A stretch of DNA of 64,000 bases from Azospirillum thermophilum (GTDB lineage Bacteria; Pseudomonadota; Alphaproteobacteria; Azospirillales; Azospirillaceae). Positions 1 through 64,000 of this stretch are shown here, piece by piece. Location of the stretch: contig NZ_CP029353.1 in assembly GCF_003130795.1 (NCBI RefSeq), forward strand, positions 1,503,501 through 1,567,500. Reading direction: 5' to 3'. The translations under genes were made by a program, and so were the position numbers. Below the pieces are notes generated by a model, which saw only the letters and a list, made by a program, of their open reading frames with translations, was not told the DNA's origin and did no database searches. Position 1 is the first letter of the stretch, and each line of letters begins with the position of its first letter.

Positions 1-203
1 TCCTGGTTGGCGCTGGCGATCTGGGCCTGCAGCCGGTCGCTGACGCGGACGAGGCGGCGCTGTTCGCGGATGCTGCGGCGGAAGCTGTCGAGCAGCGAGT
101 CGAACTCCGGCACCAGGTCGGGCGCAGCCTCCGCCAGCCGCTTGCCCAGCCCCTGCGCCTGCTCGATCGCCTGATCCTCCGCTGCAAACAGGTTGAAGCT
201 CAT
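1..203 (-). CDS. N-terminal fragment of a coiled-coil signalling protein, possible SiaD-type diguanylate cyclase
   Basis: Only the first 67 residues lie in the window; the gene runs off the left edge. The fragment starts MSFNLFAAEDQ and is helical and charged, ending in a predicted coiled coil (REQRRLVRVSDRLQAQIASA). No catalytic domain is visible. Its ATG overlaps the TGA of the upstream SiaC-like gene (ATGA), so the two are translationally coupled. In Pseudomonas the gene after siaC is siaD, a GGDEF diguanylate cyclase that SiaC activates, and a coiled-coil stalk before GGDEF would fit. A PP2C/SpoIIE phosphatase (a SiaA counterpart) is equally possible from this fragment. The SiaD identity is inferred from gene order only. 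Confidence 0.55.
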   Translation of the reverse strand, partial: MSFNLFAAEDQAIEQAQGLGKRLAEAAPDLVPEFDSLLDSFRRSIREQRRLVRVSDRLQAQIASANQ

Positions 204-604
204 CGCACCCCGCTGACGGGCACCTCCTTCAGAAGGAAGCTCACGCTGTCGAGGTCCTCGGCGAAGTCCTCTCCCAGTTCCCGCATCGACTCGTCGTCCT
301 CCTCGTAGCACCAGGCGACGGTGACCGGCCGGCCGCCGCGCGCCGCCGTCTCCAGCATCTGGAGGATGTTCATCAGGGCCTTGGCGCTGGAGCTGTTGAA
401 GTAGAGGAGTTCCATGTCGAAGCGCAGCGGGGTGGCCGGGCTCTCCGCCAGGAAGCTGCGCAGGGCGGTCAGCAGCGGCCCGAAGAAGGTGGCGACGTCG
501 TCGGGATAGGATTCGCCGGCGAGTCGTAAGACGCCGTTGGGGAAGTCGAAGTCGACCTCCGGTGTGCGCCCGGTGGCGGCGATCTTCAGGGAAGGCATCG
601 TCAT
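200..604 (-). CDS. siaC: SiaC family regulatory phosphoprotein (DUF1987)
   Basis: This is a small soluble protein of about 134 residues of the DUF1987/SiaC family. In Pseudomonas aeruginosa, SiaC is phosphorylated on a threonine by SiaB and, when unphosphorylated, binds and activates the diguanylate cyclase SiaD, which controls aggregation and biofilm. The family's phospho-acceptor region is visible as LLYFNSSSAKALMNIL near residues 67-82; the acceptor threonine appears replaced by serine (N-S-S-S), which would still be phosphorylatable. Start choice: ATG at 604 has GGAAG about ten bases upstream; a TTG at 610 and an ATG at 598 are alternatives. It sits between siaB-like and the partial siaD-like gene, overlapping the latter by 4 bp. 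Family assignment is confident, function inferred. Confidence 0.85.
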   Translation of the reverse strand: MTMPSLKIAATGRTPEVDFDFPNGVLRLAGESYPDDVATFFGPLLTALRSFLAESPATPLRFDMELLYFNSSSAKALMNILQMLETAARGGRPVTVAWCYEEDDESMRELGEDFAEDLDSVSFLLKEVPVSGVR

Positions 605-625
605 TTCCAATCTTCCGCCACCTTG

Positions 626-1180
626 TCAGATCCGGGCCTTGAGACAGAAGAAGCTGCGTTCGTCGGCCAGGGGGGTGAAGTCGTATTCGATCGGCTCGCT
701 GGCGCGGCGCGCGATCTCGATCAGCCCGATGGTGGCGCCGCGGCTGTCGTCGTCCGGCGCCTCGCGAAGCTGCTCGCGGTAGTAGGTCTTGATGCCGTCG
801 CGGTCGAGGCTGCGCAGATGGTCCAGCCGCTCCTTCAGCCGCGCCACGTCGCCGTCGCGCACGGCGTTGCCGCAGACGATGAAGACCTTCCCCGCCTCCA
901 TGCCGATGGTGACCATGCCGGCGCTGAGCTCGACCGGCCGGCCGGCGGCGCCGGTCACCTTCTCCGCCGAGTAGCGGATGATGTTCTGCATCTGCTCGAC
1001 GAAGACGGAGAAGACGCGGCGGACGGTGGGGCCGTCCGCCTCCTCCAGCGTCATCTTCTCGCGCAGCGCCTCGCCCAGGGAATAGAGGATCCCCTCGGAC
1101 AGGTAGCCGCTGAAGGAAAAGATGATCCCTTGCTGGTCGAGATCGCGTTTGATCCCGGCGAATTGCTGGGCGAGCGTCAT
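626..1180 (-). CDS. siaB: SiaB family protein kinase (DUF6272)
   Basis: The 184-residue protein matches the SiaB/DUF6272 family, which has a GHKL-like ATP-binding fold and phosphorylates SiaC. An N-box-like segment is seen around residues 62-70 (EQMQNIIRYSAE) and a G-box-like loop near residues 145-160 (DSRGATIGLIEIARR). The N-terminus (GIIFSFSGYLSEGILYSLGE) is typical of the family. AAGGTG precedes the ATG. It lies 22 bp before the SiaC-like gene and about 90 bp after the hybrid kinase on the same strand, so one operon is likely. Kinase activity is inferred from the family. Confidence 0.82.
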   Translation of the reverse strand: MTLAQQFAGIKRDLDQQGIIFSFSGYLSEGILYSLGEALREKMTLEEADGPTVRRVFSVFVEQMQNIIRYSAEKVTGAAGRPVELSAGMVTIGMEAGKVFIVCGNAVRDGDVARLKERLDHLRSLDRDGIKTYYREQLREAPDDDSRGATIGLIEIARRASEPIEYDFTPLADERSFFCLKARI

Positions 1181-1275
1181 GGCACCTTACGCACCCGGGC
1201 TGTTGGATTGCGGGACGGCGCGGCCCTGTCGCCGCACCGGCTGGGAAGGGCGGACGTGCCGGGAAGGGCGGTCAT
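1177..1275 (-). CDS. possible 32-codon coupling ORF between the hybrid kinase and siaB
   Basis: A short reading frame starts with an ATG overlapping the TGA of the hybrid kinase (ATGA) and ends with a TGA overlapping the ATG of the SiaB-like gene (ATGA again). It would encode 32 residues beginning MTALPGTSALPSRCGDR, with no recognisable domain. It fills the whole gap between two operon members and could serve only to carry ribosomes from one gene to the next. No strong Shine-Dalgarno of its own is needed if coupled. It may also be chance. Confidence 0.25.
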   Translation of the reverse strand: MTALPGTSALPSRCGDRAAPSRNPTARVRKVP

Positions 1276-3095
1276 CGCGAGGGGGCCTCCAGCGGCAGGA
1301 CGACGCGGAAGCTGCTGCCCTCCCCGACCTCGCTCTCGGCATCCACCGAACCGCCGTGCATCTGCACGATCTGCTGCACCGTGTGCAGCCCGATGCCGGA
1401 TCCCGACACCCCGGCGGCGGAGGAGCCGCGGTAGAAGCGTTCGAACAGGCGCGGGATCTCCGGCTCGGGGATGCCGCGGCCCCAGTCCTGCACCTCCAGC
1501 ACCACCATGCCGCCGTCGCGGGCGGTCCTTATGGTGATGGGGGTGCCGGGATCGGAATATTTGATCGCGTTGTTCAGCAGGTTGCTGAGCACCAGCCCCA
1601 TCAGGTGCCCGTCGGCGGTGATGCGCCGGGGCGCGTCGCCGGGCTCGACCACGAAGTCGCGGCCGGGATAGGCGATGCGGAAGGGCTGGACGGCGCTGCG
1701 GATCAGGGTCTGCAGGTCGAGGTCGACCGGCTCCAGCATCAGGGTGCGGCTCTGCAGCCGCTCGCTGGTCAGGTGGGCGTCGATCAGGCCGGTCAGGCGC
1801 AGGACGCTGCCGCGGATGACCGACAGCCGCTCCAGCATGTCCGGCCCGATCTGCTCGGCCCGCAGGGCCAGGAGCTGGGCGGCGCTGTCGATGATGGCGA
1901 GCGGCGTGCGGAACTCGTGGCTGACCATGGAGAGGAACTGGCGCTGCTGGTCGCGGGCGGCGAGCTCGCGTTCGAGCGCCCGCTCCACCCGCTCCTTGGC
2001 CTTCACCAGGGCGCGCTGGTTCTCCTCCAGCTCCAGCGTGCGCTCCTCCACCCGCTTCTCCAGCGAGCGGTTGAGGCCCACCAGCTCCTCATAGAGGCAG
2101 ACATTGTCGAAGCCGATGGCGACGCGGTCGCAGAACAGCTCCAGCAGGCGGTTCTCGTCGGCCGTGTAGGGCTCCTGCCGCTCCAGCAGGAGGACGGTGG
2201 TGCCGTGCTCGCGCGTGCGCACCACCAGGACGCAGCAGCCGTCGATGCCGGTGCCCGCCTGGGTGACGAAGGCCTGCTCCACCGCCGCGGCGCGGGCGGC
2301 GGGAAGGACCTGCCACACCGGGGAGCCGACGGACTGGCCGGCGCGGCCCGTCGCGGCGACCGCGGTGGTCTCCTCCCGCCCGTCGCCCCGCTCCACCCGG
2401 CGGAAGGCGAGCGCCGTGGCGTTGCCGTGGTCGACCACCTGGACGAGCTGCTGCACCAGCCGCTCGACGAAGCTGTGCATCGAGCGCGCCTCGAACAGGC
2501 TGGAGGCGGCGGCCAGCACCCGCTCCAGCCCCTGGCGGTTCCGCTCGATCGTCACGATGTCGCGCCAGGCCCTGAGCGCGCTGACCAGCGAGGTGTAGAG
2601 CCGCTGCGCGGTCAGGTCGCTCTTCGACTTGTAATCGTTAATGTCGTAGGAGACGACGACGTCGCGCTCCGGCGCCTGTCCCGGCTGCCCGGTGCGCAGC
2701 ACGATGCGGATCCGCCGGTTGCCGAGATCCTCGCGGATGTGGCGGACGAGCTGGAGGCCGGCATCCTCGGTCTCCATCACCACGTCGAGCAGGGCGACCG
2801 GCAGGTCCGGCCGCTCGGTGAGCACGGCCTTCGCCTCGGCGGCGGAATGGGCGCTCACCACCTCGAAGGGACGGCCCTCGAACTCGAAGTCGCGCAGCAG
2901 CACCACGGTCATGGCGTGGACCTGGGGATCGTCGTCGACGACCAGCACCGGCCACGGCACCCCCGCCGGGCGTGCGCGCCGGGACGCGTCCGGATGTCCG
3001 TCGGCCCCGGCCCCCGGCCCGGCCGCAGGCCCGGTCATGTTTCCGGCCGTGGTCCCGGAGTCGTCAAACAACGGCTCGTCGTCGCGGTCGCCCAT
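1272..3095 (-). CDS. hybrid response regulator-histidine kinase with DUF3369
   Basis: About 607 residues. Order: N-terminal receiver domain (residues ~45-170, acceptor Asp in VALLDVVME), DUF3369 (~170-330; SYDINDYKSKSDLT is characteristic), coiled coil (~345-385), HisKA with H-box MVSHEFRTPLAII (~390-460), and HATPase_c with N-box NLLNNAIKYSD and G-boxes VQDWGRGIPEPE and GSGIGLHTV. No membrane segments, so it is cytosolic. DUF3369 is usually found in standalone or phosphodiesterase-type response regulators; here it links a receiver to a kinase. The start chosen is ATG 3095 (MGDRDDEPLFDD), preceded by GGGAAC; the frame stays open to 3182. It heads the Sia-like operon and probably supplies the input to it. 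Confidence 0.88.
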   Translation of the reverse strand: MGDRDDEPLFDDSGTTAGNMTGPAAGPGAGADGHPDASRRARPAGVPWPVLVVDDDPQVHAMTVVLLRDFEFEGRPFEVVSAHSAAEAKAVLTERPDLPVALLDVVMETEDAGLQLVRHIREDLGNRRIRIVLRTGQPGQAPERDVVVSYDINDYKSKSDLTAQRLYTSLVSALRAWRDIVTIERNRQGLERVLAAASSLFEARSMHSFVERLVQQLVQVVDHGNATALAFRRVERGDGREETTAVAATGRAGQSVGSPVWQVLPAARAAAVEQAFVTQAGTGIDGCCVLVVRTREHGTTVLLLERQEPYTADENRLLELFCDRVAIGFDNVCLYEELVGLNRSLEKRVEERTLELEENQRALVKAKERVERALERELAARDQQRQFLSMVSHEFRTPLAIIDSAAQLLALRAEQIGPDMLERLSVIRGSVLRLTGLIDAHLTSERLQSRTLMLEPVDLDLQTLIRSAVQPFRIAYPGRDFVVEPGDAPRRITADGHLMGLVLSNLLNNAIKYSDPGTPITIRTARDGGMVVLEVQDWGRGIPEPEIPRLFERFYRGSSAAGVSGSGIGLHTVQQIVQMHGGSVDAESEVGEGSSFRVVLPLEAPSR

Positions 3096-3328
3096 ACCAG
3101 TTCCCGATTCCTGCCGGCCCTTCTGCCATAGGCGGATGGAAACACTCGGCGCCGCATCCTCCAAGGCGGTTCTGCGACGCACCCCGCCTTCGTTTCAATT
3201 TGTCACAAAAGGCCGTCATTTGCAGCGCGATGACGCCTATTGGCGGCATTCCTTTCCAATCGTCCCTGTCTCTACAACGCAACATTAGGTAATGGTGAAG
3301 GACAGTTCAGAGACCAGCGAAGGCAGGT

Positions 3329-3541
3329 ATGGACAACAAGGCGCGCAAGCTCGCACCCGGCGCCCTGGTTGCCGCACGCGACACCGTGACCCGTGCGCTG
3401 TGCGGCGAACGGGACGTGATGGCGCGCGAGCGGCTGCTCGATGCGTTGGACATCCATTTCGCCCGCGCCGACGACGCAACCGCCATCCAGGGGTTGAACC
3501 GGCTGGATGCAGGGCTTCGGCCCGCGCGAGAGGGGCTGTGA
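3329..3541 (+). CDS. hypothetical 70-residue protein, first gene of a three-gene cassette
   Basis: The protein begins MDNKARKLAPGALVAARD and is soluble and mostly helical; I recognise no family. AGGCAGG lies just upstream of the ATG. Its TGA overlaps the ATG of the next gene by one base (TGATG), so it is translated as part of a cassette with the two coiled-coil membrane proteins that follow. The upstream region is a divergent promoter area shared with the hybrid kinase on the minus strand. Confidence 0.7.
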   Translation: MDNKARKLAPGALVAARDTVTRALCGERDVMARERLLDALDIHFARADDATAIQGLNRLDAGLRPAREGL

Positions 3542-4200
3542 TGACCGCCCCGGCGGACGTCTTCGCGGTCGGCGTGCTGGTGCTGGCGCTCGGCGCGCTC
3601 GGCCTGTCCGTCGCCTTCGAGGCGTCGCGCCTGAGCGCCCTGACCGGTCGTCTCGCCCTGCTGAAGCGCCGCCTTCAGGCCCGCGACCGCGAGTTGTTCG
3701 ACCTGAAGCGCCGCGTCTCGTCGGCCGAGACCGAACTGCAGACCAAGCAGGCCGGCCTCGATTCCCTGACGGCCGAGCGCAGCCGGCTGACCGCCGCCAT
3801 CGCCTCCATCCGCTCCTCCAAGGTCGAGATGGTGCACGAGCTGGGCGACCCGGACGGCTTCAACACGCTCTACCAGGTGGATTTGCGGACGGCGCCGGGC
3901 TTTGCGCGGATCGACCAGCGCCGGATCGTGTTCGCCCGCGAGATCTGGGAGCGGACCAACATCGCGCTGGTCTGGGCGGACTCCGCGGAGGCCGCCATGA
4001 CCATCGCGCGGCGCGCCTTCAACGAGCGGTCGGGCGTCCAGCCCCTGAACGTCCGCAAGGCCGACATGGTGGTCGACGCCGCGGCGCTCGCCCTGGCGGC
4101 CCGTGCCCCCGGCGGCACCTCACCCTCCAGCGGGCCCGGGCCGGCGGCCAGGGCACCGGCGACGCTGGAGAGGACCGCCGTGGAGACGAGGGCGGCATGA
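3541..4200 (+). CDS. membrane-anchored coiled-coil protein, unknown function
   Basis: 219 residues. One N-terminal membrane helix (residues ~6-27, VFAVGVLVLALGALGLSVAF), then a long coiled coil (~30-100) with heptads such as LLKRRLQARDRELFDLKRRV, then a compact alpha/beta domain (~105-180) and a low-complexity Gly/Pro/Ala tail. The C-terminal domain resembles that of the next protein in layout: an aromatic strand, a Trp-centred segment, then a strand followed by an EAAM-type helix. This suggests tandem paralogues forming a pair. ATG 3541 overlaps the previous stop and the TGA overlaps the next ATG (ATGA). I do not recognise the family. Confidence 0.75.
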   Translation: MTAPADVFAVGVLVLALGALGLSVAFEASRLSALTGRLALLKRRLQARDRELFDLKRRVSSAETELQTKQAGLDSLTAERSRLTAAIASIRSSKVEMVHELGDPDGFNTLYQVDLRTAPGFARIDQRRIVFAREIWERTNIALVWADSAEAAMTIARRAFNERSGVQPLNVRKADMVVDAAALALAARAPGGTSPSSGPGPAARAPATLERTAVETRAA

Positions 4201-4802
4201 CCGCGCTGATGCTCTACGGCGCCGTGCTGCTGATGGTCGCCAGCGTGATCGTCAACCGCATCGGGCAGCGCCGCGCCGCCCTGGCCCACCGGCGCCTGCA
4301 GACCGACGAGGGAACGCTGCGCACGCTGGAGCACGAGGTGGGCGACCGCAGCCGCGCCCTGCACATCCTGCGCGAGCGCTGCGCCGGGCTCGACGAGCAG
4401 CTCGACGAGGCGCGCGTCGCGGTGGACCAGCTTTCGCAGAAGATGGAGCGGGCGAAGGCGGCCCCGGTGGAGCGCTATTTCGTCTTCGATCGCCAGGACC
4501 CGCGACCCGGCACCATCTGGGCCCTGCAGGTCGGGCGGTCGGCCGACGCCCCGCCGGCCCTGCCGCGGATGGAGACGAGCTGGAAGGCGCCGCGGACCTA
4601 TCTGGTGGTTGCAGGCAACCAGCGCGAGGCGATGGACCGCGTCGCCCACCGCTATTCCCGCAACGCCGGGTTCGAGGTCGGGACGGCGACCACCTGCCAT
4701 CTCTTCGGCGCCAAGCAGCCCGGCAAGGACGATCCGGCCCTGTCCGGCCTGCCGGCAGGCCCCGGCAGGGCCGGGCAGCGGCGGCCGGCGACGGCGGGCT
4801 GA
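4197..4802 (+). CDS. membrane-anchored coiled-coil protein, likely paralogue of its neighbour
   Basis: 201 residues: N-terminal membrane helix (~4-20, LMLYGAVLLMVASVIVNRI), coiled coil (~25-90), then a globular C-terminal domain containing YFVFDRQDPRPGTIWALQV and TYLVVAGNQREAMDRVAHRY. The second segment parallels ALVWADSAEAAMTIARRAF in the previous protein, so the two probably arose by duplication. The basic tail is low complexity. It overlaps the previous gene by 4 bp. Function unknown; a membrane-tethered hetero-oligomer is a reasonable guess from the layout alone. Confidence 0.75.
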   Translation: MTALMLYGAVLLMVASVIVNRIGQRRAALAHRRLQTDEGTLRTLEHEVGDRSRALHILRERCAGLDEQLDEARVAVDQLSQKMERAKAAPVERYFVFDRQDPRPGTIWALQVGRSADAPPALPRMETSWKAPRTYLVVAGNQREAMDRVAHRYSRNAGFEVGTATTCHLFGAKQPGKDDPALSGLPAGPGRAGQRRPATAG

Positions 4803-4834
4803 CGCTCCCGGCGGTCGAGCGGTCCGAACGCGCA

Positions 4835-6621
4835 ATGGCTGATGACGGACCGTACGCGCTGCACTATGCTGTCCCGCGCAATGCCAAACCGCGCATTACT
4901 TCCACCGCGAGCATCATGCCGAACGCCGGCACCAGCGAGTTGAAGCTGCGGACCCTGGCAAGTCCCGGCCTGTCCGACAGCGCCCGGGCCCGTCCCCTGC
5001 GGGTCTGGCCGATGACGCTGACCGTCCTCGCCGCGGCGATGGCGGTCACGCTTCTGATGCTCGGGCTTGCGGCCCTGCAGTATCAGGCCCAGGTCCGGGC
5101 GGAACTGCGCGACCAGCTTCTCGGCACCTCCCGCGTGCTGGAGGAGCATGCCGCGAAGGTGCTGGGCATCCATGCCGCGACGCTGAAGCATGTGGAATGG
5201 ATGGTCGACGATCTGGGGTGGGAGCGGATCGCCGGCTCCCCCTGCTGCAGCGGCGGCTGGTCCACATGGCGGAGGATCTGCCGGAGGTGCAATCCTACTG
5301 GATCACCGACGCGGCCGGCATCATCCGCGCCACCAGCCAGGAATGGCCGGCCCGTGCGCTGAACGTGGCCGACCGCGAGTATTTCCGCGTCCACGCCCAG
5401 GGCCGGAAGGACATCCACATCGGCCCGCGCCTGCTCGGCCGCATCCGCCAGAGCGAGGTGTTCTTCACCGTCAGCCACCGGATGGAATGGCCGGACGGCA
5501 GCTTCCAGGGGGTGGCGCAGGTGTCGATCCTGCCCTCCTACTTCTCGGCCTTCTACCGCTCGGCGCTCGCCCGGCCGGGCGACGTGATCCTGCTGCTGCG
5601 CGAGGACGGCTCCGTCCTGGCCCGCGAACCGGCGAGCGGAGCGGCGGGCGACGCGGTGGTGGCCGACATCGGCCGCCATCCGGAGCTGATCGCCGCCCCC
5701 GAAACGGACGGCATCTTCCGGACCGTGACCGCCTTCGACGGGGTGGAGCGGCTGATGGTCCGCCGCAAGGTGCCGGACCTGCCGGTCTACGTCGTCTACG
5801 GCATCGATACCGCGACCCTGACCGACGAATGGCGCAGCCGCGTCGCGCCCTATGCCTATTTCGCCGGGCCGGTCGCCGTCCTGCTGCTGGTGATGGGCAT
5901 CATCGCGCTGCGCCGGTCGCGCGAGGTGGCGCTGGCGCAGCAGCAGCTCCGCCAGGCCAACGACGAGCTGGAGCAGCGCATCGCCGAGCGCACGCGCCAT
6001 CTGGACCGCGCGCTGGCCGACAAGGAAGTGCTGCTGCGCGACATCCATCACCGGGTGAAGAACAACCTGCAGGTGATCCTGAGCCTGCTGCAGTTGCAGT
6101 CCCAGAGGCTGCCCGCCCTGAAGCCGCATTTCGACGAGGCGCTGGCCCGCATCCACACGATGGGGCTGATCCACGAGCAGATCTACCGCACGACCGGCGT
6201 CTCCGAGATCCGGCTGGACGAGTTCGTCACGGCGCTGTGCGGCAACCTGCGGAGCTTCTACGACCGGCCGGAGCAGACGGTGCGCATCAGCCACGATGCC
6301 GACCCGGTGGTGCTGGACCTGAACCGGGCGGTGCCCTTCTCGCTGATCCTGAACGAGGTGGTCTCCAACGCCTACAAGCACGGGTTCCGCGACCGGAGCG
6401 AGGGCGAGATCCGCATCACCGTCCGGGCCGAGGCCGACCTCATCCGCCTGACCATTCACGACGACGGGATCGGCCTGCCAGTCGGGCAACCCAAGAGCAA
6501 ATCCATGGGCATGGACCTGATCCGCGCCTTTGCCCGGCAACTCGGCGGCGACCATGCCTTCAGCAGCGACGGCGGCACCCGGTTCGACCTGACCTTCCCG
6601 AGGACGGAGGCGGACACCTGA
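4835..6621 (+). pseudogene. sensor histidine kinase, HisKA_2 family, interrupted by a -1 frameshift at 5238-5242
   Basis: Two overlapping frames encode one kinase. The first part carries a membrane helix (MTLTVLAAAMAVTLLMLGL) and the start of a Cache-type extracytoplasmic sensor up to DDLGWERIAGSP; the second frame resumes with LLQRRLVHMAEDLPEVQSY and continues through the sensor domain, a second membrane helix (YFAGPVAVLLLVMGIIAL), a coiled coil, HisKA_2 (DIHHRVKNNLQVILSLLQ) and HATPase_c (LNEVVSNAYKHGF). Frames join if one C is added to the five-C run at 5238-5242. The start is ATG 4835 or 4916. Everything else looks intact, so this is either a recent mutation or a sequencing error; if corrected, it is a normal membrane kinase of about 600 residues. 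Confidence 0.85.
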
Positions 6622-6631
6622 ACCGGAACGG

Positions 6632-7039
6632 CTATTTGTCCTGCTTGCGCCGTTTCACCGGGTTCGGCGGGGCCTGGACCGGCGGCGGCGGAGAAAGACC
6701 ATCCGTCTTCGGCAGCTTCTCCGCCGCGCCATAGGTCAGTTCGCGCCGGCGGAGCTCCGCCCACACCTCGTCCGGGGTGATGCCCATGTCGGCCAGCAGG
6801 ACGGTCAGGTTGTACAGCAGGTCGGCGGCCTCCAGGACCGTCGCCTCGCGGTCGCCGCGCATCGCCTCGATCGCCACCTCGATCGCCTCCTCGCCGACCT
6901 TGCGGGCCATCCGGCTGCGCCCCTGGGCGAGCAGCTTGGCCGTGCGCGGCAGGGAGGGCGCCTCCGCCGGCTCCCGCCGCATCGCTTCGACGGCGTCATA
7001 CAAGGTTCTGAGCGGGTTCGGGCCGAGGTAGTGCACCAT
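6632..7039 (-). CDS. hisE: phosphoribosyl-ATP pyrophosphatase
   Basis: 135 residues of the HisE/MazG-like all-alpha family, which hydrolyses phosphoribosyl-ATP to phosphoribosyl-AMP in histidine synthesis. The metal and nucleotide motif KVGEEAIEVAIEAMRGD (residues ~46-62) and EAADLLYNLTVLL (~70-82) are intact. The C-terminal tail from about residue 110 is Pro/Lys-rich and longer than usual. It stands alone here, with no other his gene nearby, converging on the frameshifted kinase. A second hisE elsewhere in the genome cannot be excluded. Confidence 0.85.
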   Translation of the reverse strand: MVHYLGPNPLRTLYDAVEAMRREPAEAPSLPRTAKLLAQGRSRMARKVGEEAIEVAIEAMRGDREATVLEAADLLYNLTVLLADMGITPDEVWAELRRRELTYGAAEKLPKTDGLSPPPPVQAPPNPVKRRKQDK

Positions 7040-7156
7040 GGAGCGTGACGCTGTCCTTTCCGATGGGTCTGCGGGCGAGGCGACCTTCCACAGTCAACAA
7101 TAGCCCGGCCGGGAGAATACGGCGATCTTACGGTCTAGCGCCAAGGTGCAGGACTG

Positions 7157-9145
7157 TCATGCGACGATTCGCTCGACCGGCCCGGCCTCGAACCGGTCGA
7201 ACAGCGCGTCGAAGGCCGCCCGCTCCCCGGCGTCGAGGCGGAAGCGGATGCGCACCGACTCCCGCTCGCGGTTCAGCACCTCGAAGGGCAGCGGCATGGC
7301 GATCAGGTCGGTCTGCAGCGTCCCCTCCGACGGCACCGCCCCGGCGTCGGCAAGCGCGCAGCCGTTGCGCGAGATGTCGGACAGCGTGACCCGCAACGTT
7401 CCGCCGGCGGCGGCGACCGTGCAGGAGCGGCCGACGCGGTAGCGCGGCAAGGTGCGGCGGTCGACATCCTCCGACGCGGTGCGGACGGCGCGGACGAGCG
7501 TGTGCATCAGGTTGTCGATGCTGACGGCGACCTCGGAGGCGTCGTGCCGCAGTTCGCCGGCGCGGTTGCCGGTGACGGCGGCCTCGCGCGACACCTCGCC
7601 GATGCGGACCGACACGGTGCTGGCGACGGCGGCGGTCTGGGCGACGTTGCGCGAGATCTCCTGCGTCGCGGCCCCCTGCTGCTCGATGGCGGCGGCGACG
7701 GTGGTCGAGATGTCGTCGATCTCCGCGATGGTGCGGCCGATCTGCTCGACGGCTGAGACGCTTTCGGCGGTGACGGCCTGGATCTCGGCGATCAGGCGCG
7801 AGATCTCCTCGGTGGAGCGCGAGGTCTGGCTGGCGAGGTTCTTCACCTCGTTGGCGACGACGGCGAAGCCCTTGCCGGCCTCCCCCGCCCGCGCGGCCTC
7901 GATGGTGGCGTTGAGGGCCAGCAGGTTGGTCTGGGCCGCGATGCCCTGGATCAGGCTGGCGACGTCGCCGATCCGGCCGACCGCGCTCGACAGCGATTCG
8001 ATGGTCCGCTGCGTCCGCTGCCCGGCCTCGACAGCCGAGCGGGTGACGCTGGCGGCCTGGCCGACCTGGCCACCGATCTCGCCGATGGAGGCGGAGAGCT
8101 GCTCCGCGGCGGAGGCGACGGCCTGGGCGTTGTCGAGCGCCTGCTGGGCCGCGGCGGCGACCTCCTGCGCGCTGACGCCGACCAGTCCGGCGGAGCCCGC
8201 CATCGCCTCGGCATTATGGTCCATCGACTGGGTGCGCTGGGAAACGCGGTTGACGGCGTCGCGGCACTCCCGCTCCACCGTGTCGGCCATGCCCTGGAGG
8301 GCGCGGCGCTTCTCCTCCTCCGCCTCCCGGCGGCGCTGCTCGCGCTCTGCCCGCAGGCGCTCGGCGTCGGCCATGCCGTCGCGGAAGATGGCGACCGAGC
8401 GGGCCATGGCGCCGATCTCGTCCTGCCGCCCGCTGCCCGCGATGGGGGTGGCGAGGTCGCCGGCGGACAGCGCCTGCATCGCGCGGTCGAGCTGGCCCAG
8501 CGGCCGCAGCAGCCGGCTGAGCAGCAGGTAGCCCGGCACCGCCAGCACCAGCGCGCAGCCGATCACGAACAGGGTGGCGAAGCGCATGCTGTCGTCGAAG
8601 GTGGCGAAGACGTCGCTCTTCTTGATGCCGACATAGAGGATGCCGATCGTCTCGCCGCGGCCGTTCTTGATGGGATCGTAGGCGGCGTAATACTCCTCGC
8701 CCAGGATCGTCACCATGCCGCGGTAGCCGTTGCCGCGGCCGAGCACGGCGTCATGGGCCGGACCGGGCGCCAGCTTCGTTCCGGTGGCCCGGCTGCCGTC
8801 CTTGTTCAGCACGTTGGTGGCGACGCGGGTATCGCCCTGGAAGATGGTCGCGGTGCCGCCGGTGATCTTCTTGATCTTGTCGACCGTCTCGTTGTTCCCG
8901 TTGAGGACGATGCCGCCCAGACGCAGCGTGCCGTCCGCGACCGAGAAGTCCGTTCCCTTGTCCAGCAGGGAGCTCCAGGCGATCTCCATGCTGAGCCGCT
9001 GCATGTCGATCGCCTGCCGTTCCAGTTCGCGGCCGATCACCTGCCCGATGACGAGAAGCACGGCGCCGCTGAGCAGCAGCATGCCCAGAAGGTTCAGGAT
9101 GCTGACCTTCTTCGAGATCGACATCCGGGCGACAAACGACTGCAT
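7157..9145 (-). CDS. methyl-accepting chemotaxis protein with C-terminal PilZ domain
   Basis: 662 residues. Membrane helix 1 (~15-38, [19 protein letters not shown]), a periplasmic single-Cache domain (~40-180, ending [21 protein letters not shown]), helix 2 (~195-215), HAMP (~215-270), the methyl-accepting signalling domain with the conserved hairpin tip ([20 protein letters not shown]), and a PilZ domain in the last ~100 residues. PilZ c-di-GMP motifs are intact: RTLPR (RxxxR) and DISRNG (DxSxxG). Chemotaxis output can therefore be tuned by c-di-GMP, as is known for Azospirillum chemoreceptors with PilZ. Start: ATG 9145 behind GGAGGGG; the frame is open to 9169. Confidence 0.93.
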
Positions 9146-9299
9146 CAGGACCCCTCCCCTGGACGGCAATGCCGCAATGCAACAACGCGACCGACGGGGA
9201 GAGGCTTACTCCGCCAGAGGTTTCCTAAAGGTTTACACAATTGTCATTGACAGCCGACGCCGCGCCGGCATCCGCACGGCTGTGGAACCGCGTGCCGGT

Positions 9300-9662
9300 T
9301 CAATAAAGACGGCCGCCATCGGGCACCGGCTTCCCCGGTCCGACGAGGATCACCGCCCCTTCCGCATCCGGCAGGCCGAGGCACAGCACCTCGCTGGTGA
9401 AGGGGCCGATGCGCTTGGGCGGGAAGTTCACGACGGCGAGGACCTGACGGCCGACCAGCTCCTCCAGCACATAATGGGTGGTGATCTGGGCGGAGCTGCG
9501 CCGCGCGCCGATCCCCGGCCCGAAATCGATGGTCAGCTTATAGGCCGGCTTGCGCGCCTCGGGGAACGGCTCGGCCGCCGTGATGGTGCCGACGCGGATG
9601 TCGACCTTCAGGAAATCGTCGTAGGAGATCGGGGCGGTCTTGCTGCCGTCAGTGCTGGTCAT
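9300..9662 (-). CDS. csaA: CsaA-like tRNA-binding protein
   Basis: 120 residues making a single tRNA-binding OB-fold domain ([58 protein letters not shown]). The family includes CsaA and the C-terminal domains of methionyl-tRNA synthetases; CsaA has been linked to protein export and chaperone activity. Length matches a standalone member. No operon partner is evident: the chemoreceptor follows after about 150 bp and the phasin gene precedes it across a terminator. Confidence 0.85.
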
Positions 9663-9731
9663 GGGGGCTTCCGCTCTCTTGTCCGTGGCAGGAGACGAGG
9701 CTACCCCGCGGCCGGCACGGCAGGAAACGCA

Positions 9732-9761
9732 AAAAGGGCCGCCCGCGGGGGCAGCCCTTTT
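9732..9761 (-). terminator. rho-independent terminator after the phasin gene
   Basis: An 8-bp stem AAAAGGGC/GCCCTTTT encloses a second stem GCCC/GGGC with a GCGG loop. On the minus strand the hairpin is followed by TTTTTGCGTTT. It sits about 45 bp past the phasin stop codon. Confidence 0.8.
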
Positions 9762-9805
9762 CCGTGACGGGTGCCGCCGCGCCTGGCGCGGCAGCGGTCG
9801 TCCCG

Positions 9806-10240
9806 TTACTTGCGCACGTTGGCGATCGCCGACTTCAGCTCGTCCAGGCTCTCCGACACGCGCTTGGAGAGGATCTCGGCGGCCTCGGTGTTGGACTTGG
9901 CCAGCAGCTCCGACACTTCGCGGGCGTTGGCGATGGCCTTCTCGAAGGCGGCCTTCACCAGCTCGGTCTGGCGGGCGGCCTTCTCCTCCGGGGTGCCGGC
10001 GGCGACGACCTGGTTGACGTAGCCGCTGGCCTCCTCGAGCGAGGAGCGCAGGATCTCGGCCTGGCGGCGGGCGGCGGCCTGCAGCCCTTCGAAGGCGAGC
10101 TGGTTGGCGGCGGTCACCGCCTCGATGTTGCGGCGCTGGCTGGCGATCAGGGCCTCGACGTCCACGCCAGGCATCTTGAAATCGCCAATGATCTTGGTGA
10201 TGTCGAAATCAAGGAAGGGATTACCGTTCGACGTGGCCAT
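9806..10240 (-). CDS. phasin family protein
   Basis: 144 residues, starting [21 protein letters not shown], an amphipathic helical protein of the phasin family, which coats polyhydroxybutyrate granules and affects their number and size. Typical segments are [19 protein letters not shown] and [24 protein letters not shown] 10240 has GAGAAAG just upstream. A strong terminator follows, so it is probably expressed on its own. The granule role is known for the family; no polymerase or depolymerase gene is in the window. Confidence 0.9.
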
Positions 10241-10386
10241 CTTTCTCGTCCCCGTGGGTGAATTTTTTGCTGCGGCGCAGCATGTCCGCTCCCGGACTAT
10301 GCAGACTGCCGAAATGATAGTCAACGCCCTTTCGCGACGCAGCATAAACACCGATTACGGGCGGCGCACCTGCGCAAATGGCCTAT

Positions 10387-11070
10387 TCAGCCAACCGTTT
10401 GCGCAGCGGGACGGTCCGGGGCGTCGCGACGCGGGCGCCAGCGACACAATGCCTCAGCCCAGCGCTCCGCCCGGCGAAGCTCGGTGTCGAGCGCCGCCAT
10501 GGTACGGGAGAGGTCGGGACTGTCGTCGTGGACGAACACCCGCATGACCCGCGCCTGCACCCCGCCGAGTCCGGCGACCAGGGCGCCGCCACCCCGGCGG
10601 TCGACCTCGACCGCGGCGGCCCGCAGCATCCAGGCCATGGAGCGGCCATACTGCCGGCCGAAGCACAGGGAGGTCACCGGCTCCCGCGGCAGGTCGCGCA
10701 GGACGGCGCGCAGCCCGTCGCGGTAGGGCACCAGCGCGTCGAAGCGGCGCATCATCACGTCGAACAGCCGGTCGCGCGCCCCCTCCTCCGGGTCCGGCGG
10801 CGTGTCGACCGACAGCACCGCCGCATCGGCGACGCGCGAGACGGAGGCGAGCACGGCGGCACGGGTCGGATAGCGGCGGTGGAAGACGACCAGCGGCACG
10901 CCGGCCGCGCGGGCGACGTCGAGCACGCTGGTGCTGTGCCAGCCGCGGTCGGCGGCCAGCCGCATCGCGGCGGCGGCGACGCGCCGATCCATCTCGTCAC
11001 CGGGATCGCCCGGCGTTCCCGGATCGCCCGGAGTCGCCGGGCCGGTTGCGCTGTCGGGGGTATCGTCCAT
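10387..11070 (-). CDS. TetR family transcriptional regulator
   Basis: About 227 residues. A Pro/Gly/Asp-rich leader (~5-25) precedes a TetR N-terminal helix-turn-helix domain (AAAAMRLAADRGWHSTSVLD, then VARAAGVPLVVFHRRYPTRA). The ligand domain contains GLRAVLRDLPREPVTSLCFG. The HTH recognition helix is somewhat atypical (VFHRRYPTR for the usual YRHFPSK). Start: ATG 11070 with GAGG seven bases upstream; ATG 11091 is an alternative. No obvious adjacent target gene beyond the divergent gap before phasin; regulon unknown. Confidence 0.8.
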   Translation of the reverse strand: MDDTPDSATGPATPGDPGTPGDPGDEMDRRVAAAAMRLAADRGWHSTSVLDVARAAGVPLVVFHRRYPTRAAVLASVSRVADAAVLSVDTPPDPEEGARDRLFDVMMRRFDALVPYRDGLRAVLRDLPREPVTSLCFGRQYGRSMAWMLRAAAVEVDRRGGGALVAGLGGVQARVMRVFVHDDSPDLSRTMAALDTELRRAERWAEALCRWRPRRDAPDRPAAQTVG

Positions 11071-11134
11071 CGTCGGCCTCGTCCGTCCCATCCTGATCGG
11101 TCCCGCTACAAGATGGTGCGGCGGAGGCGGTCCG

Positions 11135-11620
11135 TCACCCGGCCTTGCGCACGTCCTCGACCCGCCCGCCGGTCAGGCTGACGAGGTCGGCCGGCGTGAG
11201 TCGGAAAACGGCGTTGGGCGTGCCGGCGGCGGCCCAGATCTCGGCGAACGCCATCAGGTCGCGGTCGATGAGGACGAGCGGCGGAACGCTGTGGCCGATC
11301 GGCGCGACGCCGCCGATGGCGAATCCGGTCGCCTCTCGCACGAAGTCGGCATCGGCGCGCGCGATCTTCCCGCCGACCAGCCGGCCGACCGCCTTCTCGT
11401 CCACCCGGTTGACCCCGCTGGCGACCACGAGGACCGGCCGGCCGGTTTCCTTGGTGCGGAAGATCAGCGACTTGGCGATCTGGGCGACAGTGCAGCCGAT
11501 GGCGGCCGCCGCCTCCTCGGAGGTGCGGGTGCTGCCCTCGTGCTCCACGACGCGGTGGCCGAGCCCGGCGGCATCCAGCAGGTCCTGCACGCGGCGGGCG
11601 GAGGGGCTGAGGCCGGTCAT
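11135..11620 (-). CDS. YbaK/EbsC-type aminoacyl-tRNA deacylase
   Basis: 161 residues, the full length of a standalone YbaK/ProX-type editing domain that hydrolyses mischarged tRNA in trans. Visible family motifs are VEHEGSTRTSEEAAAAIGC, the lysine in QIAKSLIF, and GFAIGGVAPIGH. Substrate specificity (Cys- or Ala-tRNA(Pro), or another) cannot be read from sequence. It is 19 bp downstream of proC on the same strand, so the pair may be co-transcribed, joining proline synthesis to quality control of Pro-tRNA charging; that link is suggestive only. Confidence 0.87.
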   Translation of the reverse strand: MTGLSPSARRVQDLLDAAGLGHRVVEHEGSTRTSEEAAAAIGCTVAQIAKSLIFRTKETGRPVLVVASGVNRVDEKAVGRLVGGKIARADADFVREATGFAIGGVAPIGHSVPPLVLIDRDLMAFAEIWAAAGTPNAVFRLTPADLVSLTGGRVEDVRKAG

Positions 11621-11639
11621 CTCCGGGCGCCCCGGCCGG

Positions 11640-12461
11640 TCACTGGGCGAGTTCGCGCGACCGCCGGGTGGCCGCGGCGACCGCGGCGTCCATCACCGGC
11701 TGCAGCCCCTGCGGCCCCATCAGCACGTCGAGCGCCGCCTGGGTGGTGCCGTTCGGGCTGGTGACCGCCTTGCGCAGATCGGCCGCCGGGGCCGGCGACT
11801 GGTGGAGGAGTTCACCCGCGCCGCAGACGGTGGCGCGGGCCAGCCGCATGGCGAGGTCGGGGGAAAGCCCGCTCGCCTCGCCGGCCCTGGCGAGCGCCTC
11901 GACCAGCAGGAAGACGTAAGCCGGGCCACTGCCCGACACGGCGGTGACCGGATCGAGGAGCCCCTCCTCCTCCACCCAGGCGACATCGCCGACCGCATGG
12001 AGGAGCCGGTCGCACAGCGCCACCTGGTCCTGCGCGACGGCCGGGCTGGCGACCGCGACGGTCATGCCGCGGCCGATGGCGGCGGGGGTGTTGGGCATGG
12101 AGCGGACGACCGCCGCCTGCTCCCCCAGCACGCGCTGGAAATAGGCGATGGTCTTGCCGGCGGCGATCGACAGGAAGACGGTGCCGGGACGCACCAGCGC
12201 CCGGTAGGCCGGCAGGGCGCCGTCCATCACCTGCGGCTTGACCGCCAGCACGACGACGTCCGGGACGAAGCCGTCCGGCAGGGCGTCGGGACCGGACGCG
12301 GCGGCGACGCGGCCGTCGCCCTCCAGCGACTGCGGCACGCCGGAGAGATCGATCACCACGACCCGCGAGGCGACGCCGGAGGCGAGCCAGCCGTCCAGCA
12401 TCGCACCGCCCATCTTGCCGCAGCCGACCAGCAGCAGTTTCGCCCCGACGCCCTCGCTCAT
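11640..12461 (-). CDS. proC: pyrroline-5-carboxylate reductase
   Basis: 273 residues. The N-terminal Rossmann motif LLLVGCGKMGGAMLDGWL binds NAD(P)H, and the C-terminal dimerisation domain carries the ProC signature (AVSGSGPAYVFLLVEALARA, then TSPNGTTQAALDVL). It reduces pyrroline-5-carboxylate to proline in the cytosol. YbjN-domain and UbiK genes lie upstream on the same strand, and the tRNA deacylase gene lies directly downstream. Confidence 0.96.
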   Translation of the reverse strand: MSEGVGAKLLLVGCGKMGGAMLDGWLASGVASRVVVIDLSGVPQSLEGDGRVAAASGPDALPDGFVPDVVVLAVKPQVMDGALPAYRALVRPGTVFLSIAAGKTIAYFQRVLGEQAAVVRSMPNTPAAIGRGMTVAVASPAVAQDQVALCDRLLHAVGDVAWVEEEGLLDPVTAVSGSGPAYVFLLVEALARAGEASGLSPDLAMRLARATVCGAGELLHQSPAPAADLRKAVTSPNGTTQAALDVLMGPQGLQPVMDAAVAAATRRSRELAQ

Positions 12462-12503
12462 CGCCCGCCCCGTCTCCGCTCGATCATCCCGGCCATGGTG
12501 TTC

Positions 12504-13007
12504 TCAAGCTTCGCCCATCGTGTCGAGGATGGCGGCGGACACCGCCTCCTGCGCGCTCTTGCCGCCCCAGATGACGAACTGGAAGGCGGGGTAGAAGCGC
12601 TCGCACTCCGACAGGGCGATCTCCACCAGATCCTCGAGCTGTTCCACCGTGGCGCCGCGCGAGCCGCGCAGCAGCATGGTCTGGCGGAACATCGGCGTGT
12701 GCTCTTCCGGGCAGACGTCGAAATGGCCGAGCCACATGCGGCCGTTCACCTCGGCCAGCAGTTCGGCCACCGCGCCGCGGCGGGCGGCCTGGACCTTCAT
12801 GTCGAACTGGCAGGAGAACTGCATCGCGCTGACGTCCGGCTGCCACACGAAGTAGAGCCGGTAGTCGCACCAGCGCCCGCCGATCTCGACGATCAGCTCG
12901 TCCTCGGTCGCGCGCTCGAACGGCCATTCGTTGGCGGTGACGATTTCCTCGACCACATCGAGCGGATTATGGGCGGAAGCGGTGGTTTCGGCGGTAACGG
13001 CCGACAT
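12504..13007 (-). CDS. YbjN domain-containing protein
   Basis: 167 residues with a YbjN/type III secretion-chaperone-like fold. Family-typical segments are NPLDVVEEIVTANEWPFER, EIGGRWCDYRLYFVWQPD and LLAEVNGRMWLGHFDV. Members occur widely in alphaproteobacteria and are often described as putative sensory transduction regulators, without a defined mechanism. Start: ATG 13007 behind a perfect AGGAGG; the frame is open to 13058. It precedes proC by about 40 bp. Confidence 0.88.
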   Translation of the reverse strand: MSAVTAETTASAHNPLDVVEEIVTANEWPFERATEDELIVEIGGRWCDYRLYFVWQPDVSAMQFSCQFDMKVQAARRGAVAELLAEVNGRMWLGHFDVCPEEHTPMFRQTMLLRGSRGATVEQLEDLVEIALSECERFYPAFQFVIWGGKSAQEAVSAAILDTMGEA

Positions 13008-13131
13008 GTCAGCGTCCTCCTGTGAAGGTGCGGCGCATGACGCCGCCCTCCAGGGCAACGAGGCCGAAGCCTCCAGATCGTGTATACATCGCCCCGGGGG
13101 CAGCTACGGCTGGCACCGTGCCAAAGGCCCC

Positions 13132-13162
13132 CCCACGGCGCAACAGAATTTGCCGCCGTGGG
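13132..13162. repeat. 9-bp inverted repeat between ubiK and the YbjN gene
   Basis: CCCACGGCG and CGCCGTGGG flank a 13-base loop. It lies about 50 bp past the ubiK stop on the minus strand. No T-run follows on either strand, so it may be a rho-dependent or processing structure, not a classical terminator. Confidence 0.4.
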
Positions 13163-13211
13163 CGCGGCAGTCCACTGCGATGACGGATTGCGGAGCGCCG
13201 GGACCCGGTCT

Positions 13212-13580
13212 TCACGCCCCGGCGTCGGCCGGCTTGCTGCCCGGATCGGCGATCACCGAGGGAGCCGGGGCGGACTCGGACACCACCGGCGCATGGTCGG
13301 CCGGCAACGGCTGCGTCGAGGCCGCGGTCGCCAGGGAGGCGACCGTCGCCTCCAGCGTGGCGATCCGCTCGGCGAGCAGTTCCTGCTCCTCGCGGGCCTT
13401 GGCGGCCATGGCGCGGACGGCCTCGTGCTCCTCGCGGCTCACCACGTCCATGCGCGACAGCACGCGCTCGAACTGCTGGCGAAGCTGACCTTCGACCTCT
13501 TCGCGCAAGGACGAGAAGGCGCCGAGCGCGCCACCGGCCACGCGGGCCAGATCGTCCAGGATCTTGTTGTCCACCTGCAT
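13212..13580 (-). CDS. ubiK: UbiK-type accessory factor (BMFP family)
   Basis: 122 residues. The N-terminal amphipathic helix region (MQVDNKILDDLARVAGGALG) and the coiled coil (REEVEGQLRQQFERVLSRMD through EEQELLAERIATLEATVASL) are those of the BMFP/YqiC/UbiK family, membrane-associated trimers needed for efficient aerobic ubiquinone synthesis. The last ~40 residues are Ala/Pro-rich and variable. It may share regulation with the YbjN gene downstream, although 200 bp and an inverted repeat separate them. Confidence 0.85.
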   Translation of the reverse strand: MQVDNKILDDLARVAGGALGAFSSLREEVEGQLRQQFERVLSRMDVVSREEHEAVRAMAAKAREEQELLAERIATLEATVASLATAASTQPLPADHAPVVSESAPAPSVIADPGSKPADAGA

Positions 13581-13661
13581 CGGGAAAATACCTCAATTAC
13601 CGGGTTTCATTATGGGCTCCACCCCGGCGGACTTCAACCGGGTTGGTCCTGGCATCATCGG

Positions 13662-16600
13662 TCAACGCTTCAGCCCGTCGATCAGCCCGCGGATGAGCCC
13701 CTCCGGATTCGCCGGGACGCCCTGAAGGTTGGGAACGGGCAGGCTGGGCTTCAGCGCCTCTCCCGCCCGGCGGGCGAAATAGTCCTGCAGCTCCTGCATC
13801 TCCAGCGACCGGGTCGGGGCGGCCAGCGGCCCGCTGACCCGCAGGCTGAGCGGCGGCAGCGGCGGATCGGCCGCGATGGTCACCCGCATGCGGGCATCGA
13901 CCGTGCCCTGCGGCAGCGAGACCTGCCCGACCACCGCCGCCTCGCCGAAGTCGGTGACGGCGCGGGTATCCTCCGTCCGGGCCACGCCGTTCCTGACGGT
14001 GAAGGTGCCGTCCAGCCGCCCGAAACGGGTCTGGCCGCCCTGGAGCCCGCCGGCGATGGCGCCGAGAACCTCCTGCGGCCGGTCGATGCGGGTCAGCCGG
14101 TCGCGGATGGCGGCGAAATCGAGCCCGGTCAGCAGGCCGTCGCGGGCGGCGACGCGCCCCTTGCCGGTCAGGCCGCGCAGCAGGGCGTCGCCGCTGTCGC
14201 CCGTGGTGGCGAGCGTCGCCTCCAGGTCGGCGGAGCCGCCGGCGAAGCCGAGGCCGGACAGCCCGGCGAGCTGGTCGAGCCTCGCCTTGCCGACGGTGAC
14301 GGTGCCGTCCATCGCCGGGGCGGCGCCCTCGGCGGCGACGAGCTTGCCGCTCGCCCAGACCTGGCCGCCGGCCCAGCTTCCGTCGAACTCCTCCAGCTTC
14401 AGGACCCCGTTCTCCAGCGTGGCGCGCAGCGCCGGCTCGTCGATGCGGGTGTCGCCGATCACCAGAGAGGCCGGCGTCAGGGCGAGACGCCCGTCGAAGG
14501 AACGCATCCAGCCGAGGTCGAAGCGGGCCGGCGTGTCCGCCGCGGGCGCCGCGGCCGGGGCGCTTCCCTGTCCGGCTCCCTGTCCGGCTGCCGGCCCGGC
14601 GGCCCCGACGCGGGAGGCCAGGGCCGGAGCCGCGGCGAGCCGGGCGATGTCGAGATCGCCGGTCTGCAGATCGGCCTCCACCCGCGGGCGGCTGCCGGTC
14701 AGGTTGGCGTTGGCCCGGCCACGCAGCGGCACCCCGGCGACGATGCCCTGGATGTTGCCGAGGACCGGCATCTTGCGCGGCCCGCGCAGCTCGGCATAGA
14801 GGTCGAGCGGCCCATAGGCACGCGCCGGCTGCCCGTCGCCGAACAGGGCGGCGGCACGCCCGATCTCCGGGTGGGTGAGGCGCAGCTTCAGGTCGGCCGC
14901 CGGATCGGTCTCCAGCGCCAGCAGGGCGCCGCCGGCCTCCAGCGTCGCGTCGGCGATCCCGGCATTCACCTCCACCGCCAGCCGCTCGGCATCGCCGGCG
15001 ACGCGCGCGCGCGCCGTGACGGCGCCCAGCCGCTCCGGCGCCGGGATGCCCGGCGGCCAGGCGACGGCGCTCGGCAGGCTGGACAGGTTCGCCGCCTCGG
15101 CGGTCAGGGCGAGGTTGGCGCCGCGCAGCGGCCAGACGGCGGCAACCTGCCCGTCCAGCCGCCCCTTCAGCCCGATGAAGTCGTCGATGCGCGCCTCGCG
15201 GATGGTCACGCCGCCGCCGGCCACCGTCGCGTCGAGCCTGATCCCCTGCACCGGCAGCCCGCGCACCGTGAGCTGGCTGACCGTCAGGTCGAGGTTGGCG
15301 TCGACCGATTTCAGCAGGCGCAGCGAGGCCGGCTCCTCCGGCTGCCGGGCGGCGGCGCGGCCGGCCTTCTGCGCCGGCCTCTGCGGCTGGCCGGAAGGCG
15401 CCGGCTGCGCGGCGGGCGTCGGGGCCGCGCCCGTCTCCGGGGGCAGGTAGGCGTCGAGGTTCAGCCGGTCCAGCTCCAGCCGGGCGCCGAAGGCGGGCCT
15501 GCCGCGGTCGACATAGGCGACGGCGCCGGACAGGCGGCTGGTATCGACCCGCAGATCCAGGCCGCCGATCTCGAACCGGCCGGGCGTGCCGACGAGGCGG
15601 GCGGCCAGCGAGGCCCGGCGCAGCCGGTCCGCCGGAACGGCATGGGTGTCGAGCTTCATCCAGTCGAGCAGGGCCCGCAGATTGTCGGCGTTCGCCTCCA
15701 CCCGCAGGTCCATGGTCGGCAGGCCGCCGGGGGTCGTCAGCTCGCCGGCGGCGACGAGGTCGGACCCGCCGGGCAGCAGCGCGCTGAACCGGTCGACGTT
15801 CAGACGGCCGCCCGACAGGGTGGCCTCGATCCGGCCCTGGCGGACGACGCTGCCGTTGTAGGTGATGCCGTCGGCCGACAGGTCGAGCTTGACGTCGATC
15901 CCCCCGGCAGCTCCGGAACGCGGATCGACGGGCGGTCGGCCCTGGTCGGTTCCGCGGATGCCGGCGTCCCGTCCGCGGCGGGGGGAGCCGGCGGCGGCAC
16001 GGAGGGCTGCGCATCGGCGGCGGCGGGAGCGCCGGTCGAGAACCGGCCCCGCCAGGCATCGATGTCCAGCCGGTTGAGGGCCAGGGTCAGCTCCGCCCGC
16101 GTCGGCGTTCCGTTGCGCAGCGACGCCGATCCGGACGCCCGGGTGTCGCCGAGCTGGACCTCCAGGTTGGAGAAGGAGGCCGCCGCGGTCGTCGCCTCCA
16201 TCGCCGTGCGCAGATTGAAGGGCTGGGCGAGCGCCGGGCTGCCGCCGGCCCCGATCACCGCGAGGACGCGGTTGAGGTCCCCGCCCTCCGCCCGCAGGTC
16301 GCCCTGGGCGCGCGGACCGCCGCCGGACGCGGCCGGGGCGCCGGCCTGCCCGTTGTTCCCCTGGGCGATGATGCCGGCGAAGCGCAGCGTCGCGTCGCTG
16401 TCCTGCAGGCCGAGCGACACGCGCAGCGGCACGGCCGCCCCCTCGGTGAAGCGGCCGGTGGTGATCTCGGTGCGGACCGGAGTGCTGCGCAGCGTGAAGG
16501 TGCCCTGCACCTGGAAGGGGCCGGTCAGGCTGCCGGCGACGATGCGGGCGTTCACATTCTCCAACCGTTCGATCCGGCCGGAGCGGTCGTCGCGGTAGAG

Positions 16601-17080
16601 GATCGTGCCGCTGTCGATGGAAACCTGATCGAAGCTGACGGAGGACACGATGGCGTCCGCCTGTCTTCCGGTGCCGCGGCTGTCGGCGCGGTCGGCGGAG
16701 AGATCCCAGTTCAGCCGGCCGTCGGGCAGAACCTCCACCACCACGGTCGGCTCGACCAGCGCGATGCTCTCCACCTGGACGCGACCGCCGAGCAGCGGGC
16801 CGAGCGCGATCCGCACGTCCAGCTTCTTCAGCCGGACCATGTCGGCCTCCGCGGCGCCGGGGGCGTTGGCGAGGCGGGCATCGCGGACGGTGAAGGCCGG
16901 GGTCGGCAGGATCGACAGGCCGACGTCGCCCTTCAGTTCCACGGCGCGCCCGGTCGCCGCGGCGACACGTTCCGCGATCTGGGCGCGGTAGCCGTTCCAG
17001 TCCACCAGGGAGGGCAAGCCCAGCAATGCGCCCGCCAGAACGGCGAGCACGGCCAGGATTGCGATCACGATCTTCTTCAC
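13662..17080 (-). pseudogene. AsmA family protein, interrupted by a -1 frameshift at 15900-15905
   Basis: A single large AsmA-family gene in two frames. The N-terminal part begins with a membrane anchor (VKKIVIAILAVLAVLAGALL) and the AsmA domain (LVDWNGYRAQIAERVAAATG), then runs to SIRVPELPGG; the second frame continues IDVKLDLSADGITYNG and ends with the AsmA_2 C-terminal repeat (KGRVAARDGLLTGLDFAAIR). Adding one G to the six-G run (forward C at 15900-15905) joins them into a protein of about 1140 residues. AsmA-like proteins are inner-membrane-anchored periplasmic bridges linked to phospholipid transport and outer-membrane integrity. Start: GTG 17080 behind AGGGAAGG; ATG 17113 is possible. 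No other damage is visible. Confidence 0.88.
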
Positions 17081-17295
17081 CGAGGGTCCGCCTTCCCTAC
17101 TGGTCGGTTTCATCCATTGCGCTGTGGGTACCGCCGCAGGGGGGCGGACCCGACCGGCCCTTCTCGCCCGCGCCGTCCTTCGCTAAGCTAATCGGTGGAT
17201 ATGAAACAAGCAATTTGGGCAATCCCACGACCAAGTTGCGATCCGCAGACAGAATGCTCGACGGCCGGATGGCCGCAGCGCCGGAGAATCCCTGG

Positions 17296-17493
17296 ATGGG
17301 CGACGTCATCAACCTCAACAAAGTCCGCAAGGCCCGCGCCCGCAGCGAGCGGGAAAAGGAAGCCGGGGCGAATCGGATCCGCTTCGGCCGGACCAAGGCC
17401 GAGAAGACCCGCGACCGGCAGGAGCGCGGCCGCGCCGACCGCGACCTGGACGGCAGCAGGTTGGACGGCCCGAAGCCCGACGACCCGCGCTGA
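17296..17493 (+). CDS. DUF4169 family protein
   Basis: 65 residues, highly charged, with the DUF4169 pattern: MGDVINLNKVRKARARSERE, then NRIRFGRTKAEKTRD and a C-terminal DGSRLDGPK. The family is restricted mainly to alphaproteobacteria and has no known function. GGAG lies upstream of ATG 17296; an in-frame ATG at 17269 is an alternative. It is divergent from the AsmA gene. Confidence 0.8.
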   Translation: MGDVINLNKVRKARARSEREKEAGANRIRFGRTKAEKTRDRQERGRADRDLDGSRLDGPKPDDPR

Positions 17494-17698
17494 GCGCCCG
17501 GCCGGAGCAGGCCGGCCCTGCCATGCAACGGCAAAGCCCAAGCTGCAAACTCGGGAATAACCCCTAATTTCCTGAGACTATCCGTCACCTAAACAATTCC
17601 CTATTGCGACTGTCTCGGTTTCGGTGCGATCATCCCGCCATGGTCGTCCGGGGATACCCCCGGTTGCGCCCAGTGACAGAAGGGGGAGGTCCGTCACC

Positions 17699-18499
17699 AT
17701 GGCCGACATCACGTCACTCCACGGCAACACGCCTGGTCAAACGGCCGGGTCCTTTCTTCCGCCGGTCCGGGCGGTCGATACCCAACGCCCCTGGGTCTGG
17801 CTGGCCGCCGCCTGGCAGGACATGACGCAGGCGCCGGTCATCAGCTTCGCCTACGGCCTGCTGGCGGTGATCTCCAGCTTCGTCCTGGTCGCCGGACTGG
17901 CGATGCAGGAGATGGAATACCTGATCCTTCCGCTGGGTGCCGGCTTCATGCTGCTCGGCCCGATGTTCGCGGTCGGGCTCTACGAGGCGAGCCGGCTGCT
18001 GGAGCAGGGGCAGCGGCCGACCATGACGGCGGTCATCGGCGCCTATCGGCGCAACGGCGTGCAGGTCGCCGGAATCGGGCTGGTGCTGATGCTGGCGATG
18101 CTCGCCTGGATCCGCGTGGCCTTCCTGATCTTCGCCCTGTTCTTCTCGTCCGAGCCGCCGGCCTTCGACCAGCTCGTCGACCGGATCTTCTTCTCGGCCG
18201 AGACGATCCCGTTCCTGCTGACCGGCACGATCTTCGGCGGCATCATCGCCACCGCCGTCTTCTCCGTGGCGGTGGTGTCGATCCCGATGCTGCTGGACCG
18301 CGACACCGACGTCTTCACCGCCATGGCGACCAGCGTCGCCGTGGTGCGCGAGAATGCCGGCCCGATGGCGGTCTGGGCCTTCCTGATCACGCTGTTCACC
18401 GCGGCGGGCATGGTGACCGGCTTCCTCGGCCTCGCCCTCGCCTTCCCGCTGATCGGACATGCATCCTGGCACGCCTATCGCGACCTCGTCGGCCGCTGA
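17699..18499 (+). CDS. DUF2189 integral membrane protein
   Basis: 266 residues with about six membrane helices (VISFAYGLLAVISSFVLVAG, LILPLGAGFMLLGPMFAVGL, GIGLVLMLAMLAWIRVAFLI, FGGIIATAVFSVAVVSIPML, WAFLITLFTAAGMVTGFLGL). DUF2189 proteins are alphaproteobacterial membrane proteins of unknown role, often near cytochrome oxidase genes, although not here. GGAGGT stands 8 bp before ATG 17699. A very strong terminator follows. Confidence 0.87.
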   Translation: MADITSLHGNTPGQTAGSFLPPVRAVDTQRPWVWLAAAWQDMTQAPVISFAYGLLAVISSFVLVAGLAMQEMEYLILPLGAGFMLLGPMFAVGLYEASRLLEQGQRPTMTAVIGAYRRNGVQVAGIGLVLMLAMLAWIRVAFLIFALFFSSEPPAFDQLVDRIFFSAETIPFLLTGTIFGGIIATAVFSVAVVSIPMLLDRDTDVFTAMATSVAVVRENAGPMAVWAFLITLFTAAGMVTGFLGLALAFPLIGHASWHAYRDLVGR

Positions 18500-18531
18500 C
18501 GCGGCGGACGGGTCGGGAGACAGCGACTTCC

Positions 18532-18576
18532 ATGGCTTGCCGGCGGGAGCGGCTCTCCCGCCGGCAAGCCATTTTC
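18532..18576 (+). terminator. strong rho-independent terminator after the DUF2189 gene
   Basis: A perfect 18-bp stem (ATGGCTTGCCGGCGGGAG with its complement) closes on a five-base CGGCT loop and is followed by TTTTCTT on the plus strand. Confidence 0.93.
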
Positions 18577-18601
18577 TTCAGGGCACCGGCCGCCCCGGCG
18601 A

Positions 18602-18635
18602 TGCCCCCGGCGACGCCCCCCCCCCCGGCGACGCC
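18602..18635. repeat. poly-C tract (11 C) within a short direct repeat
   Basis: The unit CCCCCGGCGACGCC occurs twice, and in the second copy the C-run is expanded to eleven (18616-18626). It lies between the DUF2189 terminator and the end of the DUF1192 gene, outside any coding region. Such tracts are prone to slippage and to sequencing error. Confidence 0.8.
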
Positions 18636-18642
18636 GGAGCGA

Positions 18643-18849
18643 TCAGAGCTTCTTGAAGATGGCGTCGGCGACCGTGCGCTGTTCCTCCCGCGCAGCAATG
18701 GCTTGGCGCGCACGGGAAATCTCCCCTTCCAGGCTGCTTATGTAGGCCTTCAGCTCGGCAATGCCGAAGGGGGTGAGGTCCTTCTGAAGGGGATTGGCCT
18801 GGGGCTTGGCCTGATGCCCGGGTTCCAGGTCGTCGCTGTCGATCGCCAT
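18643..18849 (-). CDS. DUF1192 family protein
   Basis: 68 residues: MAIDSDDLEPGHQAKPQANP, then the conserved core LTPFGIAELKAYISSLEGEI and a charged C-terminal helix. DUF1192 is a small alphaproteobacterial family of unknown function with a predicted coiled coil. AGGAGG is seven bases before ATG 18849. It is divergent from the quinone oxidoreductase gene. Confidence 0.87.
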   Translation of the reverse strand: MAIDSDDLEPGHQAKPQANPLQKDLTPFGIAELKAYISSLEGEISRARQAIAAREEQRTVADAIFKKL

Positions 18850-18968
18850 GTCGTCCTCCTGGACACGCCGTCGCGGTCCTTGCCAGTGGGGTGCGGCAAT
18901 TCTACCTTTCGCAGCCTGCCGATACAAACGGAGGCCGCTCCGCGCGGTCGGGAAAAGGGAGAAAGCCG

Positions 18969-19985
18969 ATGGGCCTCGCACTGCCGGACAGCATGAACTG
19001 CGTCGAGATCGCCGAGCCCGGCGGGCCGGAGGTGCTGCGCCCCGTCCGCCGCCCCGCCCCGGTGCCCGGCCGCGACGAGATCCTGGTGGAGGTCGCGGCG
19101 GCCGGCGTCAACCGGCCGGACATGTTCCAGCGCCAGGGCCGCTACGACCCGCCGCCGGGCGCCTCGGACCTGCCGGGGCTGGAGATCGCCGGCCGGGTCA
19201 TCGCCATCGGCGAGGGCGTCACCGGCTGGGGCCTGGGGGACGAGGTCTGCGCGCTGGTCGCCGGCGGCGGCTATGCCGAGTATTGCGTGGTGCCAGCCGT
19301 GCAGGCCCTGCCGAAGCCCAAGGGCTTCTCCATGGTGGAGGCGGCGGCTGTGCCGGAGACCTTCTTCACCGTCTGGACCAACGTGTTCGAGCGCGGCGCG
19401 CTGAAGCCGGGCGAGACGCTGCTGGTCCATGGCGGGTCGAGCGGCATCGGCACCACGGCCATCCAGCTCGCCAAGGCCTTCGGCGCCACCGTCTTCACCA
19501 CCGCCGGCAGCGCCGACAAGTGCCGGGCCTGCGAGCGGCTCGGCGCCGACCGCGCCATCGACTACAGGACCGAGGACTTCGCCGCGGTGATCCGCGAGGC
19601 GACCGGCGGGCGCGGCGTCGACGTGGTCTTGGACATGGTGGGCGGCGACTATATCGCCCGCGATATCGACATCATGGCGACCGACGGGCGCCACGTCTCG
19701 ATCGCCTTCCTGCAGGGGCCGAAGGTCTCGCTGAACATGGCGCCGGTGATGGCCAGGCGGCTGACGCTGACCGGGTCGACGCTGCGCGCCCGGCCGGTGG
19801 CGGAGAAGGGCCGAATCGCCGCGGCGCTGCGCGAGACGGTCTGGCCGCTGCTGGAGGCGGGGCGGATCAAGCCGGTGATCCACCGCACCTTCCCGCTGGC
19901 CGAGGCGGTCGAGGCGCACCGGCTGATGGAATCGAGCGCCCATATCGGCAAGATCGTCTTGACGGTCGGCCCCGGGGTCCCGTAA
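18969..19985 (+). CDS. NAD(P)H quinone oxidoreductase, MDR superfamily (PIG3-like)
   Basis: 338 residues of the zinc-independent medium-chain dehydrogenase/quinone oxidoreductase family. The N-terminal GroES-like domain has AAAGVNRPDMFQRQGRYDPP; the Rossmann domain has LLVHGGSSGIGTTAIQLAKA. No structural or catalytic zinc cysteines are present. Close relatives reduce quinones with NADPH. GGGAG precedes ATG 18969; ATG 18993 is an alternative. A small gap and a sigma70-like promoter separate it from trcR downstream. Confidence 0.9.
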   Translation: MGLALPDSMNCVEIAEPGGPEVLRPVRRPAPVPGRDEILVEVAAAGVNRPDMFQRQGRYDPPPGASDLPGLEIAGRVIAIGEGVTGWGLGDEVCALVAGGGYAEYCVVPAVQALPKPKGFSMVEAAAVPETFFTVWTNVFERGALKPGETLLVHGGSSGIGTTAIQLAKAFGATVFTTAGSADKCRACERLGADRAIDYRTEDFAAVIREATGGRGVDVVLDMVGGDYIARDIDIMATDGRHVSIAFLQGPKVSLNMAPVMARRLTLTGSTLRARPVAEKGRIAAALRETVWPLLEAGRIKPVIHRTFPLAEAVEAHRLMESSAHIGKIVLTVGPGVP

Positions 19986-20159
19986 AGGGCGCGGTCGGGG
20001 CAGGCGGACCAGCGGCATACGAAAGTCCGCACCGGGTCCGCCCTGCTCTTTTTTCGCGCATTCCGGCGCGGGGCCTGTGCCTCGGGCTTGCGAAAGCGCG
20101 TCAGTCGGGTTAGCAGAAGAGCAGGCGACCGGGATTCCCCGGCGGCCTGCGCAAGCATG

Positions 20160-20188
20160 CTTACATTGCCCGGACTCGGCCCTATATG
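20160..20188 (+). promoter_or_regulatory. sigma70-like promoter for trcR
   Basis: CTTACA, 17 bases, TATATG, located about 95 bp upstream of the trcR start. The -10 is a five-of-six match to TATAAT. Assignment is by pattern only. Confidence 0.45.
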
Positions 20189-20281
20189 GAAAGCGAAGTC
20201 CGGGACAATCCGGTAAGAGAGGAAGGCCGATCGCGCCACCCGCCAACGGGTGCGGTCGGATTGGATTTGTCAGGAGGGACG

Positions 20282-20890
20282 ATGGCACTGCCCTTGATGC
20301 CGAAAGCGACGGCCGTTTGGCTGGTCGAGAACACCGCCTTGACCTTCGAGCAGATTGCCGAGTTCTGCGGCATGCATTCGCTGGAGGTCCAGGCCATCGC
20401 CGACGGCGAGGTGGCGGTCGGGATGGTCGGCCTGGACCCGGTTGCCAACGGGCAGCTGACCAAGGAGGAGATCGAGCGCTGCGAGCGCAACCCCAACCTG
20501 CGCCTGAAGCTGCTGGTGCCCGACCTGCCGCTGCCGGCCACCCGGTCGAAGGGTCCGCGCTACACCCCGATCACCAAGCGCGGCGACAAGCCCGACGCCA
20601 TCGCCTGGCTGGTCAAGCACCATCCGGAGCTGTCGGACGCGCAGACCTGCCGCCTGATCGGCACGACCAAGCCGACCATCGCCGCCGTGCGCGACAAGAC
20701 CCACTGGAACGCGCCGAACATCAAGCCGCGCAACCCGGTCCTGCTCGGCCTGTGCACCCAGCGCGAGCTGGAAGAGGCGCTGGCGCTGGCCATCCGCCGC
20801 GGCGGCACCCCGCTGCCCCCGGAAGAGGCCGCGCGCGGCGAGTACGGCGAGGACGACGAGTCCTATTCCGAACAGGAAGAGGCGCACTGA
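20282..20890 (+). CDS. trcR: cell cycle transcriptional regulator TrcR (DUF1013)
   Basis: 202 residues of the DUF1013 family, very conserved across alphaproteobacteria and named TrcR in Caulobacter. Two helix-turn-helix-like modules are visible: ATAVWLVENTALTFEQIAEF near the N-terminus and AIAWLVKHHPELSDAQTCRL with IGTTKPTIAAVRDKTHWN in the middle. The C-terminus is acidic. AGGAGG precedes ATG 20282. ubiX follows after about 80 bp and may be co-transcribed. Confidence 0.92.
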   Translation: MALPLMPKATAVWLVENTALTFEQIAEFCGMHSLEVQAIADGEVAVGMVGLDPVANGQLTKEEIERCERNPNLRLKLLVPDLPLPATRSKGPRYTPITKRGDKPDAIAWLVKHHPELSDAQTCRLIGTTKPTIAAVRDKTHWNAPNIKPRNPVLLGLCTQRELEEALALAIRRGGTPLPPEEAARGEYGEDDESYSEQEEAH

Positions 20891-20970
20891 GCCGCCGGCG
20901 CGCAGGCTCCCCTGATCGAAAGGGGGAGATGCGCGCTTGTTCTTCCGGCGCACCGCACCAGATCCCGGAC

Positions 20971-21564
20971 ATGACCATCCCTCCCCGTCTCGTCGTCGGA
21001 ATCAGCGGTGCCTCGGGCGTCATCCTCGGCATCCGCCTGCTGACCACGCTGCGCCGTCTCGGCGTCGAATCGCACCTCGTGGTCAGCCGGTCGGCCGAGG
21101 TCACGCTGGCCCACGAGACCGGCATGAAGGTGGCGGAGCTGCGCGCCCTCGCCGACGTCTGCTATCCCGCCCAGGACATCGGGGCCGCGATCTCCAGCGG
21201 CAGCTTCCGCACCATGGGCATGGTGGTCGCCCCCTGCTCCATCCGCACCATGAGCGAGATCGCCACCGGCGTGACCTCCACCCTGCTGACGCGGGCGGCG
21301 GACGTGACGCTGAAGGAGCGGCGCCGGCTCGTCCTGATGGTGCGGGAAACCCCGCTGCATCTCGGTCACCTGCGGACCATGACGGCGCTGGCCGAGATGG
21401 GTGCCGTGATCGCCCCGCCGGTTCCCGCCTTCTATGCCAGGCCGCGGACCATCGACGATCTGGTCGACCATTCGGTCGGCCGGGTGCTCGACCTGTTCGG
21501 CATCGACACCGGCACGCTGAATCGCTGGGGCGAGCCCGACACCCCGGAGACCATCGAGATCTGA
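20971..21564 (+). CDS. ubiX: flavin prenyltransferase UbiX
   Basis: 197 residues. UbiX prenylates FMN to make the cofactor for UbiD decarboxylase in ubiquinone synthesis. The Rossmann-like FMN site is seen at VGISGASGVILGIRLL, followed by HLVVSRSAE, SSGSFRTMGMVVAPCSIRTM and LVLMVRETPLHLGHLRTMTA, all family hallmarks. ATG 20971 gives a normal N-terminus; an in-frame ATG at 20929 lies almost on top of AGGGGG. With ubiK at 13.2 kb it is the second ubiquinone-related gene in the window. Confidence 0.95.
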   Translation: MTIPPRLVVGISGASGVILGIRLLTTLRRLGVESHLVVSRSAEVTLAHETGMKVAELRALADVCYPAQDIGAAISSGSFRTMGMVVAPCSIRTMSEIATGVTSTLLTRAADVTLKERRRLVLMVRETPLHLGHLRTMTALAEMGAVIAPPVPAFYARPRTIDDLVDHSVGRVLDLFGIDTGTLNRWGEPDTPETIEI

Positions 21565-21698
21565 TCATCGGGATCCGAGGATCCGGATAAGGCCTTCCGC
21601 AATGCGCGAAGCCGCTTGGCGGACCGGGCGGATGCCGCTATACCGCGTCGATGACGGGGCCGGCGTTGTGCCGGCCGGCATCACAGGGCGCAGGGCCG

Positions 21699-22379
21699 AT
21701 GACGGACGCGAAGGATCAGAACGAGGCCATCCGCCAGCTTCTGGCCGGCATCAAGGGATTCCGGGCGCGCTACTACGAGCGGCGTCCGGACAGCATGCGG
21801 CAGCTCGTCACCGAGGGGCAGCATCCCGAGGTGCTGATGATCGGCTGCTCCGACAGCCGCGTCGACCCGGCCCTGTTGACCCAGGCGGAGCCCGGCGAAC
21901 TGTTCGTGGTGCGCAACGTCGCCAACCTCGTCCCGCCCTACCAGCCCGACGGCAGCTACCACGGCACCTCCGCCGCCATCGAATATGCGGTGAAGGTCCT
22001 GAAGGTGTCGCACGTCATCGTCCTGGGCCACGCCCAGTGCGGCGGCATCCAGGGGCTGATCCGGCTGCGCACCGGGCAGGCGACCGACGACGACTTCGTC
22101 TCCCCCTGGGTGTCGATCGCCGGGCCGGCCTGCGACCCCTACATCGCCGGCACGAGCGAGGAGGCCAGCCAGGGCGACATCGACCGGCTGCAGCAGTTCC
22201 CCGACGTGGTGGAGCGGGCGGCGGTGCGGGCCTCCGTCGAGAATCTGATGACCTTCCCCTTCGTCCGCGAACGGGTCGAGGCCGGGACGCTCAGCCTGCA
22301 CGGCTGGTGGTTCGACCTGGAAACCGGCGACCTGTGGTCGATCGACCCGCAGACCAAGATCTTCCTGCCGGTCGAGTGA
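21699..22379 (+). CDS. can: beta-class carbonic anhydrase
   Basis: 226 residues. The zinc ligands of the beta class are present: Cys and Asp in IGCSDSRVDPALL and His and Cys in GHAQCGGIQGLIRL. The enzyme interconverts CO2 and bicarbonate in the cytosol. ATG 21699 has GCAGGG upstream. It ends 10 bp from the convergent TPR/glycosyltransferase gene. Confidence 0.96.
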   Translation: MTDAKDQNEAIRQLLAGIKGFRARYYERRPDSMRQLVTEGQHPEVLMIGCSDSRVDPALLTQAEPGELFVVRNVANLVPPYQPDGSYHGTSAAIEYAVKVLKVSHVIVLGHAQCGGIQGLIRLRTGQATDDDFVSPWVSIAGPACDPYIAGTSEEASQGDIDRLQQFPDVVERAAVRASVENLMTFPFVRERVEAGTLSLHGWWFDLETGDLWSIDPQTKIFLPVE

Positions 22380-22389
22380 CCGGACGCGG

Positions 22390-24140
22390 TCAGGCGAGCG
22401 CCGCCAGCGCGTCGGCCATCCGGCGCGCCACGCTCGCCCAGTCGCCGACGGCCGGCTGGCGGAACAGCCGGGCGGTCGGGTACCAGGGGCTGTCCTCGCG
22501 GTCGAGCAGCCAGCGCCAGTCCGGCGAGAAGGGCAGCGCCACCCACAGCGGCACGCCGAGCGCCCCGGCGAGATGCGCCGGACCGGTGCAGGACGAAATC
22601 ACCAGATCGAGGCCGGCCATGATGGCGGCGGTGTCGGCCCAGTCGGCGATCTCCGGCCCCAGGTCGGTGAAGCCCGGTGGAAGCGCCGCCCCGGCCAGAT
22701 CCTCCCGTCCCGGCCCCATCTGCAGCCCGAAGAAGCGTATCCCCGGCACGCCGAGCAGCGGCCGCAGCCCCTCCAGCCGGGGCGAGCGCAGGCGGTCGCC
22801 GGGGAAACGCGGATTGCCGGCCCACACCAGACCGACCTTCGGCCTCCCCTCCCCAGCCGTTTCCGCCAGCGGGCGACGCGCGCCGGGTCGGGGCGCAGGT
22901 AGGGAACCGCCGCCGGCACGCCGTCGAGCGTGGTGCCGAAGGCGAGCGGCAGGCTCATCAGCGGGCATTCCAGGTCGAAGGACGGCAGCGGGTCACCGCG
23001 CCCGATCACCTGCGCGACCCCCTCCAGCCCACGCACCAGGGGGAGGAGCGGCGGCTGCACCTCCAGCACGACACGGGCGCCACGGGCGGCGACCAGCGGC
23101 ACAAAGCGCAGGAACTGCAGGGTGTCGCCCAGCCCCTGCTCGGCATGGAGCAGGATGGTGCGGCCGGCGATCTCCTCCCCCCGCCAGGTCGGCTGCGGGA
23201 AGGGGCGCCAGGGCGGCTCCGCCCGGTCGTCGCGGCGGCGCCAGTCGAACTCCGGCCAGCCGCCGGCATAGTCGCCGGCCAGCAGGCGCGCGAATCCGCG
23301 GTTCCAGTGCAGGCCGGCATCCTGCGGACGGACCGCGAGCGCCCGGTCGAAGTCGGCCAGGGCGTCGCCCGGGCGGGCGAGGGAGATCAGGGCCGCGCCG
23401 CGCGCCGCCCACAGGTCCGGACCGGGACGCCGCACCTCCGCCTCGGCGAAGGCCGCCAGGGACTCGGCGGCGCGGCCCTGCTTGGCGAGCACGCTGCCCA
23501 GGCTCTCCCAGGCCTCCCCCAATCCCGGCTGCCGGGCGACGGCGGCGCGCAGTTCGGCCTCCGCCTCCGCCCAGCGCTGCTGCCGGGCCAGCGCCGCGCT
23601 CAGCGTCAGGCGGACCATCGGACGATCCCCTGCGGCGACGAGCGCCCGCCGGGCCAGCCGCTCGGCCCCGGCCCCGTCCAGCGCCGCGAGCAGGGCGTCC
23701 GCCCGGTTCACCAATGCGTCAGCATGGGCCGGCGCCAGGGCCAGGGCGAGCGCCGCCGACCTTGCGGCCTCCCCCGGCCGGCCCAGCGCCCGCAGGGCGG
23801 CGGCACGGCTGGCACGGGCATCGGCGAGCTGCGGGTCGCAGCACAGCGCCCGGCGGTAGGCCTGCTCCGCCGCGACCGCATCCCCCGTCGTCTGCAGCGC
23901 CCCCGCCAGGTTGGACAGCACCCCGGCCCCGTCCGGCCGCAGGCAGACGGCGCGGCGCAGCGGCGCCACCCCCTGCGGGGACCGGCCGGTCTGCGACAGC
24001 AGGACACCCAGGAGTAGCAGAGCATCGGCGCACAGCGGGTCGGCTTCGAGAATACGGCGATAAAGCTCTTCAGCCTCCGCCCAGCGGCCGGACTGGTGGT
24101 GGTCGAGTGCAATCAGAACGGCTTGTTCGACTGTGACCAT
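22390..24140 (-). pseudogene. TPR repeat protein with glycosyltransferase-like C-terminus, -1 frameshift near 22846-22854
   Basis: The first frame, from ATG 24140 (MVTVEQAVLIALDHHQSGRW), encodes about nine tetratricopeptide repeats (EAEELYRRILEADPLCADAL and similar) and the first half of a GT9-like glycosyltransferase domain (ILLHAEQGLGDTLQFLRFVP). The second frame carries its end (PKVGLVWAGNPRFPGDRL, then VISSCTGPAHLAGALGVPLW). One G added in the G4 runs (forward C at 22846-22849 or 22851-22854) restores one protein of about 583 residues. TPR-glycosyltransferase proteins of this sort occur in protein or flagellin glycosylation settings, but no glycan locus is nearby. Likely real gene with a homopolymer error or recent mutation. 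Confidence 0.83.
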
Positions 24141-24354
24141 GGGGCGTCCGCAGTGACAGTTGGCAAGAAGGTGACAATTGGTAGAAATTTGATGGTTGCG
24201 ATCATTGATGCTGCAACGCACCTTGACGATGCCGCCCTTGGGCAAGCCAGAAGCGAGCACGGCTTTCATTGCAGGTCTGCTCAGGGCCGGCCGCAAGTTG
24301 CCAGGATCGAGCGGTCGAATTATGGTGCGCGACCAATAACCGGGAGAGGGTTGG

Positions 24355-24792
24355 ATGTCGATGGGTCTGGACCGGAACGGCTTGCCGTGGCACGCCGTCG
24401 GGCGGGTGGCGGGCGGGTTCGCCGGTGCGGTGCTGTCGGCCGTCGTGGCGCTCTCCGGCGGGCAGGCGCTGGCATCCGAAGGCGCCAAGGCCGGCGGCAA
24501 CGGCTGTCCCTGGGCGCAGGACGTGACGCTGGAAGTCAACGGCAAGGCCCTGACCATCACCCAGACCGTCTTCACCGCCAAGGGCGTCGAGCCGACGGTG
24601 ATCGACGGCTACCAACTCTTTCCCGAGATCGACCAGCTCAAGCTCCGTATCGTCGGCCCGCGCGGGCGGGAGTGGGAAGCGGCGCTGACCCGGCTCGCCG
24701 GCGGCAAGCGCTGCAACGCCTTCTATGTCGGCAAGGCGGTCGCCGTCACCGACACCGAGCAGGACCCCAACATGCTGATCCTGAACCGCTGA
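24355..24792 (+). CDS. secreted hypothetical protein
   Basis: 145 residues. A signal peptide is evident (VAGGFAGAVLSAVVALSGGQ, cleavage after ALA near residue 40). The mature part has two cysteines (GNGCPWAQD and GKRCNAFYV), which may form a disulfide, and beta-rich segments (LEVNGKALTITQTVFTAKG). I do not recognise the family. GGAGAGGG precedes ATG 24355. It is divergent from the TPR/glycosyltransferase gene and convergent with the TIGR02444 gene. Confidence 0.75.
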   Translation: MSMGLDRNGLPWHAVGRVAGGFAGAVLSAVVALSGGQALASEGAKAGGNGCPWAQDVTLEVNGKALTITQTVFTAKGVEPTVIDGYQLFPEIDQLKLRIVGPRGREWEAALTRLAGGKRCNAFYVGKAVAVTDTEQDPNMLILNR

Positions 24793-24816
24793 AGCGCGGC
24801 GGTCAGCAATCTGCGG

Positions 24817-25278
24817 TCAGAGCGCGTCGATCACCGTATCCAGCGCCGGATCGCCACCCGGCACCGCCAGAAGCAGGTTGGCCGCTGCCGTCTCCCGCGT
24901 GCCGCCGGGTGCGGGCCGCAGGCCGCAGGCGGCGAACATCCGATCCTGCTGGATCCGCTCCGCCTCCAGCTCCGCGGCCTTGAGCCGCCGGTAGAGCGCG
25001 TCGTCCTCCTCCTTCAGGCGCCGGCGCACCGCACGCAGGGGCCGCACGACCTCCTCCCGCCATGTCCGGCCCCCGGCATCGACCGCGGCGAGCGCATCGG
25101 CGGTCAGCCGGACACTGCAGGCCATCCCCGCCCAGGCGGCGAAGAGCAGGACATTCACGTCCACGCCCCTGCGGTCCTGCAGCGACAGGCAGGCGGCCGG
25201 AACCCCCGGCCGTCCGTAGACGGCCAGGGAGAAGTCCCAGAAGGGATTGCCGGAACCGGCTGCCGGCCGGTCGTCCAC
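24817..25278 (-). CDS. TIGR02444 family protein
   Basis: 153 residues from a GTG start at 25278. The family signature is at the N-terminus: NPFWDFSLAVYGRPGVPAAC, then LQDRRGVDVNVLLFAAWAG. The rest is helical and charged (RRRLKEEDDALYRRLKAAEL). No function is known for the family. No ATG is available before the conserved NPFWDF, so the GTG start (VDDRPAAGSG) is the natural choice. It begins 18 bp after the phosphofructokinase stop, so an operon is likely. Confidence 0.8.
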   Translation of the reverse strand: MDDRPAAGSGNPFWDFSLAVYGRPGVPAACLSLQDRRGVDVNVLLFAAWAGMACSVRLTADALAAVDAGGRTWREEVVRPLRAVRRRLKEEDDALYRRLKAAELEAERIQQDRMFAACGLRPAPGGTRETAAANLLLAVPGGDPALDTVIDAL

Positions 25279-25295
25279 CGGGAAGCCCCGCGCGC

Positions 25296-26381
25296 TCAAT
25301 CGCCGAGGCTGATGCCGAGACCGCGGGCGGTCTTGACCAGGGCGCTGTCCAGCTCGACGCAGGAGTAGTGCGCGATGGCCTCGGTGATCGGGACGTCGAT
25401 CACCCCGCGGTTGGACCAGGCGACCATACGGTCGAACTTGCCCTCCGCGATCAGGTCCACGGCGTGAACGCCGAAGGCCGAGGCGACGAGGCGGTCGCGG
25501 GCGCTCGGCGGGCTGCCGCGCTGGACGTGGCCCAGCACGGTGACGCGGGTCTCGGCCCCCGTCGCATCGGCGATCTTCTCGCCGATATAGTCGCCGATGC
25601 CGCCATAGCGCTTCTCGCCGCCCTGCAGCAGCTTCTTGACCCCGGTGCCTTCGGCGGTCTTCACCGCCTCCGACACCACGACCAGGGCGAAGTTGCGGCC
25701 GGACGCCCGCACCTGCTTTATCTTGTTGGCGATGCTGTCGATCGAGTAGGGCACTTCCGGGATCAGGATGACGTCGGCGCCGCCGGCGATGCCGGCTGCC
25801 AGCGCGATGTGCCCGGCGTCGCGGCCCATCACCTCCAGCACCATCACGCGCTGGTGGCTGGCCGCGGTGGGCTGCAGCCGGTCGAGCGCCTCGACCGCCA
25901 CGCCGACCGCGGTGTCGAAGCCGACCGACACCTCGGTCATGCCGAGGTCGTTGTCGATGGTCTTGGGGATGCCGACCATCTTGAGCCCGCCCTTCTCGGC
26001 GAGCTTGTGCAGGATGGCGAAGCTGCCGTCGCCGCCGATGCCGATCAGCGCGTCGAGGCCCAGCTCGCGGTAGCCGCCGATGATCTCGTCGGAACGGTCC
26101 TTGGTGGTGCCGTCGCCCATGGGATAGGCGAAGGGGTCGCCCCGGTTGGTCGTGCCGAGGATCGTGCCGCCCTGGCGCATCATGTGCCCGTCCACGTTGG
26201 AGAGGTCGAGCGTCTGATACTGCACGGGGCGCTGCAGGAAGCCCTGCGTGCCTTCCTTGATGCCGAGGACCTGCCAGCCGTAGGTGCCGACCGCCCGGTG
26301 CACCACGGCCCGGATGACCGCGTTGAGGCCGGCACAGTCGCCGCCGCTGGTGAGGATGCCGATGCGCTTGCGAGCCGTCAT
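25296..26381 (-). CDS. pfkA: 6-phosphofructokinase
   Basis: 361 residues. Family motifs: GILTSGGDCAGLNAVIRAVV at the N-terminus, GGDGS (~115), PKTIDNDLGMTEVSVGFDTA (~138-158) and EVMGRDAGHIALAAG. A glycine in GGDGS is associated with ATP use, while lysine in PKTIDND is associated with pyrophosphate-type enzymes; the combination is seen in mixed-type (group III) PFKs. Phosphoryl donor is therefore uncertain. The reaction is fructose 6-phosphate to the 1,6-bisphosphate. Many Azospirillum depend on the Entner-Doudoroff route, so the presence of this gene is informative. TIGR02444 follows it. Confidence 0.92.
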   Translation of the reverse strand: MTARKRIGILTSGGDCAGLNAVIRAVVHRAVGTYGWQVLGIKEGTQGFLQRPVQYQTLDLSNVDGHMMRQGGTILGTTNRGDPFAYPMGDGTTKDRSDEIIGGYRELGLDALIGIGGDGSFAILHKLAEKGGLKMVGIPKTIDNDLGMTEVSVGFDTAVGVAVEALDRLQPTAASHQRVMVLEVMGRDAGHIALAAGIAGGADVILIPEVPYSIDSIANKIKQVRASGRNFALVVVSEAVKTAEGTGVKKLLQGGEKRYGGIGDYIGEKIADATGAETRVTVLGHVQRGSPPSARDRLVASAFGVHAVDLIAEGKFDRMVAWSNRGVIDVPITEAIAHYSCVELDSALVKTARGLGISLGD

Positions 26382-26560
26382 GGAACCTGTCCTGTTTCAC
26401 CTGCCCGTTGCACGGAGGTCCAGTGTTACCCGAACCGGCCGCTCCCGCAAACCATAACCTCTGGACGAGCCCGAGGTTTCGCGGTGCCGCTGCTGAGGAA
26501 ATCTGCTATAGTCCGCGCCGCTTTGCCAGCCGGCACAACGGGCGCGATGCCACGAGCGCG

Positions 26561-26761
26561 ATGAACGAACAAGAAATCTTGAAGGAAAAACTCGCCACGC
26601 TCCGCAGCGAGCACCGCGATCTGGACGATGTCATCGCCCGGCTGGCCGAACGCGCGCCCTATGACCAGCTCCAGATGCAGCGGCTGAAGAAGCGCAAGCT
26701 GATGCTGAAGGACCAGATCACCCTGCTGGAGAGCCGGCTGCTGCCCGACATCATCGCCTGA
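26561..26761 (+). CDS. YdcH family protein (DUF465)
   Basis: 66 residues: MNEQEILKEKLATLRSEHRD, then LDDVIARLAERAPYDQLQMQ and RLKKRKLMLKDQI, a predicted helical hairpin/coiled coil of the YdcH family, of unknown role. It is divergent from pfkA; TATAGT at 26507-26512 could be its -10 element. It converges on the hemoglobin gene. Confidence 0.88.
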   Translation: MNEQEILKEKLATLRSEHRDLDDVIARLAERAPYDQLQMQRLKKRKLMLKDQITLLESRLLPDIIA

Positions 26762-26814
26762 CGCATCATCGCCTGACGCGATTGCCTGACGGGGCGCCCC
26801 GGCGCCTGATCGGG

Positions 26815-27264
26815 CTACCGGGCGGCCGGCGCGGCGCTGCCCTTCGTCTGCTCGTTGAAGAACTGGATCCCCATCTGGAAGCTGCGGGCGATCTGCTCCG
26901 CCTTGCCGACGAAGAAGGCGGCGCCGTCGGGCGGAAACACCTCGGCCGCCGTCTCGCGGAACAGCTCCAGCCAGCGGGCGAAATGCTCCGGCTCCAGCCC
27001 CATGCGGACATGGACCGGCATCGGCCGCCCCTCGTACCGCATGGTCAGCAGCGCGACCGAGGACCAGAAATCGACCATCTTGGACAAATGCGGTTCCCAG
27101 TCGGTGATGGCGCGGCCGAAGATCGGGCCGAGCACGGGATCGCCCTGGATCTTGCCGTAGAAGGTGCGCACCATCCGGTCGATGGTCGCCTCGGTGACGC
27201 CGGCGGCGGCCATGCGCTCCTCCGCCATGGCGGTTCGGATGTCGGCGCGGCTGGTCTCGCTCAT
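26815..27264 (-). CDS. group III truncated hemoglobin
   Basis: 149 residues, a truncated globin of class III. Visible: VRTFYGKIQGDPVLGPIFGR, HLSKMVDFWSSVALLTMRYE, and the proximal histidine region near residues 85-95 (GRPMPVHVRMGLEPEHFARW), followed by LELFRETAAEVFPPDGAAFF. Members bind oxygen or NO and are linked to low-oxygen or nitrosative stress; substrate here unknown. It is divergent from purEK. Confidence 0.9.
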   Translation of the reverse strand: MSETSRADIRTAMAEERMAAAGVTEATIDRMVRTFYGKIQGDPVLGPIFGRAITDWEPHLSKMVDFWSSVALLTMRYEGRPMPVHVRMGLEPEHFARWLELFRETAAEVFPPDGAAFFVGKAEQIARSFQMGIQFFNEQTKGSAAPAAR

Positions 27265-27359
27265 GGTCTTTCACCCGGGAAAACGCTGTGGGATGGGGTC
27301 TAGGTAACCTTCCCGGCGCCGCGGTTAAAGGTCTCTTGGCGTCGCATGCGCGGTCCCGC

Positions 27360-27387
27360 TGGACAGAATCGCCGGTTTTCCTATAAA
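27360..27387 (+). promoter_or_regulatory. sigma70-like promoter for purEK
   Basis: TGGACA, 16 bases, TATAAA; each box is a five-of-six match to consensus. It lies about 37 bp upstream of the purE start, leaving room for AGGAAAG. Confidence 0.6.
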
Positions 27388-27423
27388 CCGCCGCTTTCAG
27401 GACAGACAGGAAAGCAGATCGCC

Positions 27424-27945
27424 GTGTCCGCCGCTTCCCCGACCTCCTCGCCGGCCGCTCCGCTGGTCGGCATCATCATGGGCAGCCAGTCCGACTGGAC
27501 CACCATGAAACATGCGGCCGACACGCTGGCCGCTCTCGGCGTGCCGCACGAGGTGCGCATCGTCTCCGCCCACCGCACGCCGCACCGGCTGGTCGAGTAC
27601 GCGACCAGCGCCAAGGCGCGCGGCCTGAAGGTGGTCATCGCCGGGGCCGGCGGCGCCGCCCACCTGCCGGGCATGGCCGCCTCGATGACGCCGCTGCCGG
27701 TGTTCGGCGTGCCGGTGGAAAGCCATGCGCTGAAGGGCATGGACAGCCTGCTGTCCATCGTGCAGATGCCGGGCGGCGTCCCGGTCGGCACGCTGGCGAT
27801 CGGCAAGGCGGGCGCCATCAACGCCGCCCTGCTGGCCGGGTCGGTCATCGCCCTGATGGACCCGGCGGTGGCCGAGGCGCTGGACGCCTGGCGCGCCCGC
27901 CAGACCGCGGCGGTGGCCGAGGCCCCGGTGGACGAGCCGGCCTGA
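27424..27945 (+). CDS. purE: N5-carboxyaminoimidazole ribonucleotide mutase
   Basis: 173 residues. The PurE core is clear: [58 protein letters not shown] and [17 protein letters not shown]. It converts N5-CAIR to CAIR in purine synthesis. Start taken as GTG 27424 behind AGGAAAG; an upstream ATG at 27346 would add an unlikely leader and overlap the promoter. purK starts 2 bp after the stop. Confidence 0.95.
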
Positions 27946-27947
27946 CC

Positions 27948-29018
27948 ATGCTCGCTCCCGGCGCCACCATCGGAATGCTCGGTGCCGGCCAGCTCGGCCG
28001 GATGACCGCGCTCGCCGCCGCCCGCCTCGGCTACAAGGTCCACGTCTACGCCCCGGACGCCGCCGACAGCCCCTGTGCCCAGGTCTGCGCCGCCATGACC
28101 ATCGGCGACTGGACCGACCTGGACGCGCTGGAGCGCTTCGCCCGCTCGGTCGACGTGGTGACGCTGGAGTGGGAGAACGTCCCGGTCGAGACGGTCGCCC
28201 ACCTGCGCCGCTTCGTGCCCGTCCATCCCGGCGGCAACGTGCTGTCGGTGGCGCAGGACCGCGTCGCCGAGAAGCGCTTCGTCAACGGGCTGGGCATCGC
28301 CACCGCTCCCTGGCGCGAGGCGCACAGCGCGGCGGACGTCGCGGCGGCGCGCGACGCGGTGGGTCCCCGCTGCATCCTGAAATCCACCCGTCTCGGCTAT
28401 GACGGCAAGGGACAGGCGCGGCTCGACGCCGACACGGACCCGGCCGCCGCCTGGGAGTCGATTCGCGCGCCGGCCGGCATCGTCGAGGGCTTCGTCACCT
28501 TCACCTGCGAGGTGTCGGTCATCGTCGCCCGGCGGGCCGACGGGGCGATGACGGCCTATCCGGCGGTGGAGAACCGGCACAAGGACGGCATCCTCGACAT
28601 CACCCTGGCCCCCGCCCGCATATCGGCCGGAACCGCGGCGGAGGCCGACGGCATCGCCCGGCGCATCGCCGAGGCGCTGGACCTGGTCGGGGTGCTGGCG
28701 GTCGAGATGTTCGTCACCCCGGACGGCCATGTGCTGGTCAACGAGATGGCGCCGCGGCCGCACAATTCCGGCCACTGGACGATGGACGCCTGCCACTGCT
28801 GCCAGTTCGAGCAGCTCGTCCGCGCGGTCTGCGGCCTGCCGCTGGGCTCGGTCGAGCGGGTGGCGGATGCGGAGATGACGAACCTGATCGGCGACGACGT
28901 GCTGCGCTGGCCCGAGCTGCTGGCGGAGCCCGGCGCCCGGCTGCACCTCTACGGCAAGGCCTCGGCACGGCCGGGCCGCAAGATGGGGCATGTCACGCGG
29001 TTGACGCCGCGGCGCTGA
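27948..29018 (+). CDS. purK: 5-(carboxyamino)imidazole ribonucleotide synthase
   Basis: 356 residues of the ATP-grasp family: GMLGAGQLGRMTALAAARLG at the N-terminus, ILKSTRLGYDGKGQARLDAD (ATP loop) and EMAPRPHNSGHWTMDACHCC at the metal site. It carboxylates AIR to N5-CAIR with ATP and bicarbonate, supplying PurE. The pair forms a two-gene operon closed by a terminator. Confidence 0.96.
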   Translation: MLAPGATIGMLGAGQLGRMTALAAARLGYKVHVYAPDAADSPCAQVCAAMTIGDWTDLDALERFARSVDVVTLEWENVPVETVAHLRRFVPVHPGGNVLSVAQDRVAEKRFVNGLGIATAPWREAHSAADVAAARDAVGPRCILKSTRLGYDGKGQARLDADTDPAAAWESIRAPAGIVEGFVTFTCEVSVIVARRADGAMTAYPAVENRHKDGILDITLAPARISAGTAAEADGIARRIAEALDLVGVLAVEMFVTPDGHVLVNEMAPRPHNSGHWTMDACHCCQFEQLVRAVCGLPLGSVERVADAEMTNLIGDDVLRWPELLAEPGARLHLYGKASARPGRKMGHVTRLTPRR

Positions 29019-29045
29019 CGCTCATCCGAAAGCCCGTGCCAGTCG

Positions 29046-29083
29046 AAAAGGCCCCGCCCCAAGCATTGGCGCGGGGCCTTTTC
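29046..29083 (+). terminator. rho-independent terminator after purK
   Basis: A 12-bp stem AAAAGGCCCCGC/GCGGGGCCTTTT with a 13-base loop, followed by CTTT, lies about 28 bp past purK. Confidence 0.93.
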
Positions 29084-29354
29084 TTTGGTCCTTCCGGACC
29101 GGTTCTGCGGAGTCGCGAGGCGGCTTCGTTGGTGCGACGCAAAAATACAAACGTGTTCAAACAGTTTCCGGCTGCGATAAAACAGCGCGGACCTTGTTCC
29201 ATCACTTACAAATCGCTGAAAATTCTCTGCAATCACCTATGGCGAAGGTCAGCGGAGATTCTTGCTGCTTTCGTCAGGACGCGAAGCAAGCTACCCTGAG
29301 ATTCAAAATGTGCCAATTAGGTAAATTTTATTCCAATCTTTTCATCGGGGCGTG
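29084..29354. other. AT-richer intergenic region upstream of the EAL gene
   Basis: About 270 bases between the purK terminator and the EAL protein. It is clearly richer in A+T than its surroundings, as promoter regions here tend to be, but I found no confident promoter, RNA gene or repeat in it. Confidence 0.4.
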
Positions 29355-31073
29355 ATGACGCTGGTGCAGGACATGGTCCCGCGGACCCCCATGCCACAGC
29401 CGACGGGGCTGCGTCGGCCGCAATCGAGCCGGGACCGGGACCGGTTCGTCGGCTTCGCCTTCGCGGCGGCGGATCTGCTGATCGAAACCGACATGAAGGG
29501 GACCATCCTGTTCTGCGCCGGCGCCCGCTGCCGGCTGACGCAGGGCGACGTCGGCGGGCTGGTCGGATCGAACCTGCTGGAGGTGGTGGCGCCGAGCGAC
29601 CGCAAATACGTCCACGTCCTGTTCAAGCGCATCCAGGAGAAGGCCCGCATCAAGCCGGCGCGCGTGCTGTTCCAGGGCTATGACGGGCAGAGGTTCCCGG
29701 CCCTGCTGGGCGGCTGCCGGCTCGATTCCTGCCCCGGCTCGCTGTTCCTCACCGTGCTGCTCGTCTCCGGCCCGCGGGCGACCGCCGCCTCGCCGACGGC
29801 GGAGGGCGAACTGCTGGACATGCACGGCTTCACCGGCATCCTCGAGGAACGGATCGTCGCCGCCCGCGAGAAGGGGCTGGACCACGGGCTGACGCTGCTG
29901 CTGATCGAGGGGCTGCAGTCGATGGTGGAGGCCCTGCCGGAAGGCGCGGCCGAGGAGGTCAAGCAGGGGATCGACGCCTATCTGCGGGGCATCTCGGCGG
30001 ACGGCGACAGCGCCGGCCAGCTTTCCAGCGACCGCTACGGCATCGTCCATGCCGCCGACATCGACGGGCGCGAGGTGCAGGGGCACATCGCCCAGATCAT
30101 CGAGGCGGCCGGCGGCGCGCTGCCCGGCGGCATCCGGAGCTGGACGGTCGACGTCGCCGACGCGACGCTGGACCCGGCGGACGCCGCCCGCGCGCTGGTC
30201 TACACGGTGCAGGCCTTCGCCTCGTCCCAGGGCGGGGAGTTCACCATCGCCAGCCTGGAGGACGGCGCCAACCGCATGATGTCCGACGCGGTGGAGCGCA
30301 TCGGCCGGCTGCGCGCGACCATCGAGAAGAAGGACTTCGTCGTCGTCTACCAGCCCATCGTCGATCTGGAGACCCAGGCCGTCCACCATCTGGAGGCGCT
30401 GACCCGGGTGGACGGCATGCCCTCGCCCGCCGACTTCATCACCTTCGCCGAGGATGTCGGGCTGATCTACGACTTCGACCTGCTGCTGACCCAGTGCGTG
30501 CTCGATACGCTGAACGCCTACCGGCTGGAGCCCAAGCTGCCGGACGTGGCGATCAACCTGTCGGCCAAGACGCTGATGAGCCCGATCTTCCTGCGGCAGT
30601 TCCAGTCGGTGGTCGAGCCCTATGGCGATCTGGCGCGCAAGCTGCTGATCGAGGTGACGGAGACGGTGGTCGTCACCGACATCGCCAAGCTGAACGACGT
30701 GCTGCAGAAGCTGCGGGAGAGCGGATTCCGCGTCTGCCTGGACGATGTCGGGTCGGGCGCCACGTCCTTCCAGTCGCTCTACGGGCTGCAGGTGGACTAT
30801 GCCAAGATCGACGGGAAGTTCGTCCGCGGCGCGGTGGAGAACCCGCGCGACATGGCGATGCTGCGGTCGATGGTGGATGTCTGCCGCCAGCTCGGCCTGA
30901 CGCTGATCGGGGAGCAGGTGGAGGAGCCGCAGCACGCCCGCCTGCTGAACGACCTGGAGGTCGGGCTGGCCCAGGGCTTCCTGTTCAGCCGCCCGTCGCG
31001 CGACTTCGCCTATTTCGCCAAGGACTGGTCGAAGGTGCGGGCCGGCGGCAAGGTGGTGTGGAAGACCCCCTGA
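29355..31073 (+). CDS. EAL domain c-di-GMP phosphodiesterase with PAS-like and degenerate GGDEF regions
   Basis: 572 residues. PAS-like domain (~30-125, AAADLLIETDMKGTILFCAG), a GGDEF-like region without the active motif (~150-300), and an EAL domain (~305-555). Catalytic features are mostly retained: EALTRVDG, INLSAKTLM, LLIEVTETV, CLDDVGSGATSF, YAKIDGKFVR, GEQVEEPQHAR and LAQGFLFSRP. The EAL signature departs slightly (EALTRV for EALLRW, DDVGSG for DDFGTG), so activity is likely but not certain. No membrane helices, so it is cytosolic. ATG 29355 directly follows an in-frame GTG. Confidence 0.9.
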   Translation: MTLVQDMVPRTPMPQPTGLRRPQSSRDRDRFVGFAFAAADLLIETDMKGTILFCAGARCRLTQGDVGGLVGSNLLEVVAPSDRKYVHVLFKRIQEKARIKPARVLFQGYDGQRFPALLGGCRLDSCPGSLFLTVLLVSGPRATAASPTAEGELLDMHGFTGILEERIVAAREKGLDHGLTLLLIEGLQSMVEALPEGAAEEVKQGIDAYLRGISADGDSAGQLSSDRYGIVHAADIDGREVQGHIAQIIEAAGGALPGGIRSWTVDVADATLDPADAARALVYTVQAFASSQGGEFTIASLEDGANRMMSDAVERIGRLRATIEKKDFVVVYQPIVDLETQAVHHLEALTRVDGMPSPADFITFAEDVGLIYDFDLLLTQCVLDTLNAYRLEPKLPDVAINLSAKTLMSPIFLRQFQSVVEPYGDLARKLLIEVTETVVVTDIAKLNDVLQKLRESGFRVCLDDVGSGATSFQSLYGLQVDYAKIDGKFVRGAVENPRDMAMLRSMVDVCRQLGLTLIGEQVEEPQHARLLNDLEVGLAQGFLFSRPSRDFAYFAKDWSKVRAGGKVVWKTP

Positions 31074-31096
31074 GCCGCAGCCCGCAGCCGGCCGGA

Positions 31097-31267
31097 TCAC
31101 GCCATCCGGCTGGCGGTCTCCAGACGGTAGCGCGCAAGGTCGAGAAGCTCGCGGTTGCGCAGGAGGGAGTCCTGGTCCAGCGGGCCGTCGTGCAGGCGCA
31201 GGCGGCTCAGCAGATCCTCCGCCTCATCCAGGGTGGCCATGATCGCCAGGGCGGTATCGGCGTCCAT
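31097..31267 (-). CDS. small hypothetical helical protein
   Basis: 56 residues: MDADTALAIMATLDEAEDLL, then SRLRLHDGPLDQDSLLRNRE and LLDLARYRLETASRMA. All-helical, soluble and acidic at the start. Unknown function. The start was set at ATG 31267; the frame is open to 31333. It converges on the EAL gene with a 23-bp gap. Confidence 0.6.
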   Translation of the reverse strand: MDADTALAIMATLDEAEDLLSRLRLHDGPLDQDSLLRNRELLDLARYRLETASRMA

Positions 31268-31389
31268 CGTCGTCGGGTCCTGTCCGGTCGGTCCGCCGCC
31301 GCAGTCGTCGTTGCGGCGCAGCATGCACGGCACTACAGCACCGCCCGCGCGACGACGGTAGTGGAAATATCGTCGCAGCTCTCGCGTAA

Positions 31390-32127
31390 TTAGAAGTTCT
31401 TATACGAATGTCCGTCTTTGGCGGCCTGATCCTCCAGAAGATCCATCTGTTCGCGAATGATCCGTTCCGTCGCCGAGAAGGCCTGGCGCCGGGCCAGCAC
31501 GACGACGACGACGGTGCTCGCCAGCAGGAACGGGATCGGGCCGATCACCCAGGCCAGGGCCGCCAGCGCGAAGTAGTAGGCGCGCATGCCGCCGTTCAGC
31601 GCCGTCACCGCCAGCGTCAGGGCGTCGGCCATGTTCTCCACCATCCTGCGGTGGACCGCCTGCGGCAGCGGCCGCACCGGCGCGGCGCCGATCAGGGCGC
31701 AGCAGTAATTGTACTGGCGAAGCGCCCAGGTGAACTTGAAGAAGCCGAAGGTGAAGATGACGATCAGCAGCAGCATCTTCGCCTCGAACAGGTCGCGCGA
31801 GGTCTGGACGGTGAAGGTCAGGCTGGTGATCAGTTCGTGCGTCCGGTCGATGCCGCCGAAGGAGCCGACCAGCCCCGCCAGGATCAGCATGTTGGTGGAG
31901 GCGAAGAAGGTGCAGCTGTGCATCGTGTGGCCGAAGAGCTGCGAGTCCATGATGCGGTTGTCGCGCTCCATCATCCGCTCCATCCAATGGCGGCGGATGA
32001 CCTTGAGGTGCTGGTTGACCAGCTTGCCGCCGGCCAGCAGATGATCCTGCGTCAGCGTGAACCCCACCCAGCTCGCGAGGAACCAGCCGAGCGCGATCAG
32101 GTCGAGCAGGGTCATGTCGGGCGGCAA
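31390..32127 (-). CDS. DUF599 integral membrane protein
   Basis: 245 residues with about four membrane helices (LLDLIALGWFLASWVGFTL, STNMLILAGLVGSFGGI, AKMLLLIVIFTFGFFKFTWA, YYFALAALAWVIGPIPFLLA). DUF599 family hallmarks include RRHWMERMMERDNRIMDSQL and NGGMRAYYFALAALAW. Function is unknown. Starts at ATG 32127 or 32115. Confidence 0.87.
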   Translation of the reverse strand: MPPDMTLLDLIALGWFLASWVGFTLTQDHLLAGGKLVNQHLKVIRRHWMERMMERDNRIMDSQLFGHTMHSCTFFASTNMLILAGLVGSFGGIDRTHELITSLTFTVQTSRDLFEAKMLLLIVIFTFGFFKFTWALRQYNYCCALIGAAPVRPLPQAVHRRMVENMADALTLAVTALNGGMRAYYFALAALAWVIGPIPFLLASTVVVVVLARRQAFSATERIIREQMDLLEDQAAKDGHSYKNF

Positions 32128-32204
32128 GGGCGGCTCTTTCGGTCGGGACCAGGACGAGGCCTTGCGTGTACGCCGTGCTGCGGCGCGCTGTCCAGAGGCC
32201 GCGC

Positions 32205-32741
32205 TCAGCCCTGCCGGAGGAAAAGGTACCAGTAGAGCGCCGTCTCGCCGCCGCCGGGCCGCGGCGGGCCGTAGAGGTGGCGGTCGAAGCCGCCGAGGAC
32301 GAAGCCATAGCGCTGGTAGAACCGGCAGGCCGGCACGTTGTTCGACTGGGTCTCCAGGCGCAGGCCCGGCAGTCCCTGTTCCCGCGCCCAGCGCACCGCC
32401 TCATCCATCAGCAGACGGCCGGCGCCCTGCCCCCTCAGGGACCGGTCGACCGCCAGATCCTCGATCAATCCATAGCCGTTCCAGGCGACCGAGGCGAGCA
32501 GGTAGCCGCCGAACCGCCCGTCCCGCCGCAGGACGGCCAGCAGCCCTCCGTCCGTGACGCCGCCGGTGATCTCCTCGGGATCGAAGCCATAGGATTTGCG
32601 GTAGGGAGGGATCGCCGCGACCGGGCCCAGCCCGGGGCCGTCGAAGGGCGGGCGGGCCTCGCAGGTCACCGCGAAGGAGAAGTCGCAGCCCGCGACCTCC
32701 TCCCCGGCCGGCAGGCTGTCGGCGCGTTCGACGGTCAGCAT
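32205..32741 (-). CDS. GNAT acetyltransferase similar to streptothricin acetyltransferase
   Basis: 178 residues with a complete GNAT domain. The acetyl-CoA loop is VDRSLRGQGAGRLLMDEAVR. The C-terminal third strongly recalls streptothricin acetyltransferases (Sat/SatA): LRLETQSNNVPACRFYQRYG, FVLGGFDRHLY and ETALYWYLF match the pattern of that family, which N-acetylates the beta-lysine of streptothricin. Chromosomal relatives may have another substrate. It lies 16 bp downstream of the RHH gene on the same strand. Confidence 0.85.
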   Translation of the reverse strand: MLTVERADSLPAGEEVAGCDFSFAVTCEARPPFDGPGLGPVAAIPPYRKSYGFDPEEITGGVTDGGLLAVLRRDGRFGGYLLASVAWNGYGLIEDLAVDRSLRGQGAGRLLMDEAVRWAREQGLPGLRLETQSNNVPACRFYQRYGFVLGGFDRHLYGPPRPGGGETALYWYLFLRQG

Positions 32742-32757
32742 CGCCCGGACATCCTCC

Positions 32758-32961
32758 TCAGCGCTTCCCCTGCACGGCGTTGAGGACGTGGACGCGGATG
32801 GCGCTCGACAGATTGCCGGTGCGGGTCTGGTCGATCTCCTCGATCAGGGCGTTGACCGACAGGCCGCGCGCCTGCGCGACCCCCTTCAGCGCCTCCCAGA
32901 ACTCCTCTTCCAGGGAGACGCTGGTGGGGTGGCCGGCGATCAGGACGGAACGCTTCTTCAT
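32758..32961 (-). CDS. ribbon-helix-helix protein
   Basis: 67 residues: MKKRSVLIAGHPTSVSLEEE, then FWEALKGVAQARGLSVNALI and EEIDQTRTGNLSSAIRVHVL. This is the RHH_4 type (ribbon then two helices), usually DNA-binding. Upstream of the acetyltransferase and probably co-transcribed, so it could autoregulate the pair. No toxin partner is evident. Confidence 0.85.
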   Translation of the reverse strand: MKKRSVLIAGHPTSVSLEEEFWEALKGVAQARGLSVNALIEEIDQTRTGNLSSAIRVHVLNAVQGKR

Positions 32962-33022
32962 GGCGGGGAACCGGGTGCGGGCAGGGACGGGCTGGTCCGC
33001 TCCACCCTAGCACGGAAGCCCG

Positions 33023-34411
<1,389 letters not shown>

Positions 34412-34668
34412 GGGGTCCTCGTGCTGGTTGTTCCGTTGCTGGTTCAGCCACATCTCTTCTCGCGGATGCCGCTCGGCAAGGGGCCTAGGCCGGAAGTGGG
34501 CCGGCAGGACAGGGTTACCGGCCGTGCATGAGGCGCCCTCCGCCAGGACGTCTCGAACAGGACATCCCGAATTTGTTCTTGTTGCGTTCCATGTTTTCCC
34601 TTACGCTTCGTTCCAGACCCGCCTCTGGCAGATCATCCCGGCACTCATCACCGCGAATGGAGGGTGGC

Positions 34669-34941
34669 ATGCAGGACTTCGCCATGGATCACGTCCGCTC
34701 GTTCATTGCCCGTCCGCGGGTTGCGGAGATGCAGGCGCGCGGCTGGCGGATCGTCGGCCCCGGCGAGGAGGGCTCGCTTCTGATGGAAGGCCCGCAGCCC
34801 GGCGGACGGCCCGAACCGGTGGGTCTCTTCGTCGGCGACCTGTTCGACGAGATGATCGCCCGCGCCCTGGCCCGGGCCGATGCGGCGGATGCCATGACTG
34901 CCGCGCCGCATGAGGCGCGTCCCCATCGCCGGGCGGCGTAG
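34669..34941 (+). CDS. hypothetical 90-residue protein
   Basis: MQDFAMDHVRSFIARPRVAE, then MQARGWRIVGPGEEGSLLME and VGLFVGDLFDEMIARALARA. GGAGG sits six bases before ATG 34669. No recognised domain; the middle has a short strand-rich core and the C-terminus is helical. It is divergent from fumC and followed by a good terminator, which supports expression as a single gene. Confidence 0.6.
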   Translation: MQDFAMDHVRSFIARPRVAEMQARGWRIVGPGEEGSLLMEGPQPGGRPEPVGLFVGDLFDEMIARALARADAADAMTAAPHEARPHRRAA

Positions 34942-35007
34942 CCCTACCCCTTCCGGGCGGCGAACCGGCTCTTCTGCCGGAGGGTTCCTCTCCACCCAAT
35001 GCCCTGC

Positions 35008-35045
35008 GGGCAGCGGTGCAACAGTGCCGCTGCCCTTTGTGTTTT
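35008..35045 (+). terminator. rho-independent terminator
   Basis: 9-bp stem GGGCAGCGG/CCGCTGCCC with a ten-base loop, followed by TTTGTGTTTT. It closes the 90-residue ORF. Confidence 0.85.
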
Positions 35046-35307
35046 CAAGGGCATGGGTGGAGACACCGTCCATCTGCATCAACGTTTCGTAGCGACCCTC
35101 ACCCGGCGTCCTGCCAAGCACTACCCCCTATTCGGGCGGAAAGCATTACCACCAAAGAGTATAACTGCCACTATTGCCGGCCCGCGAAGTACCTCTCAAG
35201 AAGCGACACCACCAAAACCTCTGTTAGCGAGTCATTAACCGCACGCATGCCCAAATAGACGCATCAGGATCGTCAGGGGCGCTCGCCCAGAACAAGGAAT
35301 GTCCACA
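35046..35307. other. intergenic region, likely promoter for the small gene at 35308
   Basis: About 260 bases of lower GC content between the terminator and the next gene. ACCACCAAA occurs twice (around 35145 and 35208). I could not assign convincing promoter boxes or an RNA. Confidence 0.35.
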
Positions 35308-35520
35308 ATGATCGCCGTCACGAAGTCCGAGAAGATCATCGCCTCTTCCCTGGAGCACATGACCTTGATCGATGAGTTCATCCGGCTGACGCAGGAGCGG
35401 ATGGGCACGCAGGACGACGCGTTCGTGCGCGACAGCCTGGCGGATCTGCTGTCCAACCTGCGCGACGAGCGGTCCGGCTACGCCGAGCTCCTGGGGGCCG
35501 TGGCCTTCAACCGCGCGTGA
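35308..35520 (+). CDS. small hypothetical helical protein
   Basis: 70 residues: MIAVTKSEKIIASSLEHMTL, then IDEFIRLTQERMGTQDDAFV and RDSLADLLSNLRDERSGYAE. Helical and soluble. AAGGA is nine bases before ATG 35308; an ATG at 35299 in the same frame is too close to it. No family recognised. It converges on the GNAT gene. Confidence 0.6.
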   Translation: MIAVTKSEKIIASSLEHMTLIDEFIRLTQERMGTQDDAFVRDSLADLLSNLRDERSGYAELLGAVAFNRA

Positions 35521-35548
35521 CGCGGGGGCAAGCGCATCGCGCGACCCG

Positions 35549-36052
35549 TCACCCGGCGGCCGGCTCGTCGGCATCGGACTCCGCCAGGGCACGGATGGCG
35601 TCGCCGGTCAGGCGATAGCTCATCCACTCCTCCATGTGACGGAAACCGAGGCGGCCGTAGAAGTCGCGGGCCGGGTTCCAGTCCAGCACGCTGAGATCGA
35701 CCCGGCGGCATCCGCGCTCCACCGCCCGGCGGGCGACCGCGGCGAGCAGCTTCCGCCCGACCCCGTAGCGCCGCGCGTCTGGCGTGACGTAGAGATCCTC
35801 GACGAACAGGCCCGACCGCCCCTCCCAGGTGGAGAAGTTGCGGAAGGTCAGGGCGAATCCGACGGGCACGCCGTCCAGTTCCGCGATCAGCGCCTCGAAG
35901 ACCGGGGTCTCGCCCCACCCCTCGCGCCGGAAATCCTCCTCCGTCGCCTTCACGGCCTGGGGCTCGCGCTCGAACTCCGCAAGCTCGCGGACGAAGCGCA
36001 GGATCGTCGCGCAGTCCGCCTCGACGGCAGGGCGGATGGTCACTGTCGGCAT
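35549..36052 (-). CDS. GNAT acetyltransferase, diamine N-acetyltransferase-like
   Basis: 167 residues. GNAT core: EDLYVTPDARRYGVGRKLLA binds acetyl-CoA, and the C-terminal DWNPARDFYGRLGFRHMEEW follows the spermidine/spermine or thialysine acetyltransferase (SSAT) pattern. The likely substrate is a small primary amine, unproven. AGGAGG precedes ATG 36052; the longer frame to 36232 is low complexity and not credible. It is divergent from the cyclophilin gene. Confidence 0.85.
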   Translation of the reverse strand: MPTVTIRPAVEADCATILRFVRELAEFEREPQAVKATEEDFRREGWGETPVFEALIAELDGVPVGFALTFRNFSTWEGRSGLFVEDLYVTPDARRYGVGRKLLAAVARRAVERGCRRVDLSVLDWNPARDFYGRLGFRHMEEWMSYRLTGDAIRALAESDADEPAAG

Positions 36053-36247
36053 GGCGCTCCTCCTCTTCTGGCAGGCTCTTCTGGCAGGCCCGGCATCCGG
36101 TGTCCTCCGGCGGGGGCCGGCGGACGATAGCGATCCCCCCGCGGAGCGGCAACAGCGGGTGGTCCCCCGACCAGCCGCACACTTTGCTTTGGCCGCGCTT
36201 TCCCCTATGGTCGCGATCGCGGAATTCGGCACATCGGAGATTTTCGC

Positions 36248-36799
<552 letters not shown>

Positions 36800-36826
36800 G
36801 CGTCGCCGGCGCGCAGTCGACCGAGA

Positions 36827-36853
36827 GGGGCCGGCGACCGTCCGGCCCCTTTT
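36827..36853 (+). terminator. rho-independent terminator after the cyclophilin gene
   Basis: 8-bp stem GGGGCCGG/CCGGCCCC, seven-base loop, then TTTTGT. Confidence 0.88.
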
Positions 36854-36880
36854 GTATTTCCCGGCCGCGGAAGTGCCGGA

Positions 36881-39529
36881 TCAGCCGCCGAGCGCGCCGG
36901 TCATGGCGCGCAGCAGGTCGCGCATCGACTGCGGCCGGTCCTGCCAGCGCATGGCGAGGCCGGAGAGGATCACCTTCTCGAAGGCCGGCGTAATGCCGGC
37001 GCACAGCTCGCCCGGCCGGGGGACCCGGTCGTTCATGAAACGGGTGGTGGCATCGGGCGGCGTCTTGCCGGTCAATGACAGATAGGCGGTGGCGCACAGC
37101 GCATAGACGTCGGACCAGGGACCCTGCCTGCCCTCCTGGGAATACTGCTCCGGCGGCGCGAAGCCGGGCTTCAGGATCACGGTCAGCCCCGGCCCCTCCA
37201 TCGCCTGCCGGGCGGCGCCGAAGTCCAGCAGCTTCTTTTCGCCCGTATTGGTGACGAAGATGTTGTCCGGGCTGATGTCGCGGTGGATGAAGCCCTGCTC
37301 GTGGACGGCCTGCAGGGCCTTCATGATCGGCGTGAGGATGGCCAGCGTTCGCCGGACGTCGAGCCTGCCGCCCTGCTCCGCGATGACCTTCTTCATGGTG
37401 CGGCCGTCCAGCAGCTCCATCACCAGATAGGCGGTGCCGTTCTCCTCGAAGAAATCCTGGACGCCGACGATCTCCTTGATGTCGCGCAGCCGGGCGAGCA
37501 TGCGCGCCTCGTCGAGGAACTTGGTCAACCCGGCCTTGAAGCTGCGGGCGTGCTCGTCCGAGAAGGGGATGACGGCGCTGCCGCCGGGGGTGCGGGCGAT
37601 CAGGTTGGCCGGATAGAACTCCTTCACCGCGACCTTGACCTGCAGCCGCTCGTCCCAGCCGAGATAGGTCGCGCCGAATCCGCCCTGCCCCAGCACCCGG
37701 CCGGTCCTGTAGCGCCCCTGCAGGATGGAGCCCGGCGTCAGGTGGATGCCCGCACGGTTGTCGGACTGGAGCGGATAGCCGCAAGCGCGGCACGGCTCCT
37801 GCCCCACGCGCGCGGCGAAGCAGCAGGGGCACAGCGCGCCGCCGGCCACCGGCCTGGAAGGCGCCGGCGGCAGCGAGGGCGGGGACGCCGCCGCCGGGCG
37901 GCCCCGCGCAGCGGCCGGCGGCACGGCCGGCGGAGCGGTGACGGTGGCGATGCCGTCCCGTCCGGCAGGCAGCAAGGCCGGCTGCATGGTGGGCTGAAGG
38001 GGGGCGGACGGCTGCGGTGCGGCGGCCGGCGTCTGGCGCAGCTTGTCCAGGAGTTCGAAGAGGCGGCGCACCTCCGCCTGCGCCGTCTCGCCACCGGAGG
38101 ACGCCGACAGCTCCGCCTGGAACTGCGGCTGGCGCACGATCTCCATGATGTGCTGCCGCATCATCGGCAGCGCCCCCTCCTCCCGCACCAGCCCGGAACA
38201 GGCGAGTTCGGCAAGGCGGATGGTGCGGCGGCGCAGCGACGTCTCGATCTGGCGCAGCCGGGCGACCAGCAGGCCGCGCCGGGCATACTCGTCGACGATG
38301 AAGGCGAGCCGCCCGGCCAGCCGGGCCCTCAGCTCCGGCGGCAGGACGGAGCTGCGCACCGCCTCCACCGCAGCGGCCAGGGACCGCTCGACCAGCGCCA
38401 CGTCCGGCGTCTGGAGCACCATGTTCTCCACCAGCAGCTCGTTGCCGAGCGCCGCGTCCAGCGCATCGGCGATCTCGCCGAGATGGCGCTCGGCGGCGGG
38501 CGATGCAGCGACCGTCACGAGATAATGGATGCGGCAGATCAGGTCCGCCTGCCCCTCCGCGATGCCGATCAGGGAGCGGCGATAGGCGCTGGCGCCGCCC
38601 TGCTCCAGCCGGCGGGAATAACGGACGGTCAGGGCGTCGGCCATCGGCGGGCCGCCGACCAGCCCGGCGGGGGTCAGCAGGTGGCCGGTCAGGGTGCGCA
38701 GATACTCCGCCTCCTGGTCGAAGGCGCCGCGGCCGAGCGGCTGGGGAGCGCGGAGCTGCCGGCGGATGCGGTCGAGCACCATGGCACGGGCCTGCGGCAG
38801 GCGGTCCTGGCGGAACAGGGCGTTCAGCACGCCGAGCCTGCTGGGGCCGTTCGCCTCCATCGCCACCCGGCCGAACAGAAGCTCGCACAGCGACACCAGC
38901 ACGCCGCCCATCAGCAGGTTGGTCCCCAGCAGCTCCTGCGATGCGGCGGGCATGGCGAGCAGGTCGCCGATGGCGCCGTCCACCGCATCGGCAAGCCCCG
39001 GATCGCGGTCCCATTGCTGGAGTTCCAGCAGCCGGTCGAGCTTGCCGGTCCAGCTCCTGATCTCGGCGAGCTGGAGGCTGAGCGCCACCCGCAGGTCGTA
39101 GGCGCGGTCGCCGGTCGGCGACCTGCCGGGAGGGGCCGCCAGCACCGCGTCCAGCCCGCCGCGGCCGGCGAAGGCCACCTGGGCGGCGCGGGCCTTCACC
39201 CAGGTCTCGTCGATCGCGGCCTGCAAGGCGAGACGGCGGGTGCGCTGGTCCTGGCCGGGCTGCCGGGCCTGGACCGTCGCCACCTTCTGCGCGGCATTCT
39301 CCACGAGCTGCCCCTGCTCCATCAGCGTCTTCAGCAGCTTGGCGTGGTGGATCGCCTCGGTCGGCGTGATCAGCAGCGACTCGAGATACTGGCGCAGCAC
39401 GATGCCCAGCACCATGCGCCCCCGCGGCCCGTGGAACTCGGCAAGCGTGCCGCACGGCTCCGCCTCGTCGATCATGCCGACGCTGACGGAGACCGGAGCA
39501 ACCGGGCGGAGGGGCAAGGGCCTGGACAC
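36881..39529 (-). CDS. Hanks-type Ser/Thr protein kinase with internal zinc ribbon
   Basis: About 882 residues. The first ~500 form an all-helical region of unknown function, followed by a Pro/Ala linker, a zinc-ribbon-like motif (CPCCFAARVGQEPCRACGYP) and the kinase domain (~600-882). Kinase motifs: VLGQGGFGATYLG, VAVKEFYP, HRDISPDNIFV and DFGAAR. Serine replaces the usual lysine of HRDxKPxN, a variation seen in a subset of bacterial kinases. No membrane helix. The start is uncertain: GTG 39529 has AAGG five bases upstream; ATG 39475 and GTG 39568 are alternatives. No phosphatase or T6SS genes are adjacent, so targets are unknown. Divergent from the epimerase gene. Confidence 0.88.
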   Translation of the reverse strand: MSRPLPLRPVAPVSVSVGMIDEAEPCGTLAEFHGPRGRMVLGIVLRQYLESLLITPTEAIHHAKLLKTLMEQGQLVENAAQKVATVQARQPGQDQRTRRLALQAAIDETWVKARAAQVAFAGRGGLDAVLAAPPGRSPTGDRAYDLRVALSLQLAEIRSWTGKLDRLLELQQWDRDPGLADAVDGAIGDLLAMPAASQELLGTNLLMGGVLVSLCELLFGRVAMEANGPSRLGVLNALFRQDRLPQARAMVLDRIRRQLRAPQPLGRGAFDQEAEYLRTLTGHLLTPAGLVGGPPMADALTVRYSRRLEQGGASAYRRSLIGIAEGQADLICRIHYLVTVAASPAAERHLGEIADALDAALGNELLVENMVLQTPDVALVERSLAAAVEAVRSSVLPPELRARLAGRLAFIVDEYARRGLLVARLRQIETSLRRRTIRLAELACSGLVREEGALPMMRQHIMEIVRQPQFQAELSASSGGETAQAEVRRLFELLDKLRQTPAAAPQPSAPLQPTMQPALLPAGRDGIATVTAPPAVPPAAARGRPAAASPPSLPPAPSRPVAGGALCPCCFAARVGQEPCRACGYPLQSDNRAGIHLTPGSILQGRYRTGRVLGQGGFGATYLGWDERLQVKVAVKEFYPANLIARTPGGSAVIPFSDEHARSFKAGLTKFLDEARMLARLRDIKEIVGVQDFFEENGTAYLVMELLDGRTMKKVIAEQGGRLDVRRTLAILTPIMKALQAVHEQGFIHRDISPDNIFVTNTGEKKLLDFGAARQAMEGPGLTVILKPGFAPPEQYSQEGRQGPWSDVYALCATAYLSLTGKTPPDATTRFMNDRVPRPGELCAGITPAFEKVILSGLAMRWQDRPQSMRDLLRAMTGALGG

Positions 39530-39763
39530 GCTGACCTTATGCTGACGGGAACGGCAGGCTATACTCACCGCCGGTTGCGGGGCACCCGGCGGTCACCACG
39601 CAGTGTCGCCCGGCGAGGGTAAAGGCGCGGTATATGATTGGAACAATTTTCGTCAATTTCCTACATCCTGGGGCAAGCGAAAGGTCGCAGGGCCAACTGC
39701 TTCCCTTCCCCCGCCCAACTGTGAGATACCGCAATGCAGCAACCGCGGAGCGGAAAGGCCGTG

Positions 39764-40675
39764 ATGGATCGACAGGTTGAGCAGCGCGCCGACGACCTCG
39801 CAACCCTGCGGCACGGCGCCATCGCCTGCCTGCTGGCCCCGGACTGCGGCGGGTCGATCGCCCGCCTGACGGTGGAGGGGCCTCGCGGCCCGATCGACCT
39901 GCTGCGCCCCGCCAGCCCGGCGGCGCTCGCCGGGACCTTCGCGCCGGACATGGGCTGCTTTCCGCTGGTTCCCTTCTCCAACCGCATCGGCGGCGGGCGC
40001 TTCACCTTCCGCCAGCGGCGGGTCAGGCTGGAGACCGATCCCGGCTCGCCCCACCGGATCCACGGCCATGGCTGGCAGAATCCCTGGATGGTGGAGGGGC
40101 TGGACGGCCGCTCCGCCCGGCTGACCTACCGGCACGGGGCCGACGACTGGCCCTGGCGCTATGCCGCCGCCCAGGACATCTCGGTCGAGCGCGACGGCCT
40201 GACGGTGTCGATGGAGCTGGTGAACCTGTCGGACGAGCCGATGCCGGCCGGGATCGGGCTGCATCCCTATTTCCCGAAACCGCCGGGAACGGTGCTGACC
40301 GCCAATGTGGCGACCGTCTGGCGCAACGACGACACGCTGCTTCCCCTGGCGCGCGAGGCGGTGCCGGAGGCCTGGGACTTCCCCCGCGGCGTGCGGATGG
40401 ACGAGGTGGTCCTGGACAACGGCTTCACCGGCTGGGACGGGGTGGCGACGCTGGATCTGCCGGCGCTCGGCCACCGGCTGACGATCGCCGCCGACGGGCC
40501 GTTCGGCCACCTGATCGTCTATGCGCCGCGCGGCGAGTCCTATCTGTGCGTCGAGCCGGTCAGCCACATGACCGACGCGGTCAACCGCACCGAGGAGCCG
40601 GACGCCGGTCTGCGCGTCCTGGAACCGGGAGAGCGGCTGGCCGGTACGGTCCGGCTGCGCGTCTGCCCGCTCTGA
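39764..40675 (+). CDS. aldose 1-epimerase family protein
   Basis: About 303 residues. The family fold and active-site segments are visible: CFPLVPFSNRIGGGRFTF, PHRIHGHGWQNPWMVEGLDG and AGIGLHPYFPKPPGTVL (catalytic histidine regions), with CVEPVSHMTDAVN near the end. Catalyses sugar anomer interconversion; true substrate unknown. GGAAAGG precedes ATG 39764; the frame is open to 39734. Confidence 0.9.
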   Translation: MDRQVEQRADDLATLRHGAIACLLAPDCGGSIARLTVEGPRGPIDLLRPASPAALAGTFAPDMGCFPLVPFSNRIGGGRFTFRQRRVRLETDPGSPHRIHGHGWQNPWMVEGLDGRSARLTYRHGADDWPWRYAAAQDISVERDGLTVSMELVNLSDEPMPAGIGLHPYFPKPPGTVLTANVATVWRNDDTLLPLAREAVPEAWDFPRGVRMDEVVLDNGFTGWDGVATLDLPALGHRLTIAADGPFGHLIVYAPRGESYLCVEPVSHMTDAVNRTEEPDAGLRVLEPGERLAGTVRLRVCPL

Positions 40676-40691
40676 CGGCCTGTCCGATGCG

Positions 40692-41504
40692 TCACCGGCA
40701 GCGGACGTAGACCGCGCCCAGGGTGGTCGGCTGCTCCAGGCGCAGCAGAAGCCGGTCGACGCGCGGCGCCTCCGCCGCTTCGAGCGCGAGCGTCCCCCTG
40801 GCGCCGCCGTCCGACTCCAGCGGGACCGGCTGGGCGCCCTCGGCCGGCAGCGTCGCCGACAGGGTGGCGGGCAGCCTCGCCTCGACGGGAAGTCCGGGAA
40901 TGCGCGGATCGACGATGCTCACCGTCATCTCGCGCGACACCTCCAGGTAGGCGGTGCGGCAGTCGTCGATGGGCGAGCGGGTCTGCGGATCGGCCTTGGC
41001 CCAGCGACCGACGAAGGCGGCGGCGGTCACCGGCCGGGTCAGCGCCGCCGGGCGGGCCGGCAGCGGCGCCAGCGGACGGGCCGACGCCTCGCCGATGGTC
41101 ACCGGCAGGTCGGAGACCGGAGCGAGCCGCGCCTTGCGCTGCGCCTCGAGCGCGGCGGTGCGGTCGGCGAGCGAGCGCGCCAGGCAGTCGGCCCGCCCCT
41201 TCGCCTTCTTCGCGTCCTCCAGGTCGGCCGCGGTGACCGGGCAGGCGGCGTCGCGGCGCTGCCGCCACAGCGTCTGGGCGGCGGCCAGCGCCTCCCGCCC
41301 GGCGGCATCCGTCGTCTCGCCCAACGCGGCGGCGGCGGCCTCCAGGCGCTTGAGGGCATCGGTCAGGCCGGGCTCGCGGCAGATGAGCTGGTCGGCCGGC
41401 GTCGCGGCGCCGGAGCAGTCGGGAACCGGCGGAACCGCGGTCTCGGCAGCCGGAACGGAGCCGGCCAGCAGGCAGAGGCCCATCGCAACGAAGGCAGCGC
41501 GCAT
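40692..41504 (-). CDS. secreted LprI-like (DUF1311) protein
   Basis: 270 residues with a signal peptide (MRAAFVAMGLCLLAGSVPAA). The first ~100 mature residues have the four-cysteine DUF1311/LprI pattern: VPDCSGAATPADQLICREPG and RRDAACPVTAADLEDAKKAK with GRADCLARSLADR. LprI-like domains include a mycobacterial lysozyme inhibitor. The C-terminal half is beta-rich and not recognised. It follows the 316-residue unknown gene on the same strand with a 14-bp gap, so they likely share a transcript. Confidence 0.75.
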   Translation of the reverse strand: MRAAFVAMGLCLLAGSVPAAETAVPPVPDCSGAATPADQLICREPGLTDALKRLEAAAAALGETTDAAGREALAAAQTLWRQRRDAACPVTAADLEDAKKAKGRADCLARSLADRTAALEAQRKARLAPVSDLPVTIGEASARPLAPLPARPAALTRPVTAAAFVGRWAKADPQTRSPIDDCRTAYLEVSREMTVSIVDPRIPGLPVEARLPATLSATLPAEGAQPVPLESDGGARGTLALEAAEAPRVDRLLLRLEQPTTLGAVYVRCR

Positions 41505-41518
41505 ATCGGAAAAACCCT

Positions 41519-42469
41519 TCAGGCCGGAAACGCTTCCAGCACGCTCTTGATCTGGCGCTGGAAATCCTGGTCGCTGCGATAGCGCGTCAGGACCGACTTG
41601 TCACGCTGAACGAAGAAGACCATGTCGTCGCGCGTCGGCAGGGAGCGCGGCGATGGCTTCTCCAGCAACTCGCCGTTCCAGTCCACCCGTGCCATGAAGT
41701 AGACCGCGCGGGAGAAGTACATGAACAACTTGTTGTCCGACGCCAGTTTCTCCCGGCGCAGAAGCGCGTAGTAGTAATAGTTCCGGCCATGGAAATAGTG
41801 GTTGAAGATCGCCTGCAGGGCGGCGAAGCGCTCGTCGGGGCTGGTGATCTTCTTGAGCTGCTTTTCCATGCGATAGCCGTTGACGAAATACTCCCGCGCC
41901 TCGTGCTCGAAGGAGAAGGCGCTGCCCTTCATCATGGCCATCTGCTCGCCATAGCGCTTCAGGATGCGGCTCAGCAGCAGTTCCAGGAACCGGCGCTCCG
42001 GCCCCAGCGTGTCCGGAATGCGCGGCAGCATCTCGAAGACATGGCGCAGGTGGTAGGGGTGGCGCACCATGACGATCGGCACCGACAGGCCGCGCTTCGC
42101 CGGCGCCCTGCGCTCCGCCAGCAGGGTCACCGCCGGAGAGACGGAGGCCATGGTCGCCTGGATGGTGTCGTACAGCTTCCAGCGCAGCGAGGTCTCGGCG
42201 GATCTCGCCCCGATGTTGAAGCGCGCCAGCACGCGCTTGAGGCGGCTGCGCCAGTTCTCCTTCGGCAGCTTGTGGGTCGGCAGGTTGGGCACGACCAGCG
42301 GATTGCCCAGCACGTCGGCCGGCGGCGGCAGCGGCTTGAAGTTGAAGTACTTCCCCGTGACCACGCCGCGCTGGCCGCCCATCGGCGCACGATCCTGCGC
42401 CGAATCACCGCTCATCGAGGAAGCCGCCAGCGCCACCATCGCCCAGCCGTCACCCTGTCCCGCCGCCAT
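41519..42469 (-). CDS. conserved-looking protein of unknown function
   Basis: 316 residues at most; the first ~25 are low complexity and the start may be ATG 42415 (MSGDSAQDRAPMGGQRGVV). The body is rich in aromatic and basic residues: VPIVMVRHPYHLRHVFEMLP, FNHYFHGRNYYYYALLRREK and LFMYFSRAVYFMARVDWNGE. No signal peptide or membrane helices, and no family I recognise. Co-directional with the LprI-like gene just downstream; divergent from the large transglutaminase gene. Confidence 0.7.
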   Translation of the reverse strand: MAAGQGDGWAMVALAASSMSGDSAQDRAPMGGQRGVVTGKYFNFKPLPPPADVLGNPLVVPNLPTHKLPKENWRSRLKRVLARFNIGARSAETSLRWKLYDTIQATMASVSPAVTLLAERRAPAKRGLSVPIVMVRHPYHLRHVFEMLPRIPDTLGPERRFLELLLSRILKRYGEQMAMMKGSAFSFEHEAREYFVNGYRMEKQLKKITSPDERFAALQAIFNHYFHGRNYYYYALLRREKLASDNKLFMYFSRAVYFMARVDWNGELLEKPSPRSLPTRDDMVFFVQRDKSVLTRYRSDQDFQRQIKSVLEAFPA

Positions 42470-42710
42470 ACGCCGATGCCCGTCCGCCGCCTTCGGCAGG
42501 CGGGCGGCGAGGCCGTTAACCGTTATAGGCCTCTATGCCAAAGGAATAAAGGCGCTGTGGCAGAGTGCGCGCCGGCGCAGCTTTTTCGCAACCGCAAAAA
42601 AATCCCGATACTTCCCTGTCGGCATATGCGCTTCGGTGGTACGGTTGTGGAACCGGCGCCGGACAGGGGGTGCCGCGCATCGACGTCATCGGCCACAAGC
42701 GGGGTAATCA

Positions 42711-45700
42711 ATGGCGATCCACGTTGCGCTCAACCACAGGACCATCTACCGCTACGACCGGCCGGTGTCGCTCGGCCCCCAGATCGTCCGGCTGCGGCCG
42801 GCGCCGCACTGCCGGACACCGATCCTCAGCTATTCCCTGCGCGTGACGCCGAAGCTGCACTTCCTGAACTGGCAGCAGGATCCCCAGTCGAACTACCAGG
42901 CCCGCTTCGTCTTCCCCGAGAAGACGCGGGAATTCGTCGTGGAGGTCGACCTCGTCGCCGAGATCGCGGCGATCAACCCCTTCGACTTCTTCCTGGAGGA
43001 GAAGGCCACCCACTGCCCCTTCCCCTATGAGGAGTGGCTGGAGCGCGAGCTGCGCCCCTATCTGGAAACGGAGGAGCCGGGGCCGCTGCTGGCCGCCTAC
43101 CTGAAGACGATCCCGCGCGACCGCGTGCCGACGATCGACTTCCTGGTGGCGATCAACCAGCGCCTGCAGCAGGAGATCGGCTACGTCATCCGGCTGGAGC
43201 CGGGCATCCAGAGCTGCGAGGAGACGCTGGACAAGCGCACCGGCTCCTGCCGCGATTCGGCATGGCTGCTGGTGCAGATCCTGCGGCACATGGGACTGGC
43301 CGCGCGCTTCGTGTCCGGCTACCTGATCCAGCTCACCGCCGACCAGAAGGCGCTGGACGGCCCGTCGGGACCTGAGGCCGACTTCACCGACCTGCATGCC
43401 TGGACGGAGGTCTTCCTGCCCGGCGCCGGCTGGGTCGGGCTCGACCCCACCTCCGGCCTGCTGGCCGGCGAGGGGCACATCCCGCTGGCCTGCACGCCCG
43501 ACGCCTCCTCCGCCGCGCCCATCTCGGGGCTGGTGGACGAGTGCGAGGTGGAGTTCGGGCACGAGATGTCGGTGACCCGCATCTATGAGGCGCCCCGCGT
43601 CACCAAGCCCTACACGCCGCAGCAATGGTCGGAGATCGAGGCGCTTGGCCACCGCATCGACGAGGAACTGAAGGCCGGCGACGTCCGGCTGACCATGGGC
43701 GGCGAGCCGACCTTCGTCTCCATCGACGACATGGACGGGGCGGAGTGGAACACCGCCGCCCTCGGCCCCGCCAAGCGCAGGCTGGCAGCCGACCTCGTCC
43801 ACCGGCTGACGAACCGCTTCGCGCCCGGCGGCCTGCTGCATTTCGGCCAGGGCAAATGGTATCCCGGCGAATCGCTGCCGCGCTGGGCGATGACGGTCTA
43901 CTGGCGGCGCGACGGCGAGGCGATCTGGGCCAACCACGATTTGCTGGCCCGCGAGGACACCGACTACGGCCACACCGCCCAGGACGCCGGGCTGTTCCTG
44001 GTGACGCTGGCGAAGCGGCTGGGCATCGACCCGGCCCTGGTGCTGGCCGCCTATGAGGATCCCTGGCATTACCTGCGCAAGGAATCGCAGCTTCCCGTCA
44101 ACGTCGATCCGCTGAACAGCAGGCTGGAGGACAAGGAGGAGCGCGAGCGGCTGACCCGCGTCTTCACCCGCGGCCTGAACGAGCCGGTCGGCTTCGCCAT
44201 GCCGATCAACCGGCGGATGACCCAGCAGGGGCCGGTCTGGCTGTCGAGCAGCTGGCCGCTGCGGCAGGAGAAGCTGCTGCTGATCCCCGGCGACAGCCCG
44301 GTCGGCTACCGGCTGCCGCTGGGCTCGCTGCCCTGGGTGGCGCCGCAGGACTACCCCTTTGCCTGGGAGACCGATCCCTTCGAGGAACGCTCCCCCCTGC
44401 CCCCGCATCCGCTGCAGATGCACCGCCGGCCGCAGGCCGCCGCCGTCGAGGCCGACCGCGGCGTGCATCGCGACAAGCGCCTCGCCCAGCTCCAGCGCGC
44501 GATGGCGGAGGTGCGGACGGAGCTGCCGGAGGAGGGCAAGTCAGCCTGGTGGATCGTCCGCACCGCCCTGACCTGCGAGGCGCGCGACGGCCGGCTGCAT
44601 GTCTTCATGCCGCCGATGAACACGCTGGAGGACTATCTCGCCATGCTGGCGGAGATCGAGGCCACGGCGCTGGAACTCGACATGCCCGTGGTGATCGAGG
44701 GCTACCAGCCGCCGAAGGACCCGCGCCTCAACTCGCTGGCCGTCACCCCCGACCCCGGGGTGATCGAGGTGAACATCCATCCGTCCCATGGCTGGGACGA
44801 GCTGGTGCGCAACACCACCGGGCTCTATGAGGACGCGCGGCAGTCCCGGCTCGGCGCCGAGAAGTTCATGATCGACGGGCGCCACTGCGGCACCGGCGGC
44901 GGCAACCATGTGGTGATGGGCGGCGCCACCGCGGCGGACAGCCCGTTCCTGCGGCGGCCCGACCTGCTGCGCAGCCTGATCACCTACTGGCAGAACCACC
45001 CGTCGCTGTCCTACGCCTTCTCCGGCCTGTTCGTCGGACCGACCAGCCAGGCGCCGCGCGTCGACGAGGCGCGCGACGACCAGCTCTACGAGCTGGAGAT
45101 CGCCTTCAACCAGATCGACCGCGCGGCGGCCGGCGGCGACTGCCCGCCCTGGCTGGTCGACCGGGTGCTGCGCAACCTGCTGGTCGACGTGCAGGGCAAC
45201 ACCCACCGGGCGGAGTTCTGCATCGACAAGCTCTATTCGCCCGACAGCTCCAGCGGGCGGCTCGGTCTCGTCGAGTTCCGCGCCTTCGAGATGCCGCCGC
45301 ACGCCGAGATGAGCCTGACCCAGCAGCTCCTGATGCGGGCGCTGGTCGCGCGCTTCTGGAAGACGCCGTACAAGGGACGGCTGGTGCGCTGGGGCACGGA
45401 GCTGCACGACCGCTTCATGCTGCCCTTCTTCGTCGAGCAGGACCTCGCCGACGTGCTGGCGGAGCTGCGCGACCACGGTTATCCGCTGCAGGACAAGTGG
45501 TTCGCGCCGCACATGAACTTCCGCTTCCCGGTCTACGGGCATGTCCAGCAGCGCGGCATGACCATGGAGCTTCGCATGGCGCTGGAGCCCTGGCACGTGC
45601 TGGGCGAGGAACCGGGCGGCGGCGGCACCGTGCGCTATGTCGACAGCTCGGTGGAGCGGGTGCAGGTGCGCGTCACCGGGCTGACCGATGCCCGCTACGT

Positions 45701-46064
45701 CGTCACCTGCAACGGCCGGCGCGTGCCGCTGATCCCCACCGGGACGGAGGGCGAGTTCGTCGCCGGGGTGCGGTACCGGGCGTGGCAGCCGCCGTCCTGC
45801 CTGCACCCGACCATCCCCGTCCACACGCCGCTGGTCTTCGACATCCTCGACGGCTGGGCCGGGCGGTCGATCGGCGGCTGCACCTACCACGTCATGCATC
45901 CGGGCGGCCGGAACTACGAGACCTTCCCGGTCAACGCCAACGAGGCGGAGGGGCGGCGCCTTGCCCGCTTCTTCCCCTTCGGCCACACGCCGGGGCCGGT
46001 CGACATGCCGGCGGAGGAGCGCAACCCGCAGTTCCCGATGACGCTGGACCTGCGGCGGGGCTGA
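42711..46064 (+). CDS. transglutaminase-like protein fused to a DUF2126 putative amidoligase
   Basis: 1117 residues. N-terminal transglutaminase part (~1-290) with an N-terminal beta domain (ALNHRTIYRYDRPVSLGPQI) and catalytic Cys/His/Asp segments (KRTGSCRDSAWLLVQILRHM, DLHAWTEVFLPGAGWVGLDP). The remainder is DUF2126, classified as a putative amidoligase: RLTMGGEPTFVSIDDMDGAE, LHFGQGKWYPGESLPRWAMT, GRHCGTGGGNHVVMGG. The family almost always travels with the alpha-E/ATP-grasp and second transglutaminase genes found downstream. Comparative genomics has predicted such systems to synthesise or modify peptides through amide bonds; the substrate is unknown. No signal peptide, so cytosolic. Confidence 0.93.
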   Translation: MAIHVALNHRTIYRYDRPVSLGPQIVRLRPAPHCRTPILSYSLRVTPKLHFLNWQQDPQSNYQARFVFPEKTREFVVEVDLVAEIAAINPFDFFLEEKATHCPFPYEEWLERELRPYLETEEPGPLLAAYLKTIPRDRVPTIDFLVAINQRLQQEIGYVIRLEPGIQSCEETLDKRTGSCRDSAWLLVQILRHMGLAARFVSGYLIQLTADQKALDGPSGPEADFTDLHAWTEVFLPGAGWVGLDPTSGLLAGEGHIPLACTPDASSAAPISGLVDECEVEFGHEMSVTRIYEAPRVTKPYTPQQWSEIEALGHRIDEELKAGDVRLTMGGEPTFVSIDDMDGAEWNTAALGPAKRRLAADLVHRLTNRFAPGGLLHFGQGKWYPGESLPRWAMTVYWRRDGEAIWANHDLLAREDTDYGHTAQDAGLFLVTLAKRLGIDPALVLAAYEDPWHYLRKESQLPVNVDPLNSRLEDKEERERLTRVFTRGLNEPVGFAMPINRRMTQQGPVWLSSSWPLRQEKLLLIPGDSPVGYRLPLGSLPWVAPQDYPFAWETDPFEERSPLPPHPLQMHRRPQAAAVEADRGVHRDKRLAQLQRAMAEVRTELPEEGKSAWWIVRTALTCEARDGRLHVFMPPMNTLEDYLAMLAEIEATALELDMPVVIEGYQPPKDPRLNSLAVTPDPGVIEVNIHPSHGWDELVRNTTGLYEDARQSRLGAEKFMIDGRHCGTGGGNHVVMGGATAADSPFLRRPDLLRSLITYWQNHPSLSYAFSGLFVGPTSQAPRVDEARDDQLYELEIAFNQIDRAAAGGDCPPWLVDRVLRNLLVDVQGNTHRAEFCIDKLYSPDSSSGRLGLVEFRAFEMPPHAEMSLTQQLLMRALVARFWKTPYKGRLVRWGTELHDRFMLPFFVEQDLADVLAELRDHGYPLQDKWFAPHMNFRFPVYGHVQQRGMTMELRMALEPWHVLGEEPGGGGTVRYVDSSVERVQVRVTGLTDARYVVTCNGRRVPLIPTGTEGEFVAGVRYRAWQPPSCLHPTIPVHTPLVFDILDGWAGRSIGGCTYHVMHPGGRNYETFPVNANEAEGRRLARFFPFGHTPGPVDMPAEERNPQFPMTLDLRRG

Positions 46065-46272
46065 GTCGCGGCGGGCGGAGCGGCCGGATCCCCGCTCCGC
46101 CCCACCCGTGCCGGGCCTGGAGCGGGAACAGCACGGCACAACCCACACCTGTGCATGCTGGCGGGAGAAATCTTCCCGCCCTACGACAATTGGCCTACAG
46201 CTCTTTCGATTATCCCGGATACCTTTTCCCGCAATAGGGGAGCCACCCTATCCAGAAGGGGAATGGACCGGG

Positions 46273-48273
46273 ATGACGAGGATCCATCTTGCCGCCGCGG
46301 CACTGCTGCTGAACGCCTGCGCCGACCAGCCGCCGGCGCCGCCGCGCACCACCACGCTGAAGCCGTTGACCGAGATCGGCGGCATCTGGTACCTGGACCA
46401 GAACTGGGACCAGGACGCCCGCCAGTGGTACTATAATACCACGCAGGGCTCGCAGATCATGCCCTACGACTGGTTCATGGCGCTGGTCGATCCCGCCACC
46501 GGCAAGCCCTTCGTCGAGAGCGTGACGACGCGCTTCGGCTATCTGGCGGGCAGCCCCGGCAAGTGGAACCCCGACCGCCTGCCGGTCGGCTTCGCCCAGG
46601 ACAAGGATGCCGACGGGTCGGCCTGGATCGGCATGACCTGCGCCGCCTGCCATACCGGCGACGTGCGCATCAACGGCAGGACGATCCGCGTCGACGGCGC
46701 CGTCACCACCGGCGACCTCTACGCCTTCATCGACGGGCTGAGCAAGGCGGTCCACGCCACCGCGACGGACGAGGCGCGGTTCGCCGCCTTCGCCGAGCGC
46801 GTGCTCGGCCCCAATGCGCCGGTCGGCAAGCGCATCTCGCTGGCGGCCAAGCTGAAGAGCTTCGACAAGAGCTTCGCCGCGTTCGTCGCGGCCAGCACGC
46901 CGGACACCCCCTGGGGACCGATGCGCACCGACGCCTTCGGCATGATCTTCAACCGCGTCTCGGCGATCGACCTCAATCTGCCGAAGAACAACCGGGCGCC
47001 CAATGCGCCGGTCAGCTATCCCTACCTGTGGGATGCGGCGCACCAGCCGAAGGTGCAGTGGAACGGGCTGCTGGACAACAAGACCGCCTTCGACGCGCTG
47101 GGCCGCAACGCCGGCGAGGTGCTGGGCGTGTTCGGCAAGATCACGCTGAAGCCGCCGGCGGACGCCGCCCATTACTACTACTCCTCCACCGTCCGCGGCC
47201 GGAACCTGGTGGCGATGGAGAACCAGCTCCGCGCCCTGCGCTCGCCGCTGTGGCCGGAGCAGGTGGCCGGCCGCATCGACCCGATCAAGGCCGCCGCCGG
47301 CGAGGAGATCTACACGCGGACCTGCGGGAGCTGCCACGCCGTCCTGCCGCGGGAGAAGGGCTATGACACGGCGCCGATCACCATGGTGCCGCTGTTCAAC
47401 TGGCCGAAGCCGAAGGATCCGCAGGCCGTCCTGGCCGCCTACATGACGATGTGCGCGGCCGGCGTCGATGCCGCGGTGGCCAAGGGGCTGGTGTCGGTCA
47501 ACTACGCCGCCGATCCGAAGATGGCGCTGGACGCCGTCTGCCGGAAGGTCGACACCGGCGTCATCGCCGGCGTCGCCATGCCGCCGAAGCTGCTGGGCGG
47601 CGCCCCGCTCGACAATCCGGATCTCGCGGCGAACCTGCTGTCGAACGCCGTCATCGGCGCGATCTTCGGCGACATCGCCCGCGAGCCCGGCCTGATCGAG
47701 GATCTGCTGCTGGGCGACAAGGCCCCGCCGCCCTGGAAGGGCGCGCCGGAGGGTGGATGGACCGCCGCGTCCGCCAAATCGGGCAAGTATGCCAAGCCGG
47801 TCTTCGACACCACGCCGCTGGTGAAGAAGGGGGCTGCGATGACCGACGATCACCGCAAGCTGCTGAGCGTCCTCGCCAGGCAGAAGGGCGGCGAGGTCCA
47901 GGCCGTCAGCCCGGAGGCGACCGCCGAGGCCGCCGCCGACACCACCGCCAAGCTGGCCGAGACGGTGATGTCGCTGCTCGCCTACAAGGCGCGCCCGCTG
48001 GACGGCGTGTGGGCGACCGCCCCTTACATGCACAACGGCTCGGTCCCCAACCTCTATGAGATGCTGCTGCCGCCGGAGAAGCGGTCGGTCAGCTTCCGGA
48101 TGGGAACCACGGCGATCGACCCGGTGAAGGTCGGCGTCGACACCGCGGCGCAGGACAACAGCTTCGTCTTCGACACGACCAAGCCGGGCAACCGCAACAC
48201 CGGCCACGACTTCGGCAAGGACCTGTCGGACGAGCAGCGCTGGCAGCTCATCGAGTATGTGAAGTCGCTGTAA
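46273..48273 (+). CDS. RoxA-like diheme cytochrome c lipoprotein
   Basis: 666 residues. The lipobox LNAC lies near residue 16 (MTRIHLAAAALLLNACADQP), so a lipoprotein on the periplasmic side. Two heme c motifs: CAACH (GMTCAACHTGDVRINGRTIR, near residue 130) and CGSCH (TRTCGSCHAVLPREKGYD, near 355). The C-terminal YKARPLDGVWATAPYMHNGS followed by VPNLYEMLLPPEKRS is typical of the RoxA/RoxB rubber-oxygenase group and of diheme peroxidase relatives. It is an exported redox enzyme; rubber cleavage is not implied. It is inserted between the two main genes of the amidoligase cluster on the same strand. ATG 46273 follows AAGGGG. Confidence 0.85.
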   Translation: MTRIHLAAAALLLNACADQPPAPPRTTTLKPLTEIGGIWYLDQNWDQDARQWYYNTTQGSQIMPYDWFMALVDPATGKPFVESVTTRFGYLAGSPGKWNPDRLPVGFAQDKDADGSAWIGMTCAACHTGDVRINGRTIRVDGAVTTGDLYAFIDGLSKAVHATATDEARFAAFAERVLGPNAPVGKRISLAAKLKSFDKSFAAFVAASTPDTPWGPMRTDAFGMIFNRVSAIDLNLPKNNRAPNAPVSYPYLWDAAHQPKVQWNGLLDNKTAFDALGRNAGEVLGVFGKITLKPPADAAHYYYSSTVRGRNLVAMENQLRALRSPLWPEQVAGRIDPIKAAAGEEIYTRTCGSCHAVLPREKGYDTAPITMVPLFNWPKPKDPQAVLAAYMTMCAAGVDAAVAKGLVSVNYAADPKMALDAVCRKVDTGVIAGVAMPPKLLGGAPLDNPDLAANLLSNAVIGAIFGDIAREPGLIEDLLLGDKAPPPWKGAPEGGWTAASAKSGKYAKPVFDTTPLVKKGAAMTDDHRKLLSVLARQKGGEVQAVSPEATAEAAADTTAKLAETVMSLLAYKARPLDGVWATAPYMHNGSVPNLYEMLLPPEKRSVSFRMGTTAIDPVKVGVDTAAQDNSFVFDTTKPGNRNTGHDFGKDLSDEQRWQLIEYVKSL

Positions 48274-48307
48274 GGGCCTGACGCCTCGACAGCGGCCGGC
48301 AGGCTTC

Positions 48308-48329
48308 GGGCGCGGGCACCCCCGCGCCC
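48308..48329 (+). terminator. hairpin after the RoxA-like gene, weak terminator
   Basis: 9-bp stem GGGCGCGGG/CCCGCGCCC with a CACC loop, but only GTCTGCTTTCC behind it. It could reduce read-through into the next gene. Confidence 0.5.
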
Positions 48330-48497
48330 GTCTGCTTTCCGGAGCACGGCGGAGGGACGGCCGGGGGACGGCCGGCATCTGGCGGCCGGGATCGCCGGGG
48401 GGCGGGACCTGCCGCCGCAGCCGCCGTCCTTGCATCGCCGCCGCGGGACGTTCACAGTGCAAACAACCACATGGCCTAACGACCGTCCGACGAGACC

Positions 48498-51086
48498 TTG
48501 ACCGAGACCGCCCCCCCTTTCCCCGAAACGGCTCCCCTGATGGGACCTCAGCCGGTGCCGTTCGGCCAGGGATCGCTGTTCGGCGAGGCGGACGCCATCG
48601 GCTATGGCAGCGGTCCGGTCTATGACGAGATGGTCACCGGCCAGGGCCGGCTGCGGCCGCACTGGCAGACCTTCATGGGGACGCTCGGTCCGCTCGACCC
48701 CGACCTGATGGCGGTCCGCTGGGAAGAGGCGCGGCGCCTGCTGCACCAGAACGGCGTCACCTACAACATCTACGGCGATCCCAAGGGGATGGAGCGGCCA
48801 TGGCCGCTCGACATGATGCCGCTGCTGCTGCAGGCGCACGAGTGGAAGGCCATCGAATCGGGGCTGATCCAGCGCGCGACGCTGCTGAACGCCATCCTGA
48901 CCGACCTGTACGGCCCGCAGACGCTGACCCGCTTCGGCCGGCTGCCCCATGCGGTGATCCATGCCGATCCGGGCTTCCGCCGGGCGGTGCACGGCATCCG
49001 GGTGCCCAACGACATCCACCTGCATTTCTACGCCGCCGACCTCGCCCGGGCGCCCGACGGGCGCTGGTGGGTGCTGTCCGACCGCACCCAGGCGCCGAGC
49101 GGCAGCGGCTATGCCCTGGAAAACCGGGCGGTGATGGCGAAGGTGCTGCCCGACAGCCTGCGCCACTGCCAGGTGGAGCGGCTGGCCCCCTTCTTCGAGA
49201 CCTTCAAGGACACGCTGCTGTCGCTTGCCCCGCGGCGGGACCGGCCGCGCGTCGTCCTGCTGACCCCCGGCCCCTACAACGAGACCTATTTCGAGCATGT
49301 CTACCTCGCCCGCTACCTCGGCATCACGCTGGTGGAGGGGGCCGACCTGACGGTGCGCGACCGGCAGGTGTTCCTGAAGACCCTGTCGGGGCTGGAGCCG
49401 GTGGACGTCATCCTGCGCCGGCTGGACGCCGACTTCGCCGACCCGCTGGAACTGCGGGCCGACAGCTCGCTGGGCGTCGCCGGGCTGATCGAGGCGGTGC
49501 GCGCCGGCACGGTGGTGGTGGCGAACGCGCTCGGCTCCGGCCTGCTGGAGTCGATGGCGATGAAGTCGTCGCTGCCGACGCTGTGCCGCCACCTGCTGGG
49601 CGAGGAGCTGCGGCTGCCCGGCGTGGCGAGCTGGTGGTGCGGCAACGACGCCGAACGGGCCTACGTCATCGACCATCTCGACGGGCTGGTGGTCAAGCCG
49701 GCCTTCCCGTCCCTGTCCTTCGAGCCGATCTTCGGCTCCGCCCTCTCCGCCGCCGAGCGCGCCGGGCTGGTGGAGCGCATCCGGCAGCGCCCCTGGTATT
49801 ATGTGGCGCAGGAGCAGATGGCCCTGTCGACCGCCCCGGTCTGGCACGAGGGCAGGCTGCAGCCGCGGCCTCTGGTGCTGCGCGTCTTCGTCTGCGCCAC
49901 GCCCAACGGCGGCTATGCGGTGATGCCCGGCGGGCTGACCCGCGTTTCGACCGAGGCGGGACGGCTGGTCGTCTCGATGCAGAGCGGCGGCGGCAGCAAG
50001 GACACCTGGATCCTCTCCCCCCGCCGCAGCGATTCCGGTGCCGCCCAGCCCCGGCCGGCGACGGCGGAGCTTGCCCCGGTGATCGCCCGGCCGGCCGCCA
50101 ACGACCTGCCGAGCCGGGTCGCCGACGGGCTGTTCTGGATGGGCCGCTATGCCGAACGGTCGGAGGGAGCGGTGCGGCTGCTGCGCGCCACCCAGACCCG
50201 CCTGACGGAAGGCGACCTGCCCGGCGCCATGGCCCAGCTCCGCCCGCTGCTGCAACTGCTGGCCTGGGAAGGCATGGTGCCGCAGGAGCTGTCGCAGGCG
50301 CCGGAACGGACCGGAACGCGGGCCCTGCGCAACGCGCTCTATGCCGCCGTCACCGACCCGGACCATCCGAACAGCCTGCGCACCCAGGTGATGCGGCTGC
50401 ACCGCACGGCCTACACGGTGCGCGACCGCCTGTCGCTCGACATGTGGCGGGTCATCACGACGATCGACCGGCAGAGCCTGCCGCCGCGCCACCGGCTCGA
50501 TTCCGCCGAACTGCTGCTGCGGATGGACGACATCATGACGAGCCTGGCGGCCATCGCCGGGCTGATGCAGGAAAGCATGACGCGCGGCCCCGGCTGGCGC
50601 TTCCTCGACATCGGGCGGCGGATCGAGCGGGCGCTGCACATCGTCGGGGTGATGCGCGGAACGCAGGTCGCCGACCTCGACCGCCGGGACGAGGCGATGC
50701 AGTCCGCAGGGCTCGCCGTGCTGCTGGAACTGGGCGAGAGCGTGATGACCTATCGCGCCCGCTACCTGACCAGCGTGCAGCGCACCCCGGTCCTGGAACT
50801 GCTGCTGGCCGACGAGACCAACCCGCGGGCGCTGGCCTTCCAGCTCGCCGCGCTGGAGCGCCACATCGGCCAGCTTCCCGGCCGCGGCTCCGGCAGCGCC
50901 GCCGACCCGACCGGCGGTGCCCTGCCCATCGTCACCTCCGCCCGCGCCTCGCTGCGCAAGGCCGAGGCGCTGCGCTCCAGCGAGGCGCTGCATGCGCTGC
51001 TGGACTCGCTGGCGACCAGCCTGCCCGACGTCTCCAACTTCCTGGCCCACGCCTATTTCAGCCATGCCTTCGCCAGATCAGCCTGA
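48498..51086 (+). CDS. circularly permuted ATP-grasp (DUF404/407) fused to alpha-E domain (DUF403)
   Basis: 862 residues. The first ~480 form the circularly permuted ATP-grasp unit (VYDEMVTGQGRLRPHWQTFM, LLHQNGVTYNIYGDPKGMER, WVLSDRTQAPSGSGYALENR, VILRRLDADFADPLELRADS). From ~530 the helical alpha-E domain runs to the end (LPSRVADGLFWMGRYAERSE, WRFLDIGRRIERALHIVGVM). In many genomes these are two separate genes; here they are one chain. The ATP-grasp part is predicted to join a carboxylate to an amine. Start is TTG 48498 or ATG 48540; neither has a strong ribosome site. The last 23 bases overlap the next gene. Confidence 0.93.
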   Translation: MTETAPPFPETAPLMGPQPVPFGQGSLFGEADAIGYGSGPVYDEMVTGQGRLRPHWQTFMGTLGPLDPDLMAVRWEEARRLLHQNGVTYNIYGDPKGMERPWPLDMMPLLLQAHEWKAIESGLIQRATLLNAILTDLYGPQTLTRFGRLPHAVIHADPGFRRAVHGIRVPNDIHLHFYAADLARAPDGRWWVLSDRTQAPSGSGYALENRAVMAKVLPDSLRHCQVERLAPFFETFKDTLLSLAPRRDRPRVVLLTPGPYNETYFEHVYLARYLGITLVEGADLTVRDRQVFLKTLSGLEPVDVILRRLDADFADPLELRADSSLGVAGLIEAVRAGTVVVANALGSGLLESMAMKSSLPTLCRHLLGEELRLPGVASWWCGNDAERAYVIDHLDGLVVKPAFPSLSFEPIFGSALSAAERAGLVERIRQRPWYYVAQEQMALSTAPVWHEGRLQPRPLVLRVFVCATPNGGYAVMPGGLTRVSTEAGRLVVSMQSGGGSKDTWILSPRRSDSGAAQPRPATAELAPVIARPAANDLPSRVADGLFWMGRYAERSEGAVRLLRATQTRLTEGDLPGAMAQLRPLLQLLAWEGMVPQELSQAPERTGTRALRNALYAAVTDPDHPNSLRTQVMRLHRTAYTVRDRLSLDMWRVITTIDRQSLPPRHRLDSAELLLRMDDIMTSLAAIAGLMQESMTRGPGWRFLDIGRRIERALHIVGVMRGTQVADLDRRDEAMQSAGLAVLLELGESVMTYRARYLTSVQRTPVLELLLADETNPRALAFQLAALERHIGQLPGRGSGSAADPTGGALPIVTSARASLRKAEALRSSEALHALLDSLATSLPDVSNFLAHAYFSHAFARSA

Positions 51087-52017
51087 GGCGGTGGACGCCC
51101 CGACCTATCTGCCCGGTCTGGCGCCGCCGGCCGTGCGCTACCGCGTGCGCCACGTCACGGCCTACGATTATGGCGAGGAGGTGCCGATCTCCCACCATCT
51201 GCTGCACCTGACGGCGCGCGCCCACCCGCGCCAACGCGTCCGGCGCAGCACGCTGACCATCGACCCGGTGCCGGCGGTGCGCAGCGACCGGACCGACTAT
51301 TTCGGCAACACGGTCACCTATGTCGCGGTGCAGGAGCCGCATCGCACCTTCACCATCACCGCCGACAGCGAGGTGGAGGTCTTCCTGCTGCCGCAGCCCG
51401 ATCCGTCGGCCTCGCCGCCTTGGGAGCAGGTGCGCGACAGCCTGCGGGCGCTGCCCGGTCCGGACGACGGCGCCGAGATCGGCCAGTATGCCTTCGACAG
51501 CGCGCTGGTCTCGGCCAGCCCGGAGCTGCTCGCCTACGCCTGCATCTCCTTCACCGCCGGCCGGCCGGTGGCGGAGGCGGCGGTCGACCTGATGCGCCGC
51601 ATCAACGCCGAATTCACCTTCGACCCCAGCGCCACCACCGTCGCGACGCCGCTGGCCGAGGTGATGAAGCACCATCGCGGCGTCTGCCAGGACTTCGCCC
51701 AGATCGTGATCGGCTGCGCGAGGTCCGTCGGGCTGCCGGCCCGCTATGTCTCCGGCTATCTGCGCACCCTGCCGCCGCCGGGACAGCCGCGCCGGATCGG
51801 CGCCGACGTCAGCCATGCCTGGGCGTCGGTGTGGTGCGGACCGCAGGGCTGGCTGGACCTCTGCCCGACCAACAACCTGGTGGTGAACCAGGATTTCGTC
51901 ACCATAGCCTGGGGCCGCGATTACGACGACGTCAGCCCGGCCCGCGGGGTGCTGATGGGCGGGGCCGGACACGGCCTGTCGGTCAGCGTGGATGTGGAGC
52001 CGCTGTCGGGCGCCTGA
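51064..52017 (+). CDS. transglutaminase-like cysteine protease family protein
   Basis: 317 residues. N-terminal beta domain (YRVRHVTAYDYGEEVPISHH, FGNTVTYVAVQEPHRTFTIT) then a transglutaminase core with the catalytic triad visible: Cys in KHHRGVCQDFAQIVIGCARS, His in DVSHAWASVWCGPQGW and Asp in LDLCPTNNLVVNQ. Such enzymes hydrolyse or exchange amide bonds. It overlaps the alpha-E gene by 23 bp, so translation is coupled. Together with the fused gene at 42.7 kb it gives two transglutaminase domains in this cluster. Confidence 0.93.
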   Translation: MPSPDQPEAVDAPTYLPGLAPPAVRYRVRHVTAYDYGEEVPISHHLLHLTARAHPRQRVRRSTLTIDPVPAVRSDRTDYFGNTVTYVAVQEPHRTFTITADSEVEVFLLPQPDPSASPPWEQVRDSLRALPGPDDGAEIGQYAFDSALVSASPELLAYACISFTAGRPVAEAAVDLMRRINAEFTFDPSATTVATPLAEVMKHHRGVCQDFAQIVIGCARSVGLPARYVSGYLRTLPPPGQPRRIGADVSHAWASVWCGPQGWLDLCPTNNLVVNQDFVTIAWGRDYDDVSPARGVLMGGAGHGLSVSVDVEPLSGA

Positions 52018-52049
52018 CCACCCGCCCGGGAGGCGCCAGACGAAGGGCG

Positions 52050-52431
52050 TCAGGTGGTGAGCGGCAGGCCGAGCATCCGCTGGAGCGTGTTGAGGATCAC
52101 CACCGGGCTGACCGGCTTGCGCAGGACCTCCAGCGGCTTCCAGCGGTCCTGCATCAGGTCGTTGTCGCCGGTCTCGGGCGTCAGGTAGCCGGTCATCACC
52201 ACCACGGGAAGCCGGGTGTCGAGCGCCCGCACCTCGCGGATCAGGGTCTGGCCGTCCTTGCGCGGCATGCGCAGGTCGGTGACCAGCGCGTCGGCCCGGT
52301 CCTGCAGCAGCCGCTCCATCGCTTCCTGCCCGTCATAGGCGACGGTCACCCGGAAGCCCTTGTAGGACAGGAAGTCCTCAAGGGCCATGGCGGCCAGCGC
52401 CTCGTCCTCGGCAACAAGGATGTGCGGCAGG

Positions 52432-52439
<8 letters not shown>
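52050..52439 (-). CDS. single-domain response regulator
   Basis: 129 residues, a receiver domain alone: HILVAEDEALAAMALEDFLS, acceptor Asp55 in ALVTDLRMPRKDG, Thr in VVVMTGYL and Lys108 in VLRKPVSP. No output domain, so it works through another protein or as a phosphate sink. It overlaps the ethylene-receptor-like kinase by 8 bp on the same strand and is its probable partner. Confidence 0.93.
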
Positions 52440-54000
<1,561 letters not shown>

Positions 54001-54222
54001 GCTTACCCTTGCCCTCTCCGGACCGCCCCGTCACACCGCTCCCGCGAAACAACTGCCGCCGTCGCGCGACGAAACCCCGCCGGCCATCAATCGAAGCTTG
54101 TCGCCCATGCCCGGCAAGTCAAGTTGGCTTTCAGCAGGACTCTGTGCCGAAAGCAATAGAATGCGCAGGAGCCGCCGGACCGCCAAAATAACGCCTGCTG
54201 AAGACCATGACGGCGAAGGAAA

Positions 54223-54241
54223 GGGGGAATAACCGGCCCCC
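54223..54241 (-). terminator. possible terminator after prfC
   Basis: On the minus strand, GGGGG and CCCCC flank a nine-base loop, followed by TTTCCTT, about 20 bp past the prfC stop. The stem is short. Confidence 0.45.
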
Positions 54242-54261
54242 ACTCTCCCCCGCCGCACGCC

Positions 54262-55869
<1,608 letters not shown>

Positions 55870-55902
55870 CCGCGAATCCCGTACCTGATGCGAAAGACGG
55901 AG

Positions 55903-55937
55903 AAAAGGGCCGGGAGCGGCATCCGCCCCGCGGCCCT
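55903..55937 (-). terminator. rho-independent terminator after asd
   Basis: Minus-strand hairpin: outer 7-bp stem AGGGCCG/CGGCCCT with an inner GCGG-CAT-CCGC stem, followed by TTTCTCC. It lies 84 bp past the asd stop and just upstream of prfC. Confidence 0.78.
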
Positions 55938-56020
55938 GTTCATTCAGCCGTATAGATAACAGTGCCGGGCACCGGGTTAAAGAGCCGAAGAGCCTTCCGG
56001 CGCCCGTCGCACAACAAGAT

Positions 56021-57061
56021 TCAGAGAGCCAGCTCGGCGATCTGCACCGCGTTCAGCGCCGCGCCCTTCAGGAGCTGGTCGCCGCAGACGAACAGGTCGA
56101 GGCCGTGGTCGCCGAAGATCAGGCTGCTGCGGATGCGGCCGACCTCGACGTCGAACTGGCCGGTGGCGTTCAGCGGCATCGGATAGACGCCGTTGGCCGG
56201 ATCGTCCGTCACCGTCACGCCCGGCGCGTCCGCCAGCACCGCACGGGCGGCGTCCGGCGTGACCGGCTGGATCGTCTCGATCGTGATCGCCTCGGAATGG
56301 GCGCGGTAGGTCGGGATGCGGACGGCGGTGCAGCTCACCGGCAGGTCCGGGACCTCCATGATCTTCCGCGTCTCCCAGGTGACCTTCATCTCCTCCTTCG
56401 TGTAGCCGTTCTCCTGGAAGGCGTCGATCTGGGGGATCAGGTTGAAGGGGATCGGATGGCGGAAGACGCTGTTGGTGACCGGCTTGCCGTCGAGCTGGTT
56501 GCGCGTCTGCTCCTCCAGCTCCGCCATGCCCTCGGCACCGGCGCCGCTGGTCGCCTGGTAGGTGGAGACGATGACGCGCTTCAGGCCGAAGGCCTTGTGC
56601 AGCGGGCCGAGCGCCACGACGGCGATGGCCGTGGTGCAGTTGGGGTTGGCGATCAGCCGGCTGCCCGCGGCGTAGGCCTGGCGGAAGACGTGCGCGTTGA
56701 TCTCCGGCACGATCAGCGGGATGTCGGCGTCGTAGCGGAAGGCCGACGAGTTGTCGATGACCAGCGCCCCGCCCTCGGCCAGCGCCGGGGCGTGCTGCTT
56801 GGCGAAATCGCCCGACACCGCCAGCAGAACCACGTCATAGCCCTTCACCACCGCCGGATCGAAGGCCTGCAGGGTCAGCGCGCCGTAGGGGGTCTCCATC
56901 ACCTTGCCGGCGCTGCGCTCGGACGCGAACAGGCCGAGCTCGGCGACCGGGAAGTTGCGGCGGTGGAGAACGCTGACCATCTCGCGGCCGACGGCGCCGG
57001 TGGCACCGACGATGGCGACGCGGCGGGGGGAGGCGGCGGGGTTGCTGGGTTGGCTGCTCAT
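56021..57061 (-). CDS. asd: aspartate-semialdehyde dehydrogenase
   Basis: 346 residues. NADP site [20 protein letters not shown], catalytic cysteine in [20 protein letters not shown], and [20 protein letters not shown]. It makes aspartate semialdehyde, the branch point to lysine/diaminopimelate, threonine and methionine. ATG 57061 has GGAAC upstream and closely follows an attenuator with a threonine-rich leader peptide, so expression is predicted to respond to charged tRNA(Thr) and perhaps tRNA(Lys). A terminator follows. Confidence 0.97.
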
Positions 57062-57114
57062 CGGGAGTTCCGTCCTGTTCCTGGTGTTTCCGGTGCGGAT
57101 CGCGGCCCCCGAAA

Positions 57115-57204
57115 ACAACGAAGGCCCCGTCCGGATCCGGCGGGGCCTCGTGGTGGGTGAAACGCTGGTTCGACCGATCAGCACACGCCACAAGACGGCC
57201 CGCC
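57115..57204 (-). promoter_or_regulatory. transcription attenuator of asd (antiterminator and terminator)
   Basis: Terminator: arm GGCCCCG (57147-57141) pairs with CGGGGCC (57129-57123), enclosing CCGGATCCGG, and is followed by TTCGTTGTTTTC. Antiterminator: GGCGGGCC (57204-57197), inside the last third of the leader ORF, can pair with GGCCCCGCC (57147-57139), the same 5' arm, with one bulged C. The two foldings exclude each other. Ribosome stalling at the Thr/Lys codons upstream would leave GGCGGGCC free and let transcription continue into asd; a ribosome reaching the leader stop would cover it and allow termination. Confidence 0.82.
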
Positions 57205-57255
57205 GAGGCGAGTCGCTTTTTTGGTAGTGGTCGTGGTGGTGGTCATGCGGATCAT
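57178..57255 (-). CDS. asd leader peptide (Thr/Lys-rich)
   Basis: 25 residues, [20 protein letters not shown] then SCGVC and TGA. It holds seven Thr codons in a row (ACC ACC ACC ACG ACC ACT ACC) followed by AAA AAA, and one more Thr. This is the organisation of the enterobacterial thr operon leader, but placed before asd. No Shine-Dalgarno is seen; the promoter spacing suggests that the transcript starts at or next to the A of the ATG, so translation may be leaderless. The end of the ORF overlaps the antiterminator strand. Confidence 0.8.
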
Positions 57256-57262
57256 GGGTGAG

Positions 57263-57291
57263 TACTTATCCGAACGGTTCGGCCTTGTAAA
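57263..57291 (-). promoter_or_regulatory. sigma70-like promoter of the asd leader
   Basis: TTTACA (57291-57286), 17 bases, TAAGTA (57268-57263). The predicted start, 7-8 bases beyond the -10, is at 57256-57255, the leader ATG. No competing promoter pattern was seen between it and asd. Confidence 0.6.
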
Positions 57292-57311
57292 GCGCAAGCT
57301 TCTCTCGAAAG

Positions 57312-57346
57312 GGCGGCCGGCCCGGATTTCCCGGAACACGGCCGCC
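57312..57346 (-). terminator. possible terminator after glgP
   Basis: Minus-strand stem GGCGGCC/GGCCGCC with an inner CCGG/CCGG pair, followed only by CTTTC. It separates glgP from the asd promoter. Confidence 0.45.
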
Positions 57347-57357
57347 ATGATCGCGGA

Positions 57358-59865
57358 TCAGCGGAACCCCTCGCCGCCGTCGTCGACCGCGCGCACCGGC
57401 TTCACCTCCCAGATCTCCTGGGCATACTCGTTGACCGTACGGTCGGAGGAGAACCAGCCCATGTTCGCGGTGTTCAGGATCGCCTTGCGCGTCCATTCCT
57501 CCGGATCGCGGTACAGCTCCATCGCCGCCTCCTGCGCCCGGCAGTAGTCGGCGAAGTCCGCCGTCACCAGGAAATGGTCGCCGCCATCGGTCAGCGCCTG
57601 CAGGATCGGATGGTAGCGGTTGGGATCCTCGGGCGAGAAGACGCCGGTGGAGATCATGTCCAGCGCCCGCTTCAGGCTGGGGTTGGACGCGATCACCTCG
57701 CGCGGGTTGAAGCCGCCGCCGGCCTTCAGGTCGGCGACCTCCTCGGCGGTCAGGCCGAAGATGAAGATGTTGTCGGAACCGACATGCTCGCGGATTTCGA
57801 CGTTGGCGCCGTCGAGCGTCCCGATGGTCAGGGCGCCGTTCAGCGCCAGCTTCATGTTGCCGGTGCCCGAGGCCTCCAGGCCGGCGGTCGAGATCTGCTC
57901 CGACAGGTCGGCGGCCGGCATGATGATCTCCGCCGCCGTGACGTTGTAGTTCGGCAGATAGACGATCTTCAGGTTGTCGTGCACCGCCGGGTCGTGGTTC
58001 ACCACCTTGGCCACGTCGTTGATCAGTTTGATGATCAGCTTGGCCATGTGGTAGGACGGCGCCGCCTTGCCGGCGAAGATCTTGGTGACCGGCACCCAGG
58101 AGACCATGGGGTTGTCGCGCATCTCGTTGTAGAGCGCCACCGCATGCAGCAGATTCAGGAGCTGGCGCTTGTACTCGTGCATGCGCTTGACCTGCACGTC
58201 GAAGATGCTGTCCACCTGCACCTCGACGCCGGTCTGGCGGGCGATGTAGGCGGCGAGCCGCTTCTTGTTCTTGCGCTTGGCCCGGCGGAACTCCTCGCGG
58301 AACACCACGTCGTCCGCCTTCTCCACCAGGGAGGTGAGCTGGCCGAGGTCATGGATCCAGCCGTCGCCGATCCGGCTGGTGATCAGTTCGGACAGGGCGG
58401 GGTTGGCCTGCTTCAGCCAGCGGCGCGGGGTGATGCCGTTGGTCTTGTTGGTGATGCGGTCGGGGAATTCCTGGTGGAAGTCGGCGAAGACCGTCTGCTT
58501 CATCAGGTCGGTGTGCAGCGCCGAGACGCCGTTGACCTTGTGCGAGCCGAGGAAGGCCAGGTTGCCCATGCGCACGCGGCGGTCGCCGCGCTCGTCGATC
58601 AGCGACAGCCGGGCCAGCCGGGCGTTGTCGCCGGCCGCCCGCGCCTTGGAGCGGTTCAGGAAGCGGGCGTTGATCTCGTAGATGATCTGCATGTGCCGCG
58701 GCAGGACGCGCTCCACCATCCGCACCGGCCAGGCTTCCAGGGCCTCCGGCAGCAGGGTGTGGTTGGTGTAGGCGAAGGTGGCGCGGGTAATGTCCCAGGC
58801 GCGGTCCCAGCGCACCGCATGCTGGTCGACCAGCAGGCGCATCATCTCGGCGATGCCGATGGCCGGGTGGGTGTCGTTGAGCTGGATCGCCGCCTTCGAC
58901 GGCAGATCGTCGAAGTTGTTGTGGTGCTGCAGGAAGCGCCGCAGGATGTCCTGCAGCGAGGCGGAGGTGAAGAAATACTCCTGCTTGAAGCGGAGTTCCT
59001 TGCCCGTCTCCGTCGCGTCGTTCGGGTAGAGGACGCGGCTCAGATTCTCGGACAGCACCTTCTGCTCGACCGCCTTCATGTAGGCGCCGTCGTTGAAGTG
59101 GCCGAAGTTGAAGTCGCGCGTCGCCCGCGCCGACCACAGGCGCAGCGTGTTGATCGTCTCGCCGCTGTAGCCGACCACCGGCGTGTCGTAGGCCATCGCC
59201 AGCACGCGCTCGGCATCCACCCAGCGGTAGGCCTTCTCGCCGACGCTGTCGCGGAACTCCTCGACGCGGCCGTAGAACTGCACGGGATACAGCACCTCCG
59301 GCCGCGGGAACTCCCACGGGTTGCCGAACTGCAGCCACTGCTCCGGATACTCGACCTGCCAGCCATGCTCGAAGCGCTGCTCGAACAGGCCGAATTCGTA
59401 GCGGATGCCGTAGCCGTAGCCGGGCAGGGCCTGCGTCGCCATGCTGTCGAGGAAGCAGGCGGCGAGGCGGCCGAGGCCGCCGTTGCCCAGCGCCGCGTCG
59501 GGCTCGGCATCGATCACCTCGTCCATCGACAGGCCCAGCCGGTCGAGCGCCTGCCGGCACTCCTCCATGATCCCCAGGTTGGACAGGCTGTTGGTCAGCA
59601 GCCGGCCGATCAGGAATTCCAGGGACAGGTAATAGACCCGCTTGGCGTCCTCCTGGTAATAGCGGCGGGTGGTGTCCATCCAGCGGTCGACCAGACGGTC
59701 GCGCACCGACAGGGCCACGGTGTGGAACCAGTCGCGCCGCGTCGCCGCCCGGGCATCCTTGCCGACCGAGTAGACCAACCACTCCAGGAACGACCGTTTC
59801 AGGCCATCGACGTCGAGACTGCGGCGTTCGATTTCACGGGTCTTGTACCGAGCGTCCATGTCCAA
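57358..59865 (-). CDS. glgP: glycogen/starch phosphorylase
   Basis: 835 residues, full length for the family. PLP-binding lysine region EASGTGNMKLALNGALTIGT, followed by LDGANVEIREHVGSDNIFIF, and N-terminal YYLSLEFLIGRLLTNSLSNL. It releases glucose 1-phosphate from glycogen. No other glycogen gene is adjacent. Start at ATG 59865 or the in-frame ATG at 59859. Confidence 0.97.
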   Translation of the reverse strand: MDMDARYKTREIERRSLDVDGLKRSFLEWLVYSVGKDARAATRRDWFHTVALSVRDRLVDRWMDTTRRYYQEDAKRVYYLSLEFLIGRLLTNSLSNLGIMEECRQALDRLGLSMDEVIDAEPDAALGNGGLGRLAACFLDSMATQALPGYGYGIRYEFGLFEQRFEHGWQVEYPEQWLQFGNPWEFPRPEVLYPVQFYGRVEEFRDSVGEKAYRWVDAERVLAMAYDTPVVGYSGETINTLRLWSARATRDFNFGHFNDGAYMKAVEQKVLSENLSRVLYPNDATETGKELRFKQEYFFTSASLQDILRRFLQHHNNFDDLPSKAAIQLNDTHPAIGIAEMMRLLVDQHAVRWDRAWDITRATFAYTNHTLLPEALEAWPVRMVERVLPRHMQIIYEINARFLNRSKARAAGDNARLARLSLIDERGDRRVRMGNLAFLGSHKVNGVSALHTDLMKQTVFADFHQEFPDRITNKTNGITPRRWLKQANPALSELITSRIGDGWIHDLGQLTSLVEKADDVVFREEFRRAKRKNKKRLAAYIARQTGVEVQVDSIFDVQVKRMHEYKRQLLNLLHAVALYNEMRDNPMVSWVPVTKIFAGKAAPSYHMAKLIIKLINDVAKVVNHDPAVHDNLKIVYLPNYNVTAAEIIMPAADLSEQISTAGLEASGTGNMKLALNGALTIGTLDGANVEIREHVGSDNIFIFGLTAEEVADLKAGGGFNPREVIASNPSLKRALDMISTGVFSPEDPNRYHPILQALTDGGDHFLVTADFADYCRAQEAAMELYRDPEEWTRKAILNTANMGWFSSDRTVNEYAQEIWEVKPVRAVDDGGEGFR

Positions 59866-60090
59866 GCTTTCTTCGTTGAAGGACCGGTTGGGGCGGTCTT
59901 GCGCCAGTATAACGGGCCGGCGCCGCGTTGCTAACGGCGGGAGTGTCCGGCCTGTTGGTTAAGTAACCCTTTCCGAGTCGGGGGATAGGACCGTTTCCTC
60001 TCTGCTCAAAGGAAGTAAGATGGTCAGGGTTTCCGTTCTTCAACAGGCCGCCCTGCCTCAGGCTCCCTCTTTCATTGCCCGGATACGCCA

Positions 60091-60564
60091 GTGGAATCCA
60101 CCCCTCCGATCGTACGGCCCGCCCGGCTGACCGACCTGCCGGCCCTGCTGGAGGTGGAGCGCCGCTGCTTCGCCACCGACCGGCTGGACCGGCGCAATTT
60201 CCGCTACACGCTGACCCATGCCAAGGCCCTCTGCCTGGCCGGGGAGGTGGATGGGCAGGTCGCGGGCTATGCCATCGTCGCGTTCCATGCCGGAACGACC
60301 ATTGCCCGGCTGACGTCGCTGGGCGTCAACCCGGACCGGCGCCGCTGCGGCCTCGGGCTTCGCCTGCTGCACGCCGCGGAGGATGCCGCGGTCCGCCGCG
60401 GCTGCCGGTCGATGCGCCTGGAGGTGCGTCGCGACAACACCACCGCCATTGCCCTATATATAAGGTGCGGCTACCGGCTGTTCGCCAGCTACCTGGATTA
60501 TTACGAAGACGGCACGGACGCGCTGCGCCTGGAGAAGCGCTTCCCCGTCGCTGTCGTCTCCTGA
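60091..60564 (+). CDS. RimI-like GNAT acetyltransferase
   Basis: 157 residues from a GTG start: MESTPPIVRPARLTDLPALL, acetyl-CoA loop SLGVNPDRRRCGLGLRLLHA, and EVRRDNTTAIALYIRCGYRL with the tail YYEDGTDALRLEKRF. This pattern is that of GNAT domains often found with RimK-like ligases and C39-type peptidases, but no such partner is here. Substrate unknown, perhaps a protein N-terminus or side chain. Confidence 0.82.
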   Translation: MESTPPIVRPARLTDLPALLEVERRCFATDRLDRRNFRYTLTHAKALCLAGEVDGQVAGYAIVAFHAGTTIARLTSLGVNPDRRRCGLGLRLLHAAEDAAVRRGCRSMRLEVRRDNTTAIALYIRCGYRLFASYLDYYEDGTDALRLEKRFPVAVVS

Positions 60565-61040
60565 CCTCCCGGTTGCGGCCATTGCCCGCCGCCGAGCCGC
60601 GCCGGTTGCGCCGATGCCACAGTGGGAAGGCGAAATCGGCGCGTGCCGCGCCCCCAGCATTTTCCCGGCGGTTTTTCTGGAGCGTGACACGGAAGTCGCA
60701 TTTCATCGTTCCGCCTGGGGAACAACCCATCTGGCCCCGCGTTTAGAATGCAACGCACCACGAACGGGAGCACCTCCGGAAGCAGCAAGGCGCTTTCGGA
60801 TCCGCTCTTTCGGAGACCGATGGGGAGTCCGATGACGACAGTCCGTTCCGAAGACCCCGAGGGGCTGGCCGCCTTCTCGTAGCGGCGGCCGACAAGACCG
60901 AAGCCAATTCCGACGACAGCAGTGATCTCCGGTGAACCGGTGCGCCCCAGCGTGCGCCGGACGGGGATCCGCCGTCTCCGTCAGGGGCGCCGCAGGACCG
61001 GCAGCCCCGCCGACAAAAGAATTCCGGAGGAAGGACAATC
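60565..61040. other. 476-bp intergenic region upstream of the ECF sigma gene
   Basis: Holds the EcfG-type promoter at 60719-60744, a roughly 290-base 5' leader, and a strong GGAGGAAGGAC ribosome site before ATG 61041. A 20-codon frame at 60820-60882 lies in the leader, without clear support. Confidence 0.5.
60719..60744 (+). promoter_or_regulatory. EcfG-type (general stress) promoter
   Basis: GGAAC, 16 bases, CGTTT, an exact match to the alphaproteobacterial general stress sigma (EcfG/RpoE2/SigT) consensus GGAAC-N16/17-CGTT. The next gene on this strand is the ECF sigma factor. Confidence 0.75.
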
Positions 61041-61514
61041 ATGGCGTACTCGTTCGAAGCCGAACTGATCCGCTGCATGCCGAACCTGCAGCGCTACGCC
61101 TGCAAACTGACCCGCGACGCCAGCGCGGCCGAAGACCTGACCCAGGACTGCCTTGCCCGTGCCCTTTCCCGGCAGCATCGTTTCGAACCCGGTACGAATA
61201 TGCAGGCTTGGTTGACCACCATGCTGAAGAACCTGCATTTCAACAACCTGCAGCGCGACAAGCATGTCACCAAGGTGGAACTGTGGGACGGCGCGATGTC
61301 GGTCGAGGCCTCGCAGATCGCCCGGCTGGTCTTCCGCGACGTCGACCGCGCCTTCTCCGCCCTGACCCCGAGCCAGCGCAAGGTCGTGAAGCTGGTCGCC
61401 ATCGAAGGCCGCCCCTATCAGGAGGCGGCGGAGAAGCTGAACGTGTCGATCGGCACCATCCGCTCCCGCCTGTGCCGCGCCCGCGAGCGGCTGAACACCC
61501 TGATGGCCGCCTGA
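61041..61514 (+). CDS. ECF sigma factor
   Basis: 157 residues: region 2 (~8-75) with QRYACKLTRDASAAEDLTQD and FEPGTNMQAWLTTMLKNLHF, and region 4 (~105-155) with TPSQRKVVKLVAIEGRPYQE, then AAEKLNVSIGTIRSRLCRAR. Layout is near the EcfG (ECF15) group, and an EcfG-type promoter precedes it, consistent with autoregulation or a sigma cascade. No NepR/PhyR gene is adjacent; a small anti-sigma-like gene lies 1.3 kb downstream. Confidence 0.9.
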   Translation: MAYSFEAELIRCMPNLQRYACKLTRDASAAEDLTQDCLARALSRQHRFEPGTNMQAWLTTMLKNLHFNNLQRDKHVTKVELWDGAMSVEASQIARLVFRDVDRAFSALTPSQRKVVKLVAIEGRPYQEAAEKLNVSIGTIRSRLCRARERLNTLMAA

Positions 61515-61584
61515 GTCCCCGGCCGGGGCGGCTCCTCCCGGCCCTGCGCCGGAAAGAGCCGCCGCCCGTATCAGCCCGCCGAGA

Positions 61585-62444
61585 TCAGCCGTTCACCACC
61601 GAGCCGCCGTTGGGGTGCAGCACCTGCCCGGTCATGTAGGACGAATCGTCCGACGCCAGGAAGACGTAGCAGGTCGCCACCTCCTCCGGCTGGCCGGCGC
61701 GCTTCATCGGCACGTCGCTGCCGAAGGATTCCACCTTGTCCTCCGGGAAGGTCGAGGGAATCAGCGGCGTCCAGATCGGCCCCGGCGCCACCGCGTTGAC
61801 CCGGATGCCGCGCTCCGCCAGCGCCTGCGACAGCGAGCGGGTGAAGGCGACGATGGCGCCCTTGGTCGAGGAATAGTCGAGCAGCATCGGGCTGCCCTTG
61901 TAGGCGGTGACCGAGGTCGTGTTGATGATGCTGCCGCCTTCGGTCATGTGCGGCAGGGCGGCCTTCACCAGGAAGAACTGGCTGAAGATGTTCGTGCGGA
62001 AGGTCCGCTCGAGCTGCTCCGCCGTGATGTCCCCGATCGATTTCTGGGGATGCTGCTCGGCGGCGTTGTTGATGAGGATGTCGATGCGGCCATGCTCCTC
62101 GATCATCTTCGCGACGGCGCGGCGGCAGGTCTCCTCGTCGCCGATGTCGCCGCGGATGAGGGAGCAGGGCTGTCCCTCCCCGCCGACCAGGCGGCGGGTT
62201 TCCTCGGCGTCTTCATCCTCGTTCAGGTAGACGATGCCGACCTTGGCCCCTCGCGGGCGAACAGCACCGCGATGGACCGGCCGATCCCGCTGTCGCCGCC
62301 GGTGATCAGCGCGACCTTGTCGAGCAGCTTGCCGGTGCCGCGATAGCCGGGCTTGGTTTCCGCCGGCTGCGGCGTCATCGGCTCCTGATGGCCCGGACGG
62401 CTGTCCTGGTGCTGGGGCGGCTGGCGCCCTTCCTGCTGAGACAT
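61585..62444 (-). pseudogene. short-chain dehydrogenase (YghA-like), -1 frameshift at 62247-62250
   Basis: The N-terminal frame begins MSQQEGRQPPQHQDSRPGHQ and contains the NAD(P) motif VALITGGDSGIGRSIAVLFA; it shifts after REG. The other frame continues AKVGIVYLNEDEDAEETRRL through NNAAEQHPQKSIGDI, the catalytic YSSTKGAIVAF and NAVAPGPIWTPLIPSTFPED to the end. One G added to the G4 run (forward C at 62247-62250) restores a protein of about 286 residues. YghA-type SDRs with a Gln/Pro-rich N-terminus are often general-stress genes. No other lesion is seen, so the gene may be intact in the cell. Confidence 0.87.
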
Positions 62445-62507
62445 GGCAACTCTCCGTTCGTGGTGGCCCCGAGGAGAGCGTCCCCGGAACTTGCGTTGCC
62501 GCCGGAC

Positions 62508-62532
62508 AACAGGCGTGGATCACGGCCGTTCC
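62508..62532 (-). promoter_or_regulatory. near-consensus EcfG-type promoter upstream of the SDR gene
   Basis: On the minus strand, GGAAC (62532-62528), 16 bases, TGTT; the consensus last box is CGTT. It is about 65 bp upstream of the SDR start. Confidence 0.4.
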
Positions 62533-62616
62533 GAGGGGCAGGCCACTGGAACAACCCCCGGACCCGCTGTTACTTTCCGCGAGCGAGACCAACAAGGCGA
62601 AGAGAGGGGGACGATC

Positions 62617-62730
62617 ATGCGAACAGGGGGCCTACGACCGGGTAGGAGACGGTCGGAAGGGCGAATTGTGACGGTCATGCGGATGTACCGTTACCGAACG
62701 GCTTGGCGATCGGCGGCGCGTTCCCCATAA
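62617..62730 (+). CDS. possible 37-residue arginine-rich small protein
   Basis: MRTGGLRPGRRRSEGRIVTV, then MRMYRYRTAWRSAARSP and TAA. Eleven arginines. AGAGGGGG stands about 7 bases before the ATG, an unusually good ribosome site. A GGAAC-N15-TGTT element (62548-62571), close to the EcfG consensus, lies 45 bp upstream. No family recognised; it may be a real small gene of the stress regulon or a chance frame. Confidence 0.3.
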   Translation: MRTGGLRPGRRRSEGRIVTVMRMYRYRTAWRSAARSP

Positions 62731-62846
62731 GAAGAGGTAAGGCGACGCAGCCGCCGGTTCCCGGCCCTGGATTTCACGCCGGATGTGTCACGGATTGTTA
62801 CTCGTCCCTGGGCCTCAACCCCGGCGACGCTCCGGGATCGAAGAAG

Positions 62847-63071
62847 ATGAAGCGTGTGACGATGGATCATATCAACGCATACTTGGACGGCGCCCTCGAC
62901 GATGCGGAACGCCAGGAGCTGGAACATGCTCTGGCGACCGATGCCGAGGCCAAGGCCCTGCTGGCGCTTCACCGCCAGCATGTCGAGGAGTTGCACCGCC
63001 TCTACGACCCGATCCTGGAAGAGGACGTGCCGAGCCGCATGCTGGACCTGCTGCGCAAGCGCAGCAACTGA
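62847..63071 (+). CDS. small anti-sigma-factor-like protein
   Basis: 74 residues: MKRVTMDHINAYLDGALDDA, then ERQELEHALATDAEAKALLA and HRLYDPILEEDVPSRMLDLL. The DGALDDAERQELE-type N-terminus and the YDPILEEDVP-type C-terminus are found in short anti-sigma factors; the zinc-binding His/Cys residues of ZAS domains are absent. It may control the sigma factor at 61041. An alternative start is ATG 62862. Confidence 0.6.
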   Translation: MKRVTMDHINAYLDGALDDAERQELEHALATDAEAKALLALHRQHVEELHRLYDPILEEDVPSRMLDLLRKRSN

Positions 63072-63365
63072 TCCCCCCGGACAAGGCCGCCCGGACAAAA
63101 GGCGGAGCAGGCCGCCACCGCCGGCCGCGCGGCCGGCGCCACAGGGCCGCCCCAGCCAAATAGGTATCTGCAAAGACAATGTTTGCGACGCATCGAGCAG
63201 GCGACCGGACGAGCAGGCCGGCCGCCTTTCTTCTTGCCCGGACGCAGCGGCCGCGTGGCTGCCGCACGTGGTTGTCGCTGGGCGGACTGCCTGGATTGCG
63301 CTATTGGGTCAGGACGGGATCGCCGACGCGGCCCGACCCGCCCGGCTTTGACTTGATGGAGCATC
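63072..63365. repeat. GC-rich intergenic region with an 18-bp perfect palindrome
   Basis: GCCGGCCGCGCGGCCGGC at 63120-63137 is a perfect palindrome without a T-run. Nothing else could be assigned in these 294 bases. Confidence 0.4.
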
Positions 63366-64000
63366 ATGGCTCACCGGCGCAGCGAACCGCGCATCATTCT
63401 GGGACCGGTCCTGTATCTGCGGGGCGAACAGGGCGACCGCTGGCGCCTGTCCGCCCTGTTTGTTCTGGATGGCGAGACGGAACCGGACGATCTGCGGGTG
63501 GACGGCGTCACCCTGCCCGTTCCGCCACGCCACGTCACGCAATGGCATCAGCGGCACGTCTGGCGCTTCGATTTCGCGATTCCCCGCGGGGCCCAGGACA
63601 CCGAGGCGACCTATGGCTTCCCCGACGGCCCATCCTGGCGCCTGATCGTTCCGGCTCGCACCCCGCTATTGCGCTTTGCCTACATTTACGGGTCCGCAAC
63701 GTCTGACATCCCTGGCGGGCGCGAGTCCGGCACAGCAGCCGTTTCGACGTGGCGAACGCTGCTGCAGCGCCATCAGGTCGAGAAGTTCCACGCCCTGCTG
63801 CAGGGCGGCGGACAGATGGCGGGCGACCGGCTGCTGGACGACTGTCCGGAGCTTGCCGCATGGCGCGCCGAATCGGCCCGCTCGCGCGCCGCGGCCCCCC
63901 TGTCGGCCGGCCTTGCCGAGGCGGTGGTGTCCTTCTACTTCGACTCCTACCTGCGGGAATGGTCGCGGCCGGAGGTGGCGGAGGTGCTGGCCCGTGTCCC
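63366..64000 (+). CDS. N-terminal part of a PhoD-like metallophosphatase family protein
   Basis: The frame from ATG 63366 is open to the window edge (211 complete codons). MAHRRSEPRIILGPVLYLRG, then FRFDF-type beta segments, RFAYIYGSATSDIPGGRESG, and FHALLQGGGQMAGDRLLDDC followed by PELAAWRAESARSR. The order fits alphaproteobacterial PhoD-like phosphatases. However, the usual GGDQ metal-binding motif reads GGGQ here and the ASC segment reads YGS, so metal binding may be lost or altered. The gene is incomplete, so the rest of the active site cannot be checked. Confidence 0.65.
   Translation, partial: MAHRRSEPRIILGPVLYLRGEQGDRWRLSALFVLDGETEPDDLRVDGVTLPVPPRHVTQWHQRHVWRFDFAIPRGAQDTEATYGFPDGPSWRLIVPARTPLLRFAYIYGSATSDIPGGRESGTAAVSTWRTLLQRHQVEKFHALLQGGGQMAGDRLLDDCPELAAWRAESARSRAAAPLSAGLAEAVVSFYFDSYLREWSRPEVAEVLARV

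Follow-up and report, generated by a model that had tools for sequence, protein, structure and literature searches.

Between the genes for glycogen phosphorylase (glgP) and aspartate-semialdehyde dehydrogenase (asd), the minus strand carries a compact unit in the order promoter-like site, 25-codon ORF, strong GC-rich hairpin and asd (Table 1), which is probably (at about 0.83) a ribosome-mediated transcription attenuator of asd, and which looks like a real, little-described member of this classical kind of switch. The same interpretation had been put forward in a preliminary description of this DNA, and is supported here by the stems, the codon bias and the conservation of the unit. Its anatomy and conservation, two alternative pairings, biased codons and, in models, a dependence on ribosome position are seen in the window (the whole stretch analyzed, 64,000 nt, C2:1503501-1567500 of the 6.78-Mb source genome) and its relatives; the main doubts lie in the weakness of the U tracts, in how far Lys is sensed and in the predicted transcription start.

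Table 1. Features of the asd leader unit and of the related leader before thrS.
Feature	Position	Strand	Basis
-35 element TTTACA	57286..57291	minus	read from sequence; regex-matched in relatives
-10-like element TAAGTA, 7 nt before the leader ATG	57263..57268	minus	read from sequence
Leader ORF, 25 codons + stop (57180-57178), probably leaderless	57178..57255	minus	conserved in 48/48 loci
Control codons, seven Thr then AAA AAA	57217..57243	minus	sequence and codon comparison
Segment 2, antiterminator 5' side, with invariant GGC GGG	57188..57206	minus	alifold, alignment, folding
Segment 3, antiterminator 3' side and terminator 5' arm	57137..57153	minus	alignment pairing, folding
Predicted terminator hairpin with U-containing tail (3' arm 57129-57123)	57112..57147	minus	sequence, folding; hairpin in 48/48 loci
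asd, aspartate-semialdehyde dehydrogenase, putative controlled gene	56021..57061	minus	NCBIfam TIGR01296 asd_B above cut-off
Thr-only leader upstream of thrS, outside the window	G000:C2:2192492-2192505 (L293, L330, L331)

The leader ORF, its codons and its promoter

The product of asd is a branch-point metabolite on the way to Lys/diaminopimelate, Thr, Met and Ile. The gene upstream of the unit is glgP and the one downstream encodes peptide chain release factor 3 (NCBIfam assignments); just after glgP, an inverted repeat at 57312-57346 (GGCGGCCG / CGGCCGCC, then TTTCG) is likely that gene's own terminator. The source genome has two asd genes, the second being 50% identical over the matched part and having no Thr-rich leader in the upstream region searched. 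An in-frame extension of asd from a TTG at 57193 was rejected because relatives start near the ATG of the window copy, with no matching extension noted by eye.

The 25-codon ORF with seven Thr and then two Lys codons is present where the preliminary description had placed it, and the case that it is a real feature rests mainly on comparison. In an 82-genome survey of the family, the window-type asd copy was found in 44 of 45 Azospirillum genomes (all except G009) and in four of five genomes of the sister genus g29, and leader, GGCGGG and hairpin are kept together at all 48 of these loci, so that the Thr run and both stems, whose conservation in close relatives had been proposed as a check, persist in both genera. 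Two further genera (g18 and g25) have window-type asd at 69-70% identity, and a leader scan of these copies (L136, L137) found no such leader; the canonical asd copy has none either. Within the same family, genus g27 has leaders of the form MSKRxQ-Thr-rich-MTKKTTLRGG, also holding GGC GGG, at three of six second-copy asd loci (L147, L161, L163), and no such leader at the other three (L138, L141, L143).

The codons of the run are unusual for their surroundings, as judged against 21 script-picked window ORFs and with the reservation that leader counts are not independent because the leaders are related: AAA makes up 46 of 48 in-run Lys codons versus 15 of 306 Lys codons (4.9%) in the window ORFs, and ACT 48 of 169 leader Thr codons versus 4 of 652 (0.6%). 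In the window leader both Lys codons are AAA, and ACT occurs in two of eight Thr codons. The Gly-Gly pair is written GGC GGG in 28 of 28 unique leader ORFs (GGG: 213 of 1027 Gly codons in the window ORFs), its codons being fixed at the RNA level, while the peptide residues outside the Thr/Lys run and this pair differ between lineages. Rare sensor codons and an RNA-level constraint are both predicted by an attenuator; an unstructured A-rich stretch is another possible reason for the codons. The proposal that Lys is a second sensed amino acid gains from the rare AAA codons and loses from the brasilense-type leaders (TTTTTKTT), which have a single in-run Lys. These leaders also lack the sequence AAAAAAG, at which ribosome slippage had been considered and was rejected.

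In the window, TTTACA and TAAGTA are separated by 17 nt, followed by 7 nt to the ATG at 57255. A regular expression demanding TTTACA or TTGACG, then 17 nt, any hexamer, 5-9 nt and ATG caught the leader in 46 of the 48 loci (TTTACA in 45, TTGACG in L129), the leaders of L131 and L133 being found in a separate upstream scan. The unconstrained hexamer begins with TA in 29 of the 46, and TATC lies one base further on in the other 17; its distance to the ATG, within the allowed 5-9 nt, is 6 (12 loci), 7 (14), 8 (19) or 9 nt (1). Because the -10 stands 6-9 nt before the ATG in these loci, the leader ORF is probably leaderless, a start at or near the ATG being the natural reading. The spacing in relatives thus agrees with the start at the leader ATG proposed earlier, and keeps the predicted start away from a position downstream of the terminator, which the same description had named as contrary to its reading. 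Against the unit counts a consensus scan of 56800-57600, which reported no promoter-like and no terminator-like site. At L014-L024 and other brasilense-type loci, an inverted repeat just upstream of the leader (GGCGCGGGCGC / GCCCCGCGCC, then TTTCGTTT) has TTTACA in its loop and is possibly an upstream terminator overlapping the asd promoter.

Alternative pairings and modelled ribosome position

Folded together with its flanks, the hairpin at 57147-57123 (tail TTCGTTGTTTT) reaches -23.9 kcal/mol, with a z of -3.46. Its 5' arm can instead pair with the end of the leader ORF (57206-57199 with 57137-57144, and 57196-57188 with 57145-57153) at -36.1 kcal/mol (z -2.18; equally good in 3 of 200 shuffles), an alternative pairing that agrees with the earlier description and is longer than was then stated. 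The predicted antiterminator and terminator share segment 3 and are mutually exclusive, and both are conserved. Without constraint, alifold recovered the antiterminator (GGCGGG paired to CCCGCC and GTGG to CCAC, plus a small helix at the apex) from 31 unique sequences that ended before the terminator 3' arm. In the alignment 96.8% of 555 cells pair, versus 43-56% when slid by 1-3 columns; changes on both sides occur in 21 cells at two pairs, and the covariation score reaches 0.183 versus 0.131 in shuffles, values that none of 500 shuffles equalled in either case. Two of five measures, the number of pairs with both-side changes and the number of pair types, were not above shuffles, and the changes follow clades and therefore represent a single event or a few. 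Among the 31 unique sequences the stem of the terminator is almost invariant, 100% paired with one variable pair. As to the GC-rich terminator with a U-rich tail, the hairpin and the T-rich tail of the window copy stand, and the tail is weak in most relatives, the nine bases that follow the stem containing only four T at 41 of 48 loci (e.g., TCGTCGTATCCG).

A protector hairpin, CTCGC-TTCG-GCGGG, was considered and dropped: it forms in some free RNAs (0.86 in L003, 0.55 in L132) and does not form in most of those listed. In the interval between hairpin and asd at L003-type loci, CGGGGTCCG is able by eye to pair with CGGAACCCCG and cover the asd ribosome site, possibly a second, translational layer of control.

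Ribosome position was modelled by masking a footprint codon by codon on RNA lacking the terminator 3' arm, a cut that amounts to an assumption about timing and was chosen after a complete-hairpin equilibrium model had shown little switching. A ribosome ahead of the run then leaves the antiterminator at a mean probability of 1.0, one whose A site is in the run at 0.97 and one on the T-R-x-G-G codons that follow at 0.04, the drop just past the run placing the switch edge at the end of the Thr/Lys run; the mean is 0.07 in the tail, 0.48 at the stop codon and 0.72 without a ribosome. Since the antiterminator also forms with the ribosome on codons ahead of the run, and averages 0.48 at the stop, not every sequence has a clean off state. 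A less strict measure, applied with footprints of 10, 12, 15 and 17 nt, gives the antiterminator 0.86-0.91 on Thr and 0.64-0.92 on Lys codons, falling to 0.33-0.44 just after the run and 0.37-0.39 along the tail, with 0.65-0.83 at the stop. Compared with 200 versions each having segment 2 shuffled, in four of the 31 sequences, the contrast was rarely equalled for L001 (0), L014 (6) and L132 (8) and was not unusual for L003 (23 of 200 as strong). On the complete hairpin at equilibrium, the terminator has mean probabilities of 0.86 with the ribosome on Thr codons, 0.97 with it on Lys codons and 0.96 with it at the stop, and of 0.98 in free RNA; since the terminator dominates on all codon kinds, the switch would need a kinetic decision. 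For most sequences the model further predicts read-through of untranslated leader RNA, in which they would differ from the classical trp attenuator.

Related leaders and alternative explanations

When both strands of the source genome were searched for five ACN codons in a row, 45 overlapping matches resulted (275 for the reversed control pattern), and among the 30 matches made into loci only two short leader-like ORFs were seen by eye, the asd leader and one upstream of thrS. The latter (MINRTALTTATTTTTAFGGRGSGRAPD) starts about 410 nt before thrS, with nearly 300 nt between leader and gene, and has its own promoter-like arrangement (TTGACA, 17 nt, a poor -10 GAGAGT, 6 nt, ATG), GGCGGG and a hairpin with CCCCGCCG..CGGACGGGG, the same core as in the asd leader. 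The genome has this hairpin pattern at three places, the two leaders and one site that by eye looks coding. BLASTN of the thrS leader against the copy-1 leaders gave 42.8 bits (E 2e-7), the best of 300 query shuffles being 31.9. With thrS as a control gene, a run of at least four ACN within 1500 nt upstream was found at one of 29 oriented loci (L357 having been dropped from 30), that of the source genome itself, and a related Thr leader was not found at the other 28. The thrS leader is thus likely a copied attenuator module, as judged from sequence.

Across Alphaproteobacteria (289 genomes), 108 upstream regions, L002 and L026-L031 among them, were scanned for at least six Thr/Lys in ten codons with at least three Thr, and short ORFs of this kind precede asd in 11 of 108 in the sense direction and 0 of 108 in antisense. 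Nine other families have Thr/Lys ORFs before asd (f2, f5, f38, f44, f70, f105, f121, f148 and f155). At five Thr/Lys and on the sense strand alone, 10 of 14 scored loci in f38 and 12 of 14 in f105 have them, a few being doubtful (e.g., L316); f121 has leaders at four of four, and f70 at 9 of 26 with six Thr/Lys (antisense 0 of 26). The thresholds, set after the first sight of Thr-rich leaders, differ slightly between scans (six or five in ten codons). Dropped before counting were L173 and L177 (asd start not located), L307 and L308 (f38), and L378, L380, L381 and L384 (f70); L212 and L323 are the same gene and count once. Script-detected U-tract terminators stand upstream of asd at 11 of 14 scored f38 loci and 4 of 14 f105 loci, and the script found none with the nine f70 leaders.

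In the leader ORFs of L175, L298 and L299 (f105, f38) the Thr/Lys run is preceded by clusters of Met (MDSMMM, MMMAM), which may mean added Met sensing or merely several start codons. Outside the class, about 200 nt upstream of the asd match in L037, a MAG of the Deinococcales, lie an ORF starting with GTG (VNVWYTTTTTI) and a hairpin with a T tail, with a broken-looking asd start in between. The patchiness of the distribution counts against the attenuator reading. There is perhaps an even chance that asd attenuators are widespread but patchy in Alphaproteobacteria, reading Thr and Lys (in some families perhaps Met) jointly through rare codons so that a single switch follows the competing branches, that the module arose or spread repeatedly, and that in the source genome a copy went to thrS, the threonyl-tRNA synthetase gene, and lost its Lys codons.

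The weakness of the U tract raises the possibility that the same leader and hairpin work through Rho-dependent termination or through RNA processing coupled to leader translation. This appears unlikely: the tails with four T at 41 of 48 loci, and the f70 leaders and 10 of 14 f105 loci without a script-detected U-tract terminator, would fit it, against which stand the fully paired, almost invariant stem, the T-rich tail of the window copy and the classical terminators in f38. It is highly improbable that the leader acts chiefly as a trans-acting peptide or small regulatory RNA with asd control secondary, for which the Sinorhizobium peTrpL leader peptide, reported to act in trans, offers a precedent (PMC7298713): apart from the Thr/Lys run and GG the peptide varies, whereas the constraint on the Gly codons is at the RNA level, and other families again have leaders before asd whose peptides are otherwise dissimilar; a trans role and attenuation of asd are in any case compatible. 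That there is no regulation at all, the hairpin merely ending glgP transcription and the Thr run having arisen by chance in an A-rich, unstructured stretch near the promoter, is hardly credible, for although glgP lies upstream and rare ACT and AAA could come from selection against structure, glgP has its own hairpin, 11 of 48 loci keep leader and hairpin although no glgP end was found in the 384-551 nt upstream (the spacer perhaps being longer in some), and the Thr/Lys ORFs before asd were found in the sense direction in 11 of 108 regions and in antisense in none.

Proposed mechanism and known systems

For the attenuator, we infer the start site, the termination itself and the direction of response as follows. 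The transcript would begin with the leader ATG or no more than a few bases from it, and its leaderless end would be where a ribosome loads. When charged Thr-tRNA or Lys-tRNA is short, it would slow in the run of rare Thr/Lys codons, leaving segment 2, just past the footprint, to pair with the emerging segment 3, which would block the terminator and allow asd to be transcribed. With both amino acids plentiful, the ribosome would cover segment 2, segment 3 would pair with segment 4, and transcription would stop before asd. If the leader does read Thr and Lys, it would use translation to sense two branches that compete for aspartate semialdehyde, and the wider set of leaders would suggest a role for unannotated small ORFs before asd, perhaps including the translated Sinorhizobium SEP5.

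Among the titles and abstract openings covered by a literature search, none dealt with a leader-peptide attenuator of asd; one may be described in Vitreschak et al. 2004 or elsewhere. Rfam, searched with window positions 55000-59000 at E up to 1, gave one chance snoRNA match only, and 20 related loci matched no family at the gathering score, Thr_leader included.

In E. coli, thrL encodes a Thr-rich leader peptide with alternative hairpins, controls thrABC and reads Thr and Ile. The asd leader resembles it in the Thr-rich peptide, the alternative hairpins and the Thr-pathway gene, and differs in combining Thr with Lys, in preceding asd and in its probable leaderless start. The preliminary description had named the enterobacterial thr leader as the known parallel; a closer published one was found in SEP5 of Sinorhizobium meliloti, a translated sORF that has six Thr and three Lys codons towards its 3' end and is located in the 5'-UTR of a gene that its authors name aspartate dehydrogenase, proposed as a possible leader peptide and reported as conserved only in Sinorhizobium, according to the parts of the paper available (PMC10117765). 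By its description SEP5 agrees with the asd leader in architecture, a Thr/Lys codon cluster in an upstream sORF, and may be a homologue whose gene, called aspartate dehydrogenase, may be asd; the available description of SEP5 includes no structures or switch (PMC10117765). The trpL of S. meliloti, as far as the accessible accounts go, is a ribosome-dependent attenuator that senses Trp and controls trpE(G), with an RNA that begins with the leader AUG (PMC7298713, PMC10117765). Like the asd leader it is alphaproteobacterial; the position of the ORF at the RNA 5' end is established for trpL and predicted for asd, and trpL shows that leaderless leader ORFs exist in Alphaproteobacteria.
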